The notes under the pieces were generated by a model that saw only the letters and a list, made by a program, of their open reading frames with translations, had not been told where the DNA came from and made no database searches. A stretch of DNA of 64,000 nt, from NCBI GenBank assembly GCA_958298945.1, contig OY282610.1:63485088-63549087 (forward strand), in the 5' to 3' direction. Each line of letters begins with the position of its first letter. Within the stretch, counting starts at the first letter, position 1. This document shows, one piece after another, positions 1 to 64,000 of this stretch. Made by a program: the position numbers and the translations under genes. This DNA is from Atherix ibis (taxonomy: Eukaryota; Arthropoda; Insecta; Diptera; Athericidae).

Positions 1-780
1 AATTTCTTATTTCTCAAGACAGCATCTAATTTTAACCTCCACGGCACATAATTTACTACTCCTTGTGAATTTTGACTCAACATTGCAAGTTGTGACTTTA
101 CAGTGTCCATTTTGACAGTTTTGACTCGACTTTTAAAATTGACTTTTCAACTTGTACAATTTTAATTTTAATTCACTTTTCAAAGTGTCGATCTTTATTC
201 ACAGAGTTACTTTCGATGTGCTGTCCAACGTTGGTTTGGTTTGTGGCTTGCGTGGCTGTGAGAATCTGTCCTTGCTTGACTTGTCGATTCAGAATTCCAA
301 TAAGCGACGTTATGCTCCGATCTGCCTTTCAATTTTCTTTGAAGATGATGTGTCACTACTTCCTGGGCCCATAACCTGTTGGGATTTGCCGGGATATCTC
401 CAATGAATTGTAGATCAGTATTTTTGCTCTTTCCGGTCAGCTTGTTTTGGCAAGCAAAACTCAACAAACTTTTGTCGTGGATTGACAATTTTCTTTCAAT
501 ATTAATTCGATACAAATTCGGAGCACGTCTCACGTCGACTTTTCTTTCTAAGTTATTTTTTATTTTTGAGGTTAATTAGAACTAGAAAATAGTTCCTAAT
601 AAACCGCCAACTCTGTTTTGATTTTAATCATAGTGTTTACATTTTAACCAACTTAGTTTTATTTTCTTTGACAGGTCCTTTCATAATATTATAGACAAAT
701 ATTTGATTTAATTTTAACATATACTTTTAAAGATATTCTTCGCCTTGTAGGATCCTTTTATATACAATATGGTGAAATTA
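1..780. other. AT-rich flank, no recognised gene
   Basis: No family-level similarity was recognised. A 108-codon minus-strand frame at 207-533 has no motif I can name and is not called. An AATAAA hexamer lies at 598-603. The segment ends at the left target duplication of the R1-clade element. Confidence 0.5.
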
Positions 781-794
781 GGACTTTTGGAGTA
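781..794. repeat. Left target-site duplication of R1-clade element
   Basis: The 14-mer ggacttttggagta occurs here and again at 4924-4937, directly after an A-run. Matching short direct repeats, one of them following a 3' A-tract, are the signature of target-primed insertion of a non-LTR element. Confidence 0.85.
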
Positions 795-1565
795 GAGTAC
801 AAGCGCACTCGTTAGAGTCAGTCGATAACTTGTTTGTTCCATCATCAAGATTCAAGAGAATATAAATTAATTAAATTATTAAATTTATTTAGTGAATATT
901 TGGAAAAATAGATACTATTTAATTCTTTGATTTTTATTTAATTAATTTATATCAGTGCACTATTCCATAAAAGTTGTATTAATTTGCGGTATTACGGATG
1001 GTGAATTGATCAACATTTGCTGTTGAACAACAGTTATACAACAAAGAGACGTTGTGCAGTGTTCGTGCGCGCTTCTGACTGACTGTACTGATGTTAGTGG
1101 TTGTGCATAGGCAGTTATTTCTTTGTTTGGATTTTGGGTTGGAACAAAGAAACTGGCTCGGTAGCTTCACAACGAATGGATTCATTGGATAAAGATAAAG
1201 ATCAATTTTAATTTTTTATTTCTTACTTTATTTTATTTCATTTTTTTATTTTATTTTATTTTTTTCTATTTATTTACTATTTATTGCTTATTTATATAAA
1301 CATATGAATGAGCGGTGAATGAATGAAAATAAAGAGGAAAAAAGAAAGAGAAAGACATTTATTTTATTTTATTTTATTTTATTTTATTATATTTAATATA
1401 TATATATATAGTAAATTAAGAAAAAAAAGAAAAAACACACATACACACATGCATCCGAATCTCATAGTTTCGGGTCGGGTGTTGACACCACCCGTCCACC
1501 CACATAAGTGCGGCAGTGAAGGAGATCTTCCCAACTTGGGACTTCGCCTCGAGACACCGTAGTAC
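795..1565 (+). other. 5' leader of R1-clade element with simple repeats
   Basis: Non-coding leader between the left target duplication and ORF1. It contains (ATTTT)n tracts around 1215-1275 and 1356-1390, a (TA)n run at about 1396-1411 and a CA-rich stretch at 1435-1450. The AT tracts look like later expansions. A promoter at the element's 5' end is expected for this class but I cannot point to one. Confidence 0.5.
1356..1411. repeat. (ATTTT)n followed by (TA)n microsatellite
   Basis: About six ATTTT units run directly into a TA dinucleotide tract. The tract lies within the leader of the R1-clade element, immediately upstream of its ORF1. Confidence 0.85.
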
Positions 1566-2363
1566 ATGAAGATGGGCTGTCTAATAATAAAGCTCATGGA
1601 ATTCGTTGGTCCAAAACACAACGTGCATAAGGAGATCAAACAAATGGTAGCTAACATACAAACTGTTTTTGATAGACTTGGAGTGGAATTACAAACCGTT
1701 TCTAATGAAACGCAAACCACTCCGACTGTACAGAAAAGCTGGGCGCAGGTGAGCGGAACACCAGATAATGCGCAAAGGTTATTATTACCTAATAACCAAC
1801 TTCGGAAGGTAAAACAAGCACAGAGGCGCATAAACACCGTGCAAATGACGCCCCCAAAAACCGACCGTATGGGAGAGGAAACCAGCAAGAACAATACCCG
1901 GAGGGAGGATATACCTCCACAACCAACTTCTGATCCGGAGCGTGATCGGCAGAAACAGTCAGGAAGGACTGCAGGTGTAGTTTCTGACGGACAACAATGG
2001 GAGCAAGCTAGAGGGAGAAAGAAGAAGAAAAAGAAACCCCCGGCAAAAGCTCGAAGGAAACCACTACCGCCGAACGCATTAGCATTGAAAGACATCGGAG
2101 AGAAAGTCAAAAAAATCAGACGGACGGCAGGAGGCAATCTGTTGATTATATTTGGGAAAACAGAAGAGAAGGAGATGGAGACCTACCGGGCGACCATTAG
2201 GGAGACACTCAAGGAAAAAGCGACAGTAGAGATGAGGATTCCGGAGTCGGAAATAGAAGTCAGGGAACTGGACGAATGGGCAACCAAAGAAGAGGTAGTT
2301 AAACTACTAAAATATCACATCCCAGACCTGAAGGACCTCACCACCGATGATATACAACCTTGA
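1566..2363 (+). pseudogene. R1-clade ORF1 (Gag-like RNA-binding protein), 3'-deleted
   Basis: An open frame of 265 codons. Members of this family coat the element RNA. The N-terminal third is polar and helix-prone (KEIKQMVANIQ near residue 22). The middle is basic, with a lysine run (GRKKKKKK) near residue 150 that resembles a nuclear-localisation signal. The C-terminal part has the R1-type block EVRELDEWATKEEVVKLL near residue 232. The usual run of CCHC zinc knuckles that closes R1 ORF1 is absent: the frame stops just past the block and reading passes straight into endonuclease sequence at 2362. So the ORF1 end and the ORF2 start were removed together by one deletion. Confidence 0.75.
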
Positions 2364-2981
2364 CACCCAACCATGGGTCTCAGACAGCACAAAAAAGGCA
2401 GCAATGTGGGCATGCGGTAGACTGCCTTTCGAACAGCTACCAACTAATCCCCCCCCCCCCCCTTGATAGGAGAGGTCCTGTATAGTTGCTATGCTCCACC
2501 GAGTGCTCCGATTGACATGTTCGAGGACTTCCTGGACACTCTTGCAGAGGACGTGAGAAAACATGACCCGGTCGTAATCGCCGGAGACTTCAATGCTTGG
2601 TCCATTGAATGGGGCAGCCGTGAGACGGAGAAAAGAGGTGAAGCACTGCAAGAGGCTTTCTCGACACTAAACCTCACTCTCATGAATGAAGGAACTGCGA
2701 GCACCTACCGCAAAGGCGCCGCGAAATCCATTATCGATCTGACGTTCATTAGCAGAATCCTAACAACGGCCGAGCATCAGTCCACTGGTGGAACCCGACC
2801 ATCGCCCTACACCATCGAGCATGCCTTAAGGCAAGAAGGCAACACCAGCGCGCTCGTAAGCGAGACAGGGCCTCGACAGAGGAACTCAGACGGACCTACG
2901 AAGAGGAGAAGGCGTCTTTTCAGATTGTTTGAAGGAACTCTGCGCGGAAGTGGACCGGAACCCGTGGGGCAGACCGTATAA
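2362..2981 (+). pseudogene. R1-clade ORF2, endonuclease domain (partial)
   Basis: This is the apurinic-type endonuclease that nicks the target. Visible blocks: WVSDSTKKAAMWACG from about 2377, then after a poly-C tract VLYSCYAPPSAPIDMFEDFL, AGDFNAWSIEWGS (the catalytic GDFNAW block, near 2580) and SIIDLTFIS near 2730. The N-terminal catalytic part (roughly 100 residues in relatives) is missing. After SRIL the frame shifts; the linker continues in another frame with RRTYEEEKASF and NPWGRPYKTVMHRI, the latter typical of the R1 clade. The poly-C run at 2449-2462 interrupts the frame. Confidence 0.8.
2449..2462. repeat. Poly-C tract (14 C)
   Basis: A run of 14 C inside the former endonuclease frame, flanked by coding remnants on both sides. 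It is probably a slippage expansion that helped break the frame. Its length may be unreliable in the assembly. Confidence 0.9.
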
Positions 2982-3046
2982 GACGGTCATGCATAGGATT
3001 AAAAGCCTACCCGCAACAAAACGAACTCACAAGGGCCTTCACTAGA

Positions 3047-3892
3047 TTGCAGAATGGCAAGGCACCAGGACCAAGCGGCATACTCAACATCGCACTGAAG
3101 AGTACAATTACCGCCAGGCCAGACATGTTCATAAGCATGTACGACGCCTGCCTGCGGCAAGGCGTATTTCGGACTCGATGGAAGCAACAAAGATTGGTTC
3201 TTATCCCAAAAGGAAAGAAACTATCGGACGAACCAGCTCCTATCGTCCACTCTGCATGCTGGATTCGGACGGGAAGAACTTGGAGCGAAAAGTGGCCAAC
3301 AGATTGGAGCATTACATCGATGCTCAACTTTCCGAATTCCAATTCGGATTCAGGAAGGGAAGATCCACCATCGACGCGCTGGAACTCGTCACGAACATCG
3401 CAATGGAAGCCATCTCAGGAAAGAAATGGAAAGGCGCTTCCAAAAATTATTGTCTCATTGTCACCCTGGACATCAAGAATGCGCTAACTCGGCCCGCTGG
3501 GACCGAGTCTTGGAGGCTCTTGAGAACATGGGGGGGCCTACTACCTTCGGAGGATGGTCAGATCATACTTCAGTGACCGACTACTATACTACGAGACGCA
3601 GGATGGACCAGCGGAGTATAGGGTCACGGGAGGGGCTACTCAGGGCTCCGTCCTGAGGCCACTCTTGTGGAACGTCATGTACGACGGCCTACTCCATCTG
3701 GAATTACCGCCGAAAACAACACTCGTGGCTTTCGCGGACGACGTAGCGGTTGTCCTTGTAGCCAAACACCTGGAGGAACTGAAAACCGCATTCTCCACCA
3801 CCATCCGGAGGATAAGACAGTGGATGACATCGGCAGACCTGTCTTTGGCGGAAAATAAGACCGAGGATGTCGTGATCGCCTACTCACCATAA
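3047..3892 (+). pseudogene. R1-clade ORF2, reverse transcriptase fingers and palm
   Basis: Blocks in order across three frames: GKAPGPSG at about 3057, then the fingers with RLVLIPKGKK; SYRPLCMLDSDGKNLE; QFGFRKGRSTIDAL at about 3340; VTLDIKNA (motif A, catalytic Asp) at about 3463; ATQGSVLRPLLWN (motif B) at about 3635; and FADD (motif C, catalytic Asp pair) at 3731-3742. Frame changes occur near 3225, 3490 and 3560. The frame ends in a TAA within the loop of the hairpin described at 3865-3913. The catalytic residues survive, so decay is by frameshift rather than active-site loss. Confidence 0.85.
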
Positions 3893-3913
3893 GAGTAGGC
3901 GATCACGACATCC
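3865..3913. repeat. Perfect 21-bp inverted repeat, 7-nt loop
   Basis: Arms 3865-3885 and 3893-3913 are exact reverse complements around the loop accataa. The right arm reads as native element sequence (VGDHDIQS, leading into RYLGVVLDARL). The left arm stands where relatives have a different, longer block after ENKTE. The left arm therefore looks like an inverted copy of the right arm that replaced native codons. Confidence 0.9.
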
Positions 3914-4820
3914 AGTCGCTACCCTAGATCCGGTATCTAGGAGTGGTCTTGGATGCCAGACTCAACTACAAGGAGCATATCTCCAGCGTCAGCAGAAAGG
4001 CATCAGCAGAACAGGGTGCGCTTTCGCGGATAATGCCCAATATCGGAGACCCCAGGCAAATCCGAAGGCGACTACTGGCAACTGTAGTTACCTCCGTCCT
4101 GCTATACGGAGCATCAGTGTGGGCGAAATCGCTAGAGTTAACAATATACCGCAAGACAATGTCATCAGTCCAGCGGCTCTCAGCGATCAGAGTTGCGTCA
4201 GCATACCGAACGGTATCACACGATGTGGTCAACGTCGTGGCATCATGCCCACCCATCGACATCCTGGCAGGAGAGCGTGAACGCCAACATCGTAGGAAGA
4301 AGGAAAAGCGGCGAAAGCTCCTCTGTGAAGAGGAGAGACCCGAGAGTCTTCGCCTCTGGCAAGAGAGATGGGACCACTCGACGAAGGGTCGGTGGACTCA
4401 TCGGCTGATCCCAGATGTCACCAAATGGGTCACTCGCGTGCACGGGGAGGTCGGGTATTACACAACCCAACTCTTGACTGGGCATGGATGCTTTCCGGCA
4501 TACTTGCACAGATTCAAGAGAACTGACTCCCCAAACTGTCATCACTACCGCGATGTGATCGAAGAAGCAGAACACGTGTTCTTCCAATGCCCTTCTACGA
4601 GGGAATACGGGCAGATCTGGAGAAAAATCTGGACCGTTCCATCAGTCCAGAAAACATAGTGGAGTGCATGCTGAAGAGCCAATCGGCTTGGAACAGAGTT
4701 GCAGAGTACGCGGAATCTTTAATCAAGGTAAGAACGCCCCGGCGAAGTAGTATTTACAAAGAGTGCCGCCGGGGAACCATCATTCCGGGAGCAAGAGTAG
4801 AGGTACAGGTTAGGTTTTAG
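3914..4820 (+). pseudogene. R1-clade ORF2, thumb and C-terminal zinc-knuckle region
   Basis: The frame begins with a stop at the SLP*IRYLG block and continues as YLGVVLDARLNYKEH, VTSVLLYGASVWAKSL and RTVSHDVV to ILAGERERQ, all typical of R1-clade reverse transcriptases after the palm. The C-terminal knuckle is visible as C-HH-Y...H-VFFQ-C near 4534-4592: the second cysteine is replaced by tyrosine. A frameshift near 4605 moves the last block (ISPENIVECMLKSQSAWNRV) into another frame, which ends at 4820. Confidence 0.82.
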
Positions 4821-4903
4821 CGAGGTAAAAATCCCGCATAACTCGTCTGGCAGGTAGAAGGTCTTCCAGGCGAGTACCTTTTGAAAGTTTCCCCCTGTAC
4901 CTC
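4800..4903 (+). promoter_or_regulatory. Structured 3' UTR of R1-clade element
   Basis: Two nested stems can be seen. The outer stem pairs gaggtacagg (4800-4809) with cctgtacctc (4894-4903). The inner hairpin pairs actcgtctgg (4841-4850) with ccaggcgagt (4866-4875), with one G-U pair and the short gaag/cttc palindrome at its tip. Non-LTR reverse transcriptases are known to recognise 3' UTR structure; that this fold serves as the recognition site here is an inference. Confidence 0.5.
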
Positions 4904-4923
4904 GTTAAGCTCAACAAAAAAAA

Positions 4924-4937
4924 GGACTTTTGGAGTA
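4924..4937. repeat. Right target-site duplication of R1-clade element
   Basis: Exact copy of the 14-mer at 781-794, directly after the A-run that ends the element at about 4916-4923. Confidence 0.85.
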
Positions 4938-5816
4938 CATAAGTACATGCTGCGGAAAAGATTTTTTAAATTAATATTTTTAACAATATTTTTTGATTGA
5001 GGTCTTGGGTATCAATTTTTTTGTTCAATTTAAGGTCTTCGAATCAATAGTTTTCGAAAAGATGAAGATTTCGAATAAAGTTTTTAAAATAATAGAATTT
5101 AAAAAAAAAAAACAAAAGTTGCCGAGTAGTGTTATTGTGACAGGAAATTTTAAATAAATGGCAGAAACATTTTCGGCAAAATGTTTATAGTTAGGTCATC
5201 TTAAAATTAAGGTCGTGTAATTAAAGGTTTTGAATCAACGACATTTAATCGGATGTACTGCCCACAGTACAGTACTTTTTTTCCTTTTTTTAATAAATTA
5301 CAATATAACAAGGGATGAGTTCAACGTATTCAATCCCGCAGTTAAAGCTTAAGCTACCATTCATAAGTGCATTTTTACCAAATAAATAAGCACAAAGCAC
5401 AAAAAGAAAATATTCGAATTTTATTTAACTCCGAAATGTAGGATCATCTCATCGAAAAAAGACCTTTTTTGGACTGTGTTTAATTTTCATAAAGATAGTT
5501 GAACTTTAGCTGGTGGGAGTTCGGGGCATAATTTTTATCTGGAAGAAGTAATCGAATCGTTAACGTATTGAAAGTGGATTTCGCAGACAGACTTATAAGT
5601 AGTAAAAATGAAGATATCCACTCTATTTTCTACAAAAGTTCATCTTATAGTGGCCAAATTAACTTTTACTCATTTTTATGTTATTTATTGAGTAATTTTT
5701 CAATTAGATTTAGAAGCAATTTTTTAAAAGGTTTTTCATTAAGGGCGTATATAAGTTATGGCCCCAGATATCTTTATTTCTGATTAAAGTAGATTCGATA
5801 AAATTATTATTGAAAA
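4938..5816. other. AT-rich non-coding; part is probably the rosa-like 3' UTR
   Basis: No gene recognised. The portion nearest 5816 lies just past the stop of the minus-strand rosa-like transposase remnant and may be its 3' UTR and terminal repeat, but I could not find a matching inverted end. Confidence 0.35.
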
Positions 5817-6315
5817 ATAATTTCGTTCAAATGACGTCCACGGCAGAAGGTAATCGTAAAGCCGCAATTTTGGATTACTACTCCGCGTAAATCGGTCTGA
5901 ATATCGTCGATGGTTTGAATGATGTTGTTCTCCAGCTCATGTTAATTCACATATTTTAAAGCTAAAGCGCTCCAATGAATTATTTTCAATGTACTGTCAC
6001 TCATATATGATCGTGACAAAAACAAATATTCAGATAAAAATAAATGTCGCCCCAAAGAAAACAGTCTAGAGGCGTTCAATGGGACGATGTTAGTGCCCAG
6101 CTGACATAACGCAATGTGGTCGAAATAACGCAACGTGGCAAGTTCACCTGCAATAATTCGCTATTTTCAACTACTGTGTTGAAAATAGCGAATTATTTTT
6201 CCATATAGTTTCCAAGTCGATACCGTTCAATTGGGGCCAGAAAAAATCTGTAAGCATCGCTTGATACCTCCCGCCGTTGATAGCTATTGTTGCGACAGCC
6301 TCAGTTCGAAAACGG
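5817..6315 (-). pseudogene. Rosa-like (Tc1/mariner, DD41D-type) transposase, C-terminal half
   Basis: Transposases of this group cut and paste DNA at TA sites using three acidic residues. Read on the minus strand: AVATIAINGGRYQAMLTDFFW near 6290-6230; GIDLETIW near 6200; after a hairpin insertion, TPLDCFLWGD at about 6075-6046 (third catalytic Asp block); ENNIIQTIDDIQTDLRG near 5930-5880; and the characteristic end FCRGRHLNEIIFQ-stop at 5856-5817. Frameshifts separate these blocks and the residue pair before TPLD is mutated to a stop. The same end motif (HLHEIIFKK) closes the plus-strand copy at 20434, which ties the copies into one family. The 5' half is displaced beyond the R1-clade insertion. 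Confidence 0.75.
6152..6197. repeat. Perfect 20-bp inverted repeat, 6-nt loop
   Basis: Arms 6152-6171 and 6178-6197 are exact reverse complements around tactgt. On the minus strand it falls where the transposase should read WFQQD, the block with the second catalytic Asp. It has destroyed that site. Confidence 0.9.
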
Positions 6316-6396
6316 TATAATATTATATTGTTTAACGTGACTTATCTGTCGTTAAACATAAAACCACGGGTCGCCTACGACCGTAGGGATTAAGTT

Positions 6397-6746
6397 ACGC
6401 TCAATCAGCGCACCACCATTACTGGCAGTTTACAATCGGTAACCAGTTACAAGCTGATTAGTCCAACTGTTAGTGGCGAGGACTATCTAAACCTCTACTG
6501 TCATAAGCAGTTACAGCGCCCATTATAATTACCAATATCACCCACCAGTGATCCGGAGACCGTACCCGCTATATGGGTATTAACCACAGCCACCACGTTG
6601 TTGGCTAAGGTGCCTCACCATTGTCGGGCACAGTGTGTTTTAACACCATGGGCAACCCCGATTCCCGTACTACCAATTTTTGTTTTAAGTGTGCTTCGGT
6701 TTGTACTCCGCTCATTGAGCTACGGTAAGGAATATTGTAAATCCCT
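6397..6746 (-). repeat. 3' UTR repeat shared with 17125-17433
   Basis: About 350 bp that aligns, with substitutions and indels, to 17125-17433: shared blocks include acgctcaatcagcgc at the left end, tgtcataagcagt in the middle and ttgtaccccgctca-type sequence (ttgtactccgctca here) near the right end. It follows the coding remnant of the minus-strand R1-clade copy, so I read it as that family's 3' UTR. Confidence 0.7.
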
Positions 6747-6839
6747 AGGCATCGCTAAGCCAGCTTAGATACGCGGGTTCGAACGTACAACCGGAAACGA
6801 CCTTGGTCTTTCACCCGGTTGTAGCCACCTTGCGTGCCA

Positions 6840-7600
6840 TTTACACATTCATTCACGCACCATTCTCGCTATGCCCTCAAAAAGTGCCACGGCAAATCTA
6901 TTAAGGCATCATACCGTTCTCTTATACCTAACGCACCACGTACATCCACACTCTCATCATTCACCACGATTCCACATACACCCAAGTCACGAAATTCTTC
7001 GTACAGGCCGCACTCAATAACGCAAATCCCCGTACAGGCATCTAGCCTCCGCAGCCAGACCACGCCTGTACAGGAACCCATTCATACTACCATGTCCCAT
7101 GAGTAAATACCCAAGGAACAGACCAAATTCAAATTCAGACGCAGACACAAAGCACACATCCGAAATGAACATGTGCGTCCATCTGCCATTCACACTCTCA
7201 TCCCATCGACGTTGCCAAATATCATACATTCTATTCCGGACCCTGAATCTCTTCATTCATAACCAGACAACCAGCAAGTGGGATGCCCCGCCGTAGACGG
7301 TAGTAAATGCTTCTACGCAGCACCTCTCCAGGCACCATGGAATTTCTTCTATGGGAACCTGCATCGCATCGGTTGACACGGTTCTACATATATTCAAAAT
7401 TGCATACAAAGTCAGACGCTGAACTGAATTTATGCCCACCCTTGCATACTGGTTTCGCATAATGTCAGCCCATACACACGACGCATACATTGCACACGGA
7501 ACAAACACACCCTTGTACAGGACTTTCACCGCTCTGGACGAAAACGGTGTAGCCCGATAATGCCGACCGATCAAACTCTACACCAAAATCGATGCAAAAA
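6840..7600 (-). pseudogene. R1-clade ORF2 C-terminal region, broken
   Basis: Read on the minus strand from 7574: SSRAVKVLYKGVFVP, YASCVWADI, INSVQRLTLYAILNICRTVSTDAMQV and then a change of frame to YDIWQRRWDESVNGRWTH and GYLLMGHGSMNGFLYRRGL. A last piece in a third frame has LYEEFRDLGVCGIVVNDESVD and RYDALIDLPWHF. These match the segment after the palm in R1-clade proteins (compare WTHRLIPDV and LLTGHGCFPAYLHRF in the 0.8-4.9 kb element). The endonuclease and palm are absent, as expected for 5' truncation. Confidence 0.8.
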
Positions 7601-7609
7601 AGCTACTGG

Positions 7610-7700
7610 AACTTTTGTAGCTGCTTCGTTTAGGTACGCCATTCAGGCAAAAAACCACTTTGTTGCTAAAGAAGATTATTTCATGTAATCTTGGGATTTG
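7610..7700 (-). pseudogene. Rosa-like transposase, fragment around first catalytic Asp
   Basis: Minus-strand reading of 7679-7635 gives IIFFSNKVVFCLNGV, which lines up with IIFSDEAHF*LNGFV in the 52.8-kb copy and AFSDEAYF*LNGYV in the 19.4-kb copy. The catalytic Asp position is altered (SDEA to SNKV). This would be the upstream piece of the gene whose C-terminal half lies at 5817-6315. The match is short, so confidence is modest. Confidence 0.45.
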
Positions 7701-9998
7701 GTAAGATTTCACCATCTTGACGTATTATTCAACTGTGAAGTTCTTCGTGAATAAATGGTGGCTATAGCAACACAAAAATTGATAGAATGACAGCGCTGTC
7801 ATATGAAACATTCAAGTAATATGCGCTCGTCGCTAATCGATTACTATTCCTTAACTAGAAGAACTGATTGAATTAACTCAATCTTCTTCCAAAAAAATCA
7901 TTGCAAAGTTTCCGTCCGAAAGTATTAGTTTGCTAATTAAAAAACATGCTGCAAAAATTGATGTTCGAGTTTATTAGTTCAGCGTAGCCTTAACGTAGTT
8001 AGTATAGCACAAACCATCTGGAAAACTCACTAATTGAATCGTAATTAATTTTATGGCAATATATCAGCAGTACAATAGAATGAGATCGCCAGAATAGGAT
8101 GGGAATAGATTAGAAAGTTCCATTTGATTAAAACTCACTTGCAACATTTCCGCATATAAGGTGCTAAAATATGCTAGCATACGGAAGCGTCGGCGACAGT
8201 AGAAAGCCTGAAAAAATGGTTCGATTGAAAAACCGTGGCCGCATGTAAACTTGCCATGCACATTTCCTATTAGAAGCGCGGAAGACTATCGTGACCAGCG
8301 GATCCTATACGAGCAAGAATAGTAGTATATAAGATAAACGCGCTTTCCTTGAATTTCTAAAGTACAAACTGTTCGTAGGGTTAGCATAGCTAGAGATTAA
8401 ACTGCTTTCACTTTTGATCATTTAGCAAAATAGCAGAGGATGCTGCGCGGCCCAGTTACATAACCCACACAAATATCGGTAGCATTCTCCGGCAAACGTA
8501 GTGCGAACTGTGCTAATCCGCAAGTATTTGTGAAATATAATATTCAAATGAAAAGGTTACGACCGAACAAAAAAGCTGCATTAAAGTCCATACAAGGGGA
8601 ATGCGCTGATTGTCGAACAAATCGAATGATTGTATATGATCAGCACTAAACAACAGCAACAGCAACGGCAAAGGCAGGGAACTTGACGACGAGAAAGTGA
8701 AATCGAAAGTAAGTAAATATTGGCCGTTTAGCCAACATGCAATTGGAAACAGGAAGAATGTGCATAGATCTCGAGGTGTGGAGCAGCTACGAAACGTGGC
8801 GTAATGCCAAGATAACTCTAGACTAATGATAATACTGCAGAGGTAATGGCGCCTGTCCAAGTATTTTAACGTTTTACTCACACTTTGAAGAAAATGAAAA
8901 TGCACTGTCATCGGAAGATCGGTTTTTCTGCATCCGCACCACACGGTCTACAATACGTCTGTCTATATCACGTCTATGCGTTTAGTTGTAAATGCGGACA
9001 AAATTGCTGATTTGTGCACAATTAGCCTATTCGTAACTACCATTACAAACGGCTCCCTTGATCCTACCGTTCGCCATTAACCATTGTCACCAACGACAGC
9101 CTCTTAACGGTGATCATAGTCGCTTCGTAATCTTGTTTAATTGTGGGTAAGCGAGAAGGCGGAAGTGCGATCTGAAAAGGTTGAAAATTTTTTTCGATGT
9201 GTCTCCACGTGAAAAAGCGATACGGCGTTGAGATTACACATATGCAGGACTTATTTCAGTTACTGAGCGGACTACCATCTCTCTTCTCGCCACTCTCTAC
9301 GCATAACATTCCGCCCATAATCCAAATCTTCATAAATCTTTGCCCTTCGCAAAAAAAAAATTATTCATGACTAAAATGCACGTGCATTCATAGACAAATC
9401 GAGGAGATACGATGGCCGCCATCATTGTTCCGAATAATGAGCAGTAGATACCGTAAACCTCCTATTCGATGGGTTTTGTTGAAATGAAACGATTTCCATC
9501 ATGGAGGCTCTTCCAGTAGGTCATTGCAACTTTATGTAATCAAACGAATAGCAAAGCGAAATTCTTCAATAACAACATAGTTAACCAATTATCGTCAAAT
9601 ATCGACTCATCTCTTTCTTTTTATTGACAATTTTTTATACGATTTCAACACCACCTTCTTCAATCACCATCAACCTATAACCCCCACCCCCGCCAACACT
9701 TCCACAAAAACTATGATCATTTTCCTGTTTGTATAATTTTCACTCTCTACGCAGTAATAAAGGTGCAGTGCAGTTACTTTGGGTATTTCGGGGCATTGAT
9801 TGCAACAGGAGAGCCCACTTAAGGGGTATCGAAGAGAAAATGCATTTAGCGTTGCGAATCATTTAATTATCCTTTTCTTTATTTCTGTTTCCTTTTTTAT
9901 GGAGCTGTTGTCATGAGTACATTCGCGCCTCTTCGTTAAAAATGTTTGCAGGTGAAAAATTGTGTCATTTTTCTATTATCTCCCTTTTTCCTGCTAGA
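7701..9998. other. No gene recognised; moderately AT-rich unique DNA
   Basis: Holds a 12-bp palindrome gacagcgctgtc at 7791-7802, short CAA/CAG runs near 8650-8670 and several scattered minus-strand frames without recognisable motifs (for example 8513-8944). Composition is less AT-biased than the DNA further right. It could be regulatory or intronic sequence; nothing decides this. Confidence 0.4.
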
Positions 9999-10083
9999 TA
10001 CATAAAAAACAATATGAAAAGTAAAACTTGTTGTTGCTCTTATTGCAACAACAAATTTTACTTTTCATATTGTTTTTTATGTA
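9999..10083. repeat. 39-bp inverted repeat, 38/39 matched, 7-nt loop
   Basis: Arms 9999-10037 and 10045-10083 are reverse complements except for one position, around the loop tcttatt. If transcribed it would form a very stable hairpin. No transposon end or coding frame is associated with it. Confidence 0.92.
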
Positions 10084-10381
10084 TTGCACTCGCGTAGTGT
10101 GTTCGATTGGTATTTCCATGATAGTTTTTCTATTAATTTTTAAGTTGTTTTCCCGTAATGCAATAGCACAATTGTTTTTCACTACTGTGATAATTTCAAA
10201 TAAAAATCATCGAAAACGATTTCCAGAATAAAGCGTTCGATAATTTTTTTCGAAAAAATTTCGGTTTTAAGAAAAATGTTTTTCATCCCAAATCTAAGGA
10301 TCGTCTAAGGTTGAAAATGTTTTTGAATAAAATTCATATTTCACACCTGACAAATCAGAACACCTAGATTGCCAAATGGAG

Positions 10382-10447
10382 TGGTCGTGTGATGTTTTCG
10401 TTGGTATTTTGGTAAAAAAAAATACCAATGAAAATATCACACGATCA
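10382..10447. repeat. 29-bp inverted repeat, mismatches all G-U compatible
   Basis: Arms 10382-10410 and 10419-10447 around ggtaaaaa. The three mismatched positions all place G opposite T on the plus strand, so a plus-strand RNA would be fully paired over 29 bp. This lies only 300 bp from the 39-bp hairpin at 9999. Confidence 0.88.
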
Positions 10448-12890
10448 TTGTAATTATCGTTAAAGGTAATACGAAAAGGAAATAAGGCATAAATTACATA
10501 TTAAAATAAAAAAATCAAATATTTAAGCAGGTTCTCAAGAATTTTCAGAAGCAGAAAACTAGTTAAGAAGCGAAATTTAAAAAAAGAAAGCAACAAATAC
10601 CAAAAAATACAATAACATAAAAAAAAGGAATTTATTAAAATAAAAATAGAAATATTTTGGTTTAGAAAAAAAACAAACGTTTCCAGGCAAATTGGTAAAA
10701 ATTTTGAAAAAAGTCAAATTTAAAAATATAAGCAAAAAAGTATGAAAAAATTAATTTTTTTTAAAAGTATGAAAAATTGTGCGTTTTTAGTAAATTTGAA
10801 AGTTCAAATAATAAAAACATTTGAAAAATGATCTTTTTTGATAACCAATTTAAGAAGAATGAAAAATTTTTTAAATTTATTGAAAAAGGAAAATTAAAAA
10901 TTATTGAATTTTTTAAAAATAAAACGCAATCTTTTAAAAGAAAAATGAAATTTTAATTTACTTTTAAGAAAAGAGCGAAATCAATAAAAAAAAAATAGGA
11001 ATGATAAATATTTGTTGAAAATGAGAATAAACAATCTTTCCTGAACGATAGATAAAAAATCGGAAACCAAAGAGAAAATAGAGATTGCTATTTTGGAAAA
11101 TTGAAAAATTGCTATTTTGGAAGGGAAGAAAGGGAAGAAGAAGTTTTTATAGTAAAAAAGAGGACTTAACATGTTAAAAAATTATCAAGACAAAGATAAA
11201 ATACCAAAAAAAGAACTGTTTTACTTTTGAAATATGTTTGCGGTTTTTTTTAAAATCCACTTTACTCAATGTTATTAAGGGCATGATGATTTGTAAATAA
11301 AATCATCTTTATTTGCGACGCAACACAAACAACCCCCACCACAAATTATAAAAAAAAAAGAAATATAAAAAATTATGTTACGTAGGAGAGGCGGCAGCTA
11401 ATTGTGTGAAAAATTCGAGTTAAGTCGATGATGGCACTAGCATTCGAATCGAAAAATTGAAAACAAGAAAAATGGAAAAAGTTAAAAATTTCTCCAACTT
11501 TAAAAAGTGTGTTCATAAAAAAGAAAAACAAAAAAAGCATAAAAATCAAAAATACCTACAAGATTTTTTTTGCCAACATTGAAGCTCGATTAATAAATCT
11601 TTTCGATTTTTTCTCTTTCCCACAAGCACACTTTCCTTCAATATCTATCTCTCCCACTCTATATACATATATTATAGAAATATTCTGAGTGTATTTGTGT
11701 AGGATTATTTATAAACAAATAATTAAAAAATACGATAATAATTATAAGAGGAAGAGAAGAAAAAGCAGGAAAAATACAAAACTGTCCTTGGACTTGCCAT
11801 TCTATCGAACGAAATGTTCTGGCCAACCTTCGCATTTCCAATACTTGCGATCGATCAATAAGCAGCTGATTCGATTTCGTGATACAAGTCCTCCCTCAGA
11901 TCCGAACAAATAGTTTTCCTGGTTTCGCTTGTTTTTGTTGTTTTCTTTCAATTTCAAACTAATTCTCTTCACAACCGATCAGTTTTTCCTGTTTCTACTA
12001 CTTCCCCCAATGCGTGCTCAACGGTTTTTTCTTCTATTCCAGCAACAACATCGACATAAGTGTTTTCATTGTTTTCTTTTCGTTTCATCGCTTTTTTTAT
12101 GCTTTCACTTCTCCAACTTGCGATCGAATAATTTACAACGCCTTATTTCTATATGTGTCCTTTGCTCTCTTCTCATTAAAAGCAATTTGCAAAGTTTTTT
12201 TTTAATTATTGACATTCATAAACGCAAAGACACAATTCGTCAGTAAAAAAAATCCTATAAAAATATCTATCATGAGTTTTTTATTATCCCTTTTACGATT
12301 GGTCGAAAAAAAAATGGAACAAGTTTAAACATTGGGAAAGTGAAGAAGCAAAGTTATAAAAATTTTCCATAATTTATAGAAAAGACAAGAAAAGTTTGTA
12401 ACAGAAATTTTACAGAGTGATAGTGAGAGAATGATGGGTGGCGGAAATGGAGTTTTGCGCGTGAAAGAGCGAAATGAAAAAAAAGGAATAAATACCCTTT
12501 GAAGTACAACAGAGAGGAGATAAAAGGCAATGATATGGTCGTGAACAAGAAAGAAACCAGTTCAGAAAAAAAGTCAAAGCGGGAAAAACGAATTAAAGAG
12601 AATATAAGAAAAGGAGAATTTAATTCAAATGGAATGGAGAAGATAAGGAATAGAGAAATTTTATTGAATGTAATTCAAAATAAGAAAAACAGATACGATA
12701 ATAAGAAGAGTGCAGAACGTGCGTTAGAACACCAAAATCAATACAGAAAAAAGGAAAAAAATATCTTTTTCTGTTCCTATTTTTTTTTCAAAATTATTAA
12801 AGAACACGGCGGAATATAAATTTTGGGATCAGAAACTGCTTAGAATACGTATATGACAAAATGGAGAAGCTCTTACATATAATTTCCAAT
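10448..12890. other. Very AT-rich DNA, no gene recognised
   Basis: Dominated by A-rich (10.5-11.6 kb) and T-rich (11.9-12.2 kb) low-complexity sequence. A 106-codon frame at 12499-12819 is lysine- and glutamate-rich only because of A-richness and shows no domain. Confidence 0.5.
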
Positions 12891-12894
12891 CCGG

Positions 12895-13152
12895 AAGCCA
12901 TTTTCTTCCCCATCTGCTCTTCTTGTGATGTTCAACATCACTCATCTTCTAACGGAATGTCGCATTACCAAAAAGTGCTTCTTTAATGGAATTACCCCAT
13001 TGTGGAAATTTTTTAACTGGTCCATCCAACTAACTAAAAATCGATTAGATCGAATCCGCACACTTACTCATGATCGTGGCGCTACATTGTGGCATCTGGC
13101 TCATGTCCTAGAGCCCTTATGTACAAGCAAACAAACACGGCCGAAAACATAG
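12895..13152 (+). pseudogene. C-terminal fragment of a non-LTR reverse transcriptase
   Basis: The sequence PICSSCDVQ, then after a one-base frame change THLLTECRITKK, reproduces the C-x2-C...H-x4-C knuckle found near the end of many non-LTR ORF2 proteins. Downstream the frame continues to a stop at 13152 (ITPLWKFF, RIRTLTHDRGATLWHL) without further motifs I can name. The clade is not resolved. No 3' tail or target duplication was seen. Confidence 0.4.
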
Positions 13153-14025
13153 GCCAGATATCAAGCTGCGAGAAAAGAACAAATAAAGAAAAATCCGGAA
13201 ATAAAAATTAAAAAAAGCAATACTAAAAAACAAAATGCGAACGAAAAATATTAGCAAAGGTAAGCAATAGTAAAAAGATCTGGCAAAATATGTTGAAAAC
13301 AGGCGGATTTATAACGAATATAATCCAAAAAAAAAACGTTTTTTGAGCTCTTCCCAACAATTACTAAAACCACAAAAAATGGGAAATTTTTATATTGTTG
13401 CGACTTTTTTAACAATTTTTTATTGATTTTTTTAAGGGATTTTCTGTTTGGCTACTTGCTTCAACGGTTGACCGGGTTTTCTTTCCAATTCTTATAATTT
13501 TAGATCGAAATTTGTTTCCTTTCGTTTCCAAATCTTTTTCCAATATCCCAACACGTAGTCCTACGTCTTTATTCAACTTGTTAGATGATCGCAGCATCAC
13601 ACACATGGTTCCTCTTAAATATGCACTGGATCCATTATTCTATTCGACAAAGTATCCTCGGCGCAAAAAATCCCAACTATAGCATCATTCTTATCTGTCA
13701 GCGTCCTTGTGTTTATTTCGGCGCCATTTAATATGTTAAAAATCATATTTTTATGGTATAGTTTTCCATTTTTAATTATGTTCTCTAATTAAAATATTTT
13801 CTGTTTGTTTTTGCTCTGAATTTTTTCGCTTGCGTTAATTTACGTCATGAAATTGCCACGAATGCGGTGCAGTGTGTGCGTAAAGAATTAGGTAAAGAAG
13901 CACAAGTAAACAAAACAACTAAAAATGACGAAATATATTGACAAATACCGAGAATATATGGCAATTCAGTTTTTTTGTACAAAAGGCGCTGTTGCTATGT
14001 ACTCTCAGATACCGTAACACATTGC

Positions 14026-14139
14026 GCATGGCAGCCAAACTAAATCCCTATCACCCCGCATGGCAAAATATATTCTTTACGCATGGCAACATGTGACACA
14101 TACCATGCGCTAAAAATAAGACAATCAATCTGCATGGCA
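14026..14139 (+). promoter_or_regulatory. Cluster of four GCATGGCA motifs
   Basis: Exact GCATGGCA at 14026, 14058, 14081 and 14132, with a fifth related inverse (ccatgcgc) at 14103. Four copies of an 8-mer in 114 bp of AT-rich DNA is far above expectation. It could be a binding-site cluster or a degraded minisatellite; no factor is assigned. Confidence 0.45.
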
Positions 14140-14144
14140 GAAAA

Positions 14145-14198
14145 AATATCATACACGTGGCATCTTGACCATGATCAATATGCCACGTATATGATATT
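14145..14198. repeat. 19-bp inverted repeat, 18/19 matched, 16-nt loop
   Basis: Arms 14145-14163 and 14180-14198. The loop cttgaccatgatcaat is itself nearly self-complementary (ttgacc/atgatcaa), so the hairpin can extend inward. It sits directly after the last GCATGGCA motif. Confidence 0.8.
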
Positions 14199-16414
14199 AC
14201 AAGCTTGATGATATGATAGCTTTAGTTTCAATTTGATTTTGACTTTTCATAAAATTTTTATGTATATTTTTTTTTAAATTTCATTTTTAGCTCTTCGCCT
14301 AAAAATTGCATTATTATTTTACGATTTTTTTTAACTTATAGTTTAAGACCTCAAAATCAAAATAATATTTTGAATTAATTTTTTTTTTTTTTTGACAGGA
14401 TCAAATCTATTGTTTTTCTCCAAATCATTCGTGTTTTGTTCATTTTTCTTTCTTTTAGTTTTTCGTGAACATTTTTGATATAAAAATCTTTTAGTTACAC
14501 ACAATTTTGTTATTTTTATTTTCATTTTCAGTCTTCCATTTTTGTTCAATTAAAACTATTGGGTTTTTTAGATATTTTAATAAAAACCATATGCAACTTA
14601 AAATACAGTAAAACCGTTTGAAGATCATCGCCGCAAATGATTGTAACCATGAGGACAAGTGCAACCGCCCCCACAAGGTAAGTGAGAGAGACTTACAAGC
14701 TGATTGAAACCGGAAACGTTTTCGATCTGAACGAATGCCCTCAATGACCCGCGTGGCATGTGTGGATTGATGTTTAGTAAGAAAAAAAATAATTTATTTA
14801 GTAAGAAATTCATTCGCCATTTCATCAACAAATCTCGCTCCATCCCTTGTTTTTTTGTTTAAATAATTTTTTTTCTATCCTTCATGCTTGTTTTTCTATT
14901 TTTCGTTTGGGCATTTTTTTTTGTTGTAAACTTGACCCTCAAAAATAGGTAATCTCTGATCTGTTCTTTTTCATTAGCTTTCAATTTTCTGCTTCTCTCT
15001 TTCTAAATAAAATTTAAATGCCAATATACAATATTATACATAAATAAACATATATTAAATGCCGCTATAGCAAATATGTATGTAGGCAGTAGTAGTACGA
15101 GTGGTTGAAGCTGTTGAGTTAATACCAGCTATGCTAATATAATCGACTATTCATTTTTCCAATATTATAAAAGAAATAAAACATAATAAAATATGGAATG
15201 CGTCAGATCGTTGGTAAGGGGTAGAGAGCCGTTTAGCATTGAAAACGAACAGGTAAGCTTCGCTTTGTCAATGTCACTCATCGGACTTGTTATTTGCTTA
15301 AGTAACTAACTTTAGATGACAAAACCGTAGCTGACCCTTCGACAGATCAAAAATGATCACCCAGTTAATATCGTTCATTATTCGAGGTGCAATAGGACTG
15401 CGCAAAAATAAGTGGACATTCATCCAATCACGTTTGAAATTGGCAAATATTTTTTTTGCGTGTGTATGGCAGATGTTTAAATTTGATAGTGTGCGCGTTC
15501 GTAATCAATAAACGTGCATACGATATCTTCGTATCTGGACTCGAATAGAAAAGACCTCACGTAATTTTCTAGGCAACTTAACTATTTAATATGAAAGAGA
15601 CAAAGTAGCAAAAAAAATACATAACAGCAACAGCAACAGCGAAGACAACAGCAACAACAAAATTATTGTAAAAAGGTTTAAAGTCATGTTTAGTATATTC
15701 TCTTTGCATAAATGGCGTCGTTTGAATACTGTTATTGCGCGATTTGATCTTCGTCAGCAGAATTTGCGTTTCAAACATTTCTTTTCGTTAGGCATTTTTG
15801 TCTAATTCCATTTAGATTTGTACACATTTTACACATTTTTAGGACAATTCTTCAATATTTTATTTCATAATCTTCTATTCTTCTTTTTGTATGTATCGGT
15901 TATATTTTTGTTTGTTAGTGCGGTAAATTTAATATTTCGATTTCGTTTTCTAACTGAGGAAAATTCAAATATTAATAACAAAAAAGTAATCAGAGACTCT
16001 GACAAGAAAAGGGGATGAAATGAGTCCAAAAGTGAAAATAGAGAAATGAAGGATAATTGATAGTTATTGTATTTTTTTATCTGCTTTTTATTTTTCCCCA
16101 TTTTCTTGCTATTGTTTCTTTCTTTTGACTGTTTCAGTCTGCAAGATATTCTATTTATTTCAATAGCCATTCATTTTTCGATTTCTTTCTTCTTTTTTTT
16201 TTATTATTGTAAATTCATTAACATGTAAATGAGACTAAGAGAAGAAAGAAAAACTCAAACGAGTTGTTGTCCTGAAACAACCAACAACATTTTGACACAA
16301 AAAACTAGGAAAAAATCCGCAAAAGAATGTGTCCGAAATTTGATTTTTTTTTTGATTGTTCTTAAAATTTCTTTTCGAGTAAAATTTTTTATATAAAACT
16401 CAAGTCGTTTCGTT

Positions 16415-16845
16415 TGTTACGACATAACATGGATCTGGCGGGTTCTAGAAAATTCTAGAGAAACGATTCCAGAAAGTTCCGAAATATTCTAGAAGCACAT
16501 CGGAGTAGTAGATAAACAAGCGCTGCTCGCCAGCAAAGTCACGCAGAAAAGTGACTTATGAACGGCTGGTTAAAGTCACGTCTTAATAGAGAGAATGAGG
16601 AATGAATTCAGGAAGTGTAAACGAGAAACACTAATTAAGTGATCGGAGAATTAGGTTAGATCGTAGAAATACAGTGTGAATGGAAATACATCGAAAATAT
16701 CCAACTAGAATTTGACGTCCTAAACAAACAAATGCGTGTAATATATATTTTTTTAAATATTTCACCAAAATGTCAAATAGAGAAAATCCTAAATACACAA
16801 AAACGTATTTTACTCTATAAATTGAATCTACGTAAGATCGTAACA
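16415..16845 (+). repeat. 5' LTR of Gypsy-type element
   Basis: Begins TGTTAC and ends GTAACA, the inverted 6-mers expected at LTR ends, and is followed after three bases by the primer-binding site. It aligns with 19089-19291 (3' LTR start) and with the solo LTR at 53825-54221, sharing the end motif tgttacgac, the ttctagaa array, gctgctc-ccagc and aagtgtaaa-gagaaac. It carries heat-shock-type pentamers near its 5' side; the TATA box seen in the 3' LTR is degraded here. Confidence 0.88.
16443..16494 (+). promoter_or_regulatory. Heat-shock-element array in 5' LTR
   Basis: TTC/GAA pentamers at 16443, 16448, 16453 and, in a second phased run, 16467, 16472, 16477, 16487 and 16492; units at 16458 and 16482 are mutated (GAG, AAA). 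Heat-shock factor binds three or more alternating nGAAn units spaced 5 bp apart, which this matches. Activity is inferred, not shown. Confidence 0.65.
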
Positions 16846-16848
16846 TTT

Positions 16849-16865
16849 TGGTGTCAGAAGTGGGA
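16849..16865 (+). other. Primer-binding site, tRNA-Leu
   Basis: TGGTGTCAGAAGTGGGA is complementary to the 3' end of a tRNA-Leu (acceptor CCA plus TCCCACTTCTGACA). Position three bases after the LTR end fits a minus-strand priming site. Confidence 0.85.
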
Positions 16866-16927
16866 TAAAGTGAAATATTTTTTTCCTTCCAACAAGGAAA
16901 ACAGAAGCTGGAGAAGATGAACGTACA

Positions 16928-17041
16928 ATGGTAGAAATGCACGAAACTTCGTCTGTAACCAGACAGCCTGCAGTCGATATGTTGGATTTAAATAACGAAG
17001 CCGTCGACAAGAAGACCAGAAACAGCGTCTACTGGACAAGC
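16928..17041 (+). pseudogene. gag, N-terminal 38 codons
   Basis: An ATG-initiated frame running MVEMHETSSV...LNNEAVDKKTRN and stopping at 17042 where foreign sequence begins. Its downstream continuation appears to be at 17560 onward. Assignment to gag is by position after the primer-binding site and the frame that follows; on its own it has no diagnostic motif. Confidence 0.5.
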
Positions 17042-17124
17042 TAAAATTTAATTAACAAGAATATTATATTCTCTATATTTAATGGTGCTATACCTCGTCG
17101 TTAGACAAAATAGCACCAGAGATA

Positions 17125-17433
17125 ACGCTCAATCAGCGCATTCCATAACTGATAATTAGCAGTCAGTGATGATTTACAAGTTGATTACCTCAACTGTTGG
17201 TGATGAGGCCCATCTTAAACGTCTGCTGTCATAAGCAGTGACATTACCCGAGATAATTGCCAGTATCTCCCACCAGCGACCACGTGAATGCCGAAGCACC
17301 TCACCATAATCGAGCATAGAATTTGCTTTTCTATAGCGCATCTCGAGTCCCGTGGTACCTATTTTTTTGTATTATAGTACTTTAGGTTTGTACCCCGCTC
17401 AGTGAGCAATGGCCAGGAACATTATAAGTTCCT
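17125..17433 (-). repeat. R1-type 3' UTR repeat nested in gag
   Basis: About 309 bp aligning with 6397-6746, in the same relative orientation. No coding region accompanies it, so it is likely an extremely 5'-truncated insertion of that family (3' UTR only). It lies between the two pieces of gag and thus post-dates the Gypsy-type element. Flanking 17045-17124 and 17434-17555 are unassigned. Confidence 0.65.
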
Positions 17434-17555
17434 AACCTTATTTTGTACCATGCACTACCATTGCAATTTACAATATCATATGAACCATCACGGATCTAAT
17501 TTTGCCCATTGTTAGCTATATTTTTCCTTTTTATGCCATCATTGTGATGAGAAGC

Positions 17556-18081
17556 TGGTCCATACTTAACATCTCTCCACCAGGGCGGAAATCAACAAGA
17601 ACAGAGCCATCGTCTAGAGGCACAACTTTCGGCGTACCAATAGCATTAACCGAAACTTCTGGCGTTCTTCAAAAAATCCCACGATAGGCTGAAGGAAGAA
17701 ATGAAATCCAAAGTAAACCAAATAAAAGAGAAGGAGATGGCTGAAGTTAAACAATTGAGAACAAGAATTACAGAAGTTGAGGCCAATAGTGGCTCAAGCA
17801 CCGTCCACAGTGTTGCCGCATTTGTAGGTGGTAAATTTAAGGTTTCACCGTTTGAAGGAAATGCTTCTCTGGACGTTATACAAGTTACATTTTTCTGTGG
17901 CAAAGACAAATAGGTGGATAGATGAATATGCACAAACTGCACTGACACTGGGGCTGCGCGATCAGAATCTTACAGTTTTAGAGGCTCTTGGTGGTGAAGT
18001 CATATACGATCATTTATTAGAAGCGCATCGAATCACGCTACGGAGAGTCTCATCTAAAGCACAGAAAACTGGACCACATTA
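17556..18081 (+). pseudogene. gag, middle part
   Basis: Gag forms the particle. Readable pieces: NISPPGRKSTRTEP near 17565, a charged helical segment (EEMKSKVNQIKEKEMAEVKQL, shown here in part) from about 17698, GGKFKVSPFEGNAS near 17828 and, after a frameshift, TLYKLHFSVAKTNRW and QTALTLGLRDQNLTVLEALGG. The pattern FEG-NASW-YK-HF followed by ALTLGLR is the capsid start seen in Gypsy-type Gag (F-G...W..Y...F...W....A..L...L.G). No zinc knuckle remains. The frame is lost at about 17880 and the gene stops at 18081. Confidence 0.65.
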
Positions 18082-18094
18082 GATTGAGACTGTC

Positions 18095-18830
18095 TGGATA
18101 CATACGTGTTGCGACTTTTCCACTAAAGCATTTCTGGACGACATCTTGGAGTGAAGAACTGTCTTAAAAATTTTGTGCAGCAAGTGCAAGAGCCGCGCAT
18201 CTGTAAATGTGCCATAGACGAGAAGCAGGGATGCGATGAAACTTTACAATATGAAACTTTACAATAGCGCTGGACGTACCACGACCTTTTCCTACAACAG
18301 AAAGCAGAATACGGTATACACTCGTAGTGCTTGACTACTTGACAAAATGACCAGAAGCGTTTGCAATATCGAATCAGGAAGCAATGACATTAGCGGAGAA
18401 GTGTTCTGCCGATTTGGACTTGTTGCAGAAATTCACAGTGATCAAGGCAGAAATTTAATGTGCCGACTATTCCAGGAAATGCGATAGCTTATGGGAATTC
18501 ACAAAACTCGGATAACTCCATATCATCCTCAATCGAACGGAATGATAGAACGATTCAATCAAACGCTGGAACAGCATTTGGATAAATTGGTTGATCGGCA
18601 TCAAAGCAACTGGAACCAATATATATGCCTGTTCTTTCTCTTGTAGAGAATAGCGGTATAAGTATCTCAGTCATACTGGCAAGTGCGAACTTTGGAAGAA
18701 AACTACGACTGCCAGCAGATCTACTTACTGGAACTCCCCCAGAAACATCAAATAATATGGCAGAGTATGCACTTGATTTGAGAGGGAATATGATTGGCAT
18801 TCATTCCCCGGTTTGACATACCGGACTATG
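18095..18830 (+). pseudogene. Integrase of Gypsy-type element
   Basis: Integrase inserts the cDNA. The N-terminal HHCC zinc part is seen as HHLGVKNCLKNF and KCKSRASVN in different frames (18130-18210). The catalytic core starts VLDYLTK*PEAFAI with the first Asp at 18333-18335. The second Asp is in HSDQGRN (18440-18442) and the Glu in NGMIERFNQTLEQ (18548-18550), exactly 35 residues later in one frame, so the D-35-E spacing is preserved. The rest follows with DRHQSNWNQY and, in another frame, NFGRKLRLPADLL. There are at least three frameshifts and several stops. A 15-bp tandem duplication (atgaaactttacaat) lies at 18236-18265. Confidence 0.82.
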
Positions 18831-19116
18831 GGCTAGTGAGAGGATAAAGACTCGTTACGATCGCAGTGGAAAAACTGTGGAATTCGAGGAGGGGTCTTTG
18901 GTTTGGCTGTACAACCCCACGCGTCGTACAGGATAGTCACCAAAATTTCAGGTAATTTTTGTTTGATCACCAAACATACTGCATTAAGAAAAGCCAGCAA
19001 AAAACACTGAATATTGTGCACATCGACTGCATAGCCCGTTATTACGGTTCGAATGATGCTCGAAACGAGCATTTTTTGAAAGCCGGAGTGTTACGACGTA
19101 ACATGTCGCTGGCGTG

Positions 19117-19204
19117 TTCTAGAAGATTCTAGAAAAGCGATTCTAGAAGGTTCCCTGGTGTGTCTCTGGTGTGTTCTAGAAAATATCTCTGGTGTGTTCT
19201 AGAA
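19117..19204 (+). promoter_or_regulatory. Heat-shock-element array in 3' LTR
   Basis: A perfect four-unit element TTCTAGAAGATTCTAGAA at 19117-19134, then TTCTAGAAGGTTC at 19141-19153, then TTCTAGAA at 19174 and 19197: eleven pentamers in 88 bp. Part of the array is a local duplication of tctggtgtgttctagaa. The array ends 15 bp before a TATA box, the geometry of a heat-inducible promoter. Confidence 0.7.
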
Positions 19205-19218
19205 GCACTCCAGAGCAG

Positions 19219-19226
19219 TATAAATA
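19219..19226 (+). promoter_or_regulatory. TATA box of the LTR promoter
   Basis: tataaata, downstream of the heat-shock-type array. The equivalent position reads atatgaata in the solo LTR and agataaac in the 5' LTR. Confidence 0.65.
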
Positions 19227-19317
19227 CGAGCGCGCTGCTCACCAGCGAATGAGTTTAATCAAAATAGTGATTGAGGAACAAGAAGTTAAAGTCGGAAATA
19301 ATACATGCTTTTTTTCC

Positions 19318-20545
19318 TTTTCGGTTTTTCATGTTTTACTTTTGATAGATCACATGTGACGTGTGTCAAAGTCAAAAGAGCGCAGTTAGAATTATAATTT
19401 TACCATGGGAAGACTAACATTCAAACAACGCTTACAAATTATTGAATTTTATTATCAAACAAAATGTGTTTCGCGCACTTTGACCATTTTATGGTCATCA
19501 TAATCGACCTACTGAGCAAGTAATTGAAGCCATAAAGATAAAATTTTTCAGCAATTTTACGCTATTGGACATCAAACCACCAACCCGTGTGCGCAGAGTG
19601 CTGCTTCAGTGTTCGTGAAAATCGCGATTTGCCCATTCGTCGCCGTTCACAGCAATTGGGATTGTGTAACTCGACTATGTGAAAGATTTTACGCAAGGAT
19701 CTTGGTCTGAAAACATATCAAATGCAGCTTGCGCAAGAACTGAAACTAAACGACCTACCAATGCGTCGAATTTTCGGTGAGTGGGCTTCAGAACAACTTG
19801 AGGAAAATCGGTTTTTTTAACAAAAAATTGCGTTCAGCGACGAAGCTTACTTCTGATTGAATGGATATGTGAATAAGATAAATTATCGTATTTGGTCTGA
19901 TAAACAACCACAGGCAAAATAAGATTTTGCAATTGCAACCAGAAAAGTGCACTGTTTGGTGGAATCATCGGTCCGTATTTCTTTAAAGATGACACAGGCC
20001 ACAACGTTACCGTCAATGGCACCCGTTATCGCTCGATGATTTCAAACTTTTTTTGGCCTAAATGCAAAAACTTTATCTGGTCGACATGAGGTTTCAACAA
20101 AATGATGCTACATGCCACACAGCAACGTGAAACAATGGACATATTGAGAGATGAGTTTGGTGAGCTATTTATCTCACGTTTCGGACCGGTGAGTTGGCCG
20201 CTTAGATCGTGGGATTTGACACATCTAGAATATTTTTTATATAGCTATGTGAAGTCACTCGACTATGCCGATAAATCAGCGTCACTTGCAGCCTTGGAAG
20301 ACAACATTACACGCGTTATTAGCAAGATACCAGCCGAGATACCCGAACAAGTAGTTCAAAATAGACCTCTCGCATTGGATCACTCAAAACATAGTCGTGG
20401 CCAACATTTACATGAAATAATCTTTAAAAAGTAAATGGCACGCATTGATTTATCAATTCAAATGAAAAATTGTACAAACTAGTTTTAAATGCTAATAACT
20501 TTCGTATTTTTCAACTTTAAAAAAAAAGTCGATTGTCTAAATCGG
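19318..20545 (+). mobile_element. Rosa-like Tc1/mariner element, inactive
   Basis: The left end tcggtttttcat resembles the terminal repeat of the 52.8-kb copy (tcgggtttttcaat). A long transposase pseudogene follows. The right end is not clear. It abuts the truncated 3' LTR of the Gypsy-type element. Confidence 0.6.
19405..20434 (+). pseudogene. Rosa-like (DD41D-type) transposase, broken
   Basis: The start MGRLTFKQRLQIIEFYYQ is a helix-turn-helix opening typical of this group. Then VRENRDLPIRRRSQQLGL, LRKDLGLKTYQMQL, LNDLPMRRIFGEWA and FSDEAYF*LNGYVNK (first catalytic Asp, near 19840, followed by a TGA). The block that should read QQDGATCH reads QQNDATCH, so the second acidic residue is Asn, and the final TPLD block is THLE. 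The end is ISRFGPVSWPLRSWDLT...SRGQHLHEIIFKK. Several frameshifts and stops occur. Nearly the whole gene length (about 340 codons) is represented, more than in the other two copies. Confidence 0.8.
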
Positions 20546-21377
20546 TTGACATATTTCTGCAGTGGTGATTTTGTGAACGGGCAGCTCTTTTAAATTAAAG
20601 AAAGTCTTCTAATTCTGTGCTTTTAATGTATGTTCTGGAGTCAAAAAAAGGAAACATATTTTGGCTATCGCCATTTTTTTTTTATATTTAAATTAACACG
20701 TGGATTCCGTGAATTGATTTACAGTGTTCAGGCTGGGAAATTAAGCTGACCAAACAAAAACAGAATATTGGGCAGTCCAGTATTTTTCATTTGGTTTTAA
20801 TAACAACAACATTTTTAAAGGTCCTAGTTTTTTTTTCCAAATATTTGAATTGCAATAATTTTTTGATCCATTTCTGAATTGGAGGTTATGCAGGACCAAG
20901 TTTTTTGGAAATACCAAATTTATTTGCAAATGAAGACACCATAAGGTCAGTTGGTGACATTGATAGGCAGTAGCTGAATTCTTCATATTTTCGTGTGCTT
21001 TTAATTTTTATGTGCGATTTCAAGAAATTTATTAGAATTGATTTCGAAATATTCGAATTTGGTATTACATTGAGAAGGAATAAGTTTTGAGCACTTTTAT
21101 CAATTGTTTTAGTTTCTCAAACGTTACCTTAGAAAAAATGCATTCTGTTCAATTTTACATTGAACCTGACTTTTTAAAATAAATTCAATCCAAGAATTTG
21201 GCGTTTAATTCATAATTCCCTATATTTAAATGAATGCCACTAATCCCAGAATTACATCAAACAAACAAACAAATTTTGGCGAGCATAACCAGTGCATGTG
21301 AGATTTAAAAAAATATTTTTATTATTTGAACAAGACTTTTCTAAGTGTTATTATAAATGTCGATCATTCCATATGTA

Positions 21378-21444
21378 GGAATTCCTAACAAATGACATTA
21401 AATGTGAAAGTCAGTCACATTTAATGTCATTTGTCAGGAATTCC
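21378..21444. repeat. 29-bp inverted repeat, 28/29 matched, 9-nt loop
   Basis: Arms 21378-21406 and 21416-21444 around aaagtcagt. The single mismatch is a transition. There is no TA or other target-site signature, so it does not look like a small transposon. Confidence 0.92.
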
Positions 21445-22242
21445 AAATTATGTAAGTAGACTTATAGTCGGAAAGCCAAGAGCAATCATGAACAGTGGAA
21501 TAAAGGGGATATTTCAGCTCATACATCATTAAGACCAGCAATAATCTTGATGAGGGCATATTCTTTGAAACTAAGCCAAAGGATCTTTGTGAATCCGAAA
21601 TGTCGCGATCAAAACCATTTCTTAATAACAATAATGCTGACTTCGCCTTCACACATCTTGTACATTAGTACCTTCTTGACGTGCAGTACAAGTTTCAACC
21701 TCGTTTAATACTCTATCACTCTGCCGCGGCACTTCAGTGTACCGCGATGTTCTTAAAGTGCACCGCTACTGCTAATACCCATGCACGAGCGCCGTCAGGC
21801 AAGTAGTTGAATCGATTCTATCTTTCTAGGAAACTGGCTGAAGCAATGCGCATGACTATTACATTTGCGGCTACTGGCTAACAAAGCTAACTAGTCTACT
21901 AATCGCCTGCTTAATGTATGAATATGGGGCACCTTATAGATTCGCTTTCGTATGGCCAAGACCATAACATTGTCTTGTTAAAATTAATTAAAACAGATTC
22001 AAAGGTAATATTGCGCGATATGTGTATGTCATTTTTAATAAATTTTGACAAATGGAAGAGAAAGAAACCTAATTTCGTTTTGTAATAACCGAGCTTTAAT
22101 TTCAAAACATTCAGAAAAATCAATTAATCCGACAATGTGTTATAACCATTTTCCTAATCTTATTTGTACGAATTTGGATTTTCGGCTTTGACCGACATAA
22201 AAATCACGAAAAAAAATCCAGACATTTAAATTTGGATCACGA

Positions 22243-22292
22243 AATGAGAGTACTCGTAGCCCCAAATAATTGATGCTACGAGTACTCTCATT
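22243..22292. repeat. Perfect 18-bp inverted repeat, 14-nt loop
   Basis: Arms 22243-22260 and 22275-22292. The loop (cccaaataattgat) is nearly repeated just downstream as ccccaaaataattgaag (22308-22324), so loop sequence and arm were both copied locally. Confidence 0.9.
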
Positions 22293-22584
22293 ATTACTTT
22301 TACTACGCCCCAAAATAATTGAAGTTATCAAAAAACACCAAGCCGCGCATTTCGCATTCAATATAATTTTTTATTTATCATTGTTTACTTTATAAGGCAA
22401 TTTTAATTTTGTTATTAAATTAATCAATTAATAAAGTAAAATTCTTCGAAATTTATTTTATTGTTAGTGTGCCGCCAAAATTTAAAATTATTAAAAGTGT
22501 ACCGCTACGAAAAAAAATGTTGAGAATCACTGCAATACTATAGAGCATGATAAGTGAAATTTGGTTTCTGTAGTGCGTTACGAA

Positions 22585-23110
22585 TAATGAAACAGAGAAA
22601 TTTTGAGCCTTACGAATTGCAATGAAATTTTGTGTTTAGCTTGATGAATCCGTGAGTTCGACTTTCGAAGCCTATGGGAAATATTGCGTATCAAGAGCAT
22701 ACGTTTTTCGGTTGCTAAAAAATATTTTTGGAGGGCCGAGAAGCAGTGGAAAACGATTCTCGCTCTGAGAGGTCTTTAACAACGAAAACTAATGAAACTG
22801 AGGTAGCAATAACAGATCTTGTGAACTCAGACCGTCGATTGATATGTTTTTATGTCGTAGAATGAAGTCCTGGAAATGCTCAAAATAAGGGTTCTTCGCG
22901 ATAGATCAGACATTCTAGACCTGTCCCACGACCATCTCCATGAATCATGCAGCGCCTCTTTTTAAATTCAAAACTGAAAGCGATTCCATTTACAGCCTTC
23001 CAGAACTGTTACGAAGAGTGGAAGCAATGCCTCCATCAATGTATATCTGCCCAAGAAAGTTCTACTTTGAAGCAACTAGCATTGATGTATAAAAATAAAA
23101 TTGAATTGAC
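22585..23110 (+). pseudogene. Mariner-type transposase, N- and C-termini joined by deletion
   Basis: The N-terminal part reads FEPYELQ, then FLEGREAVENDSRSERSLTT and AITDLVNSDRRLICFYVVE, matching the helix-turn-helix half of mariner-type transposases (GRESVEDEPRSGRP, VNSDRRL in relatives). After a stretch of about 100 bp the C-terminal signature appears: LNSKLKAIPF and TAFQNCYEEWKQCLHQCI at 22992-23045. The catalytic core between them (about 180 codons with the DD34D residues) is gone. The C-terminal piece is in the same superfamily as the core fragment at 60.4-60.9 kb. No terminal inverted repeats were found. Confidence 0.75.
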
Positions 23111-23159
23111 GCAAACAAAATCAGTTTCTTGCACAAAAATGTTTTTTTTTTTTTAAAAA

Positions 23160-26100
23160 AAACATTTTCTTTTCTATAATTTTAAATTAATATTTTCCAT
23201 TCAAAAACTTTTATTTGCTTCATGAAATCGGAGGCTCCTCTAGCATAGATAGTCGAGAAAAAAATCTGTAATTAATTTTCTGACCATTCGATTATTCATA
23301 AAATTAGACCAGAATAGATTTTAATATAGAAAGTTGGCTGATCTTTAAAAATGCGCACAATAATATAGGATAGCATGGACCTCAGGATAAATGTCCCAAT
23401 ATTGACCAAGAAAAATTTTTGCGGACGATTGAAAAGGGTCAATAACAAAAAAAAACCTCTCTTTGTTAAAGATAGGTGATACAAATTGGACTCCATGCTA
23501 GATCCTTGGATAGATTATACTAGAGATTACGATGGTAAATATTTTTAATAACCGAGCAATAAAAGCTTACATCGAATTGAATACTACTTTTTATTTTTTA
23601 TTATAAAAAGAAGATCATATTTCAGAGTAGAATGTCAGATATTTTGATTTATAGCAGCAAACTTTGATTTTAAGTAACAAGAGGTACTCTACACCTGAAT
23701 CAATTTTTGAACTTTGCATCGAAAGCTAGAATACCAAAGCATTTATACTTTTTAACTAAAAATATCCTCTTAACTGTAAAGAATTTATGAGCAGTCCGAA
23801 TTATGGTCCCAGTTATTATAAGATTCCATTTTAGATCAGAACTTCAAATATTGAATAATAAAATCAGCGTGCGATATTTTCTCTTTTGAATCTCGAAAAC
23901 TCTATGGAGGATCGCGATCTACTTTGCTAAATCTAATAGCACGCAGAACAATGGTCAGGACTTCAAACATTTCTGAACATTGAACTCTAAAATTATCACA
24001 CCAACTTGGGAAGTCCAAGGCACCAATTCCAATTCATAATTACAGAAGATAGTATCAGTCTCAGAACGAACACTATCAAACACTGATCGTAAGTCGAAAC
24101 GTTACTACTTGTGAATACTGCATTAGCTTCATTATTTAATTTAGATCGTTTTTTTGCACTAAAATATATAATAAAACTTATGTAAAAGGAATTTTTTTTT
24201 TGTGTAGAAAAATTTTCTTATTACATAAATTTATAAGTTTATAAATTTATGTTTATAAACTTTAAAGATTAGTACCATCTAAAATAAAATGGTATGTATT
24301 TTCTGTGCTCTTTAAATGAATTCAAAAATTTACACTCCTAAATGAATTAATCACCTTTTATAAAGAAAAGAAAAAAAATCTTTTATACATAAGGTACATG
24401 ACTGAAAATATGTCAAAATAGCAACAAAATACAAACAGACAAAAATTATTTTAAAAAAAACGACAGAAAAAGAAAAAAAAAGCAACAAATTTAAAAGTGA
24501 TATTAGAAGGGAGGGAACCTATTGAAAATAAATTCGTCAAGAAATGAAGCGTTTGAATGAGCAAGATGCAAAAAGATCCGATGCTTAACGAGTACTCATC
24601 CAAAAACAAGCAGAAACGATGAAACGAATTTGGTGAATTTTAATAATAACAAAAATAGTAAGAGTAAGAGTAAAAGTGAAAGTGATAGTTGAACTAATGC
24701 TATAAGCAGCCGAAAAAGAGAAGAAGCAGAAGAAAAAACTCTGTTAGTTTTCTCAACTCTTTCTCTATGGTTTTTTTTGGGTTTTTTGCCGACATTTGAT
24801 TTGAAATTTTTTTCTCTCAGATGACTTTCATATTAAACAGTTTATGTAAGCGTCACATTGAACTTTATTTTATTCATAAGTGAATTTTATACTTTCCACG
24901 ATGAGTGGTTACGGACTTAACTAAGAATTATTATTTTTAACTCTGTTTTTCTGTCTGTATTGTAAATTATTATATTTCTCTTAAACATTTGTTGGTGTTT
25001 GGTAATTAGTTAACAGTGGAATATGAAAAGATGCAAATTGGAAGGGAGAAGCGTAAACGGTGTGAGGCGTGCAAACAACACATTGAAAGTGTAACCAGCA
25101 GAACCGATGTTGGTGGTTGTTGGTGGTGGTGGTCGTTGCTGCTTAATTTTTCTTTTTTGTGTTTTTTTTTGTTAATGTTTCCTTTGGCTATTTTTATTTC
25201 TCTTTATATTTCTATTTTCCATTTGTTTAAGTACTTTTTCCTTTCGTTTCAATTATTTAAATATATTTTTTTTTAATTTTATCTTTCGTTTTTCTCTTTT
25301 GTGCATTCGATTTTTTATTCAAACGGTTTCAATAGTTTTATTTTTACCTCAACTTATATCATTGGCGGTCATTACGAATGTTAGAAATTTATTTATTTTT
25401 CTCTCGAACACCTTTTTCCGCTGTTGCGCGTACTCTTTTTTTTGTCAAATAAAGAAAAGTGTTTTGATTTTGATTATTGTTTGTCTTTATTATCATAATA
25501 ATTATCGCTTGTTATATGATTCTTTTGTTATAATGAATTACTTTTTAAATTGTTATTTTATTTATTTTGTAATTTCACCTTTATTTTCATTGAAAATTAT
25601 TTGTTTTCATTTTTGTTCTTGAAGTTTTTGAATTATTTGCAAAAAAAAATCTTTTTTATATAGAGAGAGGGAAAATTTTAGAAAAATAAAAACCGGTTTG
25701 AAATCAAAACACATGCAAAAAAAATTAAGAAAAACAAATTTGGGGAAAAAAGAAAATTTTTGGAGACAAGCGAAATTTAATAAAACAAACAAATTTTGAG
25801 AAAAAAAGAAAATGTTGAGAGAAAAAATAGACAAAACAAAGAAAAAAAAGGAAAATACTCAATTAGCTTTAAAATTTGTAGGGTCTTAAACTTAAAACAC
25901 TATGAAACAAAAAAATTAAGAAAAAAATATTTTGAGAAAAAAGAAAATTTTTGGAGACAAGCGAAATTTTGTAAAAAAAACAAATTTTGAGAAACAAAAG
26001 AAAATGTTGAGAGAAAAAAAAGACAAAACAAAGCTTTAAAATTTGTAGGGTCTTAAACTAAAAAATATTTTTGTTTATATTTGTAGGGTCATCAACTTAA

Positions 26101-27850
26101 AACATTTTTTTACGTCGTGGACGGTGGTTTTTTGTTGTGATTATTTTTTTTTTTTAAATATTTGTCTGTCACATTTTCTTTAGTTAACAATTAAATAAAA
26201 TGCTACAATTTTCTTCTTTTAGGAAATTTCCCAGTAATTTTAAATTTTTTGATAACAACATAATAATTATAACAAATGAAAGCAATGTAACCAATGCCAT
26301 TTTGGGGCTAAAAGTTTTTTTTTCTTGGCAGTCAACACCGGTTAAATAACTTAGCTTATTTGCCGATAACTAAAGGTACGAGTACCTCGGCTTTTGCAAT
26401 TACAGACGGAAATGTTTCAGTGGCATTTATTTGCCTATTTTAACTATCTTCTTTTTGGCAACAGACATAACCGTGCTATAAGGAAGATGGTAGCTAGTTC
26501 ATGATTTCTTCAAATTTCTCTTTTTCTGATTTAACATAAGGTAAAACTACATAGCCTCGAATTCAATAAGATTTAATACTTTCATCAGTAAGCATTCAAA
26601 CAACTCAAAAAACAGACAACAGCTTTCACACCGGTGAGATTTGACGTAAGGAAAAGTTATTTTGATATTTTATCACAATCCAGCATACGAGGTTGATCTG
26701 GGACAAATTATACTCTCAGAAGCCACCCACAACAATTGGACTAAAAAAAGGGCACTGAAAAAAAATTTTCTTTTTTAAAATAAAAGGAGTTGGCTAAATT
26801 TTAATGAAAATTATTTTACCAATAAATTGTCTTCCTTCGTAGTTTTCGACACCTCAAAGGCTTGTTTTTGGATCCAAATAAAATTTGATTTTTTTAAATG
26901 ATTTAGAAATGTTCATTCCTAAGAAAAGGTTGTGAAAACTGTACTAAGATAGCTGAGTTTTTTTATTAACGTGTAAATTAATTAAAGTCAAGTAGTTGTC
27001 CAAGAAAATTCTCCAAAATATTCAAAATTCACTTTGAAATCAACTCCAATGTACTTAGGCTTTTAAAAGAATAGCGAATACGAAAAAATTAATAGAAAAA
27101 AAAGGTTCTGGTTGAACGAAAATGAGATAAGCACAAATTAACCTAGCAGAAAGAAAAGGGACACCACAACTTCTCATCAGACAACCGATGGCATTGCTAA
27201 GAAAAAAAGGGTAACAAACAATCTGAAGACTACCGCTCTTGCTCTTGCTACAATATGTCAATTTATTGTTTTTTTTATATTTCCTATAATTCGAACGTTG
27301 TTTGGTGGAGTTGTTTGACAGAAAAGCAGTAACGTAACTAAAAGCTGTAAGAGAAAACGAAAACGGAAGATAAACTGTTAAAAAGTTGAGGAAGAAAATG
27401 GAAATGAGACTGGCAGAAATGAACGATAAACTGTAGAAGAGAAAGAATCAGATTCACATCTGGTTTGTATTGGGTTCAACGCACTTGAAAAGTGAAACAC
27501 TTTCTCCACAATATCTATTCATATCGGTTTTTTGTTCCGTCTACCTCTCTCACCGTTTGGCGCATAAACTTTTTGGATACTATGCCGTGGCTGAATTGGT
27601 TTCCATTCAATTTTTGTTGCCTTTTTTTTCTTTAGAAAACGGGTTACGCAAGCGCGTTTGCAGTTAATTTTTTTTAGTTGTGTACTCTTGAAAATTTATC
27701 AGCGAGCAGGAATTAATGTGTGTACGTTGAAAATTTTCTACTTTTTTTGTACAATAAAACAATATCAATTAAGCTTTTACGTGTGTGTGAATGTGGCAAT
27801 TTAAAATTTTTCATTTTTCAATAGTTTTATTTGTTACAGTTTTTAGTAAT
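23160..27850. other. AT-rich non-coding DNA, no gene recognised
   Basis: Contains a hexanucleotide-like AGTAAG/AGTGAA tract at 24657-24690, an 11-bp inverted repeat at 24224-24251 and the tandem duplication at 25724-26062. T-rich frames at 25016-25622 read as hydrophobic proteins only because of composition. Confidence 0.45.
25724..26062. repeat. Tandem duplication, period about 191 bp
   Basis: Copy 1 (25724-25914) and copy 2 (25915-26062) share attaagaaaaa, gaaaatttttggagacaagc, gaaaatgttgagagaaaa and aaaatttgtagggtcttaaa in the same order. Copy 2 lacks about 25 bp of copy 1. A third trace of the tttgtagggtc block lies at about 26080. Confidence 0.85.
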
Positions 27851-27906
27851 ATTAGTACTGAAATGTATACTATAAGTGCTACGACGCTTAAGGCCATTTG
27901 GCGACA
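27851..27906 (+). repeat. Dispersed 55-bp motif, copy 1
   Basis: attagtactgaaatgtat, then gctacgacgcttaaggc and atttggcgaca. Related copies are at 31294-31352 (inverted) and 44085-44140. Copies 1 and 2 face each other about 3.4 kb apart like terminal repeats, but nothing between them looks like a transposase. Confidence 0.6.
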
Positions 27907-30900
27907 AAGGATAATGAGATAAGGAAATTCGAGTTTAATGGCAAAAAAAAGTAGTTTTTACGACCATTTCGTAGTGGAATTCGGATGCACGAACCCATTG
28001 GATGGTGGTAGTTCTGCACGCTGACGACTGCCAATAATTGGTTTTTTTAGTTAATATAGAAAATTTCTATAATTTGTCTATATTTTCTGATTGGCGAGCT
28101 TAAATTTAATGCAACTCTTACAGTTAACTAAAAGATCAGTAAAAAGCTAATATTTAACCATGTAATTACAACGACATTTAAAAAATTTCAACTCACTAAA
28201 AATAAACTGAAAATTTCTTTTCGTAATAAAATCTTTTCTCATTAAAATAAAATATAAGAAACAGGAAAATTTAATAGAAAAATTTATATTTAATTGCAAT
28301 TAAATTAAATAGAAGGATTTTGATTGGATTGGTGGTGAGAAGAAAAAGACTAAGAAAAAAATACGTGGAAGTGTTGCAGAGGAATTCATAGATATGAAGA
28401 ACAAGCGTCCTGAAACACGCAAAAATAATCCAAAAATTTAAAAATGCAAAATAATTCATTCAGAGGTGCGACAAGGCGAAAGACGCAACAAGCGATAAAG
28501 TCTACAAAAAACAGGATAGCCGGAGCGGCAACGCAACAGCCAACAACAGGCAAAGCGTGTGAAGCGAACGGGACCAAATAGAGACAACGCTCCGTCAGAA
28601 TTGATTCACTGCCAATAGCGGCGGAGTGTGACAGTGTCGATTGGACAATGTTTGAGGGGCCGGAAAATGGATGGAACAGGGCAGAAGATATTGAGTAGAA
28701 ATACTAGTGAGACGATGGGGCGGGCATGTGGGCCATTGGAAAACAGAGCGAATGCAAGAAAACGAAACGAACGAACAAAACTGATAGACGGGACACCAAA
28801 CTAACCCAGTTTCGAGTTGTTGAGCGTGGGTCAAAGACCTGCAGGAGGTCGTCAACATTAGCGGTACAACGATAATCGCACACATGCGACTTTACATGCA
28901 CGTACACGACAATACACCCAAGAGGTTATGCATTAGAAGTATCGTCACCAACACCAGCCCGAGTTCGTATTCCGATTGAGATACATTTTGTCGACTGCCG
29001 CATACGTGCATACGAACGTATGGATGGAAATGGATCTCATTGCTGTTACAGCAACAGCAACAACAATAACCATGGTGGCGGCATTCCGAAGGGTTCTTAC
29101 CTACGAAGAAACTGCAAGCAAATAAACAAGAATTGCCTCTACTATAGGGGCGGGCGCAAAAGGGGATCGGGCGGCAATACCACTATAAACGCATAAAAGT
29201 GCATTGGATTATGTACTTGCATTTGCATTTGCATTTGAGTTTGTATCTTAAGACGATGTAGGGACAAGTATTTTATTATGCACACCTACGTAAAAAAATG
29301 AAAATGGAACGCGCATGTTTTTTTCAACTTTTTGCCGTTTTTCATGTTTGCTTCTTTTTTTCTCACCAAATTTACTGCAAAAAAAGAAGAAAATTAAGAT
29401 AATTATTAAAACAGAGGGTAAATGGAAAAAAATTTAACTTATACCTTTTTTTAAGAAAATTTACAAAAATCAATGAAAATACGTTTTTCTTTCTAAAAAA
29501 ATTTCCCCAATTTTTTTTTACATTTATACATTTTGTTTTTTGTAAAAAAGAAATCTCATTTCAAGGTAAAGAAAATACCTTTTTTCCTAACGAATACGAT
29601 AGCACGAAAATAGTAGAGAAGAAAAAAACCAATGCGAAGTTGATTCGATGCAGTGCTTTACACACTAACACAAACCGCTGTCGTACATACCCACTATTGA
29701 CAGTGATTTCGCACTTTATCTATGTTAGAGAGCCTGTTGCATATTTTCTATTGACCTTACGGTCACAGCCAATCATCATACACAACTGCCTACGCAAAAT
29801 CCATGGGCATGTGTGCATGTGTAGTTGTCTAATCTTATAAAGAATGCATGATTTCGCTTTTGATGTTTTCATTCGGCCGTTCGCCAATCTTTCCCTATTT
29901 TTTTTTCTCACATTTCTTCTTGGTTTTTTGATTTGTTCGCTTCTTTCTCCTCTGCTATCATTTAACCTACCTCTTCAATTCACTCCTCCTTTTGACTATT
30001 GCTGTTGGCATGAGGCGGTGTCTTTTTTGAGTTTCGTAACAATATATATCCTTACGAGGAAATGTTAAATTACCGAATAGGAAAAATCCATTGACAAGTT
30101 CTTGGGTTATTGTTAAAAAAAAATTTATTTTTTAAAGAGAGGAACAGAACGAAAAAAGCCTGAAGAGAGCAAGAGAATAACGAAAATTCGAATTTCATAT
30201 TTGGATGAACAGATTTTTTTTTTGAAAAATAAAGCATACACAATGTACGAGAAAAAAAAACGATATTTTCTGTTGGAAATAGAATTAAATGAACTCTAAA
30301 AAACCACTTTTTTTTATTAGAAATTAGATTCGGGCACATTTCATAATAAAAATCATTAAATAAGCGGAGAGGTAATAGAGTGTGTTTGGTATGAGAATGA
30401 TTGGAAATAAGACTTTTTGATGTGTTTACTTGAATTTTAAAAATTTTACATTAGAAAAATTTAATCCAATACAGGACATTGCTTTCACATATTTTATTTG
30501 AAAATGCGAAAAATACTGTTCAATTTATTTAATGAATATATCGGAGAAACCTTGATAAGGAAAATTTCAAGAAATTAATTAATGATAAGAAAATTTGTAG
30601 TTTTAACTGAATACGAGTTAGTTAAAAATACAAATCCGAATCAAATTTATTGTTGATAAGATTATTAATAAAGTCCAAAAATAAAAAAAAACTAAATACT
30701 TTTGGCAGATCGATAAGTAATCGTATTCAAAATGGAATTTTTAGCATTGAAAATTGTTTGCTCATTTTTTTTTTTTTTTAATTTTTTTTATAAACTACGC
30801 TTTCTATATTAGAGCTGGTTTATAAATGATCAGATGTTGATAATTGTCTTGTGAACAAGTTCAAGGATTTATAATAAATCAGTTCGAATAGAGTCAGTCA

Positions 30901-31293
30901 CCAGCAGATTTTTTTTGGTCAAAAAACAGGAAATGGAAACGCTAAGCAAATCAGAAGCATTTTAATATAAGTAGTTGGTTGAGAATCCAAAGGATGAAAA
31001 TAAACTAAACCATAACTAAAAATAAAAACAATAAATTAGAGTAAAATTTGTATTGACAGCAGCAAATCAACCACACGTTTTATTTAAAAAAAAGATAACA
31101 AAATGGTCGCATGCCGATAATGATTTGCCTTTTCTCAAAAAAAATAACATAATTGAAAAAACATAATCTTTTTTGTGAACACAAAAATTAATTATATGAA
31201 ATGAAAAAATAACTTAAAAATATCGTGATAAAAAATTTGTAAAACTTATTAAAAAAAATTTAAAGGAAACTTTAAAAATTAGGACAAAAATAA
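27907..31293. other. Non-coding DNA, including a GC-richer block at 28.4-29.3 kb
   Basis: 28.4-29.3 kb is clearly less AT-rich than its surroundings and holds CAG/CAA runs (29050) and an octamer cluster (29218). Minus-strand frames there (28595-28885, 28704-28907) have no recognisable domain. Composition would suit an exon, promoter or enhancer; I cannot decide which. Confidence 0.4.
29218..29236 (+). promoter_or_regulatory. Overlapping ATTTGCAT octamers
   Basis: tgcatttgcatttgcattt contains ATTTGCAT twice in overlap. This octamer is the classic POU-domain binding site. The tract could also be a chance hexamer repeat (TTTGCA)n. Confidence 0.4.
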
Positions 31294-31352
31294 TGTCGCC
31301 AAAATAACCTTAAGTGTCATGGCGTTTTTAGACTATACATTTCAGTACTAAT
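31294..31352 (-). repeat. Dispersed 55-bp motif, copy 2 (inverted)
   Basis: On the minus strand reads attagtactgaaatgtata, then cgccatgacacttaagg and ttttggcgaca, matching copy 1 over its full length with a few substitutions and a small indel. Confidence 0.6.
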
Positions 31353-33960
31353 GTTTCTTGAAATGATAACAAAAAATTAATATATTACGATAAAAAAAAC
31401 TTTTCGAAATATTCAATAAAAGAAATGATTATAAGACGTTAGTAAAATTCTTTTAAAAAAGTTTTTAATCAAATTATTTATAAGCAAAATATTAATAAAA
31501 GTATTTTAATAGAGAGAGGCATAGGAACTTGTTAAAAAAATATAATTTTCCATATTTTTTCTGTTCTTAATTAACAATAGCTCAATTATTATTGTAATAT
31601 ATCATAATTTTCAAATTAATTAAAATATTTAAAAAATAAGAAAAGTTAATTTGTTTTTTCAAATAAATTTTTGAATATTTTTTTATTTTATTTATAAATT
31701 GTTGATGATTTTATTTGTTATTTTATAAGATAATTTAAATAGTTATGATCCGACGACTGGCTAATGACGTTAACTTAAATCGTTCGTGAATTTTAATTGC
31801 GACAAGTAATTGCGACAAGTAAAGAAACGTCATCTAAATATCAACTGAGTCATAGTTTTTGAGGAAAAGGAAGAGTTTATGTATAAACAATAAAAATTGC
31901 ATCTTTATTTATTTAACAATTTATTATTTGTAAATAATATCTCATTAACTTTTTAATATAACTTAAAAATATGCCATCACTTACCTTATTTCATTGTCAA
32001 TTTCAACTGTCAAACACTAAAATGCATGGAGTACTACGACGGGAACGAAAAATTAAAAACAAAACTCAGATCGTGAACGTTTTGAAAATGTTGACAGCGA
32101 TCACTCGTCGGAATTCGGCTCGAGCGTTCATACCCACAAATGTACGCATACACAAAACTCAACCACTACTAGTCGATCGTCAATCAATCAAACTGCACAC
32201 GAATGTATGTGAAAAAAATCATAAGAAAGAGTAAATGAAAAAATTACCCCAACACTAAATTAGCCAGGAAAAAAAAATCAAAAGCAAAATAAATAAACCA
32301 AAAATGGAAATAAAAACAAAACCGATTTCTCAATTTTCTCCTCTCGTGCAATTACGTAAACGTGACAACGACCCCAAGTTCCTCCTCAAATTGGATAATA
32401 CAAGGTAAAGTAACAGATAAATCCACACACAAACAATGTTTACAAAAAAAGAAACACACACACACGTTAAAATTACGCTATTGCAACAACAGCAGCGAAG
32501 ACCTCTTTCCTCTATGGTAAAAAACAATTATGAAAAGGTTAAAAATATATTAGAAAAAAATAATAGAAAGAAAGAAAAAGTTAATAATTTTAATCAACTG
32601 AATAACTTAGTGCAACTGAGAAAACAAGAAAGGAAAACTGCACGAGAAAAATGAACAGCCAATAAGCGAACGCTGATAGGATTAAATAAATGGAAAAGAC
32701 AGCGAGAAAAACAACTGATTTGCGAATAAGGGCAGGAAATTTATTTTCTTTTTCATTCATCCCAATATAATACATATCTAAATTTTCTTTAAATTGAGTA
32801 GGAATGAGCTACCACTCATTCTTCCTATTCTATTCAACATTTTGCTCATAAGAAAAAGCGATATAACCGATCGTGTTCAATAAAATAACAAAAATAAAGA
32901 AAAAAATCTAAAGAAAAAATTCCATAAAAATGAAGAGAAAATCACGTTTGTTAAAAAAAAAAAGTAAATTTTCCAAAAGTTTCACTTGCTTATACAAAGG
33001 GAAAAACTAATTTTCTGATATTTTGACCAGAGAACAAGAAAAAATTTATTTTTACTTCGAAAAAGAAAATATCAGCAAGCGATGATGCTGAACGATGACG
33101 CAAAGGACGGTAATTATAGCAGTTATAATAATAACTATATATAACCGAACACATACACAACAGGCATAAAAAATAATTAAAATAAAAAATAATCCGAATA
33201 AAAAAAAAATTTAAAAAAAAACCAACTTAAGAGAAAGTGCTTTTGGTCATGATCCTCTCGAAAAGTTCGAAGTAATTTTTTTGTGTTTTTTCCGTTTCTC
33301 TGTTTTTGTTGGCTCGTCTTAGGATAAATTTATTTTTGAGGTTATGAACACGATAATATTACGTATACACTCATTAAGTAATCAAAAACAAACACAAAAC
33401 ATTAAATTGATTTTATTTATTTTTCGTTGCCATTTTTTTTTGAGTACAAATTTTCTCTGATCGTACGAACGTGATTCCTAACACATTGAAATAATTCATT
33501 TAGAAATTGTAGGAGTTGAAAGTTGCACAACGAAAGAGAACTGGAATCATACCAAACCGCGCGCCTTTCCCCCCTTATACTAATTTTTGAGCGCTTTTTC
33601 TCGAGAGCAAATAGACAATTACAAATACTATTTACGCAAATTGACATGATGGAGCAGCAAAAAAAAAGGTAAAAGAAAAATAAAAAATTATAGAAACAAA
33701 AAAAAAAAAATTGGAAAATTATGAAAAGAAAGAGAAAAAACAACTGTGAACAAATTGACTTCCTATCTACCAACTTCCGTTTACCTATGAAAAGTGATTT
33801 TCATTATTAATTTTATTCATTCTTTTGTGAAATTTTTTTTTTAACATAATATCTAACATCAAAAATTGTAAAATAAAAATAATGAAAAAATATAATTAAA
33901 TTGAGTTTTCCCATTTCTATAAATGTTCATAATTTTTTATTAAAAAATATACCATATTTT
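31353..33960. other. AT-rich non-coding DNA, no gene recognised
   Basis: Low-complexity A/T-rich sequence with scattered short frames (for example 31971-32234, 33417-33773) that show no domain. Confidence 0.45.
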
Positions 33961-33972
33961 AAATTTCGATGA
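33961..33972. repeat. Left target-site duplication of Jockey-clade element
   Basis: aaatttcgatga occurs here and at 34862-34873, directly after an A-rich tail. Confidence 0.88.
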
Positions 33973-34781
33973 TCCTTGGTCCCATCTTATATAATATTTA
34001 TACCAATGACATCCCATCTGATCCTAATACTATCATTGCTACTTATGCAGACGACACGGCCATACTTGCTATCCATACAAATCCTGACATATCAGCTTCC
34101 AACAATTTACACAACCTTCAATCCTGGTTTAAGAGATGGAGAGTGCAGGTAAATTAACAGAAGAGTGCTCACATTACTTTCACACTTTGTCAAGGAAAAC
34201 CTAACCCTTTATACCTTAATAGCAACATGATACCGCAATATGATAAAGTGCGTTATTTGGGACTTTATCTGGGCAAGAGACTAACATGGAACCCACATAC
34301 TAGACTAAAAAGAGTTGAAGCTAACAGACGTTACCTGCAACTTCTTAGACTACTGGACAAACGCTCGAAACTAACAATCAAAAGTAAGCTTCTAATCTAC
34401 AATACAATTATAAAACCTATTTGGACTAATGGAATTGAACGTTGGGGTTCAACGAAACGTTCTAATTCCTATCGCGTAAGGCCTTACAATCCAAGATCCT
34501 CCGTAAAATTGTTGATGCCCCCTTTTATGTTCGTAACACTGTAATACATCGTGATCTCAATGTTCCTTTTTGTTCAGGACCTGTGCATTTTCCGCTATCA
34601 AAAATTTCACTCCCCTTTATCCTATCATCATAATCCACATGTGAGAGAATTGTCTTGTGTTGCTCTCCCCGGAAACGCTCATCGGAGACTTAAGAGATAA
34701 TGGCCTAGAGATTTACTAGAGGAATCTAACTTCCATGCCGATGGGTGTTTATTCTCACTTCATGATGCACAATCATTGTAA
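33973..34781 (+). pseudogene. Jockey-clade ORF2, C-terminal half of reverse transcriptase
   Basis: Motif B remnant (LGPILYNIYTNDIP), then motif C TYADDTAIL with both catalytic Asp, LHNLQSWFKRWRVQVN, a stop where relatives have Glu, then QKSAHITFTL, VRYLGLYLGKRLTWNPH, LIYNTIIKPIWTNGIERWGS. These are the standard Jockey-clade blocks in the right order and spacing. A frameshift near 34460 moves the end (YVRNTVIHRDLNVPF, then GVYSHFMMHNH) into another frame; coding similarity ends at 34781. Only one stop and one or two frameshifts separate this copy from an open frame, so it is younger than the R1-clade copies. Confidence 0.88.
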
Positions 34782-34861
34782 ATTAAAATGTTATGTAAAT
34801 CTGCTTGTTACAATAAAATTGTAGTTACAGATAAAATAAAAAAACTAAAAAATTAAAAAAA
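33973..34861 (+). mobile_element. 5'-truncated Jockey-clade non-LTR element
   Basis: Starts inside the reverse transcriptase (LGPILYNIYT, motif B region), runs through the ORF2 end and a short 3' UTR, and closes with AATAAA-type sequence and an A-rich tail. The perfect 12-bp target duplication proves it is one insertion, truncated at its 5' end. A related 3' end lies at 49091-49345. Confidence 0.9.
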
Positions 34862-34873
34862 AAATTTCGATGA
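34862..34873. repeat. Right target-site duplication of Jockey-clade element
   Basis: Exact copy of 33961-33972. Confidence 0.88.
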
Positions 34874-36470
34874 GTTGCTCTTTTCCAATATCACTCACTC
34901 AATAGAAAAAAATCCTTATAAGGGATCGAAAGGGAAAGAAAAAAAAGCAAAGCCTTATTATAAAAAAAAAAAACACAATTTAAAATTATATTGTTCGGAG
35001 TTAAATCAATCCTCAATCAATCGAGTTTTTTTTTATTTTGGAAAAAGAAACTCTAGGGAAACGTTCGAATAAAAAGAAAGAAAGCATCGAAAGAAGGTGA
35101 AAAACTTTTAGTTTGACTACTTATTGAATTTATTTGTTTAAATAATAGCAAACAATTTTTAAAAAAAAAAACGCAAAAGATGCCAAAGAAATTAAAAATT
35201 GCTCTAAGAAGAAAATATTGAATGATGAATGAACGTTTAAAGAATATAATCCAACAGAAAAAAATTAAAATCCCTTTTTTCTCGGACTCCTTCCATCATC
35301 ATATTACCGTGAGGAGGGGGAGAGGGTGATCTGTAGCATAAAAACATCAAGAAACCCGTAAAACATTACAAATTGCACAAAATTTTGATTTTTTATTTAA
35401 TTTGAACTTAAAGAAAAAACAAAAATAGACGAAACATTTTTTTAAAAAAACCATCTTTCATGTCCCAAGTATGATCAAAATTAACGATTGTCATCCGAAT
35501 CTATCCGATTGCGGCAAAGGAGTAACGATTCGTTTTGGTGATTATTTCTTAAAATCAAATAGTCTTTCGTAAGGAACAAAAAAGAAATAAAATGAAAGAA
35601 GTATATTACTGTCCCTATTCGTTGACGAAAGAAATCTAATGGCAGATCCTAAAAATAATCATTATTCTTATTTCGTTTTCTTTTCTCTTTATTTGCGTAC
35701 GCACGCATTATACTCATTTATTTTTGTTAATGGTGTATGCGGCGTGTGTTTTTGGACAAAATAAAAAATAGTGAACGCATTACTTTTTGGTATTGGTAAT
35801 CACAATCAGCAGCCAAGTCGCCTTGCTGGATATTCTTAAGTACGCCGAATATTGAGGACTTACAAGTTTGCACGGCCCACACATTCGCGGGTCGAATTTT
35901 CCTTTTAAGGTGTCAATAAATCGTCGCAACAGGATTGAATGACGGCTACTGACAACAGGATTTCGGCCATTGACAACAACAACTGCTTAAATATAACTTT
36001 AACCTAAGTTCCGGAACCAACTGCTTCCTGGCCAAGACAAATTATTAACAAACTCCAGTATAGCTGCCGTTAGATCAACGAAGAGAGTAAATTTATAATT
36101 TAAGTTCTGTTTTGGATATAATAAAAAAAAGATCTTACAAGGGATCAGCCAATAATTAAAAATAAAATCAAAATCAAAATTGCCGAGGATACAAACGTGA
36201 TTATAACAATCGAATAGTTTGGTTTTCCCAGTAAAGTCGAGGTTGTGCACAACAATTTCCTATACTATGTGTGGTTGTACGCCATTGTTGCAAGTAAACA
36301 GGCATGTCACCAGAGTAGTCAGTCTTTCCAATGAAGTATTTGCAGATGGAGGAATTAGTGGGGAAAAAGAAAACTTGACTGAAAATTTTGAGGAGCAACA
36401 GAAATAGCCAAAGACAAATCCGCTATTTTTCATAAAATTATAGTCCCTTACTCTTAACAGTGTCCTCCAA
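34874..36470. other. AT-rich non-coding DNA, no gene recognised
   Basis: A less AT-rich patch lies at 35790-35990 without a recognisable frame. 36200-36470 is downstream of the minus-strand Jockey-type ORF1 and may hold the decayed start of its ORF2, but no endonuclease motif is visible. Confidence 0.35.
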
Positions 36471-36478
36471 AACTAAGT

Positions 36479-37215
36479 TCATTTTCTAAATTTGGTGTAT
36501 GGTTTTCCAGGCTTAAATAAAGTCTCCCATTTTGAAAGCGTTATCTCTGATGCTTTGGCGAGGCGTGTAGAAGTTTGTGTTGGCTGCTGCTTTGGAGGTG
36601 AAGTCTTTTGAGGACGAGGGTTATTGGGTTGTTTGCTTGAGTGTTTTGGGGAACGTGGACTTGATTTCTGGGTTGGGAATTTTGTTAGGGTTTGGTGGAA
36701 ACTTTTGTTTTCTTTGGGTTTTGGTACTGTTGTAACGGAAATAGAAGTACGTACTGCATAGTGGTGTGTGTAAAATGAAAAACCATCACGACGAGTGCAA
36801 ACTTTACCCAAAAGACATTAGTTTGAGGATATTTTTTCACCTTATGTATAATGGACAATTGCGGTTACCTGAATGATTGGAATCCACTTTGCAGTTTATG
36901 AAAAAAACTTTGTAGCACGATTCACCTGAATGTGGTGTTAGATTGCAATTACCACAAACTACTGCTGCTTTAAAGTGATTCTGGATATGCTCTAAAAGCT
37001 GGCAGCTTCGATATCGCATCGGTATTTGGTAAAATTTCTTAATTTCGATGTTGTGGTACAGATTTTGTCCCTTGATGTGATTTCGTACTCATCGAAGGTC
37101 AACACCACAATCCCCGTAAATGTTGGAGTACCATTACGTAAAGTAATAACAATTTCATCCTCTGCTCTATTCACTTACCATCGGCAAAATATAGTGCCTT
37201 TGACCTGATTAAAGG
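36479..37215 (-). pseudogene. Jockey-type ORF1 (Gag-like, zinc-knuckle), broken
   Basis: Read on the minus strand in three frames. First RAEDEIVITLRNGTPTFTG and TFDEYEI (37174-37050), then CQLLEHIQNHF, CGNCNLTPHSGESC and INCKVDSNHSGNRNC (37010-36840), then a proline/lysine-rich tail (36811-36479). CGNCNLTPHSGESC is a perfect C-x2-C-x4-H-x4-C knuckle; the neighbouring knuckles each lack one cysteine (Phe in its place). This architecture, a pre-knuckle domain, a run of knuckles and a basic proline-rich end, is that of Jockey-superfamily ORF1. It may belong to the same family as the copies at 34.0 and 49.1 kb. Confidence 0.72.
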
Positions 37216-37260
37216 TCAGGTACATTGGGAACTTTTGTTTTCAAATGTTTTTTTTTGCTG

Positions 37261-40200
37261 CAGCTTATTTTTTGTTCCCAACGAAAAGCACTGTTACGGT
37301 AAACACTGATCGGCAGAAATGTTTTTTATTAGAGCATGAATTCTAAATGGTAAAATCTCACTGATCTTGTGCTGTGAATCAGGTTCAGCGGACATAATCA
37401 GAAAACGGGGGTTAAGAAATTTTGGTTAGAAGCGAAGGAGATTGGAGAAGTTTGCTGAGTTGGGTTGTAGGCGTTATAAAAATAATATACACTTTACTAA
37501 ATAGTTTTTATGAAAAGAAACAAAAAAACCGTTACCGGAAAATTATAAATATTTTTTTATAATTTATTAAAAAGCAAGTAAGCAAAATCACGAATCTTTA
37601 TTGGAAGAATAGAACAAACTTTATGCGTTTGCCCTCTTTGTGTTTTTTTTTTCTCAATTTTTTTGATTAATATTTAATTAATTGGTTTTTTTTTTCGTTC
37701 CATGCTCGCATCTTATTTACTTGATTAACTTTAAGAAAACTTTAATTTTTAAAAATTTATTAATTTTATAATATTTTTTATGATTTCGATTTTTGTTTTC
37801 GGAGTTTTTCCCTTTATAATTTTACTGAATGAACTTTTTTTTTATCTACATATAAATTTTCCAACTAGTTTTTTTTTGTAAGTATTATTATTATTAAATT
37901 TATTCTTAATAACCGAAATGGTTTTTTTTTAAATAAATTTGTTTGATATATTTTAAAAATTAAAAATTTACAATGAAAAAAATAACAATTCTGAATACAA
38001 CATTTTAGGTTTTACCAAAATATATTTCATGTACCCATTTTTTTCATTTCAACTATGGCAGTTTTCCCAACAACAAAAAAAAGAAAATGCATTTTTCAGC
38101 ATTTCATTTTAAATAAATTTTCGATTGATTTTAATGCATTTATTTTTTTTAAATCTGAAAAGGGTAATTAGGACCAAATGAGAATTAAACAATAACAGAT
38201 TTAAATTGGAAAAATATTCTATTCATTTTTGACAATTCTTCTATTTTATAGTTGTTTTTAGTGATTATTCAAAATATATTAATCACATTCTACCAAAACC
38301 CCCCACTATGGCATCACCACGCATCCCTCTTCCCATATTCAAACAAGGTACTCGTAGTGATATCCAATGGATTTCCGATTTATGAAAATCTGATAATTTC
38401 TATCAAATGCAATAAACAGAAAAGCATAAAATCCCTAAACAAAAATAGTTGTGATTGTGCGAAGTATAATTATCGTTAAAATGGGGGCTAGGAAGAGTTT
38501 TCCCTTTCTAAAAGTTTTAATATTGGCATTTTTACAAACGTACCATAAAATGTTAAATTCGAAATCGAAATATAAACGGAAGTGTGTCGAAGAGAAGAAA
38601 ATTGTGACGAGTTTAGGGGGGAATCGAATCTAGTCGTATGAGGCAGCGGATTTAGTGGATCCAGCGAAAGTAGTAAATCTACAGTGTCTATTTCAATTCG
38701 ATCTGTACTGTACGTTCAGTTTCGGTTCAAAATAACACTACGACAAGAAACTCTTCCGCATATTTTCATTATACAACTTGACTCGGTTCAGGTCTGCAAA
38801 AAAAGAGAAAAAAGTAAGCAAGGAAAGCAAGCTATTCTGTTGCATAAATGTCTTAACAGGCAAGCAAAGAAACGAAAAAGCCACCATTATCCGACCCGGC
38901 ACAGCTCACGTATTATAGTTTTTGTTCAACAATCGGTGTTCTCGTGTGTTGTTAGTTTTTGTATTTTTTTTATCTGGTGAATAGAGAAGCTCCAATGCCT
39001 GTTCCTTGCCGCTTTTTACGGAATCAACATTCGAAAATCGGGCCATCATCCATCCCCTTTCTCCCATAAAAACCAATCCGAATAATTGCAACACAACGTA
39101 AACCAATCGCAGTCCAACACAGCAACAAACATCTGAGGAAAATTGAGAGTGAAGTGCTAGGAATCTCTTGCGTGTGTATATTGCCGTGACCGATGCCGAC
39201 GTATCGTTTCCAGATTGCGTGTGTTGGTGTATGTTCATACAGAATCGCGTGTCGCTTTGTAAGCGCTTCCACTTGTGTTGATTGAGTGAGCAACGGGTTC
39301 AATGGCTGACCTAATTTCGAATGAACGGGAATTGTTGTAGCGTTAGAGAAAGACAGACAGAGAAAACGAGCAGAACGGAACGTGTACGATTGAAATGGGT
39401 ATGATGAACGAAGCAGCGACGAGAATTTACACTGAAATGTGTGTGTTTAGGTTACACAGTCTATCTCCGCATGCATGCTGCGAGAATGCTCAGCACTGCA
39501 GTCAAACAATCGCTGCCGTTGTTCGGATTGTCGCGTTGCGTCGTGTCCCGTACGTGTTGTGTTGGTCGTTTACGACGCACGGTTTCCCTACGAAATAAAA
39601 ATTAAAAACCAAACGAAAAATAACTTTCGTTTTCTATTTTTTTGGTTCGTTTCCATTTAAGATTTTTCTGTTTTTTTTTTTTTGGAGACATTTAAGCAAA
39701 ACACATTTTTGTATTCTTCAAACTCTTCTGAGATTTTATGCATGTGAACGGAGGGGAAAGTCCGTCAGTTAGACTCTCTCATCTCCACTTATGCCTTGGT
39801 TAGGATTATTTCTATAGCACTTCATTCGACAGGAGCCTGGTATACTATCTCTGTGCTTGTGTTAGTAAGTCTCCTTTGGTGAATATCGGATATTGGCCGA
39901 TTTCGATACAAAAAAAAAGAACCACCAACTCAGCATCACCATAGGCTTGACCCGAATTTCGATTTAGACAGTCTTAGATTCATGTTCGCCTGTTTGTCTG
40001 GATACATCCGAGCGTGTCCCGAGCGTGTATATCGCGTTAAGTAAGGAAGTGTCTGCCGACTGTTGACCAACTAAATTACATGAGTTACTGTCACTTACGA
40101 GACATTCTCAGTTGTTATTAATTGAGGTGGCAGTTTTACGTTTCTGTTTTATTTAAGGACCCAATTACGTTTGTCATTTTGCTCACTGGAAAAACCGTTG

Positions 40201-43069
40201 CGGTTCTTGCAAGTGAAAATAGACAAAAATGAGAAATATCATCGGAAATTTGATAATTCAACAAGTTTGTGGCCTCTTCGACGGATACTAGGCAACGGAT
40301 TCAAGCCATTTTAATGACGATTAGTTTTGTCTTTTTAGTTTTTTCGTCCCTTTTAATAATTTTTTATAAGTTCATTGATAAAAAGCGTATCTTTAAGAAA
40401 TTTAGAAATATTAGGGTTGTTATTTTCACAAGGATCACGTCCTAATATGGTTGATTACACGAGCTTGTTCTTGTGTACACTTAATTTTTTTACGTAAATC
40501 TCGTAAAACTAACGAAATTATATTGTATTTTTGCCCAAAATCAAAGCTAACTCAAGTCCTCTCTCTATTCGGCGTCCAATGTAGGATAATATTGTACAAA
40601 AATAGTGCGCGTAGAAAAATTATTTTTGCATTCGGAAAAATTTGTTGTTTGTTTTATTGGTCATTCTTGTTTTGAACGGGCCATTTTAAGTTTCGCCTGA
40701 ACTGATTGCCTCTTTGATTGGTGGTAATTTTGCTTCGTGTACTTTTTATCAGCTGTTCAAATAAAATCGAAGAATTTTCTATATTTTTTCTAATAAGGCG
40801 TAGTGCTCCCGTGGCTTTTCCGCGTTTTCATACATTTTACTTATAATAGCTGCCAACATATTTTCGCCTCGAAGATTCAGAGCGAAATGAACCTTTCTAT
40901 ATTAATACAAATACTGGTGAACCAGTTTGTTTTCATTCAGTTTGGACGTGGTTAATGGCACGATGTATGGTATCATATTGAATCGTGTAAATTAGCCCGT
41001 TGTGCTTATAAAGTTCAACGAACTCCAACTCAAAGTATTATGGACGAATGACGTTCGAATTACGTATGTGTATGCATGCACTCATGCGAATACGGAACAT
41101 ATTTATTTTTCGCTCTCTTACGCACACCAGCTACTTCCGCTATTGGCTATTGGCTGTTTGCGTTAGTGTTTTTATGCGCGTAAATGTCAATTTGCTATTA
41201 AATATATTGAAAATATTAATGCCAATATTTTCATATTAAAAATACTCAAAAATGTCAATTTGCTATTAAAAGCCTTCATTTTTGGTTTAATATTCGTCCT
41301 GCAATGTCTAGTCGTTATACCCTTTCTTATCCCTTTGCAACCTTTTCACTCTTTTTCGCTCTGTGCTTACTTGATGCAATTTTTGTTACGATCATTTTCT
41401 CTTCTTTTTTCAATCCATTCTTTCTTATCCGCTCTTTCAATGGAATTTATTTTTGAATCGAATTTTTTTTTTCAATTTTTTGAGAAAAAAAACCAAGTTA
41501 AACCAAACAAAAAAAAAACTTTAAAGAAAAATGAACAATTTTAGAACATTTTATTAAGAAACGATTTTTTTTTTTAGCTAATTGCAAATTTTTCGGTTAT
41601 CAAAATTTCTTTTAACTTTAATTGTTTTTTCTCAGATTATTTTTAATTAAGTTTTTTTTTTTGGAGAGATTTTAAATTTTTCAAATTTATTATCGAATCG
41701 TCATTTTTTCCATTCAGTTTTTTTGCCCTTTTTTCCTGTCATTTTCTATAAACACCCTCCAATTTACCCCATTTTTTCAAATTTCTTTTATACTTTTTAA
41801 TTTTTTTTTAAAAACTATCCAATTTCTTCTCTTTATTTGAAAAAAAAATTTTCTTAAGTTGGCATTGTCTCTACTATGAGAAGCAACTTGAACTGTTGCC
41901 AATCCCTGCTGTTTAGCACGGCTGCTTATAATGCAATCGCGAATTTTTGCACAACCTCTGATATTATATTTTTGAAGAAATTATTGGTTTAAGATTGTGT
42001 ATGCTTTAACTTATTTCTGAAAATTTCCTGTTTACATTCAAACTGAAAGGGAAAATAATTAAATAAAAAATCTACGTTAACATTATCGCCACCATTTCTT
42101 CCCTCCAACAAGTAACCCCTTCCAGCACCAACTCAATAAAAAATTCCACGGCAATTGAAAGCTTTCATTCTTATTTACCAATCGCGTTCATGTGCGCGTG
42201 AGAAAACATTGGAAATTTTGCGGACGTTCGTTAGAGAGGAAGAAAGGTGGGGTAGTGGTCACTTTGAGAACATCATCGGGCATATTAGAAATCGCAGTAC
42301 AAGTTAGACAAATAGCGCTGAGATTGTTGATGTTACCGGAATCTTTTTTGCGTTGCCTCTTCCCACCTAAAATAAGATACGTTAACCATTAACGAAAGTG
42401 AAAATAAAAACAAGATAATTGAATGTTTTTTCCATTTCGTTCTGTAAGTTTGGTTTTCGTTTGCTTTCCTTTCCTTTTTCAGGTAATAGTTAACGGCGAT
42501 TCCTACAGTTTGATGATAGTACGAGTGCTTATCTTTTGATCTAGGCTGGGAGATGGGCGGGGGTTGTTGGATTCGCGAACAGAATCATCAACAGATCATT
42601 TAACGATGGCTGCAAATACCATTCGTCTTACCACATTTCTTGCGCCATTTTTTCTATGTGTGTCGAGTCTTTCTGCATTTTACTGATCGATTGCGTCATT
42701 TCCAATCAAAGAGAATAGAAAAGAAAACAAACGAAATTGTTAGAAATGTTAACTGGAATTTTCATTTTCCTGACTTGCCATATGAATTTTTCCAGTTATC
42801 AGAATTTTTCTTCCAAATTTTCTTTTTCTTTTTCGTTTTTTTTTTAACTTTTCATTTTATAAATTTTACATTAGAGAAAACGACCTACTTTAAAAAAAAA
42901 ATTTAATAAAAAAAAAGATTTTTTCAATAAACACATTTCCATGAACGAATTTTTAGCATAATTTTTTTTGTTTTGTATCCTTTTAAATATAAAATTTATG
43001 CCAAAAAATTCATTTTCTAAATTACCTTTAATAACTTATATTTAAGAATTCAAAAATTACACACTATTT
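37261..43069. other. Long non-coding stretch, no gene recognised
   Basis: 37.5-38.2 kb and 41.5-41.9 kb are extremely AT-rich. 38.6-40.2 kb is closer to balanced composition, with a possible initiator-like tcagtt at 38716 and a GTAAGC donor-like site at 38814, but no coherent frame (38684-38980 and 38906-39302 show no domain). A short direct-repeat structure at 41182-41270 is listed separately. Confidence 0.4.
41182..41270. repeat. 21-bp direct repeat flanking a small inverted repeat
   Basis: aaatgtcaatttgctattaaa occurs exactly at 41182-41202 and 41250-41270. Between them sits a 47-bp segment with the inverted pair gaaaatatt/aatattttc. Confidence 0.75.
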
Positions 43070-43126
43070 GTTGCGAGTATGAATTTCGTTCTGTTTTTGT
43101 ATCAGAACGAAATTCATACTCGCAAC
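43070..43126. repeat. Perfect 23-bp inverted repeat, 11-nt loop
   Basis: Arms 43070-43092 and 43104-43126 around gtttttgtatc. The sequence just outside (caaagttggtcgc) carries a further short inverted echo of the arm. Confidence 0.93.
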
Positions 43127-46100
43127 CAAAGTTGGTCGCATTTTTGTTAATTTCATCCGAAAATACTGATTTGTTTTCATAAAAGCCAAGAAATTACATT
43201 GTTTTAATTTTCTTTATAATGTTAAGGACTCCACAGAGAAGAATTTGTAGGACACTAATAGGGTTCATACAGAAAAGGGATCACAACCACAAAATTTAGT
43301 GATCATCAATAAGAATTGAGGAAGGCGGTTCGAAACTTTAGCAGCTTTAAGAACAAAAACAGTCTTCGCAGATCTAAAGGGTATAGTAATAAGAGAAAAA
43401 ATAATAAAATTGAGAGAAGACAGAATAGGACACCAATCATATTCAAGTGAAGATCTACTTTTTCCAGCGTCTCATATTTTTTATGAGAACCTCGGACTAA
43501 TTAACTTCTAGATGAGAATTTGTAAAGTCCAAAATGATTTTTTCTTTTTTCTTTTCTCATATTATTATATATTTTTAGGTAATTTTCTTTTTTTTTGTTG
43601 TTATTACAATAAAATTCAAATTTTTAAAGTATCTTCTCCAAAAAATCTGTCATACTTTTCCTTGTAATTTTCTTTTTGAAACAAAATCTCTTTTAATATT
43701 TTATTAGATTAATATCGCAATATTTTCTAAGGCATTCAAAGATTCCCTAAAATTTTGCTCAAATATTATGTAATTTGATGACGTATTAATTTGAAACTAA
43801 AGAACATATACTTTTATGATTTGAATTTAAGGCATATGCAAATAGTACTGAAATTAATAAAATAACACATAATCAAATTATTGTAAATGGTTCTTAGCTT
43901 ACCGTGATGGTGAAATTCGATGGCTCTCTGGAAATATTAAAAAAATTTCGAAATGAGTTTTTTTTCTCTTTTTTTTGTTGCTTGGTATTTAAAATATTTT
44001 CTTAAAATAACTTTAAATTAATCAATTTTTATTATTTACTATTATACACATATATATTTTTTAAAATTTATTTTGTTTCTTTTCTAGTCACTGAAATGAA
44101 TATTCTAAGCGCCACGACACTAAAATCTATTTAGAGCGACTGCATATTATAAGCCGTATTGGAACTCGGCAATCGCAACACATACTCGATTACGTCACAC
44201 AAGACGACTTAATTAATTTTATTTAATTCATTCGTTATTTTTATTAAAACTATCGCTATTTTCGAATTGAAAAAAAAATATTGATAATAGAATTAATTGC
44301 TTTAATCAGGATCAGTGATTATAGATCGTAATCGGGGATCGTTGGCCCAATCGAAGAAAGAAGAGAAATGTGATGGCACGCTAATAATTGGAATCACAAG
44401 AAACTGTCAAGGACTCACCATCCAAATAAAAATCATACGCCAGAGCGGTTGATGGCAAGAAGAAATTATCAGAGAACAAAACGTTTCCGGATCAAGTAAA
44501 CGTAAGAAAAATGTAAAATTAACAATGGCGCTAACAGAGAGCGCTAGAAGAGGATGCTGCCTTGTGTAAGGAAGGAGGAGCATAATAACTTATAACAGAG
44601 AGGTGCGAGAAAAAAAGAAACTGAGCAAAAGAGACAATTTCGATTAGGATACTAACTTGCTCTCTCGCTCTCGTGTTACTGTTTGACGACCATCTTCACA
44701 CAACTCCATATGAGGACCGGTATCATACCACGTGCATATGCGTTTGTGAATGAATGTTCATTTAGACCTGAGCCATCGAGCCGAAAACAAATAATGAAAA
44801 TATTCTTTAAAAAGCCATAAAAAGGATATGAAGCATAATACACCAATCAGAGAATGCAATTAATCAGTGCCGTAGAAACAAGTATGACCAATAAACAAAC
44901 AGCAAGTTTTTCCAAACTCGAAAATATTTTTGTACGTACACATAAATATACTCGTATTAGCGTTAGTTGAAATGAAACCAGCCAGTATCACGTGGAAACG
45001 TGTGAATATGCATTTTTATTGCGTTGACAATTTTTTAATTCACAACGTCAAACATTCGCATTGCACTAAGGCTGCTGAGAACATTTTTAATTATTTTTAA
45101 TTGCAATAACTAGGAAACAAAAAAACTTTTATTTTTAATAATAATAAAAAAGCTCATATTATAAGAAATATAAAATTTTTCCCTAGCTTATTCCGGTATT
45201 AAAATTGTCCCGATTAAAATGTTCAAATATGTGTATTAGTAAAAATGTCGGTCTCCCCCACATTTTATTGTATAATTTTCTCCAGTTTAACTTGAACATG
45301 TTAATATCGTAGATTTTTTATTGTAGTTTTTTGTTAAATGATCAAAATTTAAATAAAGCGAATACAAATACACCTGCGACACCCAGGGCCAGCACCTCAG
45401 CCCAGGCCTTACAATTTGCTGGACTATTTTTCGAAATCGTTCGCAACTTAACCGAAAAAGAGATGAGAAAAGAAAAGAGGTGGAAAAATATGTACGCATT
45501 TTGAGCATCGAAAATGAGTAATTGAGCACTTGTGTTTATGGGAATGTGAATATTGTACGCACATTTGAGCGAATGGAGAGAATATGGAAAGCCAAGTACG
45601 CAAAGTGAAAGTTGAATGGAGTGCCGCACCAAGGCGAGCGTGCGAGAAGAAGAGTATAATGCGAAGGGAGTGGTACACAAAAATCTGCGGCGATCATAAG
45701 GGACGACAGTTGAGCAAAAAATAACAAAATTACAAAAAGGAATGCCGTTATTATGTTTACCACCGTTTTACTCGTCAGCCGAGTATGATTTTGCCTTTGA
45801 CTTCTCGTTTTTTTGTTTTTTTTTGTATGAAAGTTATCTTAGCCATGCGCCTGAGAAAAGCAATCTAAGGATTGTTATAAAGGATGAGGAGCTTATATGC
45901 CCAGAATTTCGGAATAGATGTTAAATATACTCGTCTATTGATGGAGTTATGTACCGCTATTGGTCCACTCAACGTGTCTGAGGATGACTAACGGCAATGC
46001 CGCATTGCGTTCATCGAGCTTTCTGATACGCTCGTTAGATGGACTTGAAAGGCGCTTGCTGATAATTTTTCCTCTGACTTGATTGAGGGAGGGATGAACC

Positions 46101-46769
46101 GAAAAGGTTAATTTAGTGCCAAATTATTGATTTAGTTCTTAAAAGTAGATCACCAAAACGGTAATCCTTAGAACCAGACTGGTTTTAAACGGTCAGATCT
46201 GGGTCGCTTTGAATTTAGATTTGATGAAACTTGAAACTATTAGGAAGCGGTGATGGTCGGCAACTTCGGCCGGAATTGAGAGAAAGTTAATAAGTCAGTT
46301 AAGTACAGCAAGGTTTTGGATTGTTTGGTTGTGGTTGTTGTTGGGGTTTTTTTTGCGATGCTATTATTGGAATGGTAGAGTCTGGCTTGCTTTGTAGGGT
46401 GTAGTGGTAGTGCCATTAGAGAATATTGATTTTAATTACACAAGCAACAATTAAAAAAAAACATTTTTTAATTGCATGAACGTGAAACAATTAAATTTTT
46501 AAATTTTCAGAAAAGCTCTTTTAATTAATTTTTTTTTTTGAATTCTTAGATATCTTACACGTTTTTCACAAAATTTCCTTTTTTGAATTTTTCATTTATT
46601 TTTTTTATTATAAATTGTATATTTTTTAGTGACACCCTATACTGATTAACAATTTTCATTACAATAACAATTTTATTTTATTTCTTTACATCAATATTAT
46701 CCCCTTCCAAATAGTTCGCTTAGGCATATATACTCGTATATCAGCAGCAGTTCTGGAAGGCTTTAACTA
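43127..46769. other. Non-coding DNA, no gene recognised
   Basis: Contains copy 3 of the dispersed motif (44085). The patches 44.3-44.8 kb, 45.35-45.75 kb and 45.95-46.3 kb are less AT-rich than the rest but have no assignable frame (45342-45680 is composition-driven). Confidence 0.4.
44085..44140 (+). repeat. Dispersed 55-bp motif, copy 3
   Basis: tagtcactgaaatgaata, then ctaagcgccacgacacta and atttagagcgac. It shares the order of blocks with copies 1 and 2 and is preceded by a pyrimidine-rich run ending in ctag. Confidence 0.5.
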
Positions 46770-47043
46770 TTGGGTTGGCAACTAAGTGATTGAGGATTTT
46801 GCCAATAGATGGTATTAGCACATTCTTTTGTTATATCAACGTGTTCAAAGTACCTAGCCTATATTGGTTTCTTGTTGTTTGGACTTCCGCCTTTAATTTA
46901 TTAAACAAATTGTATCGTTAGCTATTCAGTTTTGTTTTTATCCAAATTTAAAAATGGAAGGACGAGACGTGCATTTTAGACATATTTTATTATTAAATTT
47001 TTCTTCTTATTTAAAATCCGAAATCACTTAGTTGCCAACCTAA
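46770..47043 (+). mobile_element. Internally deleted mariner element, 274 bp
   Basis: Terminal inverted repeats of about 31 bp (left ttgggttggcaactaagtga, right ends tcacttagttgccaacctaa) are flanked by TA at 46768-46769 and 47044-47045, the mariner target. The ends resemble irritans-type mariners. Inside, an ATG at 46954 opens MEGRDVHFRHIL, the beginning of a mariner transposase, and then sequence jumps to the right repeat. It is therefore a deletion derivative that needs transposase from elsewhere. Confidence 0.88.
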
Positions 47044-47045
47044 TA

Positions 47046-49090
47046 GAACCGCTTTCAGCTCCTAGGTTGGATGTTATCGATAGTACCAAGCTGACGTCCT
47101 TCCAAGTAATTTTTGATCTCGAACAACAACAAAAAATGATCGTAAGAACTAAGATAAGACGAATAGAGGCAAAGGGACTGGACTGCGACATCACAGAACT
47201 TCCTTTTTCAAACAAAAACACATCGATAGAGATGGCCATGTAACAGGGGGTATCTGTAAAGTCCGACCTGATGCTAGGAGCTTTTTTTGGAAGCCTTTCC
47301 AGAGCTCACTCATCAATTTTAATGTTAATTGATAGTCTAGTCTCCATAATAATCATTACTTTTCTTTCACACCTCGACTTAATAGAATAAATTAATTTTT
47401 CAAGATTATTATCGAATTCTACATTTGACTTCAGAAATGCATCAAATCTAATTGTTGTATTCTGTTGAATAAATTTCATTACTATTATTACTTTTAAATT
47501 ATAATGTCAGTTTTTTTATAAAATAATTCAATTAATAGTTTTTTTTTTTCAAAAATTACTTCATTTAGCGTGGCATTAAATTTTCAATTATTTTCATTTA
47601 AGAAAAAAATACCATTTCAAGTTAACTTAATATGCTATTTTGTGAAACACTTTCATTTGCCTCATCAGCGCTGCTATTGATGTAAAGAGTAAATAAAAAT
47701 TGAGTAGGCAATCAATCGTTGGCCAAATAAACGACAAGTAAAAAGGGAAGAAGGTGAAACAATGCCATAATTTAAATAAAATTGAAATTTTTGTTGTATA
47801 GAAATTAGGGAAAAGAAGGAACAATAATACAAAAAGTCAATGAACTCTTGAACAAGGTACAAGAAATTACAAACTTACATACATAGATTGCGGTAGACAG
47901 AGAAAATCGAACAACTATTCAAATGGGTACCTCCCCTCGTCGGTTGGTTATTAATTCACTTGTTAAACCACAGACCACATGCGCACACACAACATTTTCC
48001 GTAATCAGAAAAGACATGTTTTTACATAATCAACTGAAATAATGAATGAATGATGGACGAATGGATGGATGGACGGTACGATTGCGAAATAGATAAGAAA
48101 AAAAAATTTAAATCATAATAGAAAACAAAAACAATGTGAAACAGAAAAAAAATCGTACTGAATAATGGCAACAAATCAAAAATTTCTCTTATCTATGTTA
48201 GTATCGCTCACGTTTCCTTGTTTGTTTTAATTCTTTATGGTTGTTTTTTTCTATCATTATTTTCAACTATATTTTTATCCCCTCTTCGCCGCCTCACCAT
48301 TCTATTCGGATACCATTTCTCCCCTCCTTTACTGTGTGCGCTCTTACTATTATTTTCGAGCACACGTATGCTTTTGGAATAGTTTTTATTATTTTAAATA
48401 TTTCTCGCACTGGTTATTTGATTGTGTTTGTTTTATAAAATAGATAAATTTCAATACCATTGAAAATAAATTAGTCATAGATATTAAAGGAAAAAAAAAC
48501 AAAAACAATACAGGCCCGCCTTATACTTTAACGATCGCGTTACAAAACAAATAAGCTTGCGATATGGACATACACATATGCATACGCCATCGTAACACAA
48601 AAGAAGATATTTTTTCCTAGCATTTTTTGGTAAGTTTTTCTCTCTTTTGTTCTTTTTTTCTTTTCGCATCGGTAATTTTTTTACTTCTATTTGATTTGTT
48701 GCAGTCAACGTATTAATCGATTGACTACCTCATTTTCTCCTCTGCATTTCAATTTGCTGTCTCTTTTTATTTTCCTATCTGTATTATTATACAATTTTGT
48801 TCTTCTTTTCCTTCAATCATAAACAATTTTCCTTTTTCAAATATCAAAATTATTCAATCGAACAACGAAAAAAAGAATAAATTTAAATGAAAAAAGAGAC
48901 AACAAACTCCAGAAAATTTTAGGAAAAGATGAAAAGAAGAGAAAAATAGAATTTACAACAATAACGAAAAGTGCAAGGGGGGGAGATTATTTAGGAGATA
49001 AGGCGTTAGACGAAATATGGTAGCCTAAAGTTGATTTCTTTAAAATTAGGGGTTTAATTTTTTTATTTTTTATTAATTTATTTTAATTTT
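47046..49090. other. AT-rich non-coding DNA, no gene recognised
   Basis: Low-complexity T- and A-rich sequence with an ATGGATGG-type short repeat at about 48040-48076. Confidence 0.45.
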
Positions 49091-49345
49091 GTGCATTTTT
49101 CCTTTATCCTGTCCCTATAATTCAATCGTAAGAGAACTTTCTCCTCAGAAACACTCATTTGAGATTAAAGCGGCAGTGGCTCCGATATTTTATTAGAAAT
49201 AATCTCGTTAGTTGCAGAAACGCTGTGATGGGTGTTTACTATCATTTCATGCCTGTACAATATTATTAATTAATTAGTTATAGTTAATCTTGCTTTTAAA
49301 ATATAATTTTTAATTACAAATAAAAATAAAATTTGGAAAAAAAAC
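49091..49345 (+). mobile_element. 3' end of a second Jockey-clade copy
   Basis: Aligns with 34577-34861: tgtgcatttt, cctttatcctgtc, gagaact-tct-ctc, gaaacactcat, gagattaa, atgggtgttta and ttcatg-tgcaca-type blocks recur in order, ending in an AATAAAATAAAA-like tail. Only the last ~60 codons of ORF2 and the 3' UTR are present and no frame remains. Extreme 5' truncation is typical of target-primed insertion. No target duplication was identified. Confidence 0.72.
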
Positions 49346-52300
49346 GATTTCGAAATTTATATTTAATGTTTTGTTTGACTTATGGTTTTTTTTAAATAAT
49401 TTTATTAATTTAATTTGTTTTTATTTAAAATTTCTTCATTTTTTTAAAAGTTGTTGGTTTTTTTCTTTTCCAAATTATGCAGTTTTTAAAAAAAAATTTA
49501 ATTTCTTGTTAATTTTTTTGGATTTTATTTTTAAACAAATCCATTTTTATCATATTTTATATCTAAGAATATAATAAAATAAAAAAGGAATTCAAAAGAA
49601 AAGAAGAAAAATTAAACAGAAAAACTACAACCTAATTTGAAAATTGTTAAATAGAAATAAAAGAATTCATTTGAGAATAGAACAGTTTTTGATTAGTTGA
49701 AATAGATGAGAGTATAGGTTGACAGTGAATGTACTCAAGCAACGGACACCCCATTTGTTTTTTTTATGCAAAATGAAAATAGAAAACTATCATTGACAGA
49801 ATTGTCCCACTGACTGATTGAGTAACTACTAATGGTCTGTTGGGTGTATGGTAGACGAGAGCAAAAATCAAATAACAACTACCAACACAGCGAATCCTAT
49901 ATATTCCAACAATTAGAGTTGAATTATGCCATTTTTTCCTATTTAACAATAACGGCTATTCGATTATCTGCCATGTTTTTATCACAAAACCGCATCTGTG
50001 AGCTATTATTCAAAATAATGTATTACCGATGCAAATTTTGAGCTATTATTGCGATTAACTAATTTTTATTGTAAATTTTTATTTTTGTTTTTTATTATGC
50101 TTTCTTTCTTTGTTTTTTCTTTTTGTGTGGAGTTATTTTTTTGTTTGGGAATTTTATATCTTTTCCTCTTTCTTATTTTGTGGTTGTTGCGGAAATACTT
50201 TCACTTAAATTAAATGTACACACAAAGAGGAAAATTTTTGCACATACAAATCCATGATTTTATTTATAATAAATAGACTGTTTTAACATGAAGAAAATGT
50301 GAACTTATGGCATGCCGCCGCCATATTTCTTCCATCGAAGTTTTCTTTTCATTTGGCGTAATTGAATATGATAATTTTATTCTTTAATTTGGTTAAAAAA
50401 ATGAATAGCAAGTTTGAAAAATAACGGGAAAGAACCTACAAAAAGCACGACATTCAAAAGCGGACATTAAATTAAAACGATTAAAGAAGTGATAAAATTC
50501 AGATAAATAAATACAATAACAACAAAAATCCAAGAGAAGCGAAAAAGAACGTCGAAGAAAAGCTCGACGAAGAAAAACGGATGAAATATGAAAAAACTCT
50601 CGAAACAATTCTTCACTTTTTCTTTGACAATGAGTCTGTCTTCTTTCCTCTTCCACATTCTTTTTCATATTCATTTTCCTTCTATTGCTAACCCTTTTAC
50701 AGTTTTTGTTTTGTTCGTTTCCCAACTAAACCGTTACTCTCCATGATTGATCGACAATTTTTGAAATTTTTTTTCCTTTTCAATGGTTTTTTCTTAATTG
50801 ATTTTTGCAGAAGCTTTTGTAATTTTTTATTTTGCTTAGTTTTTTGCATATTTTACCAATTTGTTTTTATTGTCATATTTTTGAAAGATTTTAAGATTTT
50901 CTCATTTTTATTGTATATTAAATAAACGAAATTTTTGAAGATAATTTTAATTACATTCCGTTCTGTATTTTTTGTCAACATTTTCATGTAAGATTTTTTA
51001 AATCAATTGTAGAGATTTTTTCGCACGTTTTTCTCCCATTAGGCCATTTTGGCAACCATTTTTTAATTTTTTCAATAGTTTCTTTTTCATTTTCAAATTG
51101 GTTCTTATTGTTAATCAATTCATTTTTTCCGAATTAATATCATAGTTTATGTTTAAGACTTAATAATTAATAGAAAAAAAATGAAAGAAAAAATAATTGA
51201 TCGGCATCAAGCAAAAAATGAAAGAAAAAAGTAAATAAATAGCAATAATTCTCTTGATCTAGAGTATTCAATATACCACATATAAAATGAAATATAAATA
51301 CTAAAAATAGAAAACGGTAAGAAGAACAATATTCAAATTTTAAATGAACCTATTGGGAAAATCGTATCAACAAAACAAAACTAAAATCAAAAACAATAAT
51401 TTTTTTTCCTTATTTTTCAATTGCTATAAAGCAAAAAAACTAATTGCATACCGAAAAAAAAAAATAATTATACTGTGGAGTTTATTTTTTGCATGTAAAC
51501 TTCGTATTCTTGCAGTTTTTGCAATTTTTGCAATTTTTGCAAATTTATTAATAATTTTATTTTGATTTTTTTGAACATTATTATTTTTATCATATATTGT
51601 TTTATTATTGACACTAATTAGTACTGTTATAATGAATAATTTACGAAATATACAAACGCTAATTGCGAACAGAGGGGCTTAATTATAAAAGTTCATATTA
51701 ATTCCATTGCAAATTATCGTGAACTGTTTCTGTTTTCATTCATGTTTATACGAATGTTGTCCTCTGATTCTTCTATTTTCTGCTTCTTATATTTATTTTC
51801 TTCTTTTCCTTCTTGAACAAATTTATCAAAAGAATTGATTCAATTGCAAAAAAAATACAAAACCAATAAGTAGAAGTACAGGGGAATAGCAGTGAGAAGA
51901 TTTTTTTTCGTTTAACGAGGTAGGGCCAAAGGGGGGGGGGGGGGGTAATATATTTAATTAAAATCGAAAATGAAAAAAATTAAAACAGAGAAAATAGTTT
52001 TTACATTGAAGTACAACAAATCGAAAATGGGTATTTTTTTAATGTTAAATTTCTACCTTTTTTTATTGTTGCCGCACGTGTTTATTAACAATAATATTAG
52101 CAGTACTAATAAAAAATGCAACAGAACAAAATCAAAACTAACAAATAATTAAGAATAATTATTAACAACGAACATTTTTTATCAAAACTAAAGAGAAACA
52201 CATAAAATTTAGAAATAATAACGTTGAGAAGAAAAAACCTAACTTCTCATAAAATTAGATAGATGGTGTTGGGGTAGCATGAGCTCATGATTAACGCAGA

Positions 52301-52802
52301 AAAATTCGTAGTTGTGCATTTTAGTTTTTTGATAAAAATAAAAGCTACAATTCATTGGAAACAATCAAGAAGTTCTAAAATTAGTCGTACTAATAAAACC
52401 AAAAAAAAGTTTGCTCATACTTGAGCAAATATTAAAAATGTTTGGTCAACGTTCAATATTTCTTGATGAAAAGCAGAATTTCTGAATATAAAAAAAACAC
52501 TTTCTTTACACTTGCAGCTCTTAACAAAATAATTCTGAATAAAAAAAAGACTTTGTTGGGCCCTTAAGCGCTTATTTAAGATTAGCAGACTTTCTTATTT
52601 TAAAATTCTTGCTCAAACTCTTTAGCAAATTTTCGATACAAAACCATTACTTAATTAGTAAAAAATAAATGTCTGCCTTTTATGGAGTAGATGTTTTCTG
52701 AAAAATAATTTTCCTAATAGTACTTTTACTATTTTATAATCACAATCGAACATGTTTGCTTACTTTCGAGCAAATTGTTCAACTTCGTTAGGAGTTAGTA
52801 AA
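49346..52802. other. AT-rich non-coding DNA, no gene recognised
   Basis: Very AT-rich throughout, including T-runs at 50.7-51.1 kb. Contains the 15-G tract at 51931-51945. Frames such as 50393-50725 and 50743-50925 show no domain. Confidence 0.45.
51931..51945. repeat. Poly-G tract (15 G)
   Basis: Fifteen consecutive G in strongly AT-rich surroundings. The length may be a sequencing estimate. Confidence 0.9.
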
Positions 52803-52804
52803 TA

Positions 52805-53710
52805 TCGGGTTTTTCAATAGCAACTTGACACTTTGAATTTCTTACTGTGAACGCACCCTTAAACCAATCAGTGCGCTGTCACTGTCAAAACACCCTTACA
52901 AGATCATGTTAACTCAAGAACTAAAGCCACTTGACCATATGAAGCGACGCACGTTCTCAGATTGGGCTCTAGAGAAGTTTGCAGAAAATGACGATTTTCA
53001 TCGCAAAATCATCTTCAGTGATGAAGCGCATTTTTGATTGAATGGCTTCGTCAACAAACAAAACATGCATTATTGGAGTACATACTGCAAACCCTCATAT
53101 GCTTCATGAAACACCACTTCATCCATAAAAAGTGTCTGTATGGTGCGGTTTTCATGCCGGTGGCGTCATTGAGCCATTTTTCTTTGTTGATGAAAATGAC
53201 CGTCACGTTACAGAGACATTGCAGCGTTATTTCTTCGATCAATTGCATGGGATGGATATCAGTGATATGTGGTTTCAACAAGACGGTGCTACATCCCACA
53301 CAGCGGGAGAAACAATCGACTTATTGAAGTCCAAATTCGGTGAACGTGTTATATCGAGAAAAGGTCCTGTCGATTGGCCGCCGAGATATTGTGATTTAAC
53401 ACCTCTACACTTTTTCCTGTGAGACTACGTTAAATCGATGGTCTATGCCAACAAGCCGGCGACATTAGAGGACCTAAGAGCGAACATCGAACGAGAAATT
53501 CCCGTCGAATTGTGTGGCCGCCTCAACGAAAATTGGCCTCAACGAATCGGTCGCTGCAAGCGTGCCCATGGTAGACAAATGACCGAAGTCGAGTTCCATT
53601 CATAATTGCATTGATTGTACTTTAAGGCAATAATTAAAGCTTTAATATATATTAAATGGCTTGCGAGATATTTAAAAAAAAAGTTGTCAAGCTCTTATTA
53701 AAAAACCCTC
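52805..53710 (+). mobile_element. Rosa-like Tc1/mariner element with intact ends
   Basis: Terminal inverted repeats (left tcgggtttttcaatagcaac, right end ttgtcaagctcttattaaaa followed by aaccctc) are flanked by TA at 52803-52804 and 53711-53712. At 906 bp it lacks the part that encodes the N-terminal helix-turn-helix. It establishes the ends of the family also seen at 19.3 kb. Confidence 0.85.
52905..53605 (+). pseudogene. Rosa-like (DD41D-type) transposase, N-terminally deleted
   Basis: From about 52910: LTQELKPLDHMKRRTFSDWALEKF, then KIIFSDEAHF*LNGFVNKQN (first catalytic Asp, followed by TGA), a frameshifted stretch, then an open run at 53132-53422: VWCGFHAGGVIEPFFF, MWFQQDGATSHTA (second catalytic Asp), WPPRYCDLTPLHFFL. 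The third acidic residue is His, 41 residues after the second Asp; with Asp restored this would be the DD41D spacing that defines the rosa group. A stop follows, then DYVKSMVYANKPATLEDL to the end ...TEVEFHS. It cannot be active. Confidence 0.82.
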
Positions 53711-53824
53711 TATTAAAAAAAGATCAACAAGATGTTAAGCAAAACTTTTGACAATGTCACAATTTCGGGACTGTTCTTTCGTATGTTTTTTAAAAATATT
53801 TCTAATTGCTTACAAGAAGGATAC

Positions 53825-54221
53825 TGTTACGACGTAATATAGCTCTGGCGTGTTCTATAACATTCTAGAAGAACGGTTCCAGAAAGTTCTATTCCGGAAT
53901 ATTCTAGAAGCACGCCAGAGCAATATGAATACGAGTACTACTCATCAGCGAGTGATTTTAGTCTGAAAGCGATTTGGGAACGACTGGTTGAATTCGGCTA
54001 TTGGTAGAGCGAACGACGATTAAATTCGGGAAGTGTAAAAGAGAAACGCTCTTTAAGTTATTGATAAATTAATTAAATTAGATTCCAGTGTGAACTGGAA
54101 ATACAGCGGAAAGATTTAATCACGATTCGAGGATCCTAAACAAACATATATAACATAGTTAAATAAAGAAAATCCTAAATAAACTAAAACATTCTTTTAC
54201 TTTATTATTATTAAAGTAACT
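53825..54221 (+). repeat. Solo LTR of the 16.4-kb Gypsy-type family
   Basis: Begins TGTTACGACGTAA and ends near GTAAC at 54220, colinear with the 5' LTR at 16415-16845, with no internal sequence on either side. Solo LTRs arise by recombination between the two LTRs of a full element. No target duplication is evident. Confidence 0.82.
53853..53909 (+). promoter_or_regulatory. Heat-shock-element array in solo LTR
   Basis: Seven pentamers in strict 5-bp phase at 53877, 53882, 53887, 53892, 53897, 53902 and 53907 (TTC GAA TTC TTC GAA TTC GAA), including the perfect four-unit TTCCGGAATATTCTAGAA at 53892-53909, plus TTCTAGAA at 53863. Compared with the 5' LTR, one 5-bp unit has been added without breaking phase. 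Confidence 0.7.
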
Positions 54222-55151
54222 GTTTTTATTATTTAAAAAAAAAAGAAAATTATTATTTTAAAAAAACCAGAAGTCCTAATTTTTGTTGAAAAATCTTTTA
54301 CCTTCTGGTAAGTTTTACGAGGTAAATCCCTAAAAATTGCAAATGAAAATATGCTGACTTGACAAACCGTTATTGTAAAAAAATTTCTTAAATTAAAAAT
54401 AAAAATTCCTGCTTGGTTTCGAGCAAACATTTGGAATTGGTTTTGAGCGTCAGCAAAAAATTATTTCCACTAATTTTACTTTATTAACCAAGGGAATGAA
54501 TGCACTTTTCTTATAACTTTTAGCATTCGTTTTGATAGTACAAACCGGAATACGCTAAAACACGCATAACGAAGGCACCTTAAAAATATTGAAGCAAAAA
54601 AAAGACATGTCACTTTCTTATATTATCAGGCGGATATCGAAAATATTGGATAACATTTTCTAGAGTTATGACTAGATCTTAACTTCCCCTAGCGTTCACA
54701 GATTTTAGGAATTTCCTATAGTTGCTTGTAAAAAAAAAATCGGAACTTAAAACTCAAATTCAGAAAGGCAATCGGCTGTCCTTGTTCCATTCAATTATTT
54801 ATAAATGAAAAATAAAAGCGTTAACATTTCCACGAAAAGAAAAATTATTCAACAATTTTCTTTTAAAAAAAAGGCAAATAAAAATTCTAAGAAAAAAACG
54901 ACAAAGTCGCATATAAAATCGGGATTACGAAATATCAAGTCATCAAGTCAATGTCGGCTGCTAAGAAAACGAAACGGTCGACAAATTATTTATGGCTGCA
55001 CTCAAATTTAATGTGATCATGCTGTCGTTGCGGTTGTAACGGTTGCAGTTCTTACCTGCTATTCGCCATTGGGCTTGTTTAGACGAGTAATGTGAGATAT
55101 CACATCACTTACCCTCTACACACTTTTATAACGATGCCGCACGCAAATGTA

Positions 55152-55165
55152 CCCCCCCCCCCCCC
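55152..55165. repeat. Poly-C tract (14 C)
   Basis: Fourteen consecutive C followed by ttt. This is the third long G/C homopolymer in the window. Confidence 0.9.
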
Positions 55166-58100
55166 TTTCTTCAAACAATTAACAAATTAATGGCGTGTGT
55201 GCCTAACTCACACTTTCTCGCGCGCTACAGCACGACCCCATATACAAATTTTCGCTTTCACTCTTGCCTGCTCGTTTACGTTCCTACGCTTAACATTACT
55301 TCATTGTCACAGCCAGCGCCATCTTCACAATTCCACTCCCACCGGGCATTAACGTTCACCAGTGCACGGTCTACGCATGCTAGTGGATTTTTTAAAGCAA
55401 AGCCGTCTAGCGGCACTGGCCGGACTTGATATCTGCACACGAGAGTTTATGTTTGTGTGTGCGTTTGCTATAAAAAATGTTGACGATCATGCAATCGTAC
55501 ATGACCGAGCTATGCGTGCATTCGTGTGTCTTTACGTTACTAATCATGACAAAGTGAAAGTTGTGCAAAGTAAATGTTAAGTTCATTAGATCAATTCCAC
55601 CATCAAATGGGCAACGGTAATACTCGTACTATCCGATTGGCTGTGAAAACTGAAAATGTTCACCAGATAGAATGAGAAAGAAAGATTGAAACGATGCCGA
55701 ATGAAAATGAAAAGCCAACGTTGACACGTTCTCACCGATCGCGCGCATGCGATGAAAGAAAGTGAGTAAAAAGCGAATGTTGTAAGTAAACTTTCAATGT
55801 TGAATGACTGGTTGTTACGGTTAAAGGATAACCGTTATACAAATACAATTAAAAAGAAACAAAAAATATATATGGAGAGAAAAACAAAGAAGGATAGCCA
55901 CGAATTGAAAAAAAACAAGGCAAAAATGAAAAAAAAATTATATCATTTAGGTAGAGATATGCGAAAAGCGTTGATTATTATTGAGAGAGGATCACCACTA
56001 GGAAAGAGTGAACAGAAACCTTATGTTTATGGGAAGAACTGAGACATCTTTAGTCCAGCAGTTTGAGTGTGTTCAGTAAAATTTTCGACCACTTTTCCAA
56101 GTTGTCCGACATTATTTTAAAGCCATACGGAATGTTACAAAATGCATAGCAAACAAACAGCTAAGATTCATTGATAGTTTCTAAAGCTATTTTAAAGACT
56201 TTTCATTTGTTTAACGAACTGGTGGTCATCAAAAAATTAAGCCATCATCCTGCTGGAGAACCCGTCATGTCTCCGCGAAATTCGCGTTTAACCCCCTCCC
56301 CTCTCTTCACCCGACTTCTCGATCGGGCAGATCCTATAAGAATCATGGGAGATGGAACTTGTAGATTAATAAGACTTTCAACCACATCGACTCCATTTTT
56401 AATATGATGAAGATTCTGATTCTCAGAAAATGTAAGATTAGACAAAATGAGGCCCAACTGAAAGGAACGTTGCTCTATTGTCTCACTTTATGTGTCAGAA
56501 TGCCAGTAGCAGGTCAACGGCGATGCGAAGCAGCGATAAATCGTTGTATTCGACTTCTCCTGTGATCTTACTCTAGAGATTCAGAGCAAAATTATGTTAG
56601 AAGCGTGGTTGAGAATGTCTACGTCAGTTAGTAGATATAAAAAGGTAAGCACTAGTCCATTCATCTGTAGAAACTTTTCCGAGAATTGGTTGATGGCTTG
56701 GGGATTCTACACTTATGTTCACAGATGCAGCTGTCGATAGCTCCACATAACATCCTTCACCTTATTGGCGGTAAAAATCGCGAAATCAAAAATGAAATCT
56801 TAAAAAAATGGAAGTTTCCTCTTTCCATAGAATTTAGGATGTTAGTTCACACAGACCCGGTTGTCAACTGGATTCGGTATTGGTTGCTAAATGAAGGAAC
56901 TTTTCAAGTAGCGGGGGAAGCTCTATTGTGGGTATACCCACAGTTATTCCGTACATGGCACATCTACTGACCAAATTGCATAAAAAACTTTTGGTCATGT
57001 GTAACCAAATAGACTAGACCAACTATGGACGATTTCGTTCCACACATTGGCCAAACCTCTGCAAACCAGTCTACTCAACAACCATTCCGAAATTCTGTAG
57101 AATTTAACTCGCCATTCCCCACATTTCAAATATATTTCACTTAGGCCAGCATTTCTTTTTTAAACGGACTCCTTCCAGTGTAGAGCTTCCAGATTCAATA
57201 TTTCTACTTCCAAACCCTGTTGTTAACTTTCTTAAATATTTGAATTTTTGCCTCCAATTAACTATCGGCCAGTTTCTTTACGGAAGCTGCTCGCGACACA
57301 AACTAACATGAAACATTCTCAGAGACCCTTATTATTCATAAATTTTAGAGTCTTTCTAAGGATTTTTTTTTTATTTTAATTTTAGAAGATTTAAGAGCTT
57401 TGATGAAACGTTCTCAAGACAAAAATGCAAACGTTCAATTAAATCTCGTTCAGAATTGGCAGTTATGATCCGTCATAAAAAACAATCATTAGTGTTAGTG
57501 CGTGAGTACCAAGTTAGAAAAAGATTTTGATGAAGACGGTGTTGACTGTCAACTCGAAAATTCCCACTCCTAAATTCAGTTTTTTACGCGAACGGTTGTG
57601 ACAAAAGCTCTCATATCTTGTTAAAGAAAAAGTGTCTCAGATGAAGCATGTATCGGATATTAGAAGTCTAGAAAGAGACAAACACTTTGTCCGTTCTGCT
57701 TTTACGTTTCTCGTCATCACAACTTTATATTGGGAGTTTTTGTTTGAATTGTCAAAGCAACAAACTTGATTTTAGCCACACAATCTCAAAAACTGGCATA
57801 AAAATAATATATTATATTCATTGGCGGTCATTGAAAATTATTTTTGGTTTTCCGATTTTCTAGTTATTTCTTGTCTACGGTATTACACAATTAACACCTC
57901 CTTGACTTCGGCCATCTCCTTCACCTTTTGTACCTTTTCGATAGAGGATAAAACCTTCCCCTCCTATTTGTTTTTAAAATTCTGATCCGACAGACCCATA
58001 CACCCCTTAGAACGGTGACGAACATTCGTTAAACGACAAACAGGCGAGAATGAGTTGCCCTCAAATTGCATGATGAGAACAACACCACGTAAATGTAGCG

Positions 58101-58649
58101 AAAAAACGACAACAAAACAGGAGAACGTCATCTTCGACAGCTTTTCTGTCATCGCAGCGCATCGCATTGCATCGTTATTGGCTGTTATTGATGTTGCATT
58201 GCGGTCGTGTTGCTACGGTCGACTGCAAAAGAAATCGAAATAAAGTTGTGTCTCTGGGTGTGTATGTGCATGCATGCATGGCCGATTACGACACGGCTAT
58301 CCGATGACTGTGTGGCCCTGAGCATATAAAATTGTTCCATCCCACTTAAACACTATTGCCACTTGAAATTCCCAGATGAGCTGTATGCAAACAGAGGTTT
58401 GAATATTTTGTTTGGTTGCATCGAACTCTAATGTTGACGCATCCTGCATTTGGGGAATCCGTTTATGCAAAAAAAACTCGAATTGCAAAGTTTCGGAAGT
58501 GATTGCATCAATGCGACTGCAAAGGTACAATGTTTGGTGACGACTGCCGTGAAGTCGGTAAGTCGAAGATAATGCATGCGTATTTGTGCGCGTGAACGGA
58601 ATTTATGAAGGCATATTTATTCAAGCTAGAGTAGTGTGAGGTGTGTTTA

Positions 58650-58651
<2 letters not shown>

Positions 58652-58683
<32 letters not shown>
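58652..58683. repeat. (GT)16 microsatellite
   Basis: Sixteen uninterrupted GT units, preceded by an imperfect gtgaggtgtgttt stretch. Confidence 0.95.
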
Positions 58684-58685
<2 letters not shown>

Positions 58686-59167
58686 GCTCGTGGGTCAGGG
58701 GTGACAACTGGTGTCATGCAGCTGCATACAACGGAATCGGAATAAATATTGTGATTACGGGCACTGTGCCCAAATGTTAGAGGGGTTGGTTGGTAGGAGG
58801 GTGTTGTCGTATAAAAATGACGGCAACGCGGCGTATATTGCGAAAGGTCTTCGACCTTTCACCTACTTTCTCCTCGAGTACTCGACGTGTTGATTTTGCT
58901 ACTTGCGCTGCAATATTTTTTCCGTTTGTACTGTTTTCTTTCAGTTTTTTTTGCTGGTTCTTTTTGTGGCGTAATTTCTTTTATTTTTCATTTTGCTATT
59001 TCGGTTTTGCTCTCCTCTTTCCATTCCGTTCATGTCGAAAACTTTTCATTCAAATTGATTGCGATAAGCTCTCTCTCTTGTAGCCGATCGACTAGCAAAT
59101 GTGACTAGTCTACCTGTTACGAGAGAAGAGTGACTGTACATGTGCTATAAGAAGGTTGTTGAATTAC

Positions 59168-59523
59168 TAAAGCCTGGAACACATTTCCGATGACAACGAC
59201 AAACATACGAATGCGTAAAGTTCCGACGACACAACATAACTACAAACGATTTTATCTTCGAATTAGCCGTTCTTTCTAGTCGTCGTAGTACTGACACATA
59301 TTTCAGTGTTATGTAATATGACAGCATCGCTGAAATTGAAATCAAAGCCAAGATAAACGTAGATATGAGGTTAAGAGAAATTCAATATTATACTAAGCAT
59401 TAAATATAAATAATAAACTGATCTGATCACGTTTATTTACTCGTTCAAATTGTATTTGAATTGTTGACACGAGAGAAATTCATGAAAGATTGTCGTTGTC
59501 ATCACAATTGTGATCTGGGCTTA
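59168..59523. mobile_element. Candidate miniature inverted-repeat element, about 356 bp
   Basis: Left end taaagcctggaacacatttc followed by cgatgacaacgacaa; the right end, read inverted, is taagcccagatcacaattgt followed by gatgacaacgacaa. The ends share an exact 14-mer (gatgacaacgacaa) and looser outer similarity over about 37 bp. There is no coding capacity. The target duplication and superfamily are unclear. Confidence 0.6.
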
Positions 59524-60185
59524 AGATTTCATTGATAATAGAAAATCTACTCGTAATCGAAGCCTTCATTTATGTTTATCGAAGACCTGAGAAAATTATT
59601 AAATGACCCAAAATAAAACTGTTCGTCCGGGGTTTTTTTTAGAACTAAGCAAAATAAAGATCAGCTTTATCAAAATAAAGATTTGGTTGGCAAAAAAATC
59701 TTGTTCAATTCATGAAGAAATTTATTTTATGATTTGTGCAATTTTGAAAAATAAGAGCTTATAGATGAATTCTTTGCATTTACCATATTTTTAGTAAGCA
59801 GTCATAATTATTGGGAATGTCCGAATTCATTTACTAATTACGTGAAGAGTTCTTTTGTTATTATTATCAATTAGCTTTGTTTTTCTTAAACTTAAAATAA
59901 TTTTCTTAAATTCAGGTGAACATTTTCGTGATGCATAACTTAATTCAATTGAATTTACCTAAAATAAATCATAGTCTAATCAAGTATAAGTATTTTAAAT
60001 AGCTGAGCTATTACTACATTAAAATCACTCGTATAGTGCTTTTAATGTAGTTTAAATAATATTTTACATTTCAGATTCTCTAATAATTGGAATTTACTAA
60101 AAATTTATAACTTCATTCAGATCTATTTTATATAGCTAAGAGGGATATAATCTGATACAGGATAACTAACCAAATGGCTGACATG
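59524..60185. other. AT-rich non-coding DNA with one hairpin
   Basis: No gene recognised. The hairpin at 60014-60050 has 15-bp arms with one mismatch. Confidence 0.45.
60014..60050. repeat. 15-bp inverted repeat, 14/15 matched, 7-nt loop
   Basis: Arms 60014-60028 (ctacattaaaatcac) and 60036-60050 (gtgcttttaatgtag) around tcgtata. Confidence 0.8.
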
Positions 60186-61083
60186 CGAGGTCTGTTCAGA
60201 AACTACCACGAATTTTGAATTTCCGCGGGTTACGTATATTCGATTTTCGATTTATTGTTGCGTTATATTGGTACTCATGTATCTCACTTATGTCGACAAG
60301 TTCGGCCATTTTGAATGTTCAGTTAATTTTTGACAGCTGCTTTGCTTGCACGTGTTTTGGCTCGTTTTCGATTTTAACCCATTCCAAAAAATGGATCGAA
60401 GAATCTTTTTCGGGAACAAGAGAAAAGTGACAGGGGGCCAGATCTGGGGAATACGGTGGCTACGGCATTATTAGTTTGTTGTTTTTGGCCAAAAATTCGC
60501 GCACAAGCAACGCTACGTGAGCAGGGGCGTTATCATGATGCAAAAGCCAATTTTTGTTCTTCCAGAAATCCGCGCGTTTCTGGTGGATTGCTTCGCGCAA
60601 CTTGCGCATAACTTGCAAGTAATATTCCTTATTGACCGTTCTACCCTATGGCAAGAACTCATGATGCACCACGCCCCTGCAATCGAAGAAATTTGTAAGC
60701 AAAACCTTCACATTCGACTGAACCTGGCGAGCTTATTTTGGCCTTGGTTCGTGCGGCAGCTTCCATTGGGATGATTAAGCTTTGGTTTCCACGTCATAAC
60801 CATAAACCCATGATTCGTCACCACTTATAACCCTCTGGATCAAATTTGGGTCGAATGTCAATGCGATGCTGTTTTTGGTCGAAAATGGGCAAAAATCGAA
60901 GACAAGTCAAAACACGTGCAAGCAAAGCAGCTGTCAAAATTTAACTGTACATTCAAAATGGCCGAACTTGTCGGCATAAGTGAGAGACATGAGTACCAAC
61001 ATAACGCCACAAGAAAAATCGAAAATCAAATATACGTAACCCGCGAAAATTCAAAATTCGTGATACTTTTTGAACAGACATCG
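60186..61083 (-). mobile_element. Mariner-type element with about 175-bp inverted ends
   Basis: The left (60186-60360) and right (60907-61083) ends are inverted copies of each other, roughly 85-90% alike by eye, starting cgaggtctgttca and cgatgtctgttca. TA follows the right end (61084-61085); TG stands at the left. Classic mariners have inverted repeats near 30 bp, so these are very long. The interior is a minus-strand transposase core only. Confidence 0.82.
60405..60860 (-). pseudogene. Mariner-type (DD34D) transposase, catalytic core only
   Basis: Read on the minus strand: ESWVYGYDVETKA, SNVKVLLTNFFDCRGVVHHEF, TVNKEYYLQVMRKLREAI, NWLLHHDNAPAHVALLVREF and PPYSPDLAPCHFS. HHDNAPAH holds the second catalytic Asp, and exactly 34 residues later the third position is His instead of Asp. 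A stop replaces Gln before PPYSP, and there are two frameshift-free stops upstream. The helix-turn-helix half and the C-terminal AFQNC region (the parts retained at 22.6 kb) are absent, so the two fragments are complementary deletions of one superfamily, though not necessarily one family. Confidence 0.8.
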
Positions 61084-64000
61084 TATATTTAAATAGTCCA
61101 ATATGTTTTTATTGAGTTAAGGCTACAGTCTGCAATTATCATGTTCAGTTATATATTATTTAACGAGCTTATATAATTTAGGTTGATAAAATTATTATAT
61201 TCGGCTATTCAGCTAAGTAAAGAGTTATTTTTACTAAAATTATTATTTTATAAAATATATTTATATTCAGCTATGCGCTTAATTCTAAAATTATTTTCAT
61301 AATTAATGAAAGTATGTGTTTTGTTTTTATAAATTTGATTAGTGTTTTTAGAATAATACTATAAATTTTTTTTTTAAATTTTGTCATGGAAATATGAATT
61401 TTAACGCAATTGTTTGTTTATAAATTTTTATTTTTTTTATTTATATTTTTTCATATTACGTGTATATCCCCTCACTTACCTTTTTGGTATTGATAAAAAA
61501 AAATAAAAAATAAACAAAAATTAATATTTATTATTTATAGATAGATGACAGTAAAATATAAAAATTTTTCTTTTTCTATACCTAAAACGAGTACTACCCC
61601 ATCTCCCTAAAATTAATTTTTTATTAAATTAGAACCTAAAAAAAAAACATAAAAATGAGAACGTTAAACAGATTCTAAATTGATTAAAAATATAAGAAAA
61701 TTAACGATTAAATTGACATTATCGTTTTGCGCGACTATTGAGCAGCTCACACGATTCACTGGAAGGAAATATTTTTTTTCAAAAATAGTGCTTTTTCCTT
61801 TTCTTTATTTCGAAGAACTGAAGAAAAAATACGATTTCTCAGGCATCGATGACAAAATAGAAGAGCAACTGAAGAAATTAAAAATTGTATATTTGTAGAA
61901 CAGATTATCCCTCGTCCCTTTACGCACAATTCATCACTTCCCCATAAATAAATCCAATCAACCAGCTTGGGACTATAAAATTCTTCATACAAATTGATTT
62001 ATTCTAGCACCACACCAACAACACCAGCTGAAATCGGCAACAACAACAAGAAGCCTCTTTTTTGGAGAAAGAACACATCACCAATACTATCAACGCATTA
62101 TAGTAGTAACTATATTTTGCTCGAACATGTACAAATATGGCCAAAGTTACAAACAACAAATTTTGGGTGCAATTGAATGGTATCGGATGTCGCCATTCTT
62201 CCCTAGACTAACCCGATTTGGGTGGGGGTCAGCTTTATTATTTTTATTCCATTTGTCGGTCTGTCATCGAATTTTCAGTCATCGAATATCTTTCGAAGTT
62301 ATTTTCGTTCAACATTATTACAGGAGATTTTTCATTTTCATTTTTCACGACCTCAAAAATTCCATTCGATTTTCTTGTTTTTTATGTTTTAGTATTCTAA
62401 TAATAATCATCAAAACAACTTCATCTCACAAAATAGTATTTTTATTTTATCTTCTTTTCTAAAGAAAGAAACACTCTTCCTTTTCATTAAAATAAGAAAA
62501 TAATGAAAGTGAATTTTTTTTGGTAATAAAATTTTGTTAATACTTTTCACAAAATCAATAAATATTAACAGAAATAAAATTGAATAAATTTTTCTAAAAG
62601 TCAAATCAACGAAATTCTCTACAATATCAAATAAGAAACATAAAAAATAAAGTTTCTAATTCAAATTTCTGGTTAATTTTTAATAGCAAATTTTGAAAAA
62701 ATTTGGTTTTTTTTCTTCCAAAAGTTATTCCTTAAATTTTCTTTTTTTTTGCTGTAAAAATTTGTTTTCGTTCACTTAAATTTTCTGTCTAAATATTGTA
62801 GAATTTTTTATTATTTCTGTTTTTCGTTATCGTTTGTATGTATGGCTGCTGAGATATTATAGCGACTATTATGTTAAGTATGGGTTAGCGATGCCATCTA
62901 TAGTGAATAGCCTCAAAAAGAAAGGGAAAAAATAATCATAATAAAGAGAAAATATTGGTTATGGGGTCTAGGAGCACTATTATCTATGACTGTCACTAGA
63001 TGGGAGATTGGGAATATCTGTGGTACAAAATGAAAAAATTAATTAACAAATTTTAAAATTAAATTATTATTACGATAAAATTTCAAATAAAGTCACGATT
63101 CTTTCTTCTTTTCCAAAAATTTTATAAGATTTAATCAGCACTTTTTTTCTATACAGTAACTGAGAAAAGAAAACGCATATGTATTTATGCATATACGTAT
63201 AAAAGAATTAGAGAAAATTACAAAAATATATCGTCCACCGTGATAAGAGCAATTAACAGTAAGTAATAGAAGCTCCAAAACAACAATGACAAAACAACAG
63301 TAACAACAGCAACACGGCGAGGTAACCTGAAACATTTACACTCCTTCCAAAATGAGCAGACTAATGTCAACCGTCAAGTCCGGCATTTTCAATGTAGGTC
63401 AACATTCAATCATCTCCATATACGCCCCCCTTGGCGACAAGCCTCTTCTTCTTCATCATTTACAGCCGCTCACAATTTTTCGTCCGGCATTATCAATCGT
63501 TTGGCTTGGCATTATCAATCGTCGTATCGAAAATAAAAGGGAAACTAAAATGAAAAGATTAAGAAAAGAAAAAACAAAACCAAAAGAAAAAATATAAAAA
63601 CAAAAACAAAATCCAAACAAAAGCGATAGCAATAGGCGTGTGTGTGTGCGCACATTCCTAATTTAAATCCACAGCACAGATCTGTGTACGTTTACGGATA
63701 TACAATATTTTCATGTTGATTTGTGTGTGTACGCAGCCACACTGTTTATATATAGATAGAGATATATGTGTATGTACACACGCATCAGAAAATTAACAAA
63801 AGAGAATGTATAAGAACTGTTCGAAAAGTCTAAAATATTCAAATTGAACTCTGTTAATGCGGTTTATTTTCATTTTTGAGCCTTTACCGACCCCCAACCT
63901 TCAACTTTCCCAAATTGATCAGTGAGATTTTTTGTAAAAAATTGAGCATGAACAGATATTTAAAAGAAAATAAAAGAACAACTACAATAGTTTGCGTGAA
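61084..64000. other. AT-rich non-coding DNA, no gene recognised
   Basis: Low-complexity sequence with CAA/CAG runs near 63290 and a 15-bp tandem-like repeat ggcattatcaatcgt at 63486 and 63508. The frame at 63352-63597 has no domain. Confidence 0.45.

Follow-up and report, generated by a model that had tools for sequence, protein, structure and literature searches.

Within a 64,000-nucleotide stretch of the Atherix ibis assembly (the window) lies a truncated long terminal repeat (LTR) whose U3 region carries a dense array of heat-shock elements (HSEs) directly upstream of a TATA box. This copy (19089..19300; forward strand, as are the other LTR copies, arrays and element parts of the window; right border approximate) begins with TGTTACGACGTAACA after an integrase-bearing stretch, forms the 3' end of a shortened element and is followed by foreign sequence. 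It aligns to two other copies in the window. The first-pass annotation had described eleven TTC/GAA pentamers in 88 bp, ending 15 bp before the TATA box. The count is borne out by the letters: between 19117 and 19204, TTC or GAA starts at 19117, 19122, 19127, 19132, 19141, 19146, 19151, 19174, 19179, 19197 and 19202, and a perfect four-unit HSE, TTCTAGAAGATTCTAGAA, occupies 19117-19134. The array does stand directly upstream of the box TATAAATA (19219..19226), with a gap of 14 nt after the last GAA instead of the 15 given before. By eye, the last two TTCTAGAA blocks (19174 and 19197) each belong to a near-copy of sequence from the LTR head, the two near-copies lying 23 bp apart, so this copy is locally rearranged and atypical of its family.

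The array-before-TATA layout is common to both of the other window copies. One of them, an LTR of 431 bp at 16415..16845 on the 5' side of the shortened element, starts TGTTACGA and finishes TCGTAACA, giving the TG...CA ends of an LTR related to that at 19089; its array (16443..16494) is followed by a degenerate TATA at 16509. Three nucleotides past its end begins, with TGG, a candidate primer-binding site (16849..16866), which may resemble the 3' end of a leucine tRNA. The internal region between the two LTRs is short and broken and includes an integrase core fragment at 18488..18643 (Pfam rve_3, E 2.1e-7, 31 bits against a cut-off of 26.5). Their array layouts are unlike, so that the two LTRs belong to one insertion is likely rather than certain. 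The third copy (53825..54215; right border approximate), which aligns to the other window copies, has its array at 53853..53909 and, 14 nt further on, the TATA sequence TATGAATA (53924..53931).

Several other repeats were noted in passing. Beyond the cut LTR, 19370-20434 looks by eye like a broken, mariner-type transposase, its frame 20102-20431 being without a Pfam match. Positions 1566-4659 hold the endonuclease and reverse transcriptase domains of a broken non-LTR retrotransposon, 60251-61016 an inverted repeat (133-nt arms, 91% complementary, 500 nt apart), and 25718-26021 an A-rich direct repeat (95-nt copies, 191 bp apart, 89%). Some 4.6 kb before the start of the window, at G000 C6:63480449, there is another promoter copy of the LTR family.

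The U3 regions of the three window copies were each compared with 5000 dinucleotide shuffles, counting as a phased pair any TTCnnGAA or GAAnnTTC. The U3 at 19089-19218 has seven phased pairs (0.10 expected), that of the 16415 copy five (0.13 expected) and that of the 53825 copy six (0.07 expected), and in no case did any of the 5000 shuffles reach the observed number. The bare number of TTC/GAA triplets, matched by 3, 18 and 0 of 5000 shuffles for the 19089, 16415 and 53825 copies, is less extreme, and phasing is therefore the stronger signal in these copies.

The family had also been labelled gypsy-type, and integrase fragments support a Ty3/gypsy-like assignment. Integrase stands immediately before the 3' LTR, as rve_3 in the window and, in copy L027, as Integrase_p58_C (E 1.4e-9), which ends 82 nt upstream of the TATA anchor described below. 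This position fits Ty3/gypsy and not copia, because integrase adjoins the 3' LTR. The ONSEN family itself, a copia element, was considered and rejected, since in the copia order reverse transcriptase precedes the 3' LTR. Integrase directly before the 3' LTR is also the order in BEL/Pao. The label stands on its integrase side and does not formally exclude BEL/Pao, because neither the ten frames from two internal stretches nor the further frames tried, which together cover part of the internal region, yielded a reverse transcriptase. One of these two stretches holds a DNA-transposon fragment (HTH_26 over the cut-off, DDE_3 below it).

Family-wide analysis

Copies were located across the 670-Mb assembly by a 22-nt pattern that spans the TATA box and the start of R and is itself free of HSEs, allowing at most three mismatches. 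This anchor gave 400 matches, its reversed control none, and 100 listed matches with 0-2 mismatches, minus two near-duplicates, made up a sample of 98 copies. The first-pass annotation had proposed scoring the family against shuffled LTRs; run copy by copy on this sample, the comparison returned clear enrichment, with 295 phased pairs in the 150 nt upstream of the TATA box against 15.4 in shuffles (maximum 28 among 300 shuffle totals). Of the 98 copies, 63 contain a run of at least three units, where 0.38 would be expected, and 35 do not; a run of at least four is present in 31, against an expected 0.01. The phased score exceeds the 99th percentile of single-base shuffles in 81 copies and does not in 17. 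Three control stretches from the same copies gave 29 pairs against 11.7 (maximum 21), 29 against 11.5 (maximum 25) and 18 against 12.1 (maximum 22); since the first two pass their shuffle maxima, there is a mild excess outside U3 too, far below that of U3. In 34 of the 98 copies the last TTCnnGAA ends exactly 14 nt upstream of the TATA box. A phased array of HSEs upstream of the TATA box is thus a trait of the LTR family. A separate set of 32 copies chosen by BLAST (152 pairs against 6.0, maximum 14 of 1000 shuffles; runs of at least three units in 25) was set aside as biased, because the query contained the array and twin copies were included.

At G000 C2:118939548-118939952 (L040, L094 and L095), three TATA anchors of the family follow one another about 192 bp apart in one orientation, resembling a small tandem array of LTR promoters.

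In the 98 copies, opposite units most often lie 5 bp apart (295) and units in the same direction 10 bp apart (225), which is the spacing of heat-shock elements. Alternatively, the units could be a repeat of palindromic form or could bind a different factor, such as one recognizing a STAT-like TTCnnnGAA site: TTCTAGAA is palindromic, is the commonest block and is locally duplicated in the 19089 copy. However, the 5-bp phase is kept across blocks with differing spacers, and opposite units 6 bp apart, as a three-base spacer would place them, number 22 against the 295 at 5 bp. We hold this explanation to be very improbable. TTCnnGAA occurs with the spacers TA, CA, TG and CG 83, 46, 15 and 12 times, and GAAnnTTC with GA, TG, AG and TA 28, 27, 22 and 15 times.

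The 71 of 98 copies with a locatable LTR head divide by the length of U3. It is short in 18, of which 12 have TATGAATA, and long in 51, of which 40 have TATAAATA; two copies are intermediate. Perfect pairs average 1.2 in the short and 4.0 in the long subclass, and in the short-U3 copies inspected the block near the LTR head is kept while the second array is absent. This split would fit growth of the array by duplication, as described for ONSEN in PMC5059998, or its loss.

Conservation of the HSE letters is less telling. In a first test for selection (30 copies), the BLAST query held the array and so biased the choice of copies toward HSEs, and the result was discarded. In anchored copies, core columns are kept at 0.842 against 0.771 for phase spacers (57 of 97 copies; the others aligned over too short a length or too poorly), but decay is faster at C and G than at A and T. 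With bases matched (58 of 98 copies), conservation is 0.911 against 0.850 for A/T (p 0.002) and 0.761 against 0.735 for C/G (p 0.11), a modest excess on which we do not build.

Comparison with host hsp70 promoters

The assembly contains an hsp70 cluster of seven frames of 639 aa, each matched in one piece, on one contig stretch, and the promoters of five of these genes were compared with the LTRs. The C-terminal part of the hsp70 protein points to a fly host: the 120 matches listed for it, among which the species itself does not figure, come mainly from flies (Contarinia at 76%, Hermetia at 72%), although a mussel protein at 60% has the best E-value. In all five promoters, TTC/GAA units precede TATAAATA, and 11 nt separate it from the last GAA. 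The likeness to the LTR consists in a TTC/GAA cluster near TATAAATA with a short linker, typically 14 nt in the LTR. The host arrays differ in being less perfect in phase, and their best phased run ends 31-41 nt before the TATA box. Phased scores are 10-11 in the five hsp70 promoters; in the 98 LTR copies the median is 9.5 and the highest value 19, and 44 copies equal or exceed the lowest-scoring of the five promoters. A phased HSE close upstream of a TATA box, a feature of hsp-like promoters, is therefore present in the LTR family, which combines the array, its 5-bp phase, a preferred TATA spacing and family-wide presence with an hsp70-like layout. As to origin, independent gain of the array and capture of an hsp promoter are equally likely.

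Share of the genome's heat-shock elements

The perfect four-unit HSE occurs at 479 places in the assembly and its reversed pattern at 56. We checked the origin of the first 40 of 50 distinct listed places, all on one contig: in 31 the sequence outside the site matches the LTR family (E 1e-3 or better) and in nine it does not, and since five of the 31 matches are short or weak (L138, L139, L155, L160 and L161), a careful count is 26 of 40. Among the four-unit places outside the family, L149, L156 and L173 show a recurring sequence that has TTC/GAA-rich surroundings and a common TTCTGGAAACTTCTTGAA core, perhaps a second HSE-bearing repeat.

A stricter pattern, the four-unit HSE 8-20 nt before TATAWAW, gave 74 listed matches (two overlapping at one place) and three with the reversed control. 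The linker of the family is found in 62 of the 74, where shuffled linkers would give 1.3, and the gap is exactly 14 nt in 54. None of the seven host hsp70 promoters is among these 74 matches. The strict HSE-plus-TATA layout, as listed here, is therefore mostly that of one LTR family. The first-pass annotation had suggested that the family could donate heat-responsive promoters to nearby genes; the raw material for such promoters exists, because most of the listed strict matches belong to the family.

Age and present activity

The copies examined (100 of the 400 anchor matches) look old, decayed and long dead. Identity to the nearest neighbour has a median of 77.6% (71 of the 100 copies, those with more than 200 aligned bases), the best next neighbour outside near-identical groups reaches 81%, and at 60 loci the flanks of roughly 1.5 kb searched around the LTR matches, which take in part of the element, contain no open frame longer than 218 aa. 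Near-identical copies were considered as young insertions and rejected as such: L018 and L019 agree at 99.9% over 2377 bp and L022 and L023 at 100% over 2047 bp, flanks included, and L021/L029 and L114/L115/L116 match well past the LTR. As the near-identical pairs checked share their flanks, they look like segmental duplicates, and present activity is doubtful. A switch-on by heat would therefore hold more surely for the ancestor than for today's copies.

The low identity between neighbours, the common flanks of the near-identical pairs and the lack of longer frames in the flanks searched also speak for a relic, in which the ancestral array worked and today's copies are decayed, silenced and deaf to heat and to heat-shock factor (HSF). 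This is a serious possibility, if still short of probable, and for the past it is compatible with an HSF-driven promoter. Against it, the 44 of 98 copies noted above keep arrays as good as those of host hsp70 promoters, so HSF could still bind.

Discussion

We think it probable that the window copies belong to an old, Ty3/gypsy-like fly LTR family with an HSF-driven, hsp-like U3 promoter. We infer HSF binding, heat induction and the resulting transposition from a well-studied motif. The U3 would act as an hsp-like promoter with an HSE near the LTR head, to which the long subclass adds a second phased TTC/GAA array that typically ends 14 nt before TATAAATA. Heat, or another proteotoxic stress, would release HSF trimers; their cooperative binding to the array would set off transcription, and the element would thereby ride on the stress response of its host as ONSEN does in plants, with transposition to follow.

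The trigger need not have been heat. The array might serve germline or developmental expression, with transcription where new copies are heritable; an element with HSF sites could be transcribed there because HSF acts in oogenesis (PMC10745035) and in early larval development. Sequence cannot tell a germline trigger from a heat trigger, and germline use is compatible with an HSF-driven promoter. However, a long subclass with many units and a TATA layout like that of inducible hsp70 suggests strong inducible use, and we regard expression independent of heat as unlikely.

If HSF does bind, the family links an animal retrotransposon to the stress response and has supplied 62 of the 74 listed strict HSE-plus-TATA layouts, and the supply of an insect heat-shock network by transposons becomes a testable question. 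In a more speculative scenario, which we find conceivable but doubtful, a Ty3/gypsy-like family gained an hsp-like promoter, enlarged its array and spread as the main source of strong HSF sites, so that much of the HSF released by heat would now land on LTR remnants, some of which may be heat-responsive promoters of nearby genes or may soak up HSF.

Elements of this proposal have precedents in distant systems. DIRS-1 is a tyrosine-recombinase element with inverted terminal repeats. Its host Dictyostelium, a slime mould, sets it apart from the fly family; the likeness is that of a retroelement whose terminal repeat contains a heat-shock promoter (Zuker 1984, as cited in PMC2685390). In an animal genome, Helitrons have spread HSEs through Caenorhabditis (PMC6927752), likewise a transposon family dispersing these elements; they are DNA transposons with measured HSF-1 binding, whereas the fly family is an LTR element whose binding is predicted.

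Among flies, Drosophila copia and gypsy are LTR retrotransposons with predicted HSF sites, and copia is heat-responsive (PMC10745035 and PMC3907296). For D. melanogaster, single HSF matches in the copia and gypsy LTRs were tabulated in 2023 (Table 5 of PMC10745035). The authors of PMC3907296 name copia as the closest example but describe its promoter as being without the nGAAn copies needed for high affinity. Copies of the present family have up to 17 TTC/GAA triplets in 150 nt. We found no other insect LTR with a dense HSE array in the literature searched, which covered few subscription journals and is no proof of absence.

The proposed mechanism has been demonstrated in a plant element. The same kind of array acts through HSFs in ONSEN, which is activated by heat and has its LTR bound by HSFA2 (PMC3907296); its strong element arose by duplication of a proto-element (PMC5059998). 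The fly family resembles ONSEN/ATCOPIA78 and other Brassicaceae COPIA families in having HSF-type nTTCnnGAAn elements in a retrotransposon LTR, and the clustered, 5-bp-phased nGAAn units of the ONSEN type are present in it; its short and long subclasses might suggest a similar duplication. ONSEN is a plant copia element with experimental proof, whereas the fly family is Ty3/gypsy-like, decayed and known from sequence alone. As far as the available parts of these sources go, LTRs with strong heat-shock promoters of several units are on record from plants, and insect LTRs are reported with weak HSF sites (PMC3907296, PMC10745035). Set beside these systems, the fly family is unusual for its host and superfamily, for how densely its sites are packed and for how many of the genome's HSE-plus-TATA layouts it accounts for.
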